A stretch of DNA of 64,000 bases from Cryphonectria parasitica EP155. Taxonomy: Eukaryota; Ascomycota; Sordariomycetes; Diaporthales; Cryphonectriaceae. The notes under the pieces were generated by a model. That model saw only the letters and a list, made by a program, of their open reading frames with translations, made no database searches and had not been told where the DNA came from. Both the position numbers and the translations under genes were made by a program. Location: positions 2,232,001-2,296,000 of the forward strand of contig NW_024468913.1 in the NCBI RefSeq assembly GCF_011745365.1, given 5' to 3'. This document shows, piece by piece, positions 1-64,000 of this stretch; position 1 is the stretch's first letter, and each line of letters opens with the position of its first letter.

Positions 1-677
1 ATAAGTGGGTTCAAAATCGATGAGAACATCACAGTAAATCCCTCTTCATTTGCACTGAACAATACAAGAACGTCATCATATCTCATGCCATGAATCACAT
101 TGTAATTGATTTGCTTTGCAACTGCATTCTCAATGGCATGCATGTGCTATTTGTGGGAAAGTAAGCAATAGGTAACATCAGAGCTGCTTTCGCTTAATTC
201 GCAATGCTTCACACTGCAGAAGTCGGTTCAAGATATCGAGGTGGTATTGACGGCACGTGGCAGTTACTATGAGTATCAGATCGCCCGGACTTGCTAGTGC
301 TGTCCTCAAGACCTCCACATCAGGATTTCGGCCTGCCAAGGTCCGCTGCGTCTGCTTTGGTGAGGCCGCCTCTCCGTCCACGCGTCACAGGATAATTCCC
401 TCCAATGATGCTGGTCCATCCTCACAAAGACTTTCCATTTCAGGCAAGCAGAGCGGAAAACTTTCACAAAGAGTATAGAGCTATCAACACAAAGAGATTG
501 TAAAATGGCCTAACGTTCTTCAAGACTTGAAATTATATTTGACCCCTGTTGCAGCTTGAAAAAGTTCGTCCAATCCTTCATCTCTCCAAATTGTAATTGA
601 ATCGCTTTGAAAGTCACGGAACCTCGTCCTTGCCCTTTCAAGAGCACCTACTGGCAGGAGCAGGTTTTTTGTTCACG
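1..677. other. Intergenic, no gene recognised
   Basis: I see no convincing gene here. The longest open stretch is a 67-codon frame on the minus strand at 178-381, which has no family I recognise. The right end is the presumed promoter and 5' leader of the esterase that starts at 678. Confidence 0.5.
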
Positions 678-1947
678 ATGTCTCCGATCAACAATTTTCT
701 CAAGATTGCCATCATAACGATCTCCTGTGGTCGTACCCTGGCTGATACAATTCCGACATATGGACAGTGCGGCGGCGAAGGATTCACTTCAACCGGCGAT
801 TGTGCGTCTGGCTCCTACTGCCAGTCCGAGAATGCTTATTATTGTACGCACGACTTCGAAATGAGTATGCTGTCTCCGCCTGTTGACTGTTCGATCATGT
901 AGATCAATGCATCCCAGGAACTGCAACGACCGCTGCGTCCTCAGTGGCCACGACACCAGCATCAACTTCAGCTACCACAACACTAGCTGTAACGACTCAT
1001 TCCAGTACTTCAACTTCAACACAATCTCCAACGTCGACAAGTAGTAAAGCTGCGACTTCCACCGGGGGAACACGATATCTAGTTGTATTCGGAGATTCAT
1101 ACTCAACGACGGAGTTTTATATCCAGGGAGGCTATCCTTCCGCATCCGACCCCATCGGCTTGCCTGCACTGCCTGGTGACACGACGAGCGGGGGTCTGAA
1201 CTGGGTCGGCCTCGTCACCAGCGAGCTGAACACAAGCCTCGTATTGACCTATGACTGGGCATACTATGGTGCTGATACTTCCAACGAGATCATCAACACT
1301 GGGGTCACCACCGACTTCATTGCGCAGGTTGGAGAGTTCGAAGAATACCTGGTTCCTGCACCCTCAGAGGCGGAATGGACAGCTGACAACACTCTCGTTG
1401 CTGTTTGGATGGGTATCAACGACGTTGGCGAGTGCTTCTGGGAATCTTCTGTGTATGCAACTTGCCCTATCGATGAGGTGATGGACACGTACTTTGGCCT
1501 TCTCGAGGATCTATACAACGATGGAGTCCGCGACTTTGTTCTCTTGATGATTCCTCGTAAGTATTCCGATCTTTTTCTTTTTCTTTTCGTCTCAGCCCTG
1601 AGCTGACATCTAAAATAGCATTTTACAAAGCTCCAATATTTGCGGACTACACAACGTCTGAGTTGGAAAGTCTCATTGACAACATTCAGACGTACAATGA
1701 GGCCCTGGAGACCAACCTCGCTACCTTCAAGTCCAGCTACAGTGGTGTCACAGGACAGGTCTTCAACACTTCAGATTCTTTCTGGACGGTGATTGATGAT
1801 CCCACGGCTTATGGCGCTGCGGATGCGACTTGCGAGAACACGGACGGAACGAGCTGCGTCTGGTATGATGACTACCATCCAGGGCAAGCAATTCAGAAGC
1901 TTGTTGCAGAAGCGCTCGTAGACGCTGTGGGGTCGAGCTACTTTTGA
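678..1947 (+). CDS. Secreted CBM1-linked SGNH acetylesterase (CE16-like)
   Basis: Predicted exons are 678-843, 903-1556 and 1619-1947, giving 382 aa. Residues 1-22 form a hydrophobic signal peptide. Residues about 24-60 are a fungal cellulose-binding module (CBM1: YGQCGGEGF, then the Cys pattern ending YYYQC, which is rebuilt exactly by removing intron 1). Residues about 62-108 are a Ser/Thr-rich linker. The rest is an SGNH/GDSL esterase with FGDSYS (nucleophile Ser about 121), a GIND block and a C-terminal DDYHPG (Asp/His about 357/360). This arrangement is typical of carbohydrate esterase family 16 enzymes, which remove acetyl groups from hemicellulose oligomers outside the cell. Introns of 59 and 62 nt have GT-AG ends. 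The substrate is inferred from the family. The gene looks intact. Confidence 0.88.
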
Positions 1948-2450
1948 TTGTACGGGTGGCGACCTGTATATATCACTGTGTAAATAGCAGTTGCTTGACG
2001 CTCGGGGGGGGGGGGGGGGACTGTGCCCTTTGCGGAGAAGCTTTTTCTAACATCTTGAAAACAATTCGTCGTTCCTTTGGAGTATATACTTTGCAATAGC
2101 ATTTTCACTTGTAGATAGAAATCACTTCATGGAACATTTGATCAAATAGTCATATCTGAAATTCGGTCATCGACCTGCAAGGTTTTCCTACCTACTGGGT
2201 ATTTAAGTATCTTGCAGATCTTTCATTCTTAACCTCCGTCTGAAATCTATGAAAATAAAAGAAAATAAAATAACGTCATTTCTGTCATGAAATGGTTGGC
2301 AGTAGAAGGGAAGCTCGTGTTACATTCCCGGCAAATATTCCGCGTCCAAGCAATCTGACTCGCTGTGCTATGCAAAGCAATGTGAAAAAGTCTTCCAAGT
2401 CCAGAACGCCGTGCCGATATGTCTGTTCTATAAGGATGGCATGCCGAAGG
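1948..2450. other. Intergenic between convergent genes, with G16 tract
   Basis: This is the shared 3' region of the esterase and the opine-dehydrogenase-like gene. It contains an uninterrupted run of 16 G at 2004-2019. No other structure was seen. Confidence 0.6.
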
Positions 2451-3680
2451 TCAAAAGATATAAGTCTGTTTCCCTATCAGGCTCAACAATCCAGGCTCTC
2501 CAGTCAAATGCCTCAAATCTGGCGGGAAGGAGGAGCGGCTTGGGCTGGACGGATACAGCGTCTTGACAGGCCTCGTCTCGTAGGTTATGACGTCCTGTGG
2601 CTTGGGTGCACCAAACATGTCCAATATATCATCTGCGGTCATTCCACCTAGTCCAAGCGACTGAAGTGTCGTGCCTGTGGTGAGATAATCCTCATCCACC
2701 ATCGAAGAGGTCAACGTGATCATTGATCGCATGACTGGTAGCTCAAGACCACGTAGTCTCCCAAGACAATACCACAAGACCATTGTCTCCTTCATATCCT
2801 CATCCAGAAATCGCTGACCCTTCAGTCTGGTCGGAGCCAGTCCGTGCTTGTTGTGCGGCGCGGACCCCTGAGCAAACGACACCCAGTCTGGATAGTCCGA
2901 ATTGTACCAGATGTTGGTCCATTCCAGCACAGACGGTGTCTTCTCACCATTGCTTGCGGCGATAGCCATCCTCTCTGCGTCCAGCGCCATGGTCGCCCTC
3001 GCCACGCTGGGAGTGATCCCTTCACCGTACAAGTGGAATGGGTTGCCGCTCTCAACGCGTCCGGCATTGAAAACCATTGGTGGACAATGCACAACGGGGT
3101 TCGTGCAGTTGAGCCAGATGTTGAGGATGGAATTCCGCCACTCCACACGGTCATCAAAGATATGGGATAGGACGAGACGGTCGTGCTCCTGCATTACCTT
3201 GACTGAGGCAAGTGGAAATGTCTCCTTCACGTAGAGGACCGCGACCTCGCCCGGGCCTGGACTTCGACTTGCGTACGGCAAGGTACATGATTCCAAGATG
3301 TTGCGTGCTCTCAAGCCCACTTGCCTGGCCTTCGCTGCAAAGCTGCCTCCGCCAGGAAGCGCCACGATGGTCGTCTTGCGAAGGTCGTGCTTCTGCAGTG
3401 CACAAAGGATTTCTCGGTGCGCCGTTGACAATGTGACAATAATGATGTAGTCCGTGTTGACAACAAACTCGGCGAGGTCATCGACAAGCTGAACCTTGAA
3501 GGTACCCTCCGTGGCGTGAGAGGCTTTGAGCACGCTGCCGTTGTTTTTGACATATTCGTACTCAATCCGATGACCTGGACAGCAGTAGATCAAAGGCTTG
3601 TGTCCACGCGAGGCAAGGTGAACCGCCAAGGCCTTCCCACCCTGGCCCAGGCCAATGATGCCAACTCGAGCCTGAGGCAT
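2451..3680 (-). CDS. NAD/NADP octopine/nopaline (opine) dehydrogenase-like protein
   Basis: This is a single-exon gene of 409 aa. The ATG at 3680 is chosen because the frame upstream of it has no ATG. The N-terminus is a Rossmann fold (VGIIGLGQGGKALAVHLASR, a GxGxxG dinucleotide site). The C-terminal half matches the opine dehydrogenase domain, with an N-P-x-x-H segment (CTNPVVHCPPM), a conserved F-Y/HLYGEGITP stretch and a glycine-rich end. Opine dehydrogenases reductively condense an amino acid with an alpha-keto acid, or run the reverse. The fungal members are mostly uncharacterised, so the substrate is unknown. It is divergent from an MFS monocarboxylate-type transporter about 0.9 kb away, which would fit uptake and turnover of a carboxylate substrate. 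That link is inference. Confidence 0.8.
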   Translation of the reverse strand: MPQARVGIIGLGQGGKALAVHLASRGHKPLIYCCPGHRIEYEYVKNNGSVLKASHATEGTFKVQLVDDLAEFVVNTDYIIIVTLSTAHREILCALQKHDLRKTTIVALPGGGSFAAKARQVGLRARNILESCTLPYASRSPGPGEVAVLYVKETFPLASVKVMQEHDRLVLSHIFDDRVEWRNSILNIWLNCTNPVVHCPPMVFNAGRVESGNPFHLYGEGITPSVARATMALDAERMAIAASNGEKTPSVLEWTNIWYNSDYPDWVSFAQGSAPHNKHGLAPTRLKGQRFLDEDMKETMVLWYCLGRLRGLELPVMRSMITLTSSMVDEDYLTTGTTLQSLGLGGMTADDILDMFGAPKPQDVITYETRPVKTLYPSSPSRSSFPPDLRHLTGEPGLLSLIGKQTYIF

Positions 3681-4621
3681 GGCTGCCAAAAAATGAGTTC
3701 TCGGAGCGTGGCTATTGGCTGATGTCTGAGGTCGTGGCTCCTGCTTTGGCCTGTCCCAGCGACTCGTTTTCGGTTCCTAATATGAGGTCTCGACCTCGAA
3801 AGTAATTGTGTTCAAATCAAATATGAACTAAGAAAAAGTAAAGTAAGGCACCCGACACTCTTTTGAGGTAGGTCAGCGCTGGGTATAATCAATTCAGACG
3901 GCGGTTTGACAAGAGGATGGGATGGCCTGAAAGCATGTATTCTTGAGACAACTGAGCACCCTGTCTTGTTCTTTGGGGGCATGTTCGTGTTTCCAAATGT
4001 CACAGAGAGAGCACCTTCCTTACAGTCTAGAAATGCGAGGTATAAATCTCTCCAGGTGACATGGCTGACAGATGCCAGAACCCCTTGGTACATTCCGGTC
4101 CACTGTGTCTGAGAGATTTATGAGCAAGATTCGCTCAGCTATACCAAGACCAAGTGAGAGTGGGTTACAGTATGAGCAAGATCCACTCCTTGATGTGCGG
4201 GGAAAGCCCCTCCGGACCCAGACGAACGGAGGAAAATGCTCAAAACACGGTACTTGGCGTATGGAAATGACCAGGTTACAGAATCAGGATGCGATCATCT
4301 GTGCGTCCGATTTGCAGGGTGTAGACAGGTGTCGAACTCCGACGTCGCCACGTCTGTGCTCGCAGGTCAGGATCGGCGGGTTCGGGCCCAGCAGAACAAT
4401 CTACATGACTTGCATCATACTACGAAGCAATTCCTGGGAAACCTTACATTTTACTGGATGAGGATCGGTTTTGGCTCCAAGGACCGCACTGCGTAGCGAG
4501 ACAACAACTCCCTCGACCAGGGTCTTGAGCTATGCCCGGTGCATACAATCATGGTCCGTCAACTCATCAGCAACCTACATGACTGCGATTTTCTGGTCGG
4601 CAAAACATATTCACAACAACG
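3681..4621. other. Divergent promoter region
   Basis: About 0.94 kb lies between the start codons of the opine-dehydrogenase-like gene (minus) and the MFS transporter (plus). Short open frames here overlap each other and resemble no known family. I treat it as a shared upstream region. Confidence 0.5.
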
Positions 4622-6427
4622 ATGGCTATGAGCACACTGCCCGCAGAGGGACCCGATGGAGGGTATCGGGCGTGGCTCGTCGTCTTTGGAAGTTGGTGCT
4701 GCAATGTCATCATATCTGGCTGGCTGAACGCATTGGGTGTCTTTCAGGACTATTACTCGACTGTGTTATTCCCTGGCCTGCCTGAAAGTACCGTCGCTAT
4801 CATTCCGTCATTGGTGGATTTCATGATCTTCGCAGGTGTAAGTGTGGCGTGGCCCCCCAAAGCAGCCAAAAGAAAGAAAAAGGAAATAAGGTGCTAATTA
4901 ATGACTCTGCCGTAAAAGGGACCAATATTCGGCCTCATTTACGATAGGTACGGTCCACGGCTTTTGCTCTGCGTAGGAGGGTGTCTGCATGTGATCGGCA
5001 TTCTGGCCGCCTCAGTAGGCAGCCAGCATTTTTATGCCCTGGTTCTGTCTCAGGGACTTTGTAAGTGAGCTTTGTACACATGGATATCGAGTAATGATGC
5101 CCAGGTAGTACAAATTATGCTCAATCTCATCTCAACAAATTTCAATCACTGTTTGGTATACTGATCAAGGGTCTATCAAAGGCTCTGCACTTGGTGCAAG
5201 CATGATGCTATACCCGGCGATATCATCGATATCAACTTATTTCACCAAACGGCGCGCACTTGCCCTGGGCATCACATCAACCGGTACGTCCGATGCCTTG
5301 ACTTCAAAGGTTTGACTACGAAAGCTGACGGAGGATTCTCAACAGGTGGCTCAATAGGTGGCATCATTTTCCCTCTGATGTTTGAGAGCCTCGTACCAGT
5401 GATTGGCTTCGGCTGGACCATGCGAGCGTGCGCCCTGTTCATTTTCATTTTGGCGGTACGAATCAGTGCTCCCCAGATGTCTACTTTTTCTCTTACCAGA
5501 TCTTTACGTATGTTGCTACCCTTGCAGTTGTACTGAGTCGAATCCTATAGGTTGTCGCGAACCTTACCGTCTCTTCTCGAGTTCCGCCAACTCCCCGGCG
5601 TTTTCACGTCAAAGAGTACATCGAACCTTTTCAGAGCAACTCCTATCGCCTCCTCAGCTTGAGCATGCTCATGTATCTGGGTCTGTTTCTACCCCTGACG
5701 TATATAATTCTCCAAGCAAGACAGGAGGGCATGTCTGAATATTTGGCTGGCAAACTGGTGGTTGTGATCAATGCCGCAAGTTGTGAGTAGCGTTACAGCC
5801 CATTCTTTTCCTTTCTTCCCTCCTCCATTATTCTCAATGGAAGACGGAGATCCATTAAATAAGGGACCCGTGCCCTCAGATCTGCAACGCTGACAGGTCG
5901 TTCTCTTGAGTGATCGGACGATTATTGCCTGCATGGGCTGCCGATCACATTGGCCGTTTCAATACTGCGATTATCTTCAGCTTGCTCTCCACAACTATGG
6001 TTTTGGCCTTTTGGGTCCCCTTGAAGAACAATGAATCTGGTATCATTACCTTCTCTGTGTTATATGGCATATTCTCTGGGGCTGTGATCGCCCTTACCCC
6101 CGCGCTGGTTTCCCAGATCAGGTAAAGAACTTTGCCCATCCCAAGAATTCTCCATATTAGCATCGCTCCGTCTGAGAACAAACACTCTGCTGACAGATCC
6201 CGAAAAGCCACGTACATGAAATAGGGGTGCGAACTGGCATGTTGTATGGTGTGATTGGCCTAATCACTCTGACCAGCACACTGTCAGCAGGTGCAATCGT
6301 GGATGACCTAAATGGTCAATTCATTGGGCTCAAGATATTTTGTGGTGTTTCTATCGGCCTTGGAGCTTTGTTTCTGATCTGGACGAGAGTTTTCATGACA
6401 GGTTGGAGGCTGAAAGCTCGAGTATGA
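4622..6427 (+). CDS. MFS transporter, monocarboxylate/riboflavin (MCH) type
   Basis: I assembled seven exons: 4622-4837, 4919-5060, 5182-5283, 5346-5455, 5551-5782, 5911-6121 and 6208-6427. They give 410 aa with no frame break. The sequence opens with a short cytosolic segment (PDGGYRAWLVVFGSW), the hallmark of the MCT/MCH family. Next come GPIFGLIYDRYGPR (the loop 2-3 motif), SALGASMMLYPA, TKRRALALGITSTGGSIGG and, in the C-terminal half, GRLLPAWAADHIGR and HEIGVRTGMLYGVIG. About 12 membrane segments are expected. These proteins are proton-coupled carriers for monocarboxylates or similar small acids in the plasma membrane. The real substrate cannot be read from sequence. The exon 7 acceptor (AAAAG at 6203-6207) was chosen because it alone restores the family motif. 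Confidence 0.82.
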
Positions 6428-6708
6428 TATAGTGGAAAAGATGATCATGAACCTGCATTTTTCTGATGCATATCTATATATGACATACCCCATGACTAAA
6501 ATATTGACCCCCCCCTGCATTGGCGGTAATGTATAGTTTGTGTAGAACGTCGTATGCTGCGGACCTTGCACGCAGAAGCAGTTTCACGAAAATGATAATG
6601 TCACGCAGGAGTTGAGCACGCGCTTAACCTATCCATCGGGGGGGAAAGAAGGGGAAAAAAACACTCTGGCCTATTCACTGTGATACATTATGTTCTGGTG
6701 TAATCTGT

Positions 6709-7692
6709 TTACTTCTTCCTGCCCAGAACCGTTGCGGCGGGCCAGACTAATTCAAAATCGCCGCCTCTCTCCCTAACGAGTTTCTCGAATTGGCTGAACG
6801 CGTCAGTCTCCCAGAGTCTACCATCCATGACGAAAGGCTCATATCCAAGGGTCTGAAAAAACTCCTTGAGCTGCTCAATGGAGTAACCTTTCCTGCTCCA
6901 CCATTCGTCTTCTTCAACAACTTCTACCTGTTCGCCTTTCAAGACTGCTAACTTGGGCTCTCCGTAATGCGCCCAAGTTGAGTCTCGCAGTGGCCACTTG
7001 CCGTCCTTGGGCAGGTTTGCCGTCCTTCGATGAACAGTTGCCCACTTGGATGGATCAAAGGGGACATAGTCCAGGCCAATGGACAAGTTCCTAAATGCTC
7101 GTGCTCGGACAGATTTCGTCACGTCCTTCTCTGCGTCGCCTTGATCCTGGAAGCGCCTGCGTTTCTCGAACACAGCTGCCAAGGCATCCGCAGCCTGCTC
7201 GTCGTCTTTGATAGTTGGTTGTGGGTAGACCACTGCGCCGAACGTGCCGCCAGGACGAAGGGTGTCGGCAATGGTGCTCATCGCCGTGTCGATCTCGGTC
7301 CAGTGAATACTGGCACAAGCGATGAGCATGTCCACCGATCCAGGGCTCAGACCTGGAAAGGCCTCCTCGGCAGGACCGCGGTGAAAGAAGAATTGAATGC
7401 CTGGGTAGCGCTCGGAAGTGAAATTCTTTTTGGCGGCGGCCAGGTTATTTTCATTTGGGTCCGAAAGATAGACGCGGTTGACCTGCTGGCCGCGGGAGCT
7501 GGCGACGGCGAGAAAACTCGCGGCCCCAATACCGCCGCCGGTGCCGACATCCATGATGCTCTCCAGAGGTCCCTGGTGGAAATCCAGCCATGTGGTCCAC
7601 ATAGACTCCGGGTAGGACGGCCGGTACCTGGCATAGTGGTCCCAGTCATCCGTCTTGACCGAAAAGGCAAATTTCTTGTCGTCTGCTGTCAT
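6709..7692 (-). CDS. SAM-dependent methyltransferase (class I, trans-aconitate methyltransferase-like)
   Basis: This is a single exon of 327 aa. An in-frame ATG lies 24 codons upstream at 7764, but the start at 7692 (MTADDKKFAF) places the N-terminus where relatives begin. The SAM-binding motif I is IMDVGTGGGIGAASF. It is followed by an acidic residue at the end of strand 2 (VYLSDPNE) and by DMLIACASIHWTEID (motif IV region), typical of methyltransferase type 11 and of the yeast Tmt1/Crg1-like group, whose members often methylate small carboxylic acids or toxic metabolites. The C-terminal third is the family's substrate-specific cap. The substrate is unknown. The neighbours do not form an obvious pathway with it. 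Confidence 0.8.
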   Translation of the reverse strand: MTADDKKFAFSVKTDDWDHYARYRPSYPESMWTTWLDFHQGPLESIMDVGTGGGIGAASFLAVASSRGQQVNRVYLSDPNENNLAAAKKNFTSERYPGIQFFFHRGPAEEAFPGLSPGSVDMLIACASIHWTEIDTAMSTIADTLRPGGTFGAVVYPQPTIKDDEQAADALAAVFEKRRRFQDQGDAEKDVTKSVRARAFRNLSIGLDYVPFDPSKWATVHRRTANLPKDGKWPLRDSTWAHYGEPKLAVLKGEQVEVVEEDEWWSRKGYSIEQLKEFFQTLGYEPFVMDGRLWETDAFSQFEKLVRERGGDFELVWPAATVLGRKK

Positions 7693-9025
7693 CTTTGATA
7701 AAAAGGTCTGGTGTTGCCGGTCACAAAAGATAGTTTGATGGTCAATTGATACACTGTCTAACAAGACGACAACCTTAGTGGGCCTCGAATCGGTATTTTA
7801 GGGACAATATAACTTTTCGTCTGAAGCCCTTTAAGACACGAAACGAGCCCATACGGGAGGACTGGGATGCCAAAGAGGGAGGGGTCAAGTGGAGAACCTG
7901 AAAACGTGCTCATGGTAGGACAGTATTGCTACACAGTACGGCTGAGGTGCTCCATATGGTACTTTAAACTTGCTCACCGGCAGGTGATGTTATGGGCCCT
8001 CTCTAGGAACTTGCTCAAGTGATGTGCAACATGCGGCGGGTCTTACCCAATGCCCTAGTAGCAGCGCCCGTAGACCAGACGTTAGAATTGATACTTCAGT
8101 CGCCAGGTCTCGACAACAGAGATGGACTCCAGGATGCGAGGTCGTGGGGAAATATGGAGCCGAAACTGAGAGCTTTTCGAGCTTGAGAGAAGCAGAGATA
8201 AACTTGACATTAAATTTGGGAGATGAAAGGGAGAACAAGAAGAGTGACCGAGTACTTCAAGCTCGTAGATAGTTTATATGGCAGATAAATCCCAGTTCTA
8301 GCGTACGTGTGGTTAGTCTGACCCGCTTTTCAACAAACACATGTGCCTATAGTATCTTATTCTTGAGCTCAACCAACTTATAATTGTAAATAATCGTCCC
8401 GTAACTATTTAGCCCTCTTGATAACACCAGCTGTCGAGGTTGACGGCGAAGACAGGCATACATGATATTACATGACGGATTTTGGCGCGATTCGTTGCCA
8501 ATTCACGAAGGCAAAGAAGCCATGCCAATTGCCCGTCTCCTGACGTTCAACCCTGCATCTGATAAAATAGCAACGAGAAGACTAAATAGTGCGACTATTG
8601 ACCCCCCCAAAAAAGGGAAATTTTCCCCTTTGCAGGTGGAATCATTCAATTTGATGTCGTCGCCTTCGTCTGGTGCTGGACTTACGAAACTCGGGATTTA
8701 CGGAGAAGGGAGATAATTGTTACTTGAAAAGTATAAAGTCCCGTCCGTTAGCTCCGCATACCTAAAGTCCAGTACGTTTGGCCGCCTTCAAGTCAAGGGA
8801 AGACTTAGGAAAGTTTGCAGTTTAATGATGTTGCTGGATCTAGAAAGGAATATAAATTGCAACATGATCTCCTTTGAAGTGAGTGTCACTTGAAAAAATA
8901 TGCCACAGTATCAGACCTGTCCATTCCTCCGGCCAAAGACGGGGCATTCATCAACGGTGAACTATTCAATAAAACGCATATCCTCATCCCTTACTCTTCG
9001 CAAATATCCTAAAACTCCGGGAATC
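7693..9025. other. Intergenic, nothing recognised
   Basis: This 1.3-kb gap lies between divergent genes. Open frames of 60-84 codons occur on both strands, but none shows a domain or codon pattern I recognise. Confidence 0.45.
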
Positions 9026-10245
9026 ATGGCGACAAGCTCTAGATACGCTCAAGATCAGCCGCATGGGTTCTCTAATAGGATTGAGAAAGTCGCTGTCACC
9101 GGGGTGAGTACGCAGCCCTGAAGCCAGACCAGAAGCCTTTCTTTGTCTTGCTCCTAGATGCTAAACAAATATGTATCACCATAGGCAGGAGGTCGAATGG
9201 GAAGTCTGATAACCAAGGCGCTCCTTGGAACGAGCAAGCACGCTGTGACCGCCATCACACGCCCCAACAGCGACACTACCTCTTTTCCCGCGGGCGTGAA
9301 CATCATTCAGGTCGACTACAGTGGCGATGATGATACAGCGCTCGTTTCTGGCCTCCGCGGGCAACAAGCACTGATCATAACTGCAGCCGTCACAGCACCT
9401 CGAGACATGATCCCCAAGCTCATTAGGGCGGCGGCCAAGGCAGGCGTTAAATATGTCCTCCCCAACTGGTACGGCCAAGATGCCGCCAACCAGTCGCTGT
9501 GCGACGACTCGTTGCTCACGCCGATGCGTGACAGCATCCTCGCCGAGTTCGCGGCTCTGGAACCGAACTCTACGGCGTACTTCCTGCTGTACTGTAACTT
9601 TTGGTACGAGTTCAGTCTCGGCGGTGGACCGGACCGATTTGGTTTCGACTTCCAGAAGCGGTCCCTCATCCTCTTCGATAAAGGAGATGTGGCCATCAAC
9701 GTGACAACATGGCCTCAGGTATGTAAAGTATTTGATTTTATGTTGGTGAATCTAGTAATATTCGGTCACTAACTTTCTCATTGTATTAGTGCGCCCGTGC
9801 CGTGGCAAACCTGCTCAGTCTGAAGGAACTCCCAGACGACGCCACAGACAAATCACCCACAATCTCCCAGTTCGCCAACAAGGGAGTCTATGTCTCCAGT
9901 TTTCTTCTGACGCAGAAGGAAATGTTCGAAAGTGTCAAGCGCGTCACGAACACTTCAGACAATGACTGGGCCATCAGTACTGAGTCCTCTGAGCAGCGCT
10001 GGCGGGAGAGTCGTGATGCCGTCCACCAAGGCAACATTGAACCTTTCGCCAAATTGCTGTACAGCCGGAACTTCTTCCCTAACGGCGGCGGCGACTATGA
10101 GTCCCAGCTGCAGCTTCAGAATGACGTGTTGAGCTTGCCAAAAGAGGATCTTGACGAGGCCACAGCTGAAGCTGTTCGTATAGGTGTCAGGGGCGATGTG
10201 GTAAAGGCGCATAAGGCTAGGGTCAAGGAATGGACTTCTTCTTGA
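9026..10245 (+). CDS. NmrA-like / isoflavone-reductase-like NAD(P)-binding protein
   Basis: Exons 9026-9103, 9185-9718 and 9790-10245 encode 355 aa. Joining exons 1 and 2 rebuilds the dinucleotide-binding motif VAVTGAGGRMGSLITKALL (GxGGxxG). This is followed by a basic residue after strand 2 (ITRPNSD) and by a YVLPNWYGQD block in place of the classic YxxxK. These features place it in the atypical short-chain dehydrogenase families NmrA/PCBER, which either reduce small aromatic substrates or sense NADP as regulators. The start at 9026 is the first ATG that gives a normal short N-terminal leader. The 81- and 71-nt introns have standard ends. I cannot tell enzyme from regulator by sequence alone. 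Confidence 0.82.
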
Positions 10246-11078
10246 TGATGAGAATGACCTTTTTCGGTTCTTCTTCAGATGTAGTTCCTACCTCTAGGGA
10301 TTGGGACCCTACTGCTCTTACAGTCTTACAATGATGATGGTCTCAGATTTGTGGTAGCATTTTCTCTTGAGCAACCGATGATTCGTTCATGTCAACATCA
10401 ACTTGTCGGATAATTATCTCTTCACCAGATAGCAATCAGTTATTCAATTGCAATTCTCATGATTTGATTCTTGTGCATTGTGTCCTTGGGGACCATGGAC
10501 AACTAGTATCGGTGTTCATGTACCAGTCTATCCTTCCCCTGTAACACAGTGCGAAAGTGTGACATATCTGTAGCGGTCTGCGGACTGCGTATCGATGAGC
10601 CGGGCTCTCTGACCATCTACCTCAATCTTCAAGAGGCGGGTAGGCCTACCCTCTGCCACCTTCGGAAGGGTGGTGTACTTTTTGTGGGTGTCAATACAGT
10701 CCTGGACCCATTGCTTTGCGAGATCTAAACATGGAAATCTTTTTCATTCTTTTTGAACAAAATCAGAGGGCGTCACGAGTTGGATTCACTAGACCCAGGT
10801 CTTTTAGTTATAGAGAGCCAATGGGTGTGGTATGGGTTCCGGGATGTTGAAATCCTCATCAAGGCACATACCAGCATCACAACTGACATAGAACTGTATG
10901 TCTCCTTTGTGATAATTAGATTTCACATTATCTAGTGGATACTTGGCAAGCAATTACATTTTATAAATGCTCGCATATTTTTTATTTTGTTTGCACAAGG
11001 ACAAATAGCATTTGACCTTACACTACACCGGATCCTGATGAAGTGTCGAGATTCTATAGTTATATGTATGAAGAAAAA
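10246..11078. other. Intergenic containing a HET-domain relic
   Basis: Apart from the HET fragment at 10528-10743, I see no gene. The AT-rich stretch 10880-11000 is the 3' flank of the MFS gene on the minus strand. Confidence 0.5.
10528..10743 (-). pseudogene. Relic of a HET (heterokaryon incompatibility) domain gene
   Basis: One minus-strand frame reads through about 70 codons matching the start of a HET domain. It has a CLDLAKQWVQDCIDTHKK leader, a PTRLLKIE segment, RLIDT, and then RYRYVTLSHC, which corresponds to the family's Y-x-x-LSHCWG core. The Trp-Gly after the core is missing and a TAG follows a few codons later (10528-10530). No ATG or downstream HET sequence is attached, so this is a truncated remnant. 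HET proteins trigger cell death on allorecognition. This fragment cannot do that by itself. Confidence 0.6.
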
Positions 11079-13573
11079 TCATGCCTCCTTTCCTGCAGTC
11101 TGCGCTATAGTGTCTTTGCCCCTTTCGCTTTTCTCAATTTTCCTGAGATCTTGCCACCCCATTCCCCAGAGGACGATTCCGCCGACAGAAGCCATAGCAG
11201 CAACCAGGTAAAAGACCTGATCGATACTGTTGGCATAAGCCACCAAGACTCCTGGCAGGTCAGCAGGTTGCACGATGGCCCGGAACCCCGTAGCCCCCGC
11301 CTGGATGATGGCATCCGCATCAGCGTGCGGTGACTCCCGGGGGAGCTGGGCCCTGAGACTGGCGTCAAAGAGGACGTTACACAGGGCCAGCGCTATGGCC
11401 GGACCTAGGGCCTGGGCAAATACTAGGAAGGCCATTGCCGTGGCGAGTTCTCGCTCGGACACGGCTGCCTGCACCGCAATGATGGCCTAGGCCACAAAAA
11501 CAAGCACAACGTCTCTCCTCGTCAGTATGAATGCGTACTTAGACCAGCATGACCCATGCAGGGAAATGTTGATCGATTTAAGGGAGGAGAGAGGAGGAAG
11601 GACAGACCAGTTGCATACTGGCACCTGTGCCGATTCCTGCCATGAGTTGGAACCCGATCCACATGCCGCTGGCTGTGCCAGGCTGCAGCAGTGAATATAA
11701 CCCACTGCTGACGGAGAGAAGAACGGTAGAGAAGATAGCAATGGGAATGACTAATCCAATTCTTGTCACTTTTAGAATGGATGATCAGCAAGAAGCAACC
11801 GCAATGTCGGATGAACCATTTACAGGGGGCTTACACAAGATGCCTGCTAGGACTGGCATGACAAGCTGCGGTAGTATGGTCGGCAGCAGGTACACCCCGC
11901 TCAGCATCGCCGTAGCATTATTGATAGCCTGGAAGTAGATTGGGAGAAAGTAGGCGCCCCCATACATGGCAGCGAAACGGGAAGCTTGGTAGAGACCTGC
12001 CGACCAAACTATCCTCCGTCCGACCAAGGAGCCTGGAAGTAAGGCTTCGTCTCCCTTATGACGGTTCCAAAAGAACCAGACAGTGAGGGTGGCACCGGAG
12101 CCGCAGAAGAGGCCAATCACCTGTGAGGAGCCCCATGGGTGCTCGTTCCCGCCGTACTGGAGTGCGAGGAGGAACTGTAACACTGCAGGGGCAAACAACG
12201 CAAAACCAATCAAGTCCAGATAGTGGTGTAGCTTCGGGAGGACGACCAAGGCCCTTGGCTTGGTCGTTTGCTCTGGTATTCTAAGCATACCAAGGCCAAG
12301 GGCCGCCACAGCTCCGATCGGAAGGTTGACGTAAAAGCCTAAATGCATGTAAATTTATTGTGTTAACCTTGTTGATTGACGAGGCGGCGGATATGAGGGA
12401 GGCCAACAAGACCCAGTTCACAAAGTACGAGAGAACGAACGAATATATTGTACTTACACCATCGCCATGTGCTGTACGAGGTGAAGACGCCTCCGAGAAG
12501 AGGCCCAACAACTAGGCCAAGAGAGTTTACTATTATTGTTTCATCCATCCCCAAGGTAAGCATGAACGTCCATTTAGCGTGTAAGCAGGTTTGCTCATTA
12601 CTAAGAAGGTAATTGCTCACAACCAATACTTAGACCAATGAGAGCTGTCGGCAAAAAGAAAGAAAAAATAATTGTCAGTTGTCAATCCTCGGGTTACCGT
12701 ACCCATCGTCCCCACAACGGGTGGGTTGCTGAACGTCAACGCTGGGACTCACCTGGGCGCCTCGCCATGGGAGCACAAGCGGATATAATGGTAATGGAAC
12801 CGTTGATGAGGCCTGCGGCCCCGATCCCAGCAACAGCACGGCCGACGATGAGCATGTTTGACGACACAGCGGCCCCGCACAACACCGAGCCCAGCTCAAA
12901 GACGCCGAAGAAAAACAGAAATGACCACTATGTACCCATACGGTCAGTAAACAATAGCAGGACAATACTGATAGCATGGTTTCCAAGAAATTATACACAA
13001 GTACGTACCTTCAGATTGAAGTGCGTATATATCTTTCCTGTGAGCGGCTGAGGGGCAGCGCTACGGCGGATCGAATTAGGCCGGCATTCTCCTCAAAACT
13101 ATATAGCCAGGTAGGCAAATGAAAGAGGAAAAATAAAATGAGAGGCGAGAAATAAGAAGAGAAAGGTAAAAACACACCTGCCGAGTTGATAAGCACTGGC
13201 ATACCAACCAACATCAGGCAGAGAGTTGAAGGTATCTGTGATGCGTGGGATAGCCTATGAAAGCGTCAACAGGTTTCGTCCTTGATGCATGGTTGGTCAT
13301 CAACAAAAACAATAATATATATGTATATAAAATGATATGTGCAGCTGAAGTTCCGCGGACACTTACCGTACTGATAATCATGGTGTCCACCAGCATCAAG
13401 AAACAAGCGAGAGATACGCTGCCTATAATGACTGCCAGTCTCACGCCCGTAACATACCCTTCTTCTGTATCATCTATAAGTACCACCGGGGAGCTTGTCG
13501 CGTTGTCATCGGCGCTGCTTTCTGGTGGTGTTGCCGGCTTCCTTGTCTCCGGGACTGTGGACATTGTCTCCAT
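11079..13573 (-). CDS. MFS drug/metabolite transporter, 14-TM (DHA2) type
   Basis: Nine exons join cleanly: 13573-13367, 13254-13178, 13060-13009, 12927-12753, 12644-12621, 12529-12458, 12338-11835, 11768-11608 and 11486-11079. They give 559 aa. The fifth is a micro-exon of only 24 nt. Recognisable blocks are LVDTMIIST then AIPRITD (TM1), [26 protein letters not shown] (loop motif), the antiporter motif [23 protein letters not shown] and a late [18 protein letters not shown]. This is the pattern of fungal 14-TM proton antiporters that export toxins, drugs or metabolites from the plasma membrane. The last donor (GTCTGT after MQL) is weak and is the least certain junction. The substrate is unknown. 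Confidence 0.8.
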
Positions 13574-14602
13574 GGGACCGAGGGTGGCGGTCTCCCTATC
13601 CTCATCTGGGCCATTGTCGTTACTGGGATGGAATTAGAATATAATGATACGACGGAATCTGCAGCCTCTGAGGTGCATAATACTCGCCTCATCTCTGCTG
13701 CGGGATCAATATGCATGCTCCTAAAATACGTCCGTGGGCACACACACATAGGGCACAGTTCCGCACACCAAACAGACGTTGTTGAGCGAGTATGTATGAG
13801 TCAGTTATTAAAGAAAAATGGAACAAAGAAGCCCCTATAGTCACGCTCTGATGGAGCAAGTGATTCGTATTGTCTGTCATGGGGAAGCGGCTCCAAGGTC
13901 GATGGGTCAGACTCCGAGTTATGTTGGCAACCTACACACCACTTCGCAACCCGACGCAATATGGATTGGACCGATGTACCATAGAACGGAGGTCATACTG
14001 GCCTTGCTCCATGCATGTATACCACTCTTGATAGACACACACCCCGTTCTTCAAGTTCTTGGGCTCACTTGGCTCTTCGGCCTTTCGCATTGTCACCGGC
14101 CAAAGAGGCAGGTCGACCGCGGACGATAGCACTTCAGGTGCTTACCATGATCTTGAAATGAACTCTCACAGACTTGGAAATGCCAAAATGAAGGATTCGG
14201 CTCAGTATCGAGACAATAGCTCACAGAGCCTTGTGACTGATGACTGGGCTGCAGTCAGAGATTCTGGCACAAAGTAGCCAAAGGGCCGGTAAGAATTGCA
14301 GAGTGATCAAGACCTCGGAACTTAGTCATAGCCAATGTATTCCTGTATGGCCTTTAGAACGGCAGTGGAGTAGGGAGGAGCAGAGCTTGGGTATCATACA
14401 TAGTTACAGCAGTATTTCAAATCGATCTGTGGTTGGCATTGCAGTGGTTCTGAGATTTTACTAAGCTTTCCCAGGGACAAGTGATGTTCAGACTTTATTA
14501 AATATGTGTAGGGAACTATTACCTAGCCATTTTACCCTCGATTTCAGTTCCAAGAGGGTGTCTCCTGTGAGACCGAGTCGCTGTGGGCATGCCGACAGGC
14601 AC
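13574..14602. other. Intergenic, nothing recognised
   Basis: This lies between the 5' end of the MFS gene and the 3' end of the CVNH gene. No domain-like frame was found on either strand. Confidence 0.45.
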
Positions 14603-15223
14603 TCAGCAGTTATCCATGGCAGCGGCAGTGTGGTCGAAGCACTGCAGGAAGCCGTTCGAGTCCTGGATGATTGTGCCCTCGTCTGATTACGCCACAATTG
14701 TTAGCGACTTCCCAAGATGAATCTATAATCAACTATCAAGTTATGGGTCTCCTCGACTTACTGAGATCGATCTCGACCTCGCCGTAGATCAGCTTTCCAT
14801 TGTCCTCGTAAGCAACACAGGTACAGTACTTGACCGTAGGGTCAGGAGAGTTGGTCGCGCCGCAATCTGTACAGTAGCGGCCGAAATTGCCACTGGTGTA
14901 GATGTCATTAGTAGGTGCTCATATGGACGATTTCTTGCTCTCTAAAGGGGTATAAAGTGATTTTCTTACCCGTTACTTCCGACAGCGATAGATGGATTAT
15001 CCACAGAGCTGCCCAGCTGGAGTCGGTAGCACAGGTTGAGATTGAGCTCGCTACACTGGGTGGCTGTGTTCTCTCGGTTCTGACACTTGGCAGTCAGAAA
15101 GATGGGCGAGCCAGCACCATCGAACTTCACCTCCAGGTCGGTGCAAGTGTGGTCGATGGCAGCAGTGGTGAGGTGCGCCAGCAAGCCACAGGCGAGGTAG
15201 GTTTGGGTGAGAATGTACTTCAT
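14603..15223 (-). CDS. Small secreted CVNH (cyanovirin-N homology) domain protein
   Basis: Exons 15223-14970, 14892-14762 and 14682-14603 encode 154 aa. Residues 1-22 (MKYILTQTYLACGLLAHLTT) form a signal peptide. The mature part has the CVNH layout: two copies of a beta unit with a conserved Leu-T-A-x-C start (IFLTAKCQN) and an L-x-L-N-x-C turn (SELNLNLC). It ends in a D-x-N-G-x-L-x-C-F stretch (IIQDSNGFLQCF). CVNH proteins are small, often carbohydrate-binding, fungal and fern lectins. The sugar-binding ability here is inference. The first intron leaves a split Gly codon and restores an NGGNFGRYC stretch. The even number of Cys residues suggests disulphides. Function could lie in cell-wall binding or interaction with other organisms. 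Confidence 0.72.
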
Positions 15224-15858
15224 CTTGACTTTGCTCGGGTTGTGTGTAGCTTTGGTGTCCACTACTTGGTTCTGAATTCGTTGATGTTCAAGCAATCTTT
15301 TCTGAGAAGGTTTTTGCAGAGAAACTTCCGCATATATATATAGAGGATATGAGCAGCAAAATTGCAGGAAGCATGTGACATTCGTTGTTGTGGCTGTCTC
15401 TATGCACTGACCAGCTGCCTTCACCAGATTCACATGGCAGGACAAATACTTCAAGGTCTGAAAGTCACAAGCCAATTGACTTAGTCCTTTCACATTTGTT
15501 AGTAATAAGTCAGGGAAATTAGAGTCATACATCAAAATGATATTCACACATAACACTGAGTTTATCTGAGACCTCATGCGTCTTCAATTGCTCATTACCT
15601 TATGATGAAGCACGTCTCCCTGTTGAAATATAGCACCATGAATAAAAAATGTACATGCTTTTGATCATGGTCAGCTCATTCTATCACTCCTTGATCGAGG
15701 GAAGTTGAGTCCATACTCTCAATAGAGTATCAGAATGATGTTTGCCCAGTATGTCACAGCAGCTCACCGATCTTCATTTTCGAAACTCAACCTCATGCAT
15801 GCCCTCGAGACCATTTACCTGTATGGACCTTGACATGATATGCTTGCCGTATCATTCA
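15224..15858. other. Intergenic, nothing recognised
   Basis: This is AT-rich upstream DNA of the CVNH gene and the 3' flank of the next MFS gene. A TATA-like run, ATATATATATAG, at about 15332-15343 lies about 110 bp upstream of the CVNH start codon. Confidence 0.4.
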
Positions 15859-17823
15859 TCACACGGCAGTGACTTCAGTGGCATTTTGCTGCCGACCTGC
15901 TCTCCATTCCATCAAAATCTTCCTTCGCGCCTCCTCTCCAGCCAATCCCATCTTGACCTCCACATGGGTCGTCTCAAGATCGTTATGGCGGATGAGCAGG
16001 CCAAACAAAATTCCCACGGCAGCGAAACACACCGCAACAACCCAGATGTTCCTGATAGCCATCCAATACACCTGGCGCACGATGCTTCTCTGCGAGCTAC
16101 TCAGGGTCCCAATCTTCAGGACGTTGGCTTGCGCGCTCGCGCCGGAGAAGAGCTGGGCGGTCGACGCCCCCAGCAGCTTGACGAGCGTTCCCTGCTGGGC
16201 GTCCATCTTGTTTGCAAAGGTGGCCGAGCCGATGACGACCCCAATGGCGTTCGCAACTGCTCGGACGAGGAAGAAGGAGGACGTTGCCGTGGCATTATCC
16301 TGGGCGGAGAGGTTGCCCTGCAGTGCAATCAGGGGAGGCTGGAAAAGACACCCGATACCGAGGCCGGTGATGAGCTGGTAGATGATAATCTTGGGCCACA
16401 TTCTTGAGTCAGGGAGGTTATAGAACAGCCCAAGGCCAAGTATCATAACAGAGAAGCCGAAATAAATGCAATCGAGGTAGCGGCCTTTCTTCTTAACGTA
16501 GTTGTTGGCAGCCACCTGGCCCGTAGACATGGTTAAGGCGAATGGCAGTATGAGTACACCGGAGAGGAGCGGTGAGGCACCGAGGACGGACTGGCAGTAG
16601 AGTGGCAAGAAATAAGTATTTTCTGTCACAACCGCGCCATGAACGAGGCCAATAACGAGGATGGCCAGGTTGTGCACGTTGGCGTACAGGTGGGCCGGGA
16701 CGATAGGGTTCCGAGCAAAGTGCCACTCGATGGTAATAAATGCTGCGAGGACGGCTAAGCCAAAGACCAACAAGCAGATGACGGTCGCTGACGACCAAGG
16801 GTGGCTGGTTCCGCCGAACTCGAGTCCTAAAAGGAACATTAAAAGGCCCCCGACGAGCGTGATGGTGCCAGCCCAGTCGATGGCCTTGAGGCCGGAGATC
16901 ATCGGGGTGTGTGGAGTCTCCAACTTCAGCATATAAGCAATCACAATGAAAGTCGCTCCAGAGATGGGGACTGACGGTGGTTCAAGTCAGTCATGGAGTC
17001 CAAAGGGGAGAATTGTCTAGTCCATATTAAGCAATTCAAGATAGACTCACGATTGATATAGAAACACCACCTCCATGATGCGCCTTCAGTCAAACCACCA
17101 CCTATCAGTGGCCCGAGTGTGTTTGCAATACTCCAAACAACACCCGTGATGGCATAGTATTTGCCCCGTTCCCTTGTAGTAAGCCATGTCAGCCTCAACC
17201 CGTGTTTGACAGTGTGTAACTACTACATTCAGGTGCTGACTCACCTTGGAGAGAAGAGGTCTCCAACAACGATGTTGACCAAAGAAACAATACCTCCAGC
17301 GGGCACACCCTGTGTTACTCTGCCGATCAAAAGCATCGGGAGACTCACGGCAGTTGCGCATAACGTACTGCCCAAAAAGAAAATGGCGACGGCAACGAGA
17401 AGAATAGACTTTCGACCCCAAATATCACTCAATTTGGCCCAAATCGGAGCTACAACAGCCCCTGACAACATGAAGGCTGAGCCCACCCAGGTAAAGGCTG
17501 ATGTGGATTGGAAGTGGTCTGCAATTGTTGGTAGCGCTGTGGTCACAATGGTTATATCGAGGGCAGCCAGGAAAACGGCCATCTATCAAGACAAATTTTA
17601 GGGTTTTTCGCAAGGATGAGAGTGCAGGGAAACTTACGCAAAGTGTGGTTATCATAATAACCATCTCAAGACGTGACCGATCTTTCCTAGCTTCATTTTG
17701 CTCACTCATGTTGGGATCATCACTGCCAGCCACGAGTTCGAGCGCGTTGGGGCCAGGTTCAGCATAGGTTAAGGCTGCCAGGGTCGGAGGATTTTCGGAC
17801 GAATTATTCGACATCGAGCCCAT
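15859..17823 (-). CDS. MFS transporter, 14-TM (DHA2/toxin efflux) type
   Basis: Four exons (17823-17638, 17582-17245, 17172-17051 and 16970-15859) give 585 aa. The cytosolic N-terminus of about 55 residues is followed by FLAALDITIVTTALPTI (TM1), FTWVGSAFMLSGA, AKLSDIWGRKSILL (loop 2-3 motif), GRVTQGVPAGGIVSLV, NTLGPLIGGGLTEGASWRW (motif C) and CFYINLPISG. The C-terminal half has FLPLYCQSVLGASPLLSG and GLGIGCLFQPPLIALQ. These are standard marks of fungal 14-TM efflux carriers (Azr1/Sge1/aflatoxin-pump relatives). The protein has no obvious biosynthetic partner nearby, so a general detoxification role is the safest reading. Confidence 0.85.
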
Positions 17824-19070
17824 AATGGCTATTCAGGAATTGTTCGTTTGGTGCAGGCTTGACGACACTGGTCTGGAGATTGACTTTGTGGCACATGGGT
17901 ACAACCTCCTCATATAGGGTAAAAGTTTTTGTGGAGGGGCCAGAATGGGGTTCGTAAGTCGAAATGGCGCAACCCACCCATGATTGCTTGCGAGTCTCAC
18001 AGCCGGTTACCGCAGCGGGCCCACGGCATCTGCCATGGGGTTGTCGGTAACCTATGCAGCGGTATGCGGCGGTCGGATAAATCTGTCATCCTCGGAGTGG
18101 ATGTGGACTTGGTTCCACAACGGTGTCGCGCTCTTTGGCAGTAAGCATGGTCACATTTGTTATGCCCTAGACATCCATACCACTCTGATCATTTATAATG
18201 CGAAGCGTGATACTGTCTCGCGATTTGCTGCACTTCGGTTCCGCTCCTCATTAACCTTGGCTTTATGTTCGAGTTGCGACGGTAGTCTTGCGTCTTGACT
18301 TCTTCTTTCTGTTGGACATCAACTTCGAAAAGTACGGGTTATATGAATACTTAACTAGTTACCCAACTGCTCTGACGCACTAGAATCAACGACCCGGCCT
18401 GTGTATTGGGTTTACCTTTTTGGAACTCATGCAAGGGCCGTGTTACTCGGCCCTGCAATGATAGCTATGATAGATTTCACTACTGTGTCACTCCAATGAC
18501 TCGACGAGGTTGCCCTGATGGCGACAGATTATAGCGCGTGCTTATTTACAGGATGACTGGTAGGTAGCCTGCGTGGGTTCAGGTTGGACAGTGACCGTCG
18601 GGCAAAGGGGCAACTCTATGCTTCATATGCTGAAGACAGCCATTAGCACCGCCCACTGTAGCAAGCGATAACCTAGTGCTGGTGGAACAAGTAGCTGAAG
18701 CACCTGCTGGTGGAGATAATCAGCTGGCTGGAGCCGAGCTGACAGAAAGGTTGCATATCAGCCTGTTGGAAGCAGCATGTCTTGCGAGAACCCATGCCTG
18801 ATTCGTCGATTTAACGTGTAGGATCTTACGTCGCATAAGATTGAATAAGATGAGGCAAAAGAATACGTTGAAAACTGTCCGTATGCTGCATAAGCATAGT
18901 AGCCATAGCTCGGTGCTCGGACATCATCACTTCCACTGTAAGCACTTACAGCAGACGTATCAGAATAGGTAAATTAATCGTTATCCTAAATAAGTTTCAT
19001 ATCTGTCTCTGTTTTGCAACAAGCTGAAGCAGCTGCAACATCCACTCAACCTGGGAGCAGCAATCACACC
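17824..19070. other. Intergenic, nothing recognised
   Basis: This 1.25-kb divergent upstream region shows no domain-like frame. Short frames of 71 and 104 codons on the plus strand overlap in different phases and look random. Confidence 0.45.
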
Positions 19071-20047
19071 ATGACCACCAAGCCGTCAAACGCCCCATGG
19101 GCCGATGAGCCCTTTCACCTCATTACGCTGCCGTCTAAGCGACCTGAGCTCGTAGTATGTACTGTACGAGAAATATGTGAGCTGAGATGAAACAATAGCT
19201 AATCATCGGCTACCATCCCAGGATGAGAAGCACGCATATATACATGCATCATCTGAGATGGTCCATGTGCACAATGTGGTCATCCGCGGCCTGAATACCA
19301 TCCTGCAGCAAGCACCATACGTCAAGACAAGCACCGACACTGCTTACAGCCAGAAGGATGTCCAGGATCTACTCTTCTACATCACGTCCTGGGTCAAGAT
19401 GGTCGAACACCACCACGACGTCGAAGAGTCCTTCATCTTCCCCGAGATTGAGAAACTCGCCGACAGGCCTGGTCTGATGGACGACCCCAAACACCAACAC
19501 GAGCTGTTCCACGGCGGCATGGTACGGTTGCTTGAATATACACAGTCAACACGGCCGCAGGATTACCGGTGGGCTGGGTCCGGCGGTATGAAGGAGATTG
19601 TGGACTCGTTCAGCAAGGAACTGACGGATCATTTGTATGCGGAAATAGAGGTCTTTTTATCTTTGAAAGACCTAGATAGTGCTAGGTTGAGGAAGATCTG
19701 GGATGATGGTGAGGCGATTGCCAAAAAGAGCACCACTCTGAGCAACCTGGTAAGAAGAGCTTCCCCCCCCCCCCCCTTCCGAACCTGGCGACGAAGAAAG
19801 AGCAGGAGAATGGCCCCAATGTACGTGCCGCATCACTAACGTGGAACAGGCCAATGTCTTCCCCTGCGTACTTGGATGCGCCGACAAGACTTACGAGGGT
19901 GGAAATAACTTCCCTCCTCTTCCTTCGTTTCTGCCTTATCTCTTCAAGTATGGCTTTGCTGCTGGCAATGGCGCGTGGCGTTTTAACCCTTGCGATTTCT
20001 GGGGCCAACCTCGACCGCTGGCCTTTGGACCAGGCCAACAGGGTTGA
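19071..20047 (+). CDS. Hemerythrin (HHE cation-binding) domain protein
   Basis: Exons 19071-19154, 19222-19749 and 19850-20047 give 269 aa. The four-helix hemerythrin fold is marked by MVHVHNVVIRGLN (first His helix), MVEHHHDVEESFIFPEIE (the HHxxxE di-iron ligands), HQHELFHGG and a DHLYAEIEVF helix. The C-terminal exon (GNGAWRFNPCDFWGQPRPLAF) continues in frame and is a segment typical of fungal members. Such proteins bind non-haem di-iron and may sense or store oxygen or iron, or buffer nitric oxide. No role has been established for this fungal group. The second intron (100 nt) holds a run of 14 C (19763-19776) just after its donor. The first intron begins GTATGT. Confidence 0.8.
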
Positions 20048-20164
20048 AGGCAGGAAAGAGGTGTGGAAGTAATCTGAATACTTATTATGCGCAGGATACT
20101 GTGAAGGAAGGTGCTCGGCCGTAGACGTGAAATGATAGAATTAATACATGGCTCTGAGAACAAC

Positions 20165-21632
20165 TCAAACTTCAAAATCCAGTACAACAACGTCCCGCTT
20201 GCCGTCGGGTCCGCCAGCATCTTTCCTGATGAACAGCGACAGAACTTTATCCGTGGCTAGCCTAGGATTGTCGATAAGCGGCTCGCCTGTGAGTCCTTTC
20301 CCGACCCAGACTTTTTGGTAGCTTCCATAAGAGTCGCTTTTCAGCGCTCGGAGGATCGTCACGGTGGGGATTGTCGTCTCTGGCAGAATGAGAAGCAGGT
20401 CATTGTCTCTGGTGATGCCTAGCCTGCCTCGTCGTGGTCCATCAATGGGTCGGATAGCTCTCGAGGTCCATTGCCCTTTTTGTCAAATCCAAGTCAGCCA
20501 CGGCATGATCTCGCGAGCCGCACATGACATGAAAAAGCCAGAGAGAATTACGTACCTGTCGGAGAACGGTAGTAATGTTTCCAAATATGAGTCCCCTCCA
20601 ATATCTCCCTGTTCAAGACATGCACGCCCCCGTCGTAATCAACCACCTGCGACTCTTGGTTCATCAGCCCGCTCCCCTTGGGGATCTCAAAGGCCACGAT
20701 ACCCTCCGCGTCGTTCTTGATAGTCTGGCCTTGCTTCAGGTCTGCAATAACATCCCCCTTCCCATTTCGCCAGGTGTAACCCAAGTCCTCAGAGTAGGCA
20801 TAGCAGATGTTGTGATTATTCTCGGCCCCGTTTGGCCCGGCCTGCTGCTTGTGCTTCGTGTCGGCCAGGTCATCCCATCCTTCGTACCAGACGAAACCGC
20901 GGTACACCCATGTGACGTGCAGCTTGCCGTCTCGAAAGTCCCAGCCGTGCACGTACGGGTTACTGTCGACACCCGTCAGCGGTGTGCCGACAAATTCCCA
21001 GAATCCCTTGTCCGAGCGGTACAGGTAGAGGTGGTCGGAGCCGAGTCCGGCTTTGCCGTCGCGGAGGGACATGAACAGTACGCCTGGACCTAGGTTGCCG
21101 AGGCGTGGGTATGTCACATAGCTGAAGTGTTTGTGGCTGCTGGGGAGGCCTGGAAGGTAGTCCAACGTCGGCATGAAGAGAGAGGCATTCCATTCGTAAG
21201 CTGTAGGGTTTTGGGCCAGTCCTCGGACTGAGTGTCGATATCGGAGACTTTGATTTGGTTAGAATGGCAGAGGACGAGGCGTATAAATACGCTCTTAGGC
21301 TCTGCTTACACATCACAATGATGGTCATATGAGAGATGAATAGTCCCATCCTCATGACATATGCCTATCTGTACTGTGTTGTGGCCGTCGTCCGTCTTTT
21401 GCGGGTAATCCTCAAACACAATGGATTCCCACGGCCCATCGGGTAGACATCTTCTAGAAAGATGAATAAAGAGTGGCTCAGGCGTCTCTGGTCCTGTACT
21501 GCTGTAGAACACAGCATACTGCCAGCCATTGAAGGAAGTAAGGGCATCCTGCTGAAATGCATAACCATTTATGGCATGTGTCCGATGTGCTGGATCTGGG
21601 CCCAGGATCGTAACGGTAGGCTCGTTTAGCAT
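20165..21632 (-). CDS. BNR_4 repeat beta-propeller protein (polysaccharide-active type)
   Basis: Exons 21632-21310, 21247-20556 and 20475-20165 encode 441 aa with no signal peptide. The sequence matches the BNR repeat-containing family member group (BNR_4), which forms a seven-bladed propeller: SYDHHCDVLRYRHS early on, then FSYVTYPRLG, LYLYRSDKGFWEFVG, HVTWVYRGF, CYAYSEDLGYTW (a sialidase-like Asp box) and NQESQVVDYDGGVHV. Bacterial relatives include polysaccharide lyases and other glycan-active enzymes. The fungal activity is unknown. The first intron donor (GTAAGC, after GATGT) was chosen because it alone rebuilds the conserved HHCD-x-L-x-YR block. Enzyme class is inference. Confidence 0.75.
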
Positions 21633-22956
21633 GGTGTCTGCCTCTGTGCTTGGTAATTAGATGCTGGTAGTCGAGGATGCAGTACAGGCTGAAAAAACTT
21701 CCGAAAGGAGTGTGCAAGGAACACTTCGCATCACCTTTTAGATTGCAGGGGTCTTATGATTGATCCGAGGACGAGAGCCTCATGTGTTGTCTGTGAAGGT
21801 GCCTTTCCTACGGGTTAAGCTGCGGGGGGCCGAGAGAAGTTGCAAGGCGCTGTTTTCATTCGTGGAGAAACCGATGGCTAGCCTGAGTACCGTTCTTCAG
21901 TTCTTCTTGTTCATCCGCCATCATATACTGATATTGTCCATGAGCACAAGCGTCCTACAATGATTATTATAGCTGCACAACTTTAAGATGACCAGTATTT
22001 ACTCGATATACTAAGCGATCTTTCAAGAAAACGCCTTGGGGCTGTAGAGTGAGGAGCAAATCATCAAACGCATCCCCGGCAGGCCCAGGAAAAAGGAGTG
22101 GGAACACACTCGGTCCGCAACGGCCCGATGAATCGTCAAAGGAGCGAGCTGTTGACAGGACGAAGCAGTTCAAGTACAATATGACAAATAGTAGTAAGAA
22201 AAGGTGCGTAGGGTCTTTGGGTCGTGTGTTTCCCGCTGCCAAGCTTCCCCGCAGAACAATCGGCCTGTTATTTCAGTAGCTAATGGGGAAATTCCTCCGC
22301 TTCACCAGATTCGATCCAAGGGTCCAGGGGTCAAAAACTAGACTCATCGAACCTTTGGAAGGGGTCGGTTCGCCTAATCAAATTCGTAACTCAAGGAGAG
22401 AGGCTATATTGAGAGTTGCGCTACAGAGGGAAGAGACGAAGGAAGGAAGGCCAGCCAGGTGGCCGAGGCTACCAGGTGAGCACACGACAGTGAGTCAGTG
22501 GCCCTCGCACAGAAAATGTTGGGAGCAACATTCGTATAGTAGGGTCTTAAAGCAGCAGAACCGCACGAGTATCTAGACGACGTCTCAACCTCATGTCTCT
22601 TGAAATGAAGGGCTTGAAGTCTATGACATAAGGCTGACAAAACAGACATTTCGCAATTTAGGGTTCTGATATGCTGGGACCAGGAGGGGCTGCAAATCAA
22701 GCCCTCAAGTAAACTCGGCCTGCTATGTGCGTCTGCAGTCTCATCACACCCTACCAAAGACTAAAGTACAGCCGTGCCCATCACCATACACGATGCAGGC
22801 GATCCAAAGCAGCATTCAGGACGCTCAACGCCGTCGTGGTTCCAGGGTCTTCGCACCAAGACGCGCAACAACCAAGTCCATCTCGGGAAAGTTCATGCAG
22901 ATGGTGGCGCTTGCAGGTGTAGTTGAGGTTGGCATCGTGGGGACGAAGCCATTTCG
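21633..22956. other. Intergenic, nothing recognised
   Basis: This is 1.3 kb of divergent upstream DNA. Frames of 65-117 codons are present on both strands without recognisable motifs. It probably includes the lost 5' end and promoter of the dead sugar transporter. Confidence 0.4.
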
Positions 22957-23801
22957 GTGCAAGCCGCTAGCATGCCAGGCTTCCTGCCTCCGTTTAAGGA
23001 ATGGATGAAGTCTTCTCTTGTTTGCGGCGCACGGGACTCTTCGGTGATCGGAGGCGTGATCACGCTTACGCTTTTCATCGACGCCTACCACCTCGGTACG
23101 CCAAACTCTCTTGTGGAGCAGAACCTCTCGGCCAATATCATATCCACCTTGCAGGCTGTCTGCTTTGTCGGCGCCCTCGCTGCCTCGCCGCTCACGGACC
23201 GCTGCGGTCGCAAGTGGTTGCTGGTTGCCAGCACCATTCTGATCATAATCGGCGTCATCCTACAGGCTGCGGCGTCAGGGAGTCTAGCAACCATGTACGT
23301 TGGCCGCTTCATTGGCGGCATGGGTGTCGGGGCCGCGAGTGCAATCAACCCTCTGGTCGCAATGTAAGTTTCTTTCCCGCCACTGTCTTTTTTTTTTTTT
23401 TTTTTTTTTGTTCATCGAAGTGGAGCAGGATCTGACGATAGAACACGGGTTCTTCCAGTTTGAATGGGGTCCGGCTTGCTGGATTTACGCTTCCGAGATT
23501 CCCACCGCCCGGCTCAGATCGATGAATCTCTCGTACGCTGCTGCAACCCAATGATTGTTCAACTTCGTTGTAAGCACGGCCGTGCCCACAATGCTGAAAA
23601 CCGTGGGTGCTCATGGCTATGGGTGGGTTTCATTAGCATTGTCAAATTGTTGAAACATCCGCTGATATCAAGCAAAGAACGTACTTCGTATTCGGAAGCT
23701 TTTGCTTCACCGCGTTCTTCTTCGTTTGGTTCCTGGTCCCGGAAACGAAAGGTCTGTCTCTCGAGGCCATGGAAAAGCTGTTTGGATGTCACGGAATATG
23801 A
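22957..23801 (+). pseudogene. Sugar/quinate-type MFS transporter, internally deleted
   Basis: Two separated parts of one sugar-porter family protein remain. 22957-23364 covers TM1 to about TM4 ([40 protein letters not shown]). 23459-23801 covers about TM10 to the end ([34 protein letters not shown]). Roughly 200 codons between them, including the PESPRWL region and the large central loop, are gone. In their place stands a stretch of under 100 bp containing 22 T (23388-23409). A TGA at 23552-23554 also replaces the Trp expected after YAAATQ. The TM1 Gly-Tyr-Asp motif is altered (CGARDS). The gene is dead. Confidence 0.75.
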
Positions 23802-24069
23802 CAAACCCGACCTGGTCGCAGAGCCTGAGTGGTGGAGGCCAAGAAGCAAGTAGAAGCAGCAGAGATTGAGGTCCGTTAGGGCCGTCAGAGAAACGGTGTG
23901 CAGATGCCAGCAGGGCAGTCCAACTTCAATTTTGTCAGGCTCAGCCGTGCCATGAGACCACTTAACGAGTGTCCAGGAACCACCTCGAAGAGGTAGCCTT
24001 GGTGACTCAAAGTATCTGCTTCGAATGAGCATGAGTAGCTCGAGTGATTCTTATCGGAAAACCGCGGTA

Positions 24070-25689
24070 TTATCTCGTCTCCGCATCCTCGCCCACAGTA
24101 TAGCCCTTAGCGATACCACCTCTCCCTTCCTCTATCGTAGCGGCCCGTTCATCATCAAAGTCGCTTCCGAGACCTTGCCATGTCCTTTGCGAACGCAGAT
24201 ACTGGGCTCCAGGGCTCAAGACACCGTTGATTGTCGCCAGCTCCGCTTTCGGGCGCAGAGCTAGAGCCCCCGACTCGCTGCGTGTATTCTGGCTCGCATC
24301 TTGCTCCTCCAGCTGGGCAGCCTTACGCATCGGCCGAGCGGAAGAGACGAGCTTGCCAGTTCGCAAATCAAATACCGGCACGTCCGACTCGTCCTCTTCA
24401 ACCTCGACGCCACTGTCTCCAGTGGCAGCTTCGTCTGGCTTCTTCCCGCTTCCTGCACTTGGCTCTCCTTCCTCGACAGCCTTGACGCTCTCAATCCCGC
24501 CCCACCAACTCAGGCCCCAAATCCGCTCCTCGTCAGGCATGAGGGCGACTTCCAGCTCAAATGGTGTCAGGACGGGCTGGAAGAAACCAGCATCTTCTTC
24601 CACCAGACTGCTCTCCCAGCAGCCGACTATGACCCATCCTTCGATCTCGGAGAAGTTTGCCAGCTTAGCCGGGTTCAGTTTTCCTACAACGACAGTATAG
24701 CTCTTCTTCCCGGCTGCGGCGATCTGCTTCCGAATGGACTCGATAGATGACAAATAGTTGGCTACTGACAAGGTGTTGACCAGAATGCCTATTATGCCAG
24801 CCGATGTCAGGTTCAGAAGCTTAGCATACCGGCGACCCAAGAGGCCTCGTGTCGTACGCGTCGGAGAGTAGTAAGGAGCGGATTCCGAGTCTGCCGTCGC
24901 GAAGATATGAAGAGAGGCAACCCGAGAAGAAAGGGCGAGTAGGAGCGCTGCCGGTGGTGACGAGACATGGAACACACTATATTCCTTCAAATCGATGCCT
25001 TCTTCCTCTTCGGTAGCCATTTCCTGCTCTTCTGGGTTTATGATGGTTCTGTTCGGTATGCTTCCGAGCGGATTGTGTTTTATCCTCGTCGACAACAGTT
25101 CTGTGTATCCCCTCTCCCGAATGCGCCGGTATAGCTCGTCCACATGGTCTTGATATGCAACGTCGGCCATCAGCACCACCTTGGCTTCTTCTTCGGGAAA
25201 TTCTGCCTCGAACGACTGTACCGCCGCATCCATGTCGAGATTGTGTCTGGTGAAAACGTAGATGACGGGGAGTCTTGAGGTGGGAGACAGACATGACCGG
25301 CCATAGTGCACCACAACGTCGGCGTCGACATGTTCGGCAGCAATCTCGTCGACACAGCAAGCGCTGTAAGAAGTGTCTGCAAGTATCCATATCCTCTCCT
25401 CCGAGGGTGGTGTGCCCTCCGCCTTCTGGCCTACTCTTGCTCCATCAAGTTCTTTTCGTAACAACTCGACAACCTTGGGTGCATCTCCGAGCATATGGTC
25501 GGGGAACTGCAGGGCAATCCTCTTCTTGCCCTCCTCTCGACATTCTTTAGCGGTCCGTTCGACCTCGTAGATGTCTCGAAGCTCGTCGTCCGACCGCGCG
25601 TTGACCGAGGTCGTGTCTGGCTTCTGGTATTCGAATAAGTGGTCCTCTGGTGTTGAGAGCACGGGCGCCGCCGTGAGCTCCTCTGCCAT
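24070..25689 (-). CDS. DPH2: Diphthamide biosynthesis protein 2
   Basis: This is a single exon of 539 aa, normal for fungal Dph2. With Dph1 this protein forms the radical-SAM-like enzyme that adds the 3-amino-3-carboxypropyl group to a histidine of translation factor eEF2, the first step of diphthamide synthesis in the cytosol. Family blocks are visible in order: [63 protein letters not shown] (with the cluster-region Cys residues), [66 protein letters not shown] and [16 protein letters not shown] low-complexity acidic stretch (about residues 405-440) is fungal-specific. The divergent neighbour starts about 660 bp away. Confidence 0.93.
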
Positions 25690-26353
25690 ATTGTGTTTTC
25701 AGGAGAGAGTGGAAGGGGGTAGGGTATCGATCTTGGAAGCTCTCTGTTGCGGTAAGTCGTGTGTATAATGTCGATCCAGAAGTTTGGAAGTTGGAGTTCA
25801 TGGCGGGGGCGGGGCAGGAAATTTTCAGCGGATCAGATCTCGAATCGGCGCCGTCATCATTGGTAGACATGACCTGACAGGGGACGTGGAACCGCTAATC
25901 TCAGGGTCTAGGCACCCCGAAAGCTTATAATCAGCCCTACAACTATTTATGTATGTACAGAACTATGGTACTCATCTGCTCTCTCGTAATAGTGCATGCT
26001 CCTCTGCGCAGTCCCACAGAATATTGCAATCACTACATCCAAGAACAAGTTGGTAACAATGACTACGAAGACGATACTACAACCTAATGTTTTGTTTGTT
26101 TGATTGACGCTTGTTGTAACCAGTGTGGCGTCAACTATGTCGTGATCCCTGCTCCTTGGGTGTTTACCGATTGGGCCAACGAATCATGTCGTGGAATATT
26201 GTTGACTTTGGAGGTTGAGGCTTCTCAACGACTTTCCGTTGCACCACCTCACCTCACCTCGTCTTGCCTCGCGTCTCTGTCCCTTGTAGATTACTACTCC
26301 CAAGCCTAAACGTCGACACCCGATACTTGAATTCTACCTTCAAATCTCTTTAC
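25690..26353. other. Divergent promoter region of DPH2 and hypothetical gene
   Basis: No coding sequence was recognised. This holds the promoters of DPH2 (minus) and the hypothetical gene (plus). Confidence 0.5.
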
Positions 26354-27712
26354 ATGGAACCCACCAACAGTTCGAGGCCTTCGTTGCCTCCGTCCCACAT
26401 CTCCGTCTCAAGCACCGTGTCGCCAGTATCCTCTCAACCAGAAGACACCATGTCTCGACATTCGACTTCTTCAGGCCCTCCGTCACCTTTACTCCAGCAG
26501 CCTAGTCAACCCATGGGAAACCTTGACCTCCAAGGCGTATCCTCAAATGCCATTTCCTCTCCGGCGCACAACACAGACCACCTCGCAGAAGATGAAAAGA
26601 CCAGCAGCCGCACGTCCCGTTTTGTCGGCAACATGCTTGTCTCTCGTATAGGCCGCGCCTCCTGGCAGAGTCTAGAGTCCACTGCCCGCCTCCCCTTCTA
26701 CCTCTCGCCCTGGGGCGACAACCATCCCTTCACCCTGCCCAACCTACGGAAGCGCGACCTCGCCCTCGCAGGCGTCGCACACTTCGGGCTCGACGCGCTG
26801 GGCGCCAGCGCAGTCACCGTTGTCGAGAGCGCTATGGCACACGCCGTGTCCGCTACTGTCGAGCAGACGGCCGACGAGGGGCTCTCGAAAGTGACGGGCA
26901 AGATGAGCAAGGGCCATTTGGTCCAGCGCCGGGTCGGTATGAACAGCCTGACGCTGCGAATCAGGCACAAGCTGATCGGCGAGGCCGCCGAGCTGGTCTT
27001 CCAGGGCGTGCGAGACACGGATGACCGCATGGCGTGCGCCAAGGGGTGGTTCTGTCCCTACTTGTACGCCTCGGGCCGCGAGCCTGAGATCGCACGAGCC
27101 AAGGATTTTGCCATGGCCCAGCTCTTGACACCGAGGCTGGCGGCGGATGCGAGCATTGCGCCGACGCTGCTCTCGTCATTGGTGGAATCGGACACGCCTG
27201 TTGTGTCGCCTTTCGGGTGCTCGTGGGAGGATGCGTCGTTCAAACCTGGCTTCTCGTTTCCCAAGTTCAAGAGGATGGCCATCTTCTTGACGGGCATCTC
27301 ACCGTACCGTTACATCACTACGCAGTCAGCGTGGTCCCACTCGAGAATACCGAATGAGGCGCGCATTACTTTTCACTTGTTCACGCATGTGCCGGCCATC
27401 GTGCTGCCGGTTAGGGACCAGTCGCCGATCATGGCGTGGAGTCCGTGGACGGTAGCGCAGATGTTGGAGAAGAAGTCTCGTTATGACATTCGAAAGCATG
27501 TGGGCGAGCTGCTCGACTTTATCGGCACAGTCATCGACGAAGACGCGGCACAGAGCAGTCTCGGATCTTCTGAACATGGATGGCGCGACATCATGGAGGG
27601 TTGTCTACATTCCATGCTTAGCGCTGTCCTCAATGTTCCAGATGCCATCCGTGAAACTGCCAAAGAGTGCTGTGAGCTGGAAAGGACAGGTGTCGTCGCT
27701 TTCAGATATTAG
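26354..27712 (+). CDS. Fungal conserved hypothetical protein
   Basis: This is a single exon of 452 aa. The frame is open upstream to 26264, but the first ATG is at 26354 (MEPTNSSRPSLPPSH). The first 100 residues are Ser/Pro-rich and probably disordered. From about residue 95 the protein looks globular and slightly hydrophobic (FVGNMLVSRIGRASWQSLES, DLALAGVAHFGLDALGASAV, CAKGWFCPYLYASGR, FKRMAIFLTGISPYRYITT, SPWTVAQMLEKKSRYDIRKH). I recognise no catalytic motif or named domain. Codon use (a strong C preference at third positions in the middle) and length support a real gene. The function is unknown. A membrane-associated or mitochondrial protein is possible but not shown. Confidence 0.75.
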   Translation: MEPTNSSRPSLPPSHISVSSTVSPVSSQPEDTMSRHSTSSGPPSPLLQQPSQPMGNLDLQGVSSNAISSPAHNTDHLAEDEKTSSRTSRFVGNMLVSRIGRASWQSLESTARLPFYLSPWGDNHPFTLPNLRKRDLALAGVAHFGLDALGASAVTVVESAMAHAVSATVEQTADEGLSKVTGKMSKGHLVQRRVGMNSLTLRIRHKLIGEAAELVFQGVRDTDDRMACAKGWFCPYLYASGREPEIARAKDFAMAQLLTPRLAADASIAPTLLSSLVESDTPVVSPFGCSWEDASFKPGFSFPKFKRMAIFLTGISPYRYITTQSAWSHSRIPNEARITFHLFTHVPAIVLPVRDQSPIMAWSPWTVAQMLEKKSRYDIRKHVGELLDFIGTVIDEDAAQSSLGSSEHGWRDIMEGCLHSMLSAVLNVPDAIRETAKECCELERTGVVAFRY

Positions 27713-27776
27713 TCCTCAGGTAGTATCGTCATCTTCAACTAATAAACCCTCAACCGTGCTTTGAGATACCCGTGTA

Positions 27777-28706
27777 TCACTTGAAGAAATTGCTTGCAAA
27801 TGCACCTGAGGCATTTCCCGTGAACATATGCGAATCGTTCCTGGCTTCTTGGGTCCCAACGCTGACCGCAAGTGCATCGCCGTGAAAATCAACGTTTCCC
27901 GTGAGCATCTTCGCTCTATCAAAAGCACGCGCGTATTTTCCTGTTGTTCCTGCGTGTCTGCTTGCTTCCCTGACGGCAGGCTCGTACACTTCCAAGCGCG
28001 CTTTAAGCATTTTATCCTGCTCTTTCAACGCATCAAGTAAGTCGTTCACGTCCTCATTGACAGCTCTCGGAGCAGACACTGATAATGCCTCCATAGATAG
28101 CTCCAAGCCGCGTATCTGACTACTGATGTCGCTGAGGGAGGAGGCGTAGGTCGAAGCAAAAGTATCGAGGGCATCACGGGTCTGATTCGCGGTTCGCCTG
28201 CAATGCAGTACGATGTCAGCTCACCGTCGAGTCATCCTTTTTCATGCCAAAGAAGCCCCTCACAGATTGGCAAACCCCAAGGCATCACTCAGGGTCCGCT
28301 GGCATTGCGCCAAATTCTCTTTGAGGAGGCGGATCTCGCTGTCATTGAAGTTGAGCCGAAGCCGATCCCGCCAGGCCATGTGATTCTCGTCAGAGTGTGA
28401 GGTGAGCTCAGAAACTCTCTTCGTAAATTTGTTACAGATGTCCCTGCAGTAGAGCATCACAGGCTCCAGCGCCCTCAGATTGGCCAGCTGGTCCGGCGAG
28501 AGAGCCGCGTCTTCACGGTTAACGAGATCTTCTTCGAAGGGTTTGATCACTTTCTGGAATGCATCGAGCGACGTTTCGAGATCCTTTAGTTTGCTCGGCG
28601 CGCGCTTGATTCCCTTGATCGTGTCGTTGAGGGTTTTACAGCTGTCGAATGTGAGACGAGTGATGCCAATCACACTTGCTGTGATACTAAGAGGCTCGAT
28701 CGGCAT
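27777..28706 (-). CDS. HeLo-like domain protein with HET-s-type C-terminal amyloid-like tail
   Basis: Exons 28706-28264 and 28197-27777 encode 287 aa, almost exactly the length of HET-s (289). The N-terminus (MPIEPLSITASVIGITRLT, then an all-helical region to about residue 225) fits the HeLo-like / PigL_N domain found at the front of fungal STAND proteins and cell-death effectors. The last 56 residues are different: they are glycine/asparagine-rich and contain two matching units, FDRAKMLTGNVDFHGD (about 240-255) and ARNDSHMFTGNASGAF (about 266-281). Unit 1 follows the HET-s repeat pattern [DE]-R-A-[RK]-x-x-x-G-N-V. The tail ends in SNFFK, recalling the aromatic end of HET-s. I infer a membrane-targeting execution protein triggered by amyloid templating from a neighbouring NLR. 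The divergent NACHT gene starts about 670 bp away. Confidence 0.72.
27780..27947 (-). other. HET-s-like two-repeat amyloid motif (C-terminal 56 codons)
   Basis: Two pseudo-repeats are aligned on M-[LF]-T-G-N-[VA], with the Asn residues 27 codons apart. Hydrophobic and Gly/Asn positions alternate as in beta-solenoid amyloid motifs (HRAM type). This is pattern reading, not a profile match. Confidence 0.55.
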
Positions 28707-29379
28707 AGTTCCAAGTTGTTGGCCCCTTGGATGTTTTATAGCTTCCCAAAGTCTTCTCTAGTCTAATGGTACAAACAGACTTTGATACTATAGATAAAGT
28801 GCTGTCTGCCAGGCCTGGACCGCTTCCAAGATTGTCAAGCCATTTTACTATGGTGCCATGCGTGATGTGGCTCGCTGCAAGATGACATGCTTTAAAGGTT
28901 TATTCGGTCTCCAAATACCCATTCAGCTTTCAAACACCGTTATAATGAGCGAGCTATAGCACGCAGGTGTGGTAGAGCCAATCGCATGGTTGAATAATCC
29001 ATCAAATGGCTACGCAGAGCCTTATTGAACCCAAACAGGCACACTATTGAAGCTTCACTGCAACCCCTTCCTTCCTTCCAAGAAATTCTAGTATGTAAGC
29101 ACCTCTTCATTGGCCATGTCCCGTAAGTCACGCGCATGTATCTGCAGAGAGGGGGCATAGCATCAGGCTAAGGTGCCTACCTTCTAACTGATCACTCGTG
29201 GGCAGCGGAGGCCGTCTCGCTACACCCTTCTCATCACCTCCATAGTCATACCAGAGAGGTATCTACCGTCTTCGTCTGCGGGGTGGGAGGGGCGGGACCC
29301 AGCCTCGAAAGACTACGAACACGCCGTTGATGGACTGTCGAAAGTCCCTGGTGTACCAGCCGATTATACCAATATACGC
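28707..29379. other. Divergent upstream region of HeLo-like and NACHT genes
   Basis: No gene was recognised. Head-to-head orientation across 670 bp would allow joint regulation of the effector and NLR genes. Confidence 0.45.
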
Positions 29380-32149
29380 ATGCAATCCTCTACTGGTTGC
29401 ACAACCAGCATGGAGAACTGTTCTTCGAGAAAGCAGCAACGAAACGTCGACAACCCGGGTCCCTCTACTTTCAACACTCAGCGGTATGCGACGCGAGCAC
29501 GACTGGATCCCGAAGCACCACAAGTTCACGTCGACCGCGCAGAAGCATACGGCAATGCTCGGACACTGAATGGGCATGTCCACGGCCACGTGGTCCACGG
29601 AGACGTCAGTTATCACAATTGCTAGCAACTCCCGAGGCCCCATGCGAACGATGGAGTCCCCGCCGCCAGCAATCTCATGAAACAAACAACAGACAATTCA
29701 AACGGACTGTCCCCGCAGGAAAAGGAGAATCGCGATAAGCTGATCGAGCTTCTGCATTTCCCGCAACTGGATGTCCGCCTTAATACCCTGAAGCCTGCAC
29801 AGCGGAGGACGTACGAATGGTTGGCACAACGACAAGACTATATTCGATGGATGGATTCCGATTCTGAACATCTCGAGGAGAGTGATGGCTTCTTCTGGAT
29901 CCGGGGAAATCCGGGAACTGGGAAATCGATTGCCATGAAGTTTCTGTACCGAAAGTTGGAAAGTACGATCAAGAGACGTCAAATCGAGGATACGTTGATC
30001 ATATCCTTTTTCTTCAACGCTCGCGGCAGCAACTTGGAGAAATCGACTCTGGGCCTCTATCGTTCCCTTCTATACACGGTGTTTTCCTTGGATCCAAGTT
30101 TGAAAGAGACTTTCAACCACTACCGAAGCAACAGTTATGATGGTATTCTTCAACAAGGGGAATGGACAAATGAACATGAGCAAATGCTCCTGGAAATATT
30201 TGAGGAAGCACTAGGCCTGCTTGGTAACAAAGGGCATCGTCTATATTGCTACATGGATGCCCTGGATGAATGTCCTGAAAGGGAAGTTAGAGAGATGATC
30301 TCAAACTTTGAAGACCTCATCGGCAGGACGGAGACTCAGAACTTCCGTGTCTGCTTTTCAAGCCGACACTACCCTCAGATCCGTATAAGAACAAGGTTAG
30401 TAAATCACGCATTTGTAGTCAAGGATCACTGCTGATAAATTCTACAGCCTTACCGTCACGCTTGAGAGGGAGCACAGCCATGAGAACGACATCAAGACTT
30501 TCATCGATCAGAGGTTGGAGTTGGCTGATGATATCGACCAAGATACTGTGGCCAAATTGGAGGCTGATATACTGGCCAAGTCGAGTGGAATCTTTCTCTG
30601 GGTCAACTTGGTTGTTTACGAGCTAAACGAGGTGAACCGGAGCGGCGGCACCATCGACGAGGTATGGGGCCGCCTGAGAGAGATACCCAAAGCAGCCAAG
30701 GAGACGGAGCCACCCAACGGAGCCAAGCCCCTCTACACACTCTTCCGAGACATCATCAAGAGAAACAACAAAAGTGTCCCGGAGCTCGTTCGACTAGTCC
30801 AGCTTGTTTACTGTGCGACACGACCATTATCTCCCAGAGAACTCTATGTTGCTCTGCAACAAACCCACCACCATCCCTTCAATTCTCAGCAGGTCACATA
30901 CAATGTCTTGAAGAAGCGGATTCTGGATGCATCGAAAGGCCTTGCGGAAATCACAAAGTCCGAAGAGCCAACCGTACAATTCATTCACGAAACTGTGCGA
31001 GAGTTTCTCGAGGATGGAGGATTGAAGGCCGTGTCTAACGAGTTGGTCGACGTTCATGGGCACGAGATGATCAAGACAAGCTGCATGCACCAAATCTGTG
31101 CGCCAATGGAAGAACATCTCCCATTGCTTACGGCCTATCGTGAGATATTGAACAGTAATAAAGGCTATCGCGCCTCCAAGAACATCGCCGAAGATGACCG
31201 AAAAGTATTTCTGCAGCAGAGCCGAGAGAAGTTCCCCTTTTTGAAGTACGCGGTGGAGAACGTCTTGTTCCATGCGAACCAGTCCAAGGCATTAGGAAAC
31301 AACCAAGCCAGCTTTCTTGAATCCTGTGCCGCCTCACCCTGGGTTGCTTTGCACAACCTATTCAAGTATCGAACAAGCAGCTTCTACTCAGCCAATACTC
31401 CGATACTATACATTCTCTCTCGTTACGGATGCGATCACTTGATCGATGAGCCAACAGTTTCGAAAGCAGAATACGCTCGTGAATGGCCAATGGAGGAGTT
31501 TTCATCACCTTTCGTTTGTGCCATGTACAACAACCATCCGGATACGGCACGGGCTTTGGCCGGCCTAGGTCCCAAGAAGGATTATCGAAACAGCACAGGT
31601 CTCTCATGGGCAAACTATGAGCCATCAGAACCCTTGTGCCTGTCAATTCTAAGAATGGGAGACTAGCAACTACTAGAAAAAGTGATCAAAGATGGACATT
31701 GCAACGATCGGGGTATTCACTGGTCAATTTTCCAGTGGGCGCCATTACAGACGGTTGACGTACTTGTGGGGTACTTGAAGGTCCCTACATTTCCTCAGCT
31801 GGCTTCGAGTGGCAGCCCCGATGCCGAAAAAGCACACCAACAGTATGATGCAATACGCTTCACTCGTCACGCTTTAACTCTGGATCCCAGCCTGTTGACG
31901 AAAAAGTTCTGGTATTCAGGATACAGAGCTCAAACGGAGTCGATGCTGGACTATGCCATAGTCAGAGGGTTTCCATTGCTGGTGAAGCTTTTTTTGGACT
32001 GTTCTGCTTTCAGCCAAGCCTCTCTTGATCACTATCTCCATCGAGCAGCAGCGAGAGGAAGAACAGAAATGATCGGAGATGCGCTACGTCGAGGTGCGGA
32101 TATAAATTCTCGGGATGTATTGGGAACAAGGAGGCCTCTATATCACTGA
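29380..32149 (+). pseudogene. NACHT-ankyrin NLR with N-terminal amyloid-like motif, interrupted by TAG codons
   Basis: One reading frame runs 29380-30395 and, after a 52-nt intron (30396-30447), 30448-32149. It is broken by TAG at 29623-29625 and 31664-31666. The first 81 codons contain a Gly/Asn/His motif (VDRAEAYGNARTLNGHVHG then HVVHGDVSYHN). After the first TAG the NACHT NTPase begins: PQLDVRLNTLKPAQRRTYEW linker, Walker A IRGNPGTGKS (codons at about 29899-29928), FFFNARG, and Walker B LYCYMDALDE. Then come a winged-helix-like region and degenerate ankyrin repeats. Fungal NLRs of this layout sense non-self and pass an amyloid signal to a HeLo-type effector. Both stops would be CAG to TAG changes and both are followed by CAA. 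If translation starts at the internal ATG 29677, a 645-aa protein lacking the motif could be made. Most likely it is a decaying gene. Confidence 0.7.
29530..29619 (+). other. Candidate N-terminal amyloid signalling motif of the NLR
   Basis: Codons 51-80 of the frame starting at 29380. They share DRA-x-x-x-GN and an HGD element with the tail of the divergent HeLo-like protein. Spacing differs by one residue from the effector repeat, so the match is suggestive only. Confidence 0.4.
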
Positions 32150-32390
32150 CTCTCGAATCGCAACAGCTGCATAGCAGGCCAGTCTATTCTGGAGATATAT
32201 GAAAGAGGAAAGATGAAGAGAGAAGAGGGTAGAGGAGAGAAGGCTAGCTAGCGGTAGCTATATGTGTGAGGCCCTAATAGTAGTCCGCTTATGTAAGATA
32301 AGTGGGGACGCATCTGAGGTTCCATCAGGATGAGAGTGGGAGAACTGGATCCATCGAGAAGGATCAAGAGATTTCAGAACTGAGAACCAC
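32150..32390 (+). other. Non-coding insert or scrambled segment inside the ankyrin tail
   Basis: Between two ankyrin-like stretches lies purine-rich DNA (for example 32200-32260, GAAAGAGG/AGAGAAG runs) with no ankyrin signal. Ankyrin coding resumes near 32391 in a different phase. It may be a small insertion or the result of several indels. Confidence 0.35.
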
Positions 32391-33030
32391 AATGGGTGAA
32401 CTGCACTGGCAGTGGGATGTCACTCGAGAAAAACAAATTCCCTGAGACTCTTCATCAATATTGGAGCCGATCCCAACACAATGGTGCAGTGTACAGACGC
32501 GCTCTGTAACGAGAGCAAGCATCAGTTACCACTCATCGGCGCTGTTGTAGCAGAAAGATGATTCAGGGAGATCAATGTCTTGGTCTCCCCCGGGGGCTGC
32601 GACTTGAATGCCCGCGACAGTTGCGGACGGACCCCTTTAGCGTAGTGCTTTGTCTGTCTACATGAGAAACGTGCAACATACATTCGCTCTGGGTTCGAGG
32701 CTCTTCTACGAGACCAAAACACGGATCTCAATTCGAGGGACAATTCCGGCTGCACCATCTTAGAACATCTCATCTTAAACGCACTTTCTATGGAAAGAGA
32801 AGCGTGGGATCTCGTTCAGGAGTTCTTGGGATCCGAACGACTTGACCCGAACCTAGAGACTAGCACTGGGCAGCCACCGCTAGAGCGGATCATCTCACTA
32901 TACGATACAATGGCCAATGGAGCTTCGCGATTGCAAGGGAGTACGGATATCTGACGAGGACTATTCCCAAGCTCACCGACCACCCAGCGAAAGACAGTGG
33001 CGGCAATGGTCCTCTGATCATCTGGTTACG
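32391..33030 (+). pseudogene. Eroded ankyrin-repeat tail of the NACHT gene
   Basis: A frame shifted by one from the upstream part shows ankyrin-like units: TALAVGCHSRKTNSLRLFI then NIGADPN, CDLNARDSCGRTPLA, NTDLNSRDNSGCTILEHLIL and RLDPNLETSTGQPPLERIIS. It is interrupted by TGA at 32397-32399, TGA at 32560-32562, TAG at 32641-32643 and TGA at 32952-32954. A further shift near 32955 continues with a PKLTDHPAKDSGGNGPLI-like unit. These breaks show the 3' half of the NLR gene is not translatable as one protein. Confidence 0.6.
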
Positions 33031-33410
33031 GTGACGAGAACACTTCTGGCAACGGGCCGGGTCGATCGCTCTCTACAGAAACAGTGCTTGTCAAGAGCTC
33101 CACCAGCGCTTGAGAACTTGATACGTGAGTCCCTGAACGAGGGCCTGAAGAGAATTTTGCGCGCGCACCTTGCCTCGTCACCCTTGGCAGGTGCAGAATC
33201 AAGCTTCTTCTATGCATCACGTTCGCGAAGTTAACCATGCAAGGTAAGTATGCAACCAGCTTCAGAAGCAGCTATTTCATTTATCTCTCACCACTGCATG
33301 AAAACCATCTCTTGAACTCCTTATTCGCCTCATCTAATAATAATAATAAGCTTATGTAGTTGGACCAGTATACGACACATCCAGCAAAACAGCTGCATCC
33401 CGGTACACCC
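33031..33410. other. Intergenic
   Basis: This is the end of the degenerate ankyrin region followed by AT-rich DNA with a short TAA/TAATAA run (33336-33350). No gene was seen. Confidence 0.4.
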
Positions 33411-34307
33411 TCACCCAAAAACCTTCATCGCCTCCAAAAACGCTCCCATCTCCGCCGCAACCTCCTCCTCATTCGTCTCCAGCGCAAAATGCCCAGCATC
33501 CAACCACCTCACCACCAGCCTCTCCGCAGGCACATCCCGCGCAAACGCCTCCGCCCCGGCCGGCACAAAGATCTCATCATTGCGCCCCCAGACCGCCAGC
33601 ACCGGCACGCCCGACTCCCGCAGGTACCGCTGGAACGCCGGGTACATCTCGACGTTGGTGCGGTAGTCATAGAACAAGTCAAGCTGAGCCTCGGCACCGC
33701 TGGCGCCGCTGCCCGCGTCAAGCAGCGCCTGGTCGAGCGTCCAGGCCTCGGGCGGCAGCTGGGCCGGGTTCGGGTGGCCGTCGACGTACTGGGCGCGCGT
33801 GGCGGGCAGCGTGAGGGCGGCGCGCAGGGCCTCGCGGTCGGCCGTGGAGCCGGACGCCCAGTACCTCTGCAGTGGGGCCCAGAAGACCTTGCCCAGTCCC
33901 TCGGCATAGGCGTTGCCGTTCTGCGTGACGAGGGCGGCGACGAGGTCTGGGCGGCGCAGAGCCAGGCGCAGGCCTGCTGGGGCGCCGTAGTCGAAGATGT
34001 AGACGGCGAGGCGCTGGAGGCCTAGGGTGTCGACAAAGGCCTCGACGGTGGTGGCGAGGCTGGCAAAGGTGTAGGTGTAGCTGCGCTCGCGGGGCACGCG
34101 CGTGAAGCCGAAGCCTGGGAGGTCTGGGGCGATGACGCGGTAGCCGCGGGCGGCGAGGAGGGGGATGAGGTTGCGGAACATGTGGCTGCTGGAGGGGAAG
34201 CCGTGCAGGAGGAGAATGGTGGGCGTGGTGGGCAGTGAGGGGCCCGCGTGACGGTAGAAGATGTCTACGCCGTCTGCAGTGATGGTGGAGATCTTTGTGG
34301 TGGCCAT
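33411..34307 (-). CDS. Alpha/beta hydrolase, epoxide-hydrolase/dehalogenase-like
   Basis: This is a single exon of 298 aa. The ATG at 34307 (MATTKISTITADGVDIFYRH) gives a normal N-terminus; the frame is open to 34388. The sequence shows ILLLHGFPSSSHMFRNLIP (oxyanion HG motif), a nucleophile elbow IFDYGAPAG with Asp in the nucleophile position (as in haloalkane dehalogenases and epoxide hydrolases), an acid in AVWGRNDEIF and the catalytic His in LDAGHFALE. The cap domain lies about residues 135-215. The gene is intronless and visibly far richer in G and C than its surroundings, and its closest-looking relatives are bacterial-type hydrolases. Acquisition by transfer is possible. The natural substrate is unknown. 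Confidence 0.85.
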   Translation of the reverse strand: MATTKISTITADGVDIFYRHAGPSLPTTPTILLLHGFPSSSHMFRNLIPLLAARGYRVIAPDLPGFGFTRVPRERSYTYTFASLATTVEAFVDTLGLQRLAVYIFDYGAPAGLRLALRRPDLVAALVTQNGNAYAEGLGKVFWAPLQRYWASGSTADREALRAALTLPATRAQYVDGHPNPAQLPPEAWTLDQALLDAGSGASGAEAQLDLFYDYRTNVEMYPAFQRYLRESGVPVLAVWGRNDEIFVPAGAEAFARDVPAERLVVRWLDAGHFALETNEEEVAAEMGAFLEAMKVFG

Positions 34308-35174
34308 TGTGAGGGGAGTGGGTGTTTGGCGCTGTGTCGATGAGATTAGAGAGTAGGATATTTGATAATTGGTGTTCTGGCTGTGCAATGTTAGCTTGGG
34401 ATGTCATATTGTTTCATTTCGTAGGACAGAAGAAGCTCGTGTTCATATATACTCGACATGAGGACTCGACACCATCGTCTCTCTGTGCTAACTGAAGAGA
34501 AATAAATGAGATAATCAGCATATAATTATTGGCTAAGCCAGAAAAGAGACTGTATCAGTAAGTGACACATCAGATTGTAATCACACAAGCCCTTTACAAG
34601 CCCATTGCATATCCGACGATGCAGGCAGAATAATCAAGTTTTCCGCATTGGTGTCTTGCGGGCACTGCGCCCTTCAAGCCTTCAAGGTGAATGAGTAAGC
34701 ACAGGCGGAAAAGGGCAAAACGTGCAGCCCAACGCTAAAGTAAATAAAACATTGAGACTAATGCAAGGTCGACATTCTTTCAAGAGATGGCAAGCGCGCC
34801 CTGCGGGAACAAGCCCTGCGGCCCATCCGCCCCGCAGTGGAGTCCATTCCTGTTGACAAAACACACCTCACAAGTCACAAAATTCTATGACGTGAGTAGA
34901 AACATAGAAGATTTCCAGATTGTTCAGTCGAGATAATCAAGGTTAGTCAAGAAAAAAGATATCAAAATGAACACCACCCAGTCATCAGCCTGTCCTAGGT
35001 TTTCCCAGGGCGCAGACCGTGAACTTAAGACGCCGTGCCCAAGCCCCCCGTACCATTGATAATTAATACACAGGAGCTTTGCTGGACCTCCTTTCACCAT
35101 ATTCCAACACGCATAAAGTAAGATCAAATCATCGTGGGCAAATCTTTCCTCCTTCTCTGACAAAAGAAAAATAA
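34308..35174. other. Intergenic, nothing recognised
   Basis: This is the upstream region of the hydrolase and the 3' flank of the Pal1 gene. No domain-like frame was found. Confidence 0.45.
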
Positions 35175-35982
35175 TTACTTCCGCCTCAGGCTGCCCAGGC
35201 GCCTCTTCAGCCCCTCGGCCAAGTTGCTTCCACTTCTGGGCCGCGACGTGCTGCTGCTGCTGGCGATGACGGCGCTCGCGCTCGAGCTCCTCTGACGCAC
35301 CAGCGCGGGGTTTTTGCCGTCTCGCATCGGGCGCTGTGGCACCATCTCGTAGTCGCCGCGCCTCTCCCTGTCGCGGGTCGATCTCGACCGTCCAACATCG
35401 GCAGCCTCGAGCCTCTTGCGCTCGTTGTCAATAGTGAACCCGGGCTCGCCCTTGCCCTTGAGGTCGTTAGGGTTGTATTGCTGTGAGAGACAGTTAGCAT
35501 CATGATGTGTGCATCGTCGGTCTCGAAGATGCCAAAGAAAAGGGACAAGCACGTACCAGATCAGGCCAGCGCTTGTAGGCGCCGCCGCCAGGGTTCATCT
35601 CTCTCATGAGGTCCTCGCCCTCCTCATAATCCATCTTCTGGCCGTTCAAGGCTCTCTCGCCTGGTGGGACGATTCCGACGCCGTCGAGTGGGCGGCCCTT
35701 GAGGATAGCATCCAGCTGCAGCTCACGGGGAGTGGCTTCCCAAGCGGCCTTGTTGCCCTCCTTGGTGGCGGCAAGCGGGGAGAGCTTCCGGTTCCTGTTA
35801 AAGGACGGCCTTGTGGCGTCATAGGGCCCGCCGTGGTGGTAGTGGCCGCCGAAGGATGTGTCGTCCAACCTGTCGATGGTGTCTGGGATGAAAATCTTTT
35901 GCTTAGGGCGGCGCGGGTGGCCGACTGATTTGCTGCGGCGGACCGAGTTCTCGTAGGGTGGTGGAGCCGATAGGACAGACAT
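35175..35982 (-). CDS. PAL1: Pal1-family cell morphology protein
   Basis: Exons 35982-35557 and 35480-35175 give 243 aa. The Pal1 domain occupies most of the protein: RPSFNRNRKLSPLAATKEGN, KAAWEATPRELQLDAILKGR and PLDGVGIVPPGE are conserved family blocks. The basic, Ser/Arg-rich C-terminus (about 180-243) is probably disordered. In fission yeast Pal1 is a membrane-associated protein needed for cylindrical growth, and in budding yeast the relative works at endocytic sites. The role here is by homology. The 76-nt intron begins GTACGT. The upstream region is shared with divergent USB1 about 1.9 kb away. Confidence 0.88.
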
Positions 35983-37926
35983 GTTGTCTTTTTATTCAAA
36001 AAGAGATGTGAAATGTAGGTTGAGATATGTTGTAGCTGTCAGAGGATGAGCCTTCTGGTTTGATGATGCGTAAAGGTAGTCGAGCACCAAAAGGTCGCGA
36101 GGTGACACAAAAAGGCTCAGTCAGGCAAAACGAAATAAGTCTGTCGTATGATGTCGAAAGCGGTGATGCTTGAGTTTTTGTCACAGTAACTGAGTGTGTT
36201 TGACTCGTCACGTAAATCGAGAAGGTTGATTTGGTGTTGCTAATTTGTAAGACACTACCTGCAGAGCAGAAACGAGGTCGACGTTGTAAAGATAGCGAGA
36301 AAGAAAGGGAACAGCATCGTCACCTGGGCGGCAAACCGTCTGGAGGGGCGGGATATAAAGGTAATTTGTCTAGCACAATGGTGGTGGTGGCATCGACGGT
36401 GGTGGTATGGCGTAAGTGGTCCAAGTCCTGTCTGGCAGGTCTGGATGGGCCAATTCCGGTGACGCAACAAATCGTTTGTGCTGTGGGCATACCCAGGTAC
36501 CATGGTACTACGGTAGCATGGCACTATTCCATAACAAGGCGGTGCACGCTAGTAGTAGTACTATATGTGCCTCGCTCCTAACATCCGACTCAGCCGTGGT
36601 CTCCCGCGCTGCCAGGCCATACTACAAAGCCTCTTCCTAGCGCCCGACTCGAGCCTGAGCCATCCCTACAGATAGGAATCCCCTGGTTCCAACATTACGT
36701 CTTGGACACCACGTGCCTACGCGTCCTTCAGTGCGCCACAGAGAACGGCTGACAGGATAAGAGAGAAATACTTTGTAGATGGACGCGGGGTGGGCCTAGG
36801 AACCTTTGAGAAATGATGTTCTACGTCGTCAAGGAACGCAGGCGAGATACGAAACCGGAAAGAGGAAGCATGCTATCCCTGTTCGTTCACTGAGGCTGTA
36901 CAGAACCTCGACTCGACAAAGGATGAACGCAGAATTCTTCTGTAGTGCTATGGTATCATGAGGACAACTAAAAAAAATACACACTAGCACTCTGTCCCGT
37001 GTCCACCGCATTCTCTCCAGTCTTCTGGTCCGACTCATTCTCCATGGCGGTGGACCAGCACAAAAACCACCTCCTGGAGCACCGAATGCTAGAGATAAAT
37101 GCCTATCTGACCTTGACGAGGCTGAATCCACTCGGGCATCAACATATGCTGTGTACACCTCAGAACTGTACAATATTGAAGATCTTGGTGGGACCAATGA
37201 CGGAGAGCCCCAGAACCAATTTCCAAAAAATTTGAAAGGTATCGTCGGACACTCGCAGAAAGCGTACTAAGCCAGCCCGCTTCCTGCCGTTGAACCCGTC
37301 GGGATGGCTGGGCCTGGGCCTAGGCCTATATCTGTGCCTTGTCTCTTTGGTGTCTTGTCAGACTCAGTAGGAAAGGCCCGACGTCATTCCGCCAGGAACT
37401 GACCCGGGCCTGTGGGATCAGCAACCCCAACACCTTCTTCAGGGTCCAGTGATCTGCACTGCGTATTACTAGGCTAGGACGTCATTAGGTAGTAGACAAT
37501 TCCGTGTCTTTATTATTACCATGAAGTGTGTGCAGAGTGTTATTATCGCCTTGTGCGCGCAAAAACCTGAACACGTTGAACTCTTTAGACTGGACAGGAA
37601 CGAGATGGGCCAGACCCTAGTATCGTGGCGGTACTGTGGTACGTACTAGGCACTACTTCGCCCTATGCAGCTCCAGGTCCTCCTTACCAGACCAGGCCAC
37701 GAGGGCCCATAGTACAACGTTCACAGCCCCCTGTTCGCCAAGTGCTCCAGAGCTCTATGAGGAACCCTACCTTACTTTCATCCCAACCTCTTGGAATCAT
37801 TTCCATGACAGGACCTTGGGATCAGCCCGCCAGTCCTCCTGCATGCGACTACGGGATACTAGATTCCTCGTCGCTTGCATCAACGGTTCGGATATGCAGC
37901 CACAGATGGGATGAACTGTGGACAAG
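35983..37926. other. Long divergent upstream region of PAL1 and USB1
   Basis: No gene was recognised in 1.9 kb. It contains clusters of GTAC-centred near-palindromes (for example GGTACCATGGTACTACGG at 36496-36513 and GGTACTGTGGTACGTAC at 37629-37645) and GTGGTG-rich stretches (36379-36410). Confidence 0.45.
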
Positions 37927-39162
37927 ATGGGCCTGGTCGATTGCTATGCATCGTCTTCCTCCTCCTCCTGCAGCAGCAATGACTCGGAACCCACAAACCA
38001 CGACGATGTGCATCATCGCCCACCTACAAAGAAGAGGAAGACTTCACCAGGCCCAACGACGCCCAGCAACACCATCGCCAGCATAACAGCAGCAACAACA
38101 ACAACGAAAGACACAAATCCATCACGAACAAGAGCAGGTGTTAAGCACTCGATCACCAAAGATGAGAACACCACCTCCCTCTCCCTGTCCTCCTCATCCT
38201 CATCCCCTCTCCCTCCCCTCCCACCATCCTTCCACAACCTTTACGCCACCACTGTCCGCCCCGCCGCTGCCGACCTCCCAAGCCTCCACCAAGGCCGCAA
38301 GCGCGTAATCCCACACGTCCCCGGCAACTGGCCCTCTCACCTCTACGCCGAGTGGCACCCCGATCCAATCCACCACGCTGCCCTCACCTCCCTGCTAGAC
38401 GCCCTGACCACCACCACCACCAACAACAACAACGCCGGCCTGGAGCTCACCACCTTCCTCACCTCGGACCTCGGCGCCCCGCTGCCCCTGCACGTAAGCC
38501 TCTCTCGACCCTTTGTCTTGCGCACGAGCGAGAGGGAGCCATTTCTGGCTACTCTGGAGCGCGACATAGCGGCGAGCGGGGTACGGGCCTTTGTGCTTGT
38601 TCCCGATGGCCTGGCGTGGTTCCGCAGCGCGGAGGGCGGACGGAGCTTCCTTGTCTTGAGAGTCCGTTCGGCAACGACATCGGCTGAGACGGGACAGCGG
38701 CGTGGTGGTCGTGGTGGCGGCGACAGCGAGAGGAGAACGAAGAAGAATTACCAGCTGTCGACGCTGCTGGGCAAGTGTAATGACCTGGTCGCGGCGTACG
38801 GGCAGCCAAGGTTATATGCCCGGTCCGGGAACGATGATGACGACGGCACCACGGCAGCGTCAAGGGAGGGAGGCGGTGTGCAGGCTGTAGGTGGTGGTGA
38901 AGAAGATGATGCGGCGGGCTCGGTAGATGATGCCTTCCACGTCTCCATCGCGTGGTCCTTCGCCGTGCCTACGGCCGATATCCGTGAGCAGACAGCCGCC
39001 GTGTTTGCGCGGAAGGAGTTCCAAGAGGGGATCATGAGGGCCATCAGGATACCCGTCAACGGCGTCAAGGTCAAGATCGGGAACGTGGTCACAGACATCG
39101 CGCTGCCGGCAGCAACAGAGAGGAAGAGCAGCACCAGCGGAAAGGGATTGTTTGGGATATGA
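37927..39162 (+). CDS. USB1: U6 snRNA 3' phosphodiesterase Usb1
   Basis: This is a single exon of 411 aa. The ATG at 37927 (MGLVDCYASSSSS) is the first in frame and gives the family's usual MxLVDYxSS start. The enzyme trims and caps the 3' end of U6 snRNA in the nucleus. Two HxS catalytic tetrapeptides of the 2H phosphoesterase fold are clear: LPLHVSLSRPFVL and DAFHVSIAWSF. Between them lies the substrate loop (FVLVPDGLAWF), extended here by a low-complexity acidic/Gly insert. The N-terminal 110 residues are Ser/Thr/Pro-rich with a basic KKRKTSPG cluster that may be a nuclear signal. The protein is longer than yeast Usb1, as is usual in filamentous fungi. Confidence 0.9.
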   Translation: MGLVDCYASSSSSSCSSNDSEPTNHDDVHHRPPTKKRKTSPGPTTPSNTIASITAATTTTKDTNPSRTRAGVKHSITKDENTTSLSLSSSSSSPLPPLPPSFHNLYATTVRPAAADLPSLHQGRKRVIPHVPGNWPSHLYAEWHPDPIHHAALTSLLDALTTTTTNNNNAGLELTTFLTSDLGAPLPLHVSLSRPFVLRTSEREPFLATLERDIAASGVRAFVLVPDGLAWFRSAEGGRSFLVLRVRSATTSAETGQRRGGRGGGDSERRTKKNYQLSTLLGKCNDLVAAYGQPRLYARSGNDDDDGTTAASREGGGVQAVGGGEEDDAAGSVDDAFHVSIAWSFAVPTADIREQTAAVFARKEFQEGIMRAIRIPVNGVKVKIGNVVTDIALPAATERKSSTSGKGLFGI

Positions 39163-39401
39163 GGTGAACTAGGCCAGCTTCGTCCTCGAGATCAGAATCG
39201 GACCACGCTCTCCGTTAGAATATGTGCCCTTACTGGTATTCGCCATGTCCCCATTTATGACAAATGTACTCTCAACTTCTGGTTTTCTATGTTATGCCTG
39301 TATTGCTGAGGGGCCAGACCAAACTCCACAAAACCTGGCCGCGATCCAGTATGCCTTGAGCCATGAACGCCAAAACGATGCAGAAGAACAAAATCACTAG
39401 A

Positions 39402-41356
39402 CTACAGCTCATCGCGAGGATTCCGCCACACGAGTTTCCACTCTCTCGGTTTGACGGGGAGACCAATGTAGCCCTTCCACAGACGGCTGATTTCCTGCGA
39501 GACGATCGTATATCTGTATTGTTTTTGGAGTGTCAGCGTTCTGTCTCAAGACGGCAGAAGGTCGGGTTCTCGAGAGGTGGTGGAATACTCACATCAGTCC
39601 GGGCATTTCAATCCAGCTCCTCCACACCGCCTTGAAGGCTACTATGACATTGTGCAATTCCTCATCCCATATCTCCTTGAGGCTGGGCTCCGGCCTGCTC
39701 GAGGGCTTCTCGTCCGGGATGACATGATGTGGCTTGCGCGCTCGATCTGACAGCTTGTTGATGGACTCGCCCTTCTTCAGAAGCTGCTCCTCCTGTCTCT
39801 CCTTCTCGGCCGCCATCTCCCTGAACCGCTGGATATTGTCCAGCGACGTGCTCAGCCGCGCGTACGTGTTGAACAGCGCGACCAGCTCCGTCCGCTTCAG
39901 GACGGGGATCTCGTTGCTGTCGTTATCAAACTCGAACAGCACCTTCAGCGCCGTGCCGTAGCCCGCCGTCTGCAGCTTGCCCCACAGCCGGCACTTGTCG
40001 CACCCCACGCAGTCCATGAGCCGGCTGACGTTGCGGAAACGGTTCTTGAAGTCCTCCTTCAGCGAAGGGCCCTCGCCGTTCTTGAACATCGGGCCCTCGT
40101 CAAAGATCTGCGGTACGCTGGCCGCGTTCTGTGTGACGGCCAGCACCTTGGCCTTGGTCGCAGCGTCCTGGTCCTGGTCACCCGTGCAGAATGTGTAGTC
40201 CTGCAGGTGTGGGCCAAGCTTGGCGATGGCGCGGGTCAGCAGGGCATAGTTGAAGTACAGGTTGCTGATGCGCTCCGGGTGCGTGTGCAGCCTGTGCATG
40301 TAACAGGGCAGGTTTGGCTGCCACTGGCCGGTCGTCTGGTTCATCCAGTCGTAGCACAGGTGCGTGCTGATGCTGGTGTGCATGCCAGAAACCACCCTGT
40401 AGAACACACGCTTCTCGATACACTCGTCCTCGGCCTCGAGGCCTGTGTGAGCCACAAAGGGCGTGTTGGGGCTCTGTTCGCGCGACTGCTCCAACATCTG
40501 CTGGCGACCGGCGGCCTCGATGACCTGCTTGAAGTCGAGAGCCGCGGCGCCCTGGTCCGGTGGGGTCTGGCCTAGCGCAGCATAGTGTGGGAATGAGCTC
40601 TTCTGGAAGCAGTTCTCCCGGTAGATGGCGTTCCAGACCTGCTGCGCGCCCTCGCCCGCGTATCCGGTGAACCGCTCGGGGTTCTGGAGCAGAGAGACGT
40701 AGTCGCCTTTTGCGGTGGAAGACTCGTCGTCAGGCACGCAGTAGTCCCGGTCGTCGCACTCGTCGTCATACTCGAAGACGCAGCTCTCGCCCACGTCCTC
40801 GCCCAGCTTTCCTTGTAACGGCCGCTCAGGCCGCTTCTTCTGTACGTCTCGTCCCGGGTGTTTCACCGTAGGACCCTCCAGTTTGCCCAGCTCGCTCGCC
40901 CGCCAAACCTCGGGGATGTCTTCCTCGTTATCTAGCGTCTGCACGGCACAGGCGATGTTGCCGCACATGCCATTCTCGTCGTTCCAGAAGGGACATCTCT
41001 TGTTGAAGAGGTTGAGCCTGTAGTGGGAGAAGAAGTCGGTCGACAGCGTCAGGTCCTCAACGGCGGGTTTGACCTTGCGGTTCAGGTCCTCGAGGGTGGA
41101 ATAGGAGGCGCAGGCGTCGGATACTATGGCCTTTGGAGAAATCTGGTAGTAGTTTTGCGAAGTGTTAGAGATGACAAGTCGGTAAGAGAGAGACGGCGAG
41201 GCCGCTGTGAACAGCCAGCAGGCCTGCAGGAGAAGAAACGAGAGAATAGAAGCATACTGCGCAAGAGTCATCCTGGCCATCTTGGTTCTGGCACCGGGCT
41301 TGCGGTGACCAGAGAGCAAAGAGGGACAGGTAGAAGAGGTTGGCCGCGGACTTCAT
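39402..41356 (-). CDS. ERO1: Endoplasmic reticulum oxidoreductin 1
   Basis: I place three exons at 41356-41258, 41142-39593 and 39513-39402, giving 586 aa. Ero1 is the FAD enzyme that oxidises protein disulphide isomerase in the ER lumen. Exon 1 encodes a signal peptide (MKSAANLFYLSLFALW). Joining it through the GTATGC donor and a CTAAC branch point gives SCAISPKAIVSDACASY, the conserved start of the domain. Also visible are CPFWNDENGMCGNIAC (shuttle Cys pair region), the FAD-binding SISTHLCYDW and the active-site CVGCDKCRLWGK. The last exon restores EISRLWKGYIGLP and ends NPRDEL, an ER-retrieval-like tail. A longer in-frame ATG reading (41319 or 41280) would run through what I take as intron 1. 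Confidence 0.9.
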
Positions 41357-42302
41357 GATGTGCGGATTATTGTACACGTGCCGCCAGGTCAAGAGACAAA
41401 GTTGGCTCTGTGCAGCTGGCTCTGACAAATGTTTCGAGTATCGTTCCCTAGGAGGCTCTTCTGAAACCCTACTCGGGTCTCATGTCTGGCGGCCAACAGA
41501 CCGTGAGTTAAAAACGGGGGGGTTGCTCCGAACGACGCAGGAAGAAGAAAAAAGTCGTTTTCCTTGGGGAAATTGAAAGCCCGAGAGTACAGTACTTCCT
41601 TGTGTCTAAGAGGAGGCAAATGTCCAAAGGCGAAGAAAAAGTAGTTGGAGGCTAAGTCCCGAAAGTTGCGTCGCTTGTCTCACAAATGCGTAGTTGAATA
41701 AAGTGGATAAGCTGATAAAGAGAGCGTGGTCTTTTTTAACCGCCGGTACAAAGATTGGCAGTGGTGGTGGGTGAAAATGTTCTCGTCAATGCAAGGAAAA
41801 AGACGGAGAGTGAGAGACGGCGTAGAAGATTTCTCTTTTCCTTTCTTGTTTTCGTCTTCTTCCATAAATCATTCGTCAATGGGGCGAGAAAAGGCCAAAG
41901 TGTAGGCCTCGAAAGGAAGTGCCAGGTGTCCTGATGAAGATGGAAGAAAGTCGAATGATTGTCATCAAGTAAAAGGCACCCTGACGGGCGACGCCGAAGT
42001 GCCTTGGCGCCGCCTGGAACGATCGACATCCTAGGTACAGTGGTACGTACTTACCCCCCATGGTAGGTGCAGATGTCATGTCCCCGGCACTAGTAGCATT
42101 ACCATAGCCACAGTACGCAGTACCGTACCATAGTAGCACGGCAAGTGCTTCAGTACCCTACCACACCCACTACCTATTTCACTTAGTAAGTTCTGCAGCG
42201 CTTTGGTGCATGTTCGCCAATACCTCGATTCTGAATCTATTAAGGTTAAGTAGGGCTCCTGCTGTGGACTACAATACATTGCCCTCTTGTTATTTCCGCC
42301 CT
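41357..42302. other. ERO1 upstream region
   Basis: This lies between the ERO1 start and the 3' end of the NLR gene. No gene was seen. It contains a CACGTG E-box-like hexamer at about 41376-41381, some 20 bp upstream of the ERO1 start codon, and GTAC-rich palindromic pieces at 42034-42160. Confidence 0.45.
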
Positions 42303-45300
42303 TTACGGTTCTCGCTTCTCTTCGACTTCCTTATCTGCTAATTTCACGAGAGCCCATAGCTCTGGCGGATATACTTTTTGAAGCGCAAACCACGCTTCCT
42401 CAGAGGCTGCCTGACGTCGGAATTCCCGCTCCTCAAGAGTCCCAGCAAAGACGAACTCGCGCTCTTCGTCTTGTGAGTACTCGACAATGGGGCTGTTGTA
42501 CATGGTCTTCCAGTCGTAGATGTCAAAATATAGGGACGTCGACGTGCGCTTCCGCATCTCATCTGACAGGAACTTCCCGACGGTAGGACACTTGCAGATG
42601 AAGGCTATATCGATGGGCATCTTCCCATGATTGTCCTTGCGTGCGATGTCGACCCCAGGCAGCCCTGCCAGGAACTCGACAATCTCCACACAGTCGATCG
42701 TCGCCGCCCAGTGTACGAGGTTACGGCCCTCGAAGTCTTTCTGGTTCGGATCCGCCCGCCGGCTCCTCAGCAAGGTCATCAGGGTGTCCTTGAACCCGGC
42801 GTCGGCGGCAGCTTGCGGTGCAGTCCTGCCCAGGCGATCCTGCAGCTTCATGCTCGCCCCGTGCCTCACCAACACCTCGCAGCTGGCTGTGTTTCCCAGC
42901 GTAGCGGCGATGTGCAGCGCGCTTTCTCCATGGTGATCAATGTGGTTGACGTTGGCATCTCCTCGTCGGAGACAGCGCTCGAGAAGGTCGGTCCAGTTAT
43001 TGGCCGCCAGGTGGTGTAGGACTCCCTTGCCAGAGTGGTCCACCTGGAACTTGATATTCTGGTATTGGGAAGTCTCCAATAGCTTGCGGCACAGTTCCAT
43101 GTCGCCATGTTTGGCCGCCAACACCAATGGACCCAAGTTTTCTCTGTCAGGTACCGGCATGGCATCAGACCGCTCGATGAGAGCATAGGCGACTTGTTTA
43201 TGGTCCCAGTACGCCGCCAGGGCTAGGGGAGTCCGGCCTTGCACGTCAGTCAGATCCAGACGGGTGCCTGGTATCCGCAGAAGGGTTCTGACTGTGTCCA
43301 GCATCTGGTATGTGACAGCCAGATGGAGTGCCGTGGACCCGCTCTTGTCCTGCGCATTGATCTCTATTGTGCCCCCCTCGACTAATTCCGGAATCATGTC
43401 CGACGGAGCATGCGATACAAGATGGTGTATCGTAGCTCGGCCTCGCTCGTCCGGTGCGTTCGGGTCGAACAGCTTGTTGCGCAACAAAGCATGGTAGACA
43501 TCCCAGTTACCCTCGAGGATGACTGAAGCAATGTTGGAACGAGGTGCTTCACGAGGCAGATTCGGATCCGCTCCCAGAGCCAACAGGAGCAGCACTGTCC
43601 TCTTCACATCGCCGTTACCGCGAAATTGTGGAGCGTCTTGATACAGGATCCGGCAGCAAGAATGGAGTGCACCGCCTTGGCGATCGCTTCTCAGCCACGT
43701 TTCGTTGATGTCGTACCCGTGTTGGACGAACTCCCGCAGTAGCGTCTCTCGGTGTGGCATAGCAACCTCTGATATGACAACCTGCAGAGGCGTCTCCCAA
43801 AAAGCCCACCGCTTCGAGAACTCGGGCAGGGTGTAGAGGCTTCCCGGCCCGCCAGCGTCTGCATATACAAGCCACAGATAATCTGTGTATGGAAGCGATA
43901 GAATATGACGCTTGTGAAAATCACCAGCGTATGATAGGAAAGGGTATCGGCTTGTCAAGTCTATGCGCTCGTGTTAGCCATACTTCTGTCGTCTAGATGC
44001 AAAACTTCTGCCTGCTATGTTCAATTTGAAACTTGCCTTCACGAGATGCTCCGTCAAAGGCATCATGCAGCATATCCTGCAGCTTGAGATATTTCAAGCA
44101 GGCACGAGTGATCATCCGTCCAGCTCTGGTCATATGGCTGGCTTTTTCCTTTGCCCACGACTCCAGAAGGTACTCTTTGAACGACAGATGGACAAATGTC
44201 ACTGTATCGTCATCAAGTCGAGCTATCAGTTCAGGAATGTGTTTCTCTATGAGATCGCTCACGCTCCGGTCGATAGGAATGTCATCAGCGTTGCGAATCG
44301 GCGTGTCGGTCTGGGAAAACCCCAGAATTATTCCGATCTCAACAGTACTGAGCGGACGGGCTGCAGCTGCGAGGATAGCCAGTATGTCTCTGACTTGATC
44401 ACGCACTGACGAGTCGATCTGGTAAATTATATCGTAAAAGTCAGACACCTTGTGTGGCGCAGAGCCGAACTTTCTCAACTTCCTCGTGATGGTGTCTTCA
44501 TCCCATTCTGGAGAATTCCTGAAGTCTCCCCAAACCATGGCGGCGATCAGGAACGAGCCATCTGCTCTTTCACATAGCTCGTTGACAATCTCTATGCGCT
44601 TTTTCGAACTGGTCACTGTCGCAAATTCGGGTCTGTCTGCAGCAAATTGTTCAAGAGAGCCCTGCAGGAACCTCTTGATTCCTGGTCGCGTGTCAGACTT
44701 CACTATCCGTAGCTCGACGAGCCATGGAAAAGATCGGGGTTTGGGTCGGCTAGACACCAAAATCCGAACTCGGTGGGCTGGCGTAACGGTGTTGATGTAG
44801 CGGAGGGTATAATTCAGCATCTCGAGTATGTTGTTAGCTGTCGAGTCACCAAGCTCCTCGATCGCATCTATGATGATGAAGGTGTACTTCATTGTGTCCA
44901 TGGCCAGAACTTCGCGCATTGCCTTCCATAATAGATCGGCTGCCAAGCTTATCTTCAGGCCCTGCAACGAGCGCTGCTCGAGGACGTTCTTGACGATTGC
45001 TTGTGATGCAGGATTTTTCTGGATGATTTGATGTAGAATTGATCGCGCCACGGCGTCTCGCGGATACGATGCCTCATCCCAGGAGGAACAGAAGAAGGTG
45101 ACGACAAGATAGTCTTGAGTGATCTCGAGACTGTTGCCACCAGACAGAACGGTTTCTGCCACGTGTCGAGTGAGAACACTCTTACCAGATCCAGCTGGTG
45201 CAGTCAGAAGAAGCATTGATGATCTCGGTGACCTCGACCATGATTGGTACTTGGAATGCTCAAAGATCCAATTGCAAGTCTGGGGGTGGGGGCGTTGTGG

Positions 45301-46410
45301 ACGAAGTGCTGCCACTTTATAATCGACGCAGAATAATTTGTCAAGAAGGGCCTGGCCACCCGAGGCAGGACCAAGTCGTGATGCTGTCTCTCAGTCAGTA
45401 TGAAATCTTGTACTAGTGATCAGGTACTGTCGGCTGACCTTCTATTAATTGTTGAATGGTGGCCCACACCGGCTTGTATCTTTGCGTATGACGAGGCGAG
45501 ACCTTGGCGATATCCCTGTGATCAGCATTGATGGGAATACTCCGCTCGTTTGGGAGCCCGAGAATGGCTGAAGGAGGATCGACAATCTGTATTATATGAA
45601 CCAAAAGTGTGAGCATTGAATCTGCCACACGCGACCCAAGTCCCGCATCTTGTCTGTAATGGACTCACCAATGAAAATCCTGTGAGCGGTTTCTGTTCAT
45701 AGAAAGAGACGATATTAATCTTTTTCAAAAGTTCCTTTGCGTCCCTGGAGATTTCTTCGAGTTCTTGAGATGATATCTCTAGTGTCTTGAGAAGCGACTT
45801 TCTTACACCCAAGCCCAAAGTCACGGCGTTGATGATGTTGGCCAGATGCTTAGCTTGTGTAGCACTTCTGGAACCCCGGTGGGGAGTACCCATGAAGACG
45901 ACTCCAGAGATACTGTCCAAGATCCCCGGGTAGTCCTTGGCTTCTAGCGACGAAAGGACAATGGCCTGTTTGAAAACAATTCCCCCGAGGCTGTGGCAGA
46001 CGAAAAATAAGGGTCTGGAGGTCTCGAGCGCATCACGACGTTCGATGCACAGGCGTGTCAAGAGGTCCTTTGCGAAATCATTGATGCCCATCAAAGAGTT
46101 GCTGAACACATAGGAGGAATCATAGCCATAGGTCATGACGCGAGCCTCGGGGATGTAGGACGGAAGGGAATCTCTAAGCCACAGGTGATGATGTTCGCTC
46201 TTATGGTCCGTCCATGTGTCGAACGCGGATCCACCCAGCCCGTGTATCGCAACAATGCTGTTAAGTACCTGGTCAACTCAGAGCCTTTGTGAACGCTCGA
46301 GGTCAGCCAACTCACTCGACGCTGCAGCTATCAGGGCGATAACGCTTTGGATGCAGCCGAAACAACCCATGCTTCTCGCCATTCTTGGGCGAGTTCTCAT
46401 ACTGACTCAT
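42303..46410 (-). CDS. NLR protein: SesB-type lipase-like, NACHT, ankyrin repeats
   Basis: Five exons (46410-46316, 46257-45669, 45586-45439, 45389-44037 and 43960-42303) join in phase to 1280 aa. Residues about 30-230 are a SesB-like alpha/beta hydrolase: VDIVAIHGLGGSAFDTW, the nucleophile motif FVCHSLGG (Ser about 121) and GVVFMGTPHRGS. After a linker (PINADHRDIAKVSPRH) comes the NACHT ATPase with Walker A LTAPAGSGKS (about 341-348) and Walker B YTFIIIDAIEE, then its helical C-terminal part. From about residue 830, eight or so ankyrin repeats follow (for example INAQDKSGSTALHLAV, VNHIDHHGESALHIAA). Fungal NLRs of this type are thought to act in non-self recognition. The intron 44036-43961 uses a GC donor (GCAAGT). 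No break was found. Confidence 0.82.
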
Positions 46411-48136
46411 TCTTTGTCGACTTTAAGGATGTTGGCCGACAACCGTAAGAGATGCCTGGCTCAAGCGGATTTTTGGTTTCTGGTTTTTTTTTTTTTTTGG
46501 GGGGGGGGGGGCGGTCAGGCCGAGTAGCTTAGGTCATGAGGAGGGGAGAGATCATGCGCGCTTACAGGCTGCTGTGATAACCCTTAAGTATTACACTGCT
46601 TTTATCGGCGAAGCCTCAGCTGAGCCTCATGCATGTGTGCGGCTGACTCTTGGCAGTTCGGGACGCTGATGGTCTAAATAGGCATAAGCTGCCAAGAAAA
46701 CAAATGCATAAATATGGCATGGCTTGCCTTTTAGAAACATGTTGCCAACAAGAAATATTTAAATGGCTGCTAGACAAGTAGGACGGGGTTGAACTACGGT
46801 CGATTCCAATGTTCTCAACCAAGGGGCTTTCTCGTCTCTTCAAATTGAGTTTTGCAGGTGACTATATCGAACAAGAATCCCTTATGGGAAATATTCAAAC
46901 TCCCCGAGTAGCTTGGAGCTGCTACAATAGTCATGTCTTCGAAAGAAACAAACATGAGTTGATATGTATGAATGACAAGTTAAATAGTGTGCAACACAAA
47001 ATGTGCATTGACATGTTGCTGTGAAGCTGAGAGATTTGAGGTACAGCCAGTGTCTGGATGAAGATTTTGCTCTTTCCACAGCTGCTTAGGAGAACTTGAA
47101 TACCTTCATCCTTGGTAGGAAAGTGTGGGGATGATTATGGCCACCCATCTTCCCATATTTTTAGGTGATGGAGACATTAACAGGACTCTATCTAGTGTTT
47201 GCAAATTGTATACTTTCTTGTTGGCGAGTCTTACAATTGATGATAGGGGCATGGAATCTTAGTGGTTGGCCACCTCGAGGGTGTCTAGGTTGCTATTACT
47301 TCGCGCAGTTCTCCCTTTTCTCTTTCTTTTTCTTCCTTTCTTAGCCATGTTACACCTCAACCATGGTCTATTGTATTATTCATGTGCTTAATTCTATGTA
47401 TCACCAGTAGTATGTAACAGAGGGTGTTGGAGGGGGGGGGGTTTCGTGGTTTTTTCTTCCTCCTTCCAAAATCGTAAATATTGAGCGGACAAGCTTGTCC
47501 AACAAGGCCATAAGTTCTCTGGCGAAACTTGCTCCAATATCGAAATCTTTAAAGAGTCTATTCATTCGAATAACAAATGATGGTCTAGACATCGCCGAGA
47601 GCGTGAGCGTCATCAATCTCGAGCTATAGCGCAGTAACTCGCGGACGATTTCGTGTCACCATGTTCATCATCATCACGAAGCAATGACAAAAATGCAGCC
47701 AAACCAGCCTCAATGCCAAGGATAAATAAATGCATCCCGTGCACAATTAAGAGATTAGAGCACGCCCGTTCTGCATAACTTGTAGCTCGATCAGAACGGG
47801 CCGAGGCTCAGGTCCACCGTCTAGTCAAGTCATGATCCACCGTTCGACATTGACTAGTTGAGGCGTAGCCAAGGAAACACGCGCTCTTTTGCCATAGAGC
47901 TCTCGTCTCAAAAGTAATACCGACGCCTTCTCCGGATTTTTGTTGCATATAAGGGAAGCTCCACCACCAAGACGGTCGCGGTCCACTCCAACGTCACCAG
48001 TCTCCCTTCGTTTAGCAAGAAATTTTCTAAGAAACCCTCAGGCGTGAATGTTGGCTGTCGTTCTTCCATCCACAACTTCCCTCTTTTGCTCCTGGCGTCC
48101 ATACACCTCTCACACTGTTACCTGTTTGCGTCCACG
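46411..48136. other. Intergenic with T15-G13 tract and an unidentified helical open frame
   Basis: A run of 15 T followed directly by 13 G lies at 46484-46511. On the minus strand at about 47401-47640 an open stretch reads like a helical protein (RMNRLFKDFDIGASFARELM, ALLDKLVRSIFTILEGG) but has no start context, and I cannot name it. It may be a gene relic. Confidence 0.35.
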
Positions 48137-49507
48137 ATGCCTTCCCAGCCGCGCATACTCATTGCCGGAGCCGGCATCGGCGGACTGAGCACTGCCCTGG
48201 CTCTACACGCCGCAGGCCACACAGACATCCACATCTTCGAAGCCTCCTCGACCCTCACGACCCTGGGTGTTGGTATCAACGTCCAACCCTCGGCAGTCCT
48301 CATCTTGCGGAACCTAGGACTGCTCCCGGCGCTGGAGAAGACGGGCGTGGCGACCCAGGAACTCAACTACTACAACCGGCACGGCGACAGCATCGTGAGC
48401 GAGCCGCGCGGAGAATATGCCGGCTACGCGGTCCCGCAGTTCAGCATTCACCGCGGGGAATTCCAGATGCTTCTTCTGGACGTGGTCAAGGAGCGGCTGG
48501 GCGCGGAAAGGGTGCACGTCGGTCACGCGCTGAGTACCTGGGAGCAGAAGGAGGATGGAGGAGACTCGATCACAGCGCACTTTGTCAGGCGCAGCAGCGG
48601 GCGGACGAATGGCGCAGTGAGGGCTGAGGCGGAGGAGGAGGAGGAGGAGGAGGCAAGACTGGAGTGCCCAAGCATGACGGGCGCCGTGCTCATCGCTGCG
48701 GATGGCATCAATAGCACGGCGCGGAAGGTGCTGTACGCGAACGAGGGGCCGCCACGCTTCTCAGGGCGGATCTTGTGGCGCGGGTGTACGGTGCGAGACG
48801 AGTATCTAACGGGAGCGTCGATGATCTGGGCGGGCCACGCGGACCAAAAGTTCATTGCCTACCCAATAGGCAGGCGCCCTGGGGACAAGTCGCTCGTGAA
48901 CTGGATCGCTGAGCTTCGGGTCCGAAAGGAGGGCGACCCTGACCTGACGCCGCCTCCCACAGACTGGACGAGGCCCGTTGAGAAGAGCGTGTTCCAGGGA
49001 CCGTTTGCAGGATGGACCTGTGGTGGCCTGAAGATGATGGAGGACCTGATCGAGCCTACCGAAAAGGTGTTCGAGTTCCCCATGTGCGATCGTGACCCAG
49101 TAGACAGGTGGACTTTTGGCCGCATGACGCTGCTTGGTGATGCGGCGCATGCCATGTACCCAATTGGCTCCAACGGCGCCACTCAGGCCATCATCGATGC
49201 CGAGACGCTGGCACTCTGCATCTCTGAGAGTCTCGAGGATCTGCCTGCGGCTCTGACAAAGTATGAGAAGACGAGGCTTCCGCCGACGGCCAAGATTGTG
49301 ATGGCAAATCGGGCAAACGGCCCGGATCACGTCTTACAACTTGCGGAAGAGAGGGCCCCAGATGGATTCAAAAATGTCTATGATGTGATTCCCAAGGATG
49401 AGCTCGAGAGCATTGGTGCAACGTACAAAACCATTGCTGGTTTTGAGATGGATAACGTCAATAAAAAGGCAAAGGAGACAGAGGGGTTGGCCGCTAGATG
49501 GAGTTAA
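48137..49507 (+). CDS. FAD-dependent aromatic monooxygenase (salicylate hydroxylase / PhzS-like)
   Basis: This is a single exon of 456 aa. The ATG at 48137 (MPSQPRILIAGAGIGG) begins directly before the FAD-binding GxGxxG; the frame is open upstream but reads non-family sequence. Other group A flavoprotein hydroxylase marks are HIFEASSTLTTLGVGINVQP, the DG motif region AADGINSTARKVLY and the second FAD site LLGDAAHAMYPIGSNGATQA. The C-terminal part (ITYKTIAGFE-like) resembles the PhzS/salicylate hydroxylase group. These enzymes add a hydroxyl to an aromatic ring using NAD(P)H and oxygen. A run of 8 Glu (codons at about 48628-48651) forms a surface insert. The next gene, 430 bp downstream on the same strand, is a DOPA-dioxygenase-like protein, suggesting a joint role in aromatic breakdown. 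Confidence 0.87.
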   Translation: MPSQPRILIAGAGIGGLSTALALHAAGHTDIHIFEASSTLTTLGVGINVQPSAVLILRNLGLLPALEKTGVATQELNYYNRHGDSIVSEPRGEYAGYAVPQFSIHRGEFQMLLLDVVKERLGAERVHVGHALSTWEQKEDGGDSITAHFVRRSSGRTNGAVRAEAEEEEEEEARLECPSMTGAVLIAADGINSTARKVLYANEGPPRFSGRILWRGCTVRDEYLTGASMIWAGHADQKFIAYPIGRRPGDKSLVNWIAELRVRKEGDPDLTPPPTDWTRPVEKSVFQGPFAGWTCGGLKMMEDLIEPTEKVFEFPMCDRDPVDRWTFGRMTLLGDAAHAMYPIGSNGATQAIIDAETLALCISESLEDLPAALTKYEKTRLPPTAKIVMANRANGPDHVLQLAEERAPDGFKNVYDVIPKDELESIGATYKTIAGFEMDNVNKKAKETEGLAARWS

Positions 49508-49939
49508 TATCGATGGCACATAATCCTGTGAACTTGGTGCTCTCTGGCTCACAACAACAAGACGCTCGGCAGGCTCTTTGACGTATTGGTGGGAGGCAGG
49601 TGGTCCCTTTGAGTGCTGATTCTCATCAAGTGAGACGCTTCTGGACAATGCAGCACAGGTCGGAGGGACAAAGTGGTCTACGTATTAAATACCCATCTAT
49701 GCAGGTCCATACTCTACTCCTCTTGCCTTTTCGGTCTGCATCGGCTCTCTGCCGGGTTCTAGCCGGATACCAGGCATGGCGTGCTCGTCGGAGCACAATT
49801 GCTCAGCCCACCCACCGCCCCCGCGACACGACCCTGGGGATAGTTAGCACTTGATCACTACCGTGCTTTTCGCCTCGCCTTTCGTAAACAGAAGCAATCC
49901 ACAAGTCCGTTTTGAAGACTCTTGGGTTTTGGTTGTGCA
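49508..49939. other. Intergenic
   Basis: 430 bp between two plus-strand oxygenase genes. Nothing else was recognised. Confidence 0.45.
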
Positions 49940-50830
49940 ATGACTATGATCACCCGTCCCGCCTTCCCAGCCCCGCAGAGCGACTTGAAGACTGTTGTCG
50001 AGAGTCGGAACCGCGAGTGGCACTTCCACATTTACTTCCTGCTTCAGTCGCCCACGGAGAAGGCCGCAGCCTTGGCTATTCGTGATGCTGTCTTGAGGCT
50101 TCGCCGTGATGGTCAGTCTTGACATACGAGTCTCGCAAAAAGAATGGATGGCCCTTAATGAGGATAGCCTAGTTGGCTGATCATTTCTCTCAGGTGCATT
50201 TGTTGCCGTCCCGCTACAGACGGTCAATGAGTATCCAAGAGGACCACACCCAGCAGGAAGCTATGAGAGTAAGTGATCAGAACTCAACCGGACTGTAAAA
50301 ACACTTTGTATGACCTTTCGAACTGGTGGCTAAAAAAGCATAAATACAGTTTGGGTGCCGGACTCATCGTTCAGCGACGTCTTTTTCTATCTAGCGTCCA
50401 ACAGGGGTAATCTCAGGTACGTTTTTGTCATTTACCTAGAGCTGGGCCCAACAAATGTTGCTACAGGAGTCCATGGTGGCTCTCAAGTTTTCATTCACAA
50501 GCTGGAGCAAAGAACAGTCGCCGTTGGTAACACTTAGAGATGAGAGTTCTGTCATCTGATCTTGCATCCAGTGTTCTGGTACACCCTCTGACAGCAGACC
50601 AACGCCGCGACCACGAGTTCCGCCACGGCTGGATGGGCACCCCTTGGCCTCTTTTCCTGGACAGCCTGCCGAGCGACGGTGATATTCCCCTCCAATATCC
50701 CGAGCTAAGCCTCGGGTGGTCCACAGAGCCGGACAAGGAGATCTCGCTTGACGAGAGGCGCAAGAGAGGCGCTGAAGTGGAGGCGCTGCTAGCTGACGAT
50801 CCGGAGGCTGCTCCTGCGCCTGACAACTAG
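49940..50830 (+). CDS. DOPA 4,5-dioxygenase-like protein
   Basis: Exons 49940-50111, 50194-50268, 50350-50416 and 50572-50830 give 190 aa. The fold is the small DOPA dioxygenase family (PF08883 type): EWHFHIYFLLQ near the N-terminus holds the His-x-His metal ligands, GPHPAGSYEIWVPDSSF spans two exon joins, and LSVLVHPLTADQRRDHEFRHGWMGTP brings the remaining His residues. The enzymes open the ring of catechols such as DOPA between carbons 4 and 5. All four junctions are in phase. The last intron (155 nt) is the longest. The actual substrate is not known; the neighbouring ring hydroxylase could supply a catechol. Confidence 0.85.
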
Positions 50831-51584
50831 GTGCTATCGTGCAGCGCTTCATTAGCAGGACGTGGTTCGAAGCGGTTTGAACGTGTTGTAGTATGTACTG
50901 ATGAATTGACGGTTGAAGTGTCTCTGTGGCTCACAGTAATGTGGTGGGGAAAGTCAAGAGTTGATATGGAGTTACGGAATGCCATCTACGCAAAACGCCA
51001 TTCCCAGCAAGCCCAGCAATTTACCTGATATTCCCATTTAATTTGACCCCTGGCAGGTAGCCAAGGTCCCGTGGCATAGAACCTACCCCGTGTAATCCAT
51101 ATGAAATACATTCCGGAGCGTCGGCCAACCGCTTGCGCCAATTTTCGCCATTCTTGGTCCGCCGACTTGATCAGGATTGCCGTCCAGATCCAGTAGTACT
51201 TGTGTCGAAAGATGTTGGACAGACCTACACCAGAAACCTCAAGAAGAGCAGACCCGAATATAGTGCACCGCCCAGTAGAGACTCCTGTCTCTCCATCCCA
51301 GAAAACCTTGATTTCCGCCCTCTATCAGTCCAATCACTCCAATCCGCGGTCGAGTCGATAATCGCAAGACAGAAAGGTCAGAGTTTACGCCAATGGTGGC
51401 TGCCTTAAACGATTGCTGCTGATGTCGTTGACCAAAGATGGTGGGTTGATGTTGATGTGAATTGTGAGTTCATCAGGGCATGGGACCCTGACGAGGCCGT
51501 CGCTATGCAGTCGTAGAATGCAGGAAAACACGAAAGATATACAAATGGTGTCAGAATCGCAGCCCGCTAGATGCATGCTGCTGT
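50831..51584. other. Intergenic between convergent genes
   Basis: 750 bp with no recognised feature. Confidence 0.45.
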
Positions 51585-52176
51585 TCATTGGGCAGGGGGT
51601 TGGTAGTTGAGTGGACGCCTGGAATCTTGGTGAGCTTGTCTTGTGCATAAGACGGGAACAAAGGAGTCGGGCGGTACGTACTTGAAAAGCAGAATGTGCG
51701 GTTCAGGTTCATGAACTTCGTAGTGCTCCCAACCAAGACTCTGACAGTGATCATTAGCAACCCGTCCAATGTTCTCGGCGCGTGCCCCACTATTCTAGGT
51801 GATTATATCGCGTTGGACGCGTTCGTACCTGGGTGATGCCCATTGACCGCCACTCGTCCTCCCATAGCAGTTTCAGAGTGCCTTTGGACGAGTCGAAGTA
51901 TTCCTTGGGTATGACCTTGAGCATGGCTTTGGGCAACTGGACGTGTCGGTATTCGAACTCGTTGTCGGAGTAACTGCGCAAGAGGATATGTGAGTAACGA
52001 GTGCGGGGTGTAGGCGCATCGGGGGATCGAGTAATCTACCACGCGACATACCGAGAAGAGTAGTGAATGGCATCGAGAAACTCCTCGAGACGGGCGCGCT
52101 CGCTATCGGTCAGGGCGCGAGGCTTCGCGTTGCGACGCGACGTGTCGATACCCATCTCGTAGCCTGGCGAAGACAT
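51585..52176 (-). CDS. CKS1: Cyclin-dependent kinase regulatory subunit Cks1/Suc1
   Basis: Exons 52176-52052, 51973-51829, 51740-51682 and 51618-51585 give 120 aa, the usual fungal length. The protein binds Cdk1 and phosphorylated targets and is needed for cell-cycle progression. Conserved blocks are complete: [60 protein letters not shown] and LLFKRPLNYQ. These include the HEPEPH hinge that controls strand exchange and the phosphate-binding Arg/Ser/Trp/Arg positions. The last coding exon is only 34 nt. The gene is divergent from the RSC4-like gene. Confidence 0.95.
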
Positions 52177-53091
52177 TATGAGTCGGCAGTCTGGTTTGTT
52201 GCTCTGCAAATGCGCTCGCGTCTGTCTGAAACGGAACAGGAGTCCTGTGTGTCCTGTTTAAACAAAGAGACAATTAATTTTCTTCTGTGGCGTAGAACCA
52301 AAGGGCCAGGGTCAAGGCTGACGAAATATCAGAAAAAGAAAGTAAAGGCCTGTGGTTGGTGGTGGTGGACGTCGGTGTGATGACGAGGGCAGGCTTGGGT
52401 CGAGAATTGTTTACGACAACAAATAAAGTTGGGTTGAGCACAGGCAGGGGGACGGAACTTGCAGTGACCTCTACTGTCGAGCAGAAGAGGTGGGGTTAAG
52501 ACTAGCCCTTTTCTCTACAGGCGGGTTTTTTTTTTAATCTTCCTTTGGGGGCGGCGGGGATGGTTCGGCGGGGGTGATTTGTATGCAATTGAACCTTCAC
52601 CAGGCTCTTCGAACTGAGTAAACCAGCTGATCTATGACTTTCTACATTGTGTGGATGTCTCGGGCGCTTCTTCAGATATCAAGTTATAGCCAACTATTAT
52701 TGAGAAGGTCAAGCCCAGTTCTCTTGTCAATTGATGCGATCCGACAACTCGATTACACTACAATAGTGCAGAGCAGGTGGGCGCAAGGCTGCTGGGCCAA
52801 GCCCGAACTTGGTGACCCCTGGGCAACGAATCGATCTCACTGCAAACCAGTGACAGCACCCTGCTAGGCCGTCACTGCTGCACCTCCACCCACCACTGCT
52901 CACTGCAGTATTCCCGCGATTCGGCTCCCCAACCGCAAAGTCCAAAAGTCGCGTCGCATTATTCGCACCACCGTCAGGTCAGGACCACAAACACGAGGCT
53001 TCACCTGTTTCTAAACCTGCGGCCCGTGCAATTTGACAGCTGGCCAGCCGGATCACTGCGCAGATCTCGACAGCCTGCCTGTCTACCGACC
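52177..53091. other. Divergent promoter region of CKS1 and the bromodomain gene
   Basis: About 0.9 kb with no coding signal. It includes a T10 run near 52528-52537. Confidence 0.45.
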
Positions 53092-56051
53092 ATGGATCAC
53101 AAGCGCAAGGCCAGCTCCTCCTCGAGGGGAGGGGGGCCCGTCGTAGATGGTGACAATCCTCCTGCAAAGAGGAGAAAGCTGCCGTCGGTAAGTTGTGCCC
53201 GTTGTGTTTTCGCGCTGCTGCAACAATTTCAGCTTGTCTCCCGGGGACGGTGGAGCCACCGGTTGTTGTCAAGTTCAGGTTCGAGCTGAGTTGGCGCGGC
53301 GCGCATGGGCGGGAGAAAAGATGCAGTATGATTGCAGGCATGACTCCGGAAGCACCCAATGCAAGCTCGCCCAGCGCGTCCCCAGCGCGAGCTCCATTAC
53401 TCCCTCTGTCGAGTCTAGGCAGGGCATAGCACAGCTTCGAAACTGCGCCGATGTCATCTGCGTCCCGCCCGTCCTCGTCCTGCATTCCCGCCGATCATGA
53501 CTGGCCTCGTCACAAAACGAACTTAAGGTCCATAAACAAACGGGACCGGCTAAAATTCGAAGCCGAGCACTGCTGCAGCTTGGAGGCTGACCGACATGAC
53601 CTTCGAAACAGGACTTCCCCGACCTGATGAAGGGTGAAAGCCCCGAATCGACCTCTGCACACGGCCTGCACTTCCTCGATGCAATACGACGAACATCTGA
53701 CAAGCAGTATGTTATCCTCTCATCTTCCCGTAGTACGCCATGGACACGGGGCCCAAGTGCCGCTCTTGACAGTGCGCTCCATCCGCTTGCGTCGTCATGA
53801 CTCGATTCCTAAACCACATTGTCTTCCACCTCCGCATTTGAACCCCCCTCCGCGGGCCATCCCTTTTTTGCTAACCACGGCTTTGTTTCTTGAACAGTGG
53901 GCGTGTCGTTGCCGGCTATTTCGAACACCTACTACCAAGGGAGGGCAACGAGGACTACTACAGCAAGATCTCCATGCCCATCTCCTTCCGGGTCATCGAG
54001 CGCAAACTACACCGAGAAGAGTTTGAGAACTTGTCGGAGCTGGAGTGTTGGCTGAAGCGCATGGTCACGAATGCGAAAGAATACTATCCCAAGAACTCCA
54101 CTACTTTCGATGACGCAGAGCGGATCAGAAAGGCGACGAGTAACTGGATGGTTAAGTTCAACCCGGCCTACAAGAAAATCCCCAACTACGCCGCAACGCC
54201 GATACCCATACCCTCCGACTACGACGTCGACGCTGAACTCGCCGCGGAAGATATGCCGACTGACGTGGCTGCTGCCGGGATGCCGGAGCGCCCACCACGG
54301 CGCCAACGCCCGACAGTGGAAGCAATTGGAGATGATGCTGAGGGCGAAAGTGAGGACGAGGATATGCCCGACGCGGATGCCGATGACGATGCGGATGCCG
54401 AACCCGAACCCGAAGCCGACGAGAACGACGAGGATGATGATGCTGCTGCTGACGAGACTGAAGACGCCGAAGCAGATACAGGCCGGGCCGCTGGTCCTCG
54501 GATCGTGCTGAAGCGACGGGGAGCGCGCTCTCAAGAGGCCGAGAACACGCCTTCGACTGGCGAGGAGAAAGCAGATAACCAGTACTCTCAGGTACCGTAT
54601 CAGGGCTTGAGTTTCCAGGAGGCGCAAGAAAAGATAATCGATACCTTGATGGGACGTCAAGACGAGGAGTATGTGTGACTGGTCGGCCCACTACCGACCC
54701 CTGCCTCAAAGAAAGATTGACTGACAAGGCAACAGTGACGAGTGGCCATACTTTGAGCCTTTCATCAACCTACCTGACAAGTCTTTGAAAGACTACTACC
54801 AACTCATTGAAGACCCGATGTCTCTAAAAAAGCTGTGGCGCGCTGTCAAAGGCATGCAGGGCCGAGGGGGTGCCACAGGAATAAGTCATTTCAAGAGCTG
54901 GGCCGCCATGGAAGAAAGGGCTAGTTTGCTCTGGAACAATGCCTTCTACTACAATGAAGAGGGCAGCGAGATTTCGGAATTGGCGAAGGAGCTCAAGGTA
55001 AGCCACGATCCCCTTGGACCTCAGGACCTGTCCTCTCTAACATCTACCAGGATGCGTTCTACGAGCAATTAAACGAAGCGAAGGCATGTGTAGAGGAACC
55101 TCCTCAGCCGAAGATCAAACTACGCGCACCTTCCACCCAGACTCCGACCACCGGTCCCGGAAGGCCAAAGCGCATTACAATACATGTTGGCGGCGGCAGA
55201 GAGGACTCTCAGGGCTCACCAGCATCACAAGCGGGCCCATCTGGTGACACCGCGGTGGCGCAGCCAGCTGTGAATGGTGGCATCGCAATACCACCTCCCA
55301 CCGCCACCTCCTTGCCCACTCCTGGTCCAGCTGCTGGTGCACCTCCAACACCGACCGCGGCTGTAAAGCGTGAGGACTCAGCTCGCCAATCTCCTGCCAT
55401 TCCTCCTCAGGTCAGCAACGGCTACAGCTCAAGCGCCTTCCGACCTGTCATGACACCAGTCAACGGTCAAAGCCAGCCCCAACATGCGGGCATGCCAAAT
55501 GGCCATGCACCACCCGTAGTGCAACACCCTCCCAGGCCACTGTACGAAATGAAATACCGCGGCCCGGGCACAAGTAAGTCGACGCTCATCACAATTTACC
55601 ATGATTTTTTGCTGACTTTGTCGCAGACGTTAGAGATGCCATCCTGACCAACTTCTGCATCCGTACGCCGCTGGATGAAGATGACGAGAGGCGCTTCTCC
55701 TTTAATATTCCTCCCCACCCCAAGCTTCTCCAGCAGTCTCTCACAGTCACCCTGGGCCCAACGCAGTGGAAGCTACAGCTCTTGCCCCGTATCTCGCCAG
55801 CACTCGAGGAGCAGCAGCGGGCCTATAAGATGTACATTCTGGTCAACGGCCAGGTACTCGCGCGTGGAGTCCCCAATCCCCGGGACCCGCCTCAGCATGG
55901 AGAAGCGGTGTACAATGCAAACCTGCATGCGGGAGTCAACACTGTTACGGTGTATATGATCGCAGCTCTGCCCAAGGGTCAGACTCTGCCGAACGGCTCG
56001 GATGCTGTGATGGAGAAAATCACGATCTTGGCGAACGTGACAACGCAGTAG
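53092..56051 (+). CDS. RSC4: Double-bromodomain chromatin-remodelling subunit, RSC4-like
   Basis: Six exons (53092-53187, 53612-53706, 53898-54668, 54736-54997, 55051-55573 and 55627-56051) give 723 aa. A basic N-terminus (KRRKLPS) is followed by bromodomain 1 (about 45-130: YYSKISMPISFRVIERKL, then NAKEYYPKNSTTFDDAERIR). A long acidic Asp/Glu/Ala stretch (about 180-260) precedes bromodomain 2 (WPYFEPFINLPDKSLKDYY, QLIEDPMSLKKLW). A Pro/Gly-rich linker leads to a C-terminal beta-rich domain (about 580-723). This order matches the RSC complex subunit Rsc4, which binds acetylated histone tails. Assignment to Rsc4 rather than Rsc1/2 rests on the tandem bromodomains and C-terminal domain with no BAH domain. 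Intron 1 (424 nt) is long for this window and may hide an alternative exon. Confidence 0.8.
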
Positions 56052-57002
56052 AACTGCGACATTCGGTCTAAGGGGGAATGCACCCGTTATCGTAACTTCG
56101 TGACGCATTATTTCGAGCTTCGTGGAGAGTGAGGTGAGCTCAAGACGACTTTTTTGTTGGAAAAACCCTCCAGAGGTCATTCTGGCTAGTCACTTCATGC
56201 CATTTGATAATGTATCGGAACGGTTGGTGGGGTTGGCCGTGATAACGATGAACCCACGGAGGGGTGGGTACTTTGTTCACGGTGCTTAATGGCTGGAGTT
56301 CCAGGTACAGGATTCTCGGATGTGGACTTGACGGTATTGGACATTACACTGCAAAGAAGAAAAAATCTTACTTTCTTGGTAAGCGCAGGAGAATAGCTAT
56401 ATGGCAGATAGTGTTGGCCATGCGGCCTCACTGGTGTACACAGTCCAATATGTTCCATCGTGAGACGGCGCCCCAACGGAGAACTCAATCGCCGGGCAGA
56501 CCAATATCAGCGAAGCAGTGTCATTGAAATCTCTACCCACGCCATGTGAATCACGAGTTTGGCTGTTGCGAGGGCGAAAGTCTCTGTTGTCAAGATGTTT
56601 GCGCTCTGAGGAACCGCTGGCAGGGAAGGGCGCCATCCACTGCCTCCTCCCTTCCTTCATACTAAACTATACCAGAGTACTTTAAGTAGGTAGTAGTACT
56701 ATGTATGGTATGTACTGTACCCATTGCTGATGGGAGGGTCCTGATAAGATAAGCAGTAGCCAGGATTGGACGGACTACCCTGATGCCCGTGCACGGCGAG
56801 TTCAAAAAAATCTGCTCCCAGCCGTTTGAGTTGCCCCACGTTTTTTTTCGAGCGACTCAAAATCCCATCGGCGGCCAGCCTTTAAGAAAAAAAAAACCCC
56901 CTTCAAACTGTCGCAGCCCTTCCTCTCCTCCTTCCTGCCGTCAACCCCCAATCACCTTTCCATTCCCTTATTCTCCCAGATTCCATTCAGACCACATTCA
57001 AA
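56052..57002. other. SSB1 upstream region
   Basis: 950 bp between the bromodomain gene and the Hsp70 gene. It contains a GTAC-rich stretch (56684-56721) and a CT-rich leader just before the Hsp70 start (56915-57000), typical of highly expressed fungal genes. Confidence 0.5.
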
Positions 57003-60000
57003 ATGGCCGAGGAAGTCTACGACGGTGCCATTGGCATTGATCTGGGTACGTTCTGACATGGTTTCCGCGTCGTCGTCGTCGCGGCGTCTTCTTGTTGTCC
57101 GACGAGAAAAGCTGTCGTCGTCCTCGCGCTACAGGACTTGCATAGGATATAATCGCTGACTTGTACTCTCTCTCTCACACAACAGGAACCACCTACTCCT
57201 GCGTGGCCACCTACGAGGGCAACAATGTCGAGATCATCGCCAACGAGCAGGGCTCTTTCACCACCCCTTCGTTCGTCTCTTTCACCGAGCAGGAGCGATT
57301 AATCGGTGAGGCTGCCAAGAACCAGGCTGCCATGAACCCCGTCAACACCGTCTTCGATGTCAAGTAGGTTGCTCTCGGGCACTGCATAGCCCTAACGTCA
57401 ATAAGGAGTACAGTTTCTGATAACAGCATCTTGCAGGCGTCTGATCGGTCGCCGCTTCGATGACCCCACCGTCAAGAAGGACATGGAGTCCTGGCCCTTC
57501 AAGGTCGTCGATGACGAGGGCAACCCCAAGGTTCAGGTCGAGTACCTGGGCGAGACCAAGCAGTTCTCCCCCCAGGAGATCTCTGCCATGGTTCTTGTCA
57601 AGGTAAGATCCCCTGCTTCTGTAACGATTACTACAGAGACAGGCGCTAATGATTTTCCCCCGCCAAACAGATGAAGGAGATTGCCGAGACCAAGCTGGGC
57701 AAGAAGGTCGAGAAGGCCGTCATCACCGTCCCCGCCTACTTCAACGACAACCAGCGTCAGGCCACCAAGGATGCTGGATCCATCTCTGGTCTTAACGTCC
57801 TCCGTATCATCAACGAGCCCACTGCTGCTGCCATTGCCTACGGTCTTGGCTCCAATAAGTCCAACAAGGAGCGTAACGTCCTGATCTACGATCTGGGCGG
57901 TGGTACCTTCGATGTCTCCCTGCTTAACATCCAGGGTGGCGTGTTCACCGTCAAGGCTACTGCTGGTGACACCCACTTGGGTGGTCAGGACTTCGACACC
58001 AACCTGCTGGACCACTGCAAGAAGGAATTCACTCGCAAGTTCAAGAAGGACCTGTCGGGCGATGCCCGTGCCCTCCGTCGTCTCCGCACTGCTTGCGAGC
58101 GTGCCAAGCGTACCCTGTCCAGCGGTGCCCAGGCCACCATTGAGATCGACTCCCTCTTCGATGGCGAGGATTTCAACATGCAGATTACCCGTGCCCGTTT
58201 TGAGGACCTCAACGCCAAGGCTTTCACCGGCACTCTCGACCCCGTGACCCAGGTCCTCAAGGATGCCAACATCGAGAAGTCTGGCGTTGACGAGATTGTT
58301 CTTGTCGGTGGCTCCACCCGTATTCCCAAGATCCAGAAGCTTCTGAGCGACTACTTCGACGGCAAGAAGCTCGAGAAGTCCATCAACCCCGATGAGGCTG
58401 TTGCCTACGGTGCTGCCGTCCAGGCCGGTATCCTCTCTGGCAAGGCCACTTCTGCTGATACCGCCGACCTCCTCCTGCTTGACGTCGTCCCTCTGTCCCT
58501 CGGTGTCGCCATGGAGGGTAACATCTTTGCTCCTGTCGTTCCTCGCGGCAACACAGTTCCTACTCTCAAGAAGTTCGTGATCCTATCCCTCTGGTGTTGA
58601 GAGAAGACGTTACTAACATGCCATGACTAGGGTTCGTATTAACCGATTTTTTTCAAGTCTCGGCTTCCCCTTTCCTACATTTTTCAGTTTTCCCATTTGC
58701 CCCTTCCCTCCGCCAATACCCAGCCAAAACATGGGCGACTTTTTGTTGAGCCCATGTTTTGGCTGGGTTCCGGACTGTCTACTTTCTCTACTCTTCATCC
58801 CCCCCCCCCCCTTTCTCTACTCTTCATCCCCCCTTGGTAAAGACGACTCTGCAACTCTGGAACCATGGATCTCCTCTCTCTCTCTTGATCGCCATGGTCT
58901 AGCGCTGCCTGTCCATCGCCGTCGAGAAGAATCCTCTCTTCGACCTGGTCTTCTTTGATGAGGATATTCTCCGGGAGATCACCACTGCTGCCAGCCTATC
59001 CTTCTGTCCCGGTCTGATGGACGTCCTCCAAGCTGCCTCACCACCTCCGGTCAGCTTCTTCAAACTTCTCCCTACTGCTCACCTCAACCGCTGGGGTATC
59101 TACGCTCTCGTCCTGGAGAAAATTGAGGATTCTACGCTCGTTTACATTGGCTCAGCTACAAATGCTCGCGGAGGAGTAAAAGAACGCTGGACGCTCTACG
59201 ACCGGTGTAACCGTCGCAGGCCTCATGTTACCGCCAAATCATGCCCAAGCAATGTCAAGGAGGCTCTCAACAATGGCTACCGGATAGTTTCCAAAGGTCT
59301 CCTTGCGTGGTGTCCTATCCCTTCAGCTAAGGATGTTCCACGGAGGCGTGTGCTATCCTACGCTTTTGAAGCCATGTTTAGCTATCTCTTCTGGGCCCTG
59401 CAAAGCAAAACCATGGATTCCGAGATAATGTCCTGCTGTCCTTGGTCGCCCCAATCCTTCACCTACCGCGGTGCTTGCAGCCACAACGCTCTGAAAGACC
59501 TGATCAAGGGCCATTTCGACTTGACCGCCGAGCAGCTCGAGATGCTCGCCCAACAAAGCGCCAAGAGCATCAAATCCTCCAAGCAGCGCTACAAGGCTCA
59601 GCGTAAAGCTGAAGATCCAGACGGCGTCCATCAGGCGAGCGCAGATGATTATGCCCGCATTAAAGCTAAGGATCCTGAGGGCCACCGGCAGTACTATCAA
59701 GACAAATATCAGCGTACCAAGACGGAGTCGCCCGAGCTGATCAAGAAATGGTCTGCTGATCGTCGAGCGCGCGTCATGGTCGATCCTGTGCTCTATGCTC
59801 GTGAGAGGGCTGCCGATAAGAAGCGCTACAAGATCAGCCGGTCCGCGATGCTGAAAGCCAAGGCATTCTACTGCGAAACATGTCAAAGAGCCTGTGCAAA
59901 GCAATCTGAGTTCGACCGTCTCAACGCCTCGAAAAGACACGTCAAGAAAGTCAAGGACAAGGCTGCTGGCACAGTCTTCGAGTATCAGTGTCAATTCTGT

Positions 60001-60934
60001 CCCTATGGTACATCCACCTGGCGCAACTATCGCGAGCACCGAAAAACCCACGGTCTCGGGGATTCGAACATGGACGAAGTCTCGACGTAGATCATCGTGA
60101 TCTCAATATCATTACCCAGGACTTTTGGACCACGACACCAGCTTCAGCTTCTCAGGACTACACTTCTCACTTTTTCCTTCTCACTTTTTCCTTTCTCACT
60201 TTTTCCTTTCTCACTTTTTCCTTTCTCACTTTTTCCTTTCTCACTTTTTCCTTTCTCACTTTTTCCTTTCTCACTTTTTCCTTTCTCACTTTTTCCTTTC
60301 TCACTTTTTCCTTTCTCACTTTTTCCTTCAACACAGCTCTAATACAACTTGCTAATTCATCTTGGAACCACACATCTAGCGTACCTTCACTACTGTGGCC
60401 GACAACCAGCAGACTGTTCAATTCCCTGTGGTGCAGGGTGAGAGAACCAATTGCGAGGACAACACCTCTCTGGGTGAATTTACCCTGGCTCCTATCCCGC
60501 CTATGAAGGCTGGTGAGCCCGTCCTTGAGGTCGTCTTCGAGGTCGACGTCAACGGTATCCTGAAGGTCACGGCTACCGAGAAGACCTCCGGCCGCAGTGC
60601 CAACATCACCATCTCCAACTCTGTCGGCAAGCTGTCCAGCGCTGAGATCGAGAACATGATCAGCGACGCTGAGAAGTTCAAGTCCAACGACGAGGCCTTC
60701 AGCAAGCGCTTCGAGGCCAAGCAGCAGCTCGAGTCCTACATTACCCGTGTCGAGGATATCATCTCCGACCCTACCCTGTCCCTGAAGCTGAAGCGCGGCC
60801 AGAAGGAGAAGATCGAGCAGACCCTGAGCGAGGCCATGTCTCAGCTCGAGCTCGAGGACTCCAGCGCCGACGATCTGAAGAAGAAGGAGCTGGCCCTGAA
60901 GAGGCTCGTGACCAAGGCCATGTCCTCCCGATAA
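57003..60934 (+). CDS. SSB1: Ribosome-associated Hsp70 of the SSB type, carrying an intron-borne GIY-YIG insertion
   Basis: Exons are 57003-57045, 57186-57363, 57437-57602, 57671-58572, the single base 58631, and 60380-60934. They give 614 aa, the normal Ssb length. Ssb binds nascent chains at the ribosome with the Zuotin/Ssz1 complex. ATPase signatures are intact: [27 protein letters not shown] and [17 protein letters not shown]. The substrate domain ends in [11 protein letters not shown]; the absence of an EEVD tail and the family-specific sequence separate it from Ssa. The coding sequence is interrupted after TVPTLK by a normal 58-nt intron (58573-58630, TACTAAC branch), one G, and a 1748-nt second intron-like element (58632-60379). 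Only removal of both with retention of the G gives K-K-R-T-F-T-T-V, as in other Ssb proteins. Codon use is strongly biased to C-ending codons, indicating high expression. Confidence 0.9.
58573..58630 (+). other. Ordinary spliceosomal intron of SSB1 (upstream half of tandem intron)
   Basis: 58 nt, donor GTTCGT, perfect TACTAAC branch point at 58611-58617, acceptor CTAG. It is followed by one exonic G and then directly by the donor of the next intron. Confidence 0.8.
58718..58768. repeat. Perfect 19-bp inverted repeat (hairpin, 13-nt loop)
   Basis: Arms 58718-58736 and 58750-58768 are perfect reverse complements (ACCCAGCCAAAACATGGGC and its partner) separated by GACTTTTTGTTGA. It lies in the 5' part of the insertion, upstream of the nuclease ORF. 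It could fold in the pre-mRNA. Confidence 0.85.
58782..58836. repeat. Direct duplication of CTTTCTCTACTCTTCATCCC with C13 tract
   Basis: Two copies, starting at 58782 and 58811, 29 bp apart, joined by a run of 13 C (58799-58811). Confidence 0.8.
59017..60090 (+). CDS. GIY-YIG endonuclease with C2H2 zinc finger, homing-endonuclease-like
   Basis: 357 aa from the first ATG at 59017. The GIY-YIG nuclease core is clear: [11 protein letters not shown] (GIY, residues 27-29), [10 protein letters not shown] (YIG, 43-45), the conserved Arg in GGVKERW (R57) and the catalytic Glu in LSYAFEAMF (E118). Residues about 190-275 contain several basic repeats of the type KAxDPExxxQYYxDKYxRxK, likely DNA-binding helices. 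The C-terminus has a partial zinc finger (C286, C289, H308) and a canonical C2H2 finger (C325, C328, H341, H345). The frame is open about 38 codons upstream to a TAG at 58900-58902 and reads like protein ([20 protein letters not shown]), so the true N-terminus may be longer and spliced. It probably cuts an intron-less SSB1 allele or a similar site. That target is inference. Confidence 0.8.
   Translation: MDVLQAASPPPVSFFKLLPTAHLNRWGIYALVLEKIEDSTLVYIGSATNARGGVKERWTLYDRCNRRRPHVTAKSCPSNVKEALNNGYRIVSKGLLAWCPIPSAKDVPRRRVLSYAFEAMFSYLFWALQSKTMDSEIMSCCPWSPQSFTYRGACSHNALKDLIKGHFDLTAEQLEMLAQQSAKSIKSSKQRYKAQRKAEDPDGVHQASADDYARIKAKDPEGHRQYYQDKYQRTKTESPELIKKWSADRRARVMVDPVLYARERAADKKRYKISRSAMLKAKAFYCETCQRACAKQSEFDRLNASKRHVKKVKDKAAGTVFEYQCQFCPYGTSTWRNYREHRKTHGLGDSNMDEVST
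60167..60329. repeat. 15-bp pyrimidine minisatellite, about 11 copies
   Basis: The unit TCACTTTTTCCTTTC is repeated nearly perfectly head to tail. It lies between the nuclease stop codon and the 3' splice site and forms a 160-nt pyrimidine tract on the transcript strand. All three plus frames and one minus frame stay open through it, producing artefactual ORFs. Confidence 0.95.
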
Positions 60935-61930
60935 GCGTCTCGTAGCCACGCTCCGCTCTCGCTCTTTTCGTACCAAGACACATCATCATCTTGGTCACTG
61001 TATGACACCTCACGATACCATGACGGAGAGTGAAAAGAGGGGAGAGCTGGGTTATCTCTCAGGTGAAAAGCAAGTTACGAGACCGTTGACACCTTGCACT
61101 TTTGAGGATGGTCTCCGGGGAAGGTAGTTGATAACGGAAGGTCTTGCATGGGTTGACAAGGCAATTCTTGCACATCTTTTTCCTCGTCGTGTCCTTGTCT
61201 AGGAGATGCAGTCTCTTTACCCAGCAGGCTGAGAGGGTAATGACGCTGATCAATCTGTGGTCGAAGGTGTGAGGTACTGCAATAGTTGCTTCCACCTTAT
61301 CTCCTTTTTTTTTTTTTTTTCCCTGGGAGGGAGTGCAATAGGCACTCGCTCTTTATAACAACGACGTTGCATGGCGCAACAACTGCGAGTAGATTTGGGT
61401 TGAAAAGGCTACTAAAATTGAATGGTACACTGATTAGAATATTTCTTGAGAAGCTCATTGCATCTGTGAAATGTGAAGAGTTTTGCACTCGGTTGATAAG
61501 AATCATGTGTCCTCCATTGTCAATGTGCATGCCTGTGATAAATCATGTCATACCACTTGACACCAGTACCTAGTACCTGGCGCTTGTAAAAAGGAGAGTG
61601 AGACCTCAAGAGAACAAAGAAAATAACACAATACAGAGAAGAAGCCAAGGTCAGTAATAAGAACATATCCAACTCTGCAAGTGACATTCTCAGTTCAAAT
61701 TATAGAACAAGCTCCTGGCTTAAATAAGATTCAAAATGGTTTTCACAATGTTGTCAAAGTACTGCCAGTTTACTTAGTCAGCCAACAGCGTATAAGTGTA
61801 CGTCAATGTTCGGCTTGCTGAGGAACCCGCAATCTCCACCTCATCTCAACCACCAACTTCCTCCCATGAGAGCTCTCGGGACAGAAAACCGCCTCTTCAA
61901 AACAGCTAACAGTCTGCAAAAGACTGCAAA
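60935..61930. other. Intergenic, T16 tract
   Basis: This is the 3' flank of SSB1 and the upstream region of the next gene. It contains a T16 run near 61305-61320. No gene was seen. Confidence 0.5.
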
Positions 61931-62839
61931 ATGACTGCGCTTCAGACTTTTGACTACTTCTTTGACCTTCCGGGAGAGCTGCGTGAACAGATCCTCAGCT
62001 ACCTCCTCGTCAGAAGCCATGGCGTCGGGCTCGGCTCAATGCCTGGCATAGTCCCCTCTAAAGCAGATGACATAGAGACTGGTGACTTCTACGACTGTCC
62101 CAAGCAGAATGGGGCACCTGCGTATCCGTTGAACTACTTCCTTGTCAGCCAGACCTTCCACGACGAGGCCACGTCAGTTTACTTCCGCGAGAATTCCTTC
62201 CACATCGTCGCCACCGGGCGAAAGTACCTGCCGACACAGAGTGGTCTGGTTCGTGTACCAGATCAAGTCCTCGAAGAGCGAACCAGGAGGGCCTTCCTCC
62301 CATCCCCAGGTGAGGCTCTGCTCAACAGGCCCGACTGGGCCCACGTGCGACAGCGGATCCGGAAGGTCGTGCTGTACCTTCAGCGGCCGCGCGGGTTCCT
62401 CGAGAAAGAAATCTTTGAGCCGCTCCTGGATATGATCCTCGCGGGTGGACTCAAGTCTCTTGACGTCAGGATCTGCTGGTTCGGCTCGCGGGGGCAGAAG
62501 CTGCTCTCGTGCCCTCCTCTGAAGTCGCTGTATCGTGTGCTGGGCGATCCGGACCTGGATGACGTGAGGCTGCGAGTGGCTGCGAGAGCACACGAGCAAG
62601 TGTGGTGTCCCTTCCATGACGGGGGTGGTGATGGGTATAAGCGTTGCAGAGCGGAGAAGGTCGAGAAGCATGGCAAGATTGGCGGGTGGGTTGATATTGA
62701 TGTCAATAGGCTGATCCAGGCACACGGTGAAGTGGAAGATCAGGCGAGGATCTTCAAAGTCGGTGACCAAGGACCCTTTTGGGGCCAGCCTCTACGACAT
62801 AGACTGGCAGCTTCTTCCCAAAACCCCCCAATAGTCTGA
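61931..62839 (+). CDS. F-box-like fungal hypothetical protein
   Basis: This is a single exon of 302 aa. The N-terminus (FDYFFDLPGELREQILSYLL) resembles the short F-box / 2EXR-like motif common at the start of fungal proteins. It is followed by NYFLVSQTFHDEATSVYFRE, the usual second block in which an exterior-wall or extrados residue pattern (F-H-x-E-A-x-x-x-[FY]-[FY]) appears. The rest (RKVVLYLQRPRGFLEKEIFE and so on) is a family-typical tail with no catalytic motif. Such proteins may recruit substrates to SCF ubiquitin ligases, but many have no known partner. The function here is unknown. The start at 61931 is the first ATG. Confidence 0.68.
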   Translation: MTALQTFDYFFDLPGELREQILSYLLVRSHGVGLGSMPGIVPSKADDIETGDFYDCPKQNGAPAYPLNYFLVSQTFHDEATSVYFRENSFHIVATGRKYLPTQSGLVRVPDQVLEERTRRAFLPSPGEALLNRPDWAHVRQRIRKVVLYLQRPRGFLEKEIFEPLLDMILAGGLKSLDVRICWFGSRGQKLLSCPPLKSLYRVLGDPDLDDVRLRVAARAHEQVWCPFHDGGGDGYKRCRAEKVEKHGKIGGWVDIDVNRLIQAHGEVEDQARIFKVGDQGPFWGQPLRHRLAASSQNPPIV

Positions 62840-63857
62840 CCTTCTGACTGGCGATCATGGCCTCCGCCGCCCCAGTACACCAATAACGGCATTATTGAGA
62901 AGCGTTTTTCGATCGAGGCTAGCTGTGAGTGGCCAAGAGAAACGACTGAGCTGGTCATTACGAGCCACAGTCCTTGCCACCACCGGATCACACCAAGCCA
63001 TGTTTTCTACATCAAATGACCATGTTCGTCATCCCTTTTGAAAGTAATACCATTGATCAAGTGAAGGGGCTGACTTGCTCAAGAAACACAAATTAGCTTG
63101 GCAGACCCCGATTGGCTGACCATAAGTCACTGGTTATGTCATCCTTTGCGCTGACTGAACATTAAGTATTCAACTAAGGTTTGACACAGAAGATGCGATT
63201 GGCACAAGATGGCTCGGTTGGTAGGGCATTGAAGCAAATTATAGGCTTCCAGTAGCTGACAGTTGGGGATCTCCTTCTCAGTCCGCCTTGTGGTTTTATG
63301 GCGTGGCCTGGATATCTTCCAAGACAGCTGCTATCATATGGGACAACTGTAGATAAACATGGACAGTCAGTGTGTCTTCATCATATACTATTCCACTTCA
63401 TCTGTGACTGCATGTTGTATGGCCTTCACAAGTCTCTTCTTGCTAACGACTTGTTGCTTTTGACGCCTCAGCACTTCTAATGCACCAGCTTCAGACGCCC
63501 ACAGCTGCTGCTGAAAGTGACTGCTGTACTGCGGCCATTCAGAGTTATCCTCTTGTCTCTCTTAACATCTTATTCATCTACAACATCATCTCTATCTGTT
63601 TCTACTATAAATACAGCCCCAAGCTCTACCAACCTTCTCCTAAACTTGCTTCTCGACACCATCATCGTATCCTCCCACCGACAATAAGACAGCAAAGGGG
63701 CTAATAAGGGCTAATTCTCGGAAGGAGGCGGCTCGAGGGCGGCCCGCCTCGAAGCTTCTCTCTTGTGGTCTCCTCTTCGGATCTGAGCACCACATTGTGG
63801 CCTCACTCGACCTTGGGTATCTGTCGACAGGGCACTGGGACTTCTAAATCGTCAGCA
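62840..63857. other. Intergenic, nothing recognised
   Basis: About 1 kb without a recognised gene. It becomes CT- and CAAG-rich near 63560-63680, as fungal promoters and leaders often do. Confidence 0.4.
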
Positions 63858-64000
63858 TGATCATCGATTACGATGCCTCTCGGGATCCTCACCTCAAGAG
63901 CTATATCTCGAATGACCGAGAAGGACCTCGCTATATCTCGAGCGGGTTGATTCCTAGTATGTCTCGGCCTGGTCGGTTCACAGTATTCTCCAGCCATGGA
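63858..64000 (+). CDS. Possible 5' end of a gene, cut by the window edge
   Basis: The frame from ATG 63858 (MIIDYDASRDPHLKSYISND and on) is open for 47 codons to the window end, preceded by a pyrimidine-rich region. No family is recognised from so short a piece. Confidence 0.25.

Follow-up and report, generated by a model that had tools for sequence, protein, structure and literature searches.

A GIY-YIG endonuclease gene in a spliceosomal-type intron of the nuclear SSB1 gene of Cryphonectria parasitica: a candidate homing intron in decay

The SSB1 gene and its one-base exon

The window analyzed here is a 64,000-nt stretch of the 43.8-Mb, 17-contig genome of Cryphonectria parasitica EP155, and all coordinates refer to it. 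On its forward strand lies the gene for the Hsp70 protein SSB1, whose first four exons (57003-57045, 57186-57363, 57437-57602 and 57671-58572) join to a translation that contains the HSP70 domain and reaches codon 430. There the coding sequence is split by two introns separated by a single nucleotide: a short GT-AG intron of 58 nt (58573-58630; GTTCGT...CTAG, with CTAAC 18 nt from its end), a one-base exon, G (58631), that supplies the third base of codon K430, and a long GT-AG intron of 1748 nt (58632-60379; also GTTCGT...CTAG, with CTAAT twice, 28 and 41 nt before the end) that carries an endonuclease gene. The last exon (60380-60934), open and conserved, runs from R431 to the stop. A preliminary description of this DNA had placed a 1748-nt GT...AG segment inside SSB1, and it is indeed there, one base away from the 58-nt intron.

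Four splicing outcomes were translated, and only one product is intact: removing both introns while keeping the G, which is required for frame, yields a 614-aa SSB1 with an open frame. A stop appears at codon 472 when the G is skipped, at codon 439 when the short intron is retained, and at codon 539 when the long insert is. Across its C-terminal 248 residues the joined protein aligns without a gap to the solved SSB1 chains 7olc and 5tky, which we take to come from Chaetomium thermophilum; across the junction the window reads TLKKRTFTTV and the solved protein TIKKRTFTTV. SSB1 of the window and SSB1 of Diaporthe eres share 93.8% identity over 433 aa. Searched against the genome, the last exon returned itself and three other Hsp70 stretches, 37-43% identical; this search found no second SSB1 in the 43.8 Mb.

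Branch-point-like motifs start 18 nt ahead of the 3' end in the short intron and 28 nt ahead of it in the long one; in the other three SSB1 introns the nearest such motifs start 30, 20 and 25 nt ahead of it. The two introns are likely to be spliced stepwise, because removal of the short one creates a good donor, AAG|GTTCGT. Their splicing in vivo is predicted from these features of the DNA. A one-base exon within the same AGGGT string, supported by SRA reads, is described for Fusarium CYP621A (PMC12940212), which shares the arrangement AG|G|GT with the window; in the accessible portion of that report its introns are not described as gene-carrying, unlike the long intron here. Another one-base exon is documented in Arabidopsis, in the part of the source consulted (PMC4674806).

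The endonuclease gene and its damage

The main frame of the GIY-YIG/C2H2 endonuclease comprises 395 codons on the forward strand (58903-60087, stop at 60088-60090); the insert's remaining two frames are interrupted by 15 and 17 stops. In this frame Y67, Y81, G83, R95 and E156 present the GIY-YIG motif order: the two tyrosines of GIY and YIG, the arginine and the catalytic glutamate. They are residues 29, 43, 45, 57 and 118 of the 357-aa ORF (59017-60087, same strand) from which GIY, YIG, R57 and E118 had originally been read, and that reading was right: all five are invariant in the 16 rows of an alignment with relatives (A1), and in a wider alignment (A3) the first four are found in 52/52 rows and E156 in 51/52. 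The 357-aa ORF lies within the GIY-YIG gene but is not the whole of it. Its ATG at 59017 encodes an internal methionine, a position at which all 15 relatives in A1 show leucine (11) or phenylalanine (4). About 50 conserved N-terminal residues lie upstream of it, and relatives such as P0001 and P0005 start 12 and 17 residues ahead of the 395-codon frame.

This start of the gene (58865-58902) is broken in the window. The ATG at 58865 is off the main frame, and a tryptophan that is nearly invariant among the 15 relatives in A1 is replaced by an in-frame TAG (58900-58902); a six-frame search with the relative P0010 crossed one TAG, at the same place. The single C2H2 finger that had been noticed earlier is present, but the protein has two, and in the first of them leucine replaces a zinc-ligand histidine found in 48 of the 52 rows of A3. 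With its N-terminus broken and this histidine lost, the endonuclease is probably inactive, and there is little chance that this copy can still home; the length of the open frame suggests that the loss of activity is recent.

The window protein does not match Pfam PF01541 at E 1, and that family is absent among the best 25 of the 45 families listed for the 16 rows of A1; a divergent GIY-YIG family can miss this model. In structural comparison the five best rows are all GIY-YIG enzymes, among them Slx1, UvrC and R.Eco29kI, at low Z (2.9-4.5) and with tails and roles that differ. The sole other GIY-YIG match in the genome (L006, G000:C1:7075622-7078828) is above the Pfam cut-off; by eye it resembles an Slx1 gene, with a cysteine-rich ORF downstream.

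Other features of the long intron

No group I or group II intron of Rfam matched anywhere in the window at the gathering score, nor in 58500-60500 at E up to 5, where the search returned four chance miRNA matches lying on an inverted repeat. The original proposal, a GIY-YIG-type gene carried within a conserved nuclear gene by an intron of spliceosomal type, is supported. That the locus is an intron holding a damaged GIY-YIG gene, with SSB1 otherwise intact, seems to us very probable.

The inverted repeat (58718-58768), a perfect 19-nt repeat around a 13-nt loop in the intron leader, does not recur in the genome even with 2 mismatches allowed, and the leader fold is more stable than its shuffles (z -3.07); the repeat may serve as a binding site, act in transcription or splicing, or be a relic. 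In a comparison with the genome that gives lower bounds, the only matches of the insert DNA are the insert itself and its inverted repeat. Downstream of the nuclease stop and ahead of the acceptor stand 11 copies of a pyrimidine-rich 15-nt tandem repeat (60164-60328). The broken tryptophan codon lies in the string TCTAG|CG (TCTAG at 58898-58902), the same string as at the long-intron acceptor (60375-60379), and an in-frame splice between SSB1 and the nuclease is therefore possible.

Relatives of the nuclease and their host genes

Three protein searches gave 15, 114 and 31 proteins, 142 distinct nuclease relatives in all, and the motif set of the window protein is therefore not due to chance. 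Ten of the 142 carry a species name, and the sites discussed below are those of named relatives. The five named relatives whose taxonomy was looked up belong to the Pezizomycotina (classes Sordariomycetes, Leotiomycetes, Dothideomycetes and Eurotiomycetes); the species of the other five are ascomycetes as well. Viral contigs yielded no confirmed relative.

Four of the ten named relatives are annotated as proteins in which a conserved host domain is joined to the nuclease. P0017, SSB1 of Diaporthe eres, has HSP70 at residues 9-431, then the nuclease; P0092, an Hsp70 of Talaromyces amestolkiae, has the nuclease first and HSP70 from residue 409. The other two are aconitases that break at two different sites, P0045 of Elasticomyces elasticus after LANACG and P0074 of Lachnellula subtilissima after GWASPK. 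P0031 makes a fifth by its name, carbamoyl-phosphate synthase cpa2, yet shows no such domain, and the five others are annotated as hypothetical. We infer that the four fusions are gene models that bridge a host exon and a nuclease carried in an intron.

The relative P0131 (Aureobasidium melanogenum, 608 aa) has a long C-terminal extension beyond the fingers that matches no Pfam family at E 0.01; it is perhaps a repurposed copy or another gene-model fusion. Two others, P0006 and P0014, on long contigs of 54 and 72 kb, stop short of the zinc fingers and are possibly further decaying copies.

P0017 leaves Hsp70 after Lys430, the codon that precedes the long intron in the window. The two nucleases are 45% identical and, in a quick tree of 113 rows with SH-aLRT support, share a 10-row clade (SH-aLRT 98) in which these are the two with a known site: SSB1 codon 430 in both. 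The nucleases of the aconitases, of the cpa2-named protein and of Talaromyces fall outside this clade; P0074 and P0031 share one of 17 rows (SH-aLRT 96) despite their different host names. Tree and sites fit site-specific lineages with an occasional change of target; a shared site would also be compatible with descent from a single insertion in SSB1.

Comparison with known systems

The nearest parallel comes from viruses. Spliceosomal introns of mirusviruses carry GIY-YIG, HNH and other endonucleases and were named shintrons in 2025; the authors describe the association as one not previously seen (PMC12768974). These, like the insert described here, are GT-AG introns without a self-splicing signature and with a homing-type endonuclease inside, and they prefer certain conserved target genes (PMC12768974). 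The structural features of a shintron are present in the window intron: GT-AG ends, no group I/II signature, and an endonuclease gene inside, albeit with a broken N-terminus. What differs is the host, here a fungal nuclear housekeeping gene, the C2H2 tail of the nuclease, and the decay of the copy. In searches of one open-access library, no report of an endonuclease-bearing spliceosomal intron in a cellular nuclear protein gene was found among the matches listed. As to the suggestion that the insert might define a distinct class of nuclear mobile intron, the shintrons mean that such a class is not wholly new. One may think of the window intron as a candidate shintron-type structure in a new kind of genome.

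The GIY-YIG enzymes of group I introns in fungal mitochondria and phages have the same set of nuclease motifs and the homing logic expected here. The window insert, by contrast, is nuclear, has spliceosomal splice sites and shows no detected group I/II signature, and in the absence of a covariance-model match it was rejected as a group I or group II intron. Introners are multi-copy, near-identical introns. The introner-like elements of fungi, a term used in PMC11889510, are likewise mobile spliceosomal introns of fungal nuclear genes, but the window insert, found as a single copy in a search that gives lower bounds and carrying an endonuclease gene, does not fit them. Stwintrons (PMC8469720) are also pairs of introns set closely enough for stepwise splicing to be likely, but their inner intron sits inside a splice element of the outer one; in the window the exon base 58631 separates two whole introns, no splice element is interrupted, and this assignment too was rejected.

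A nuclear homing intron?

The reading that we favor, with a probability of roughly 0.75, is that we are dealing with a nuclear homing intron of the spliceosomal kind, which has GT-AG ends, carries a GIY-YIG gene and sits at a conserved housekeeping codon. We hold to it because of the anatomy of the intron, the intact and single SSB1, the conserved catalytic residues, the fusions with housekeeping proteins and the shared SSB1 codon. The proposed homing enzyme would consist of the nuclease domain with a helical and zinc-finger DNA-binding tail. Its targets would be alleles without the intron, which it would cut within the conserved stretch of SSB1 around codons K430/R431; repair of the break would copy the intron-bearing allele into the cut; and the spliceosome would excise the intron from the pre-mRNA, sparing the host protein. 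Cleavage and homing are deduced from sequence comparison, for the window copy and its relatives alike; homing of mirusvirus shintrons is likewise inferred in the part of that report consulted (PMC12768974).

Could the intron instead be an old, immobile passenger, gained once in an ancestor and inherited vertically, its SSB1 site shared by descent and its gene a relic? The window copy is broken, the genome holds one copy, and an identity of 45% between the nucleases of C. parasitica and D. eres, against 93.8% for their SSB1 proteins, allows a long separate residence. Annotation places related nucleases in further host genes, however, and at two different points of aconitase, and the 17-row clade mixes host names; the family must therefore have moved between targets at some time, and we consider the passenger explanation unlikely. 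An SSB1-nuclease fusion as the true product is more improbable still: alternative splicing from 58631 to an acceptor at 58902 (TCTAG|CGC) would join SSB1 1-430 in frame to the nuclease and turn the TAG from a fatal stop into an acceptor. This join would keep the reading frame, it comes with a pyrimidine tract and, 17 nt from the end, a motif resembling a branch point, and the D. eres gene model has the same arrangement. Such a join is nevertheless unremarkable by count, as 6 of the 13 AG dinucleotides in 58661-59120 give one in frame without an early stop; relatives carry tryptophan and a start of their own where the TAG stands; and the D. eres fusion is a gene model only.

Scarcely credible, finally, is an insertion that is harmful or artificial, that is, an assembly artefact or a disruption that truncates SSB1. 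One-base exons are rare, and fungal introns are generally shorter than 1748 nt. Against these general considerations stand a last SSB1 exon that is open and conserved to its stop, the failure to find a second SSB1 in the genome, good splice motifs, the D. eres nuclease at the same SSB1 codon, and the Fusarium precedent for a one-base exon (PMC12940212, in the part consulted).

The homing-intron reading applies to the family more firmly than to this copy. The nuclease family probably homes. The window copy itself, with its broken N-terminus and a zinc ligand lost, looks to be in decay and probably no longer does so; it probably persists because splicing renders it harmless.

Meaning for the ascomycetes and for spliceosomal introns

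By what route genomes gain spliceosomal introns is an old open question. An endonuclease-carrying spliceosomal intron in a cellular housekeeping gene would offer a concrete route of intron gain and movement, one that is testable at the level of DNA, and would extend the shintron idea from giant viruses to host chromosomes. An intron-borne nuclease would also explain odd gene models in public annotations of fungi, in which Hsp70 or aconitase is joined to a zinc-finger nuclease. The broadest reading, to which we lean only slightly, is that filamentous ascomycetes host a wide class of nuclear GIY-YIG/zinc-finger homing introns, removed by the spliceosome and set in housekeeping genes (SSB1, another Hsp70, aconitase, perhaps carbamoyl-phosphate synthase) at conserved codons, and that endonuclease-driven DNA repair may thus be a direct means of spliceosomal intron gain in cellular genomes.
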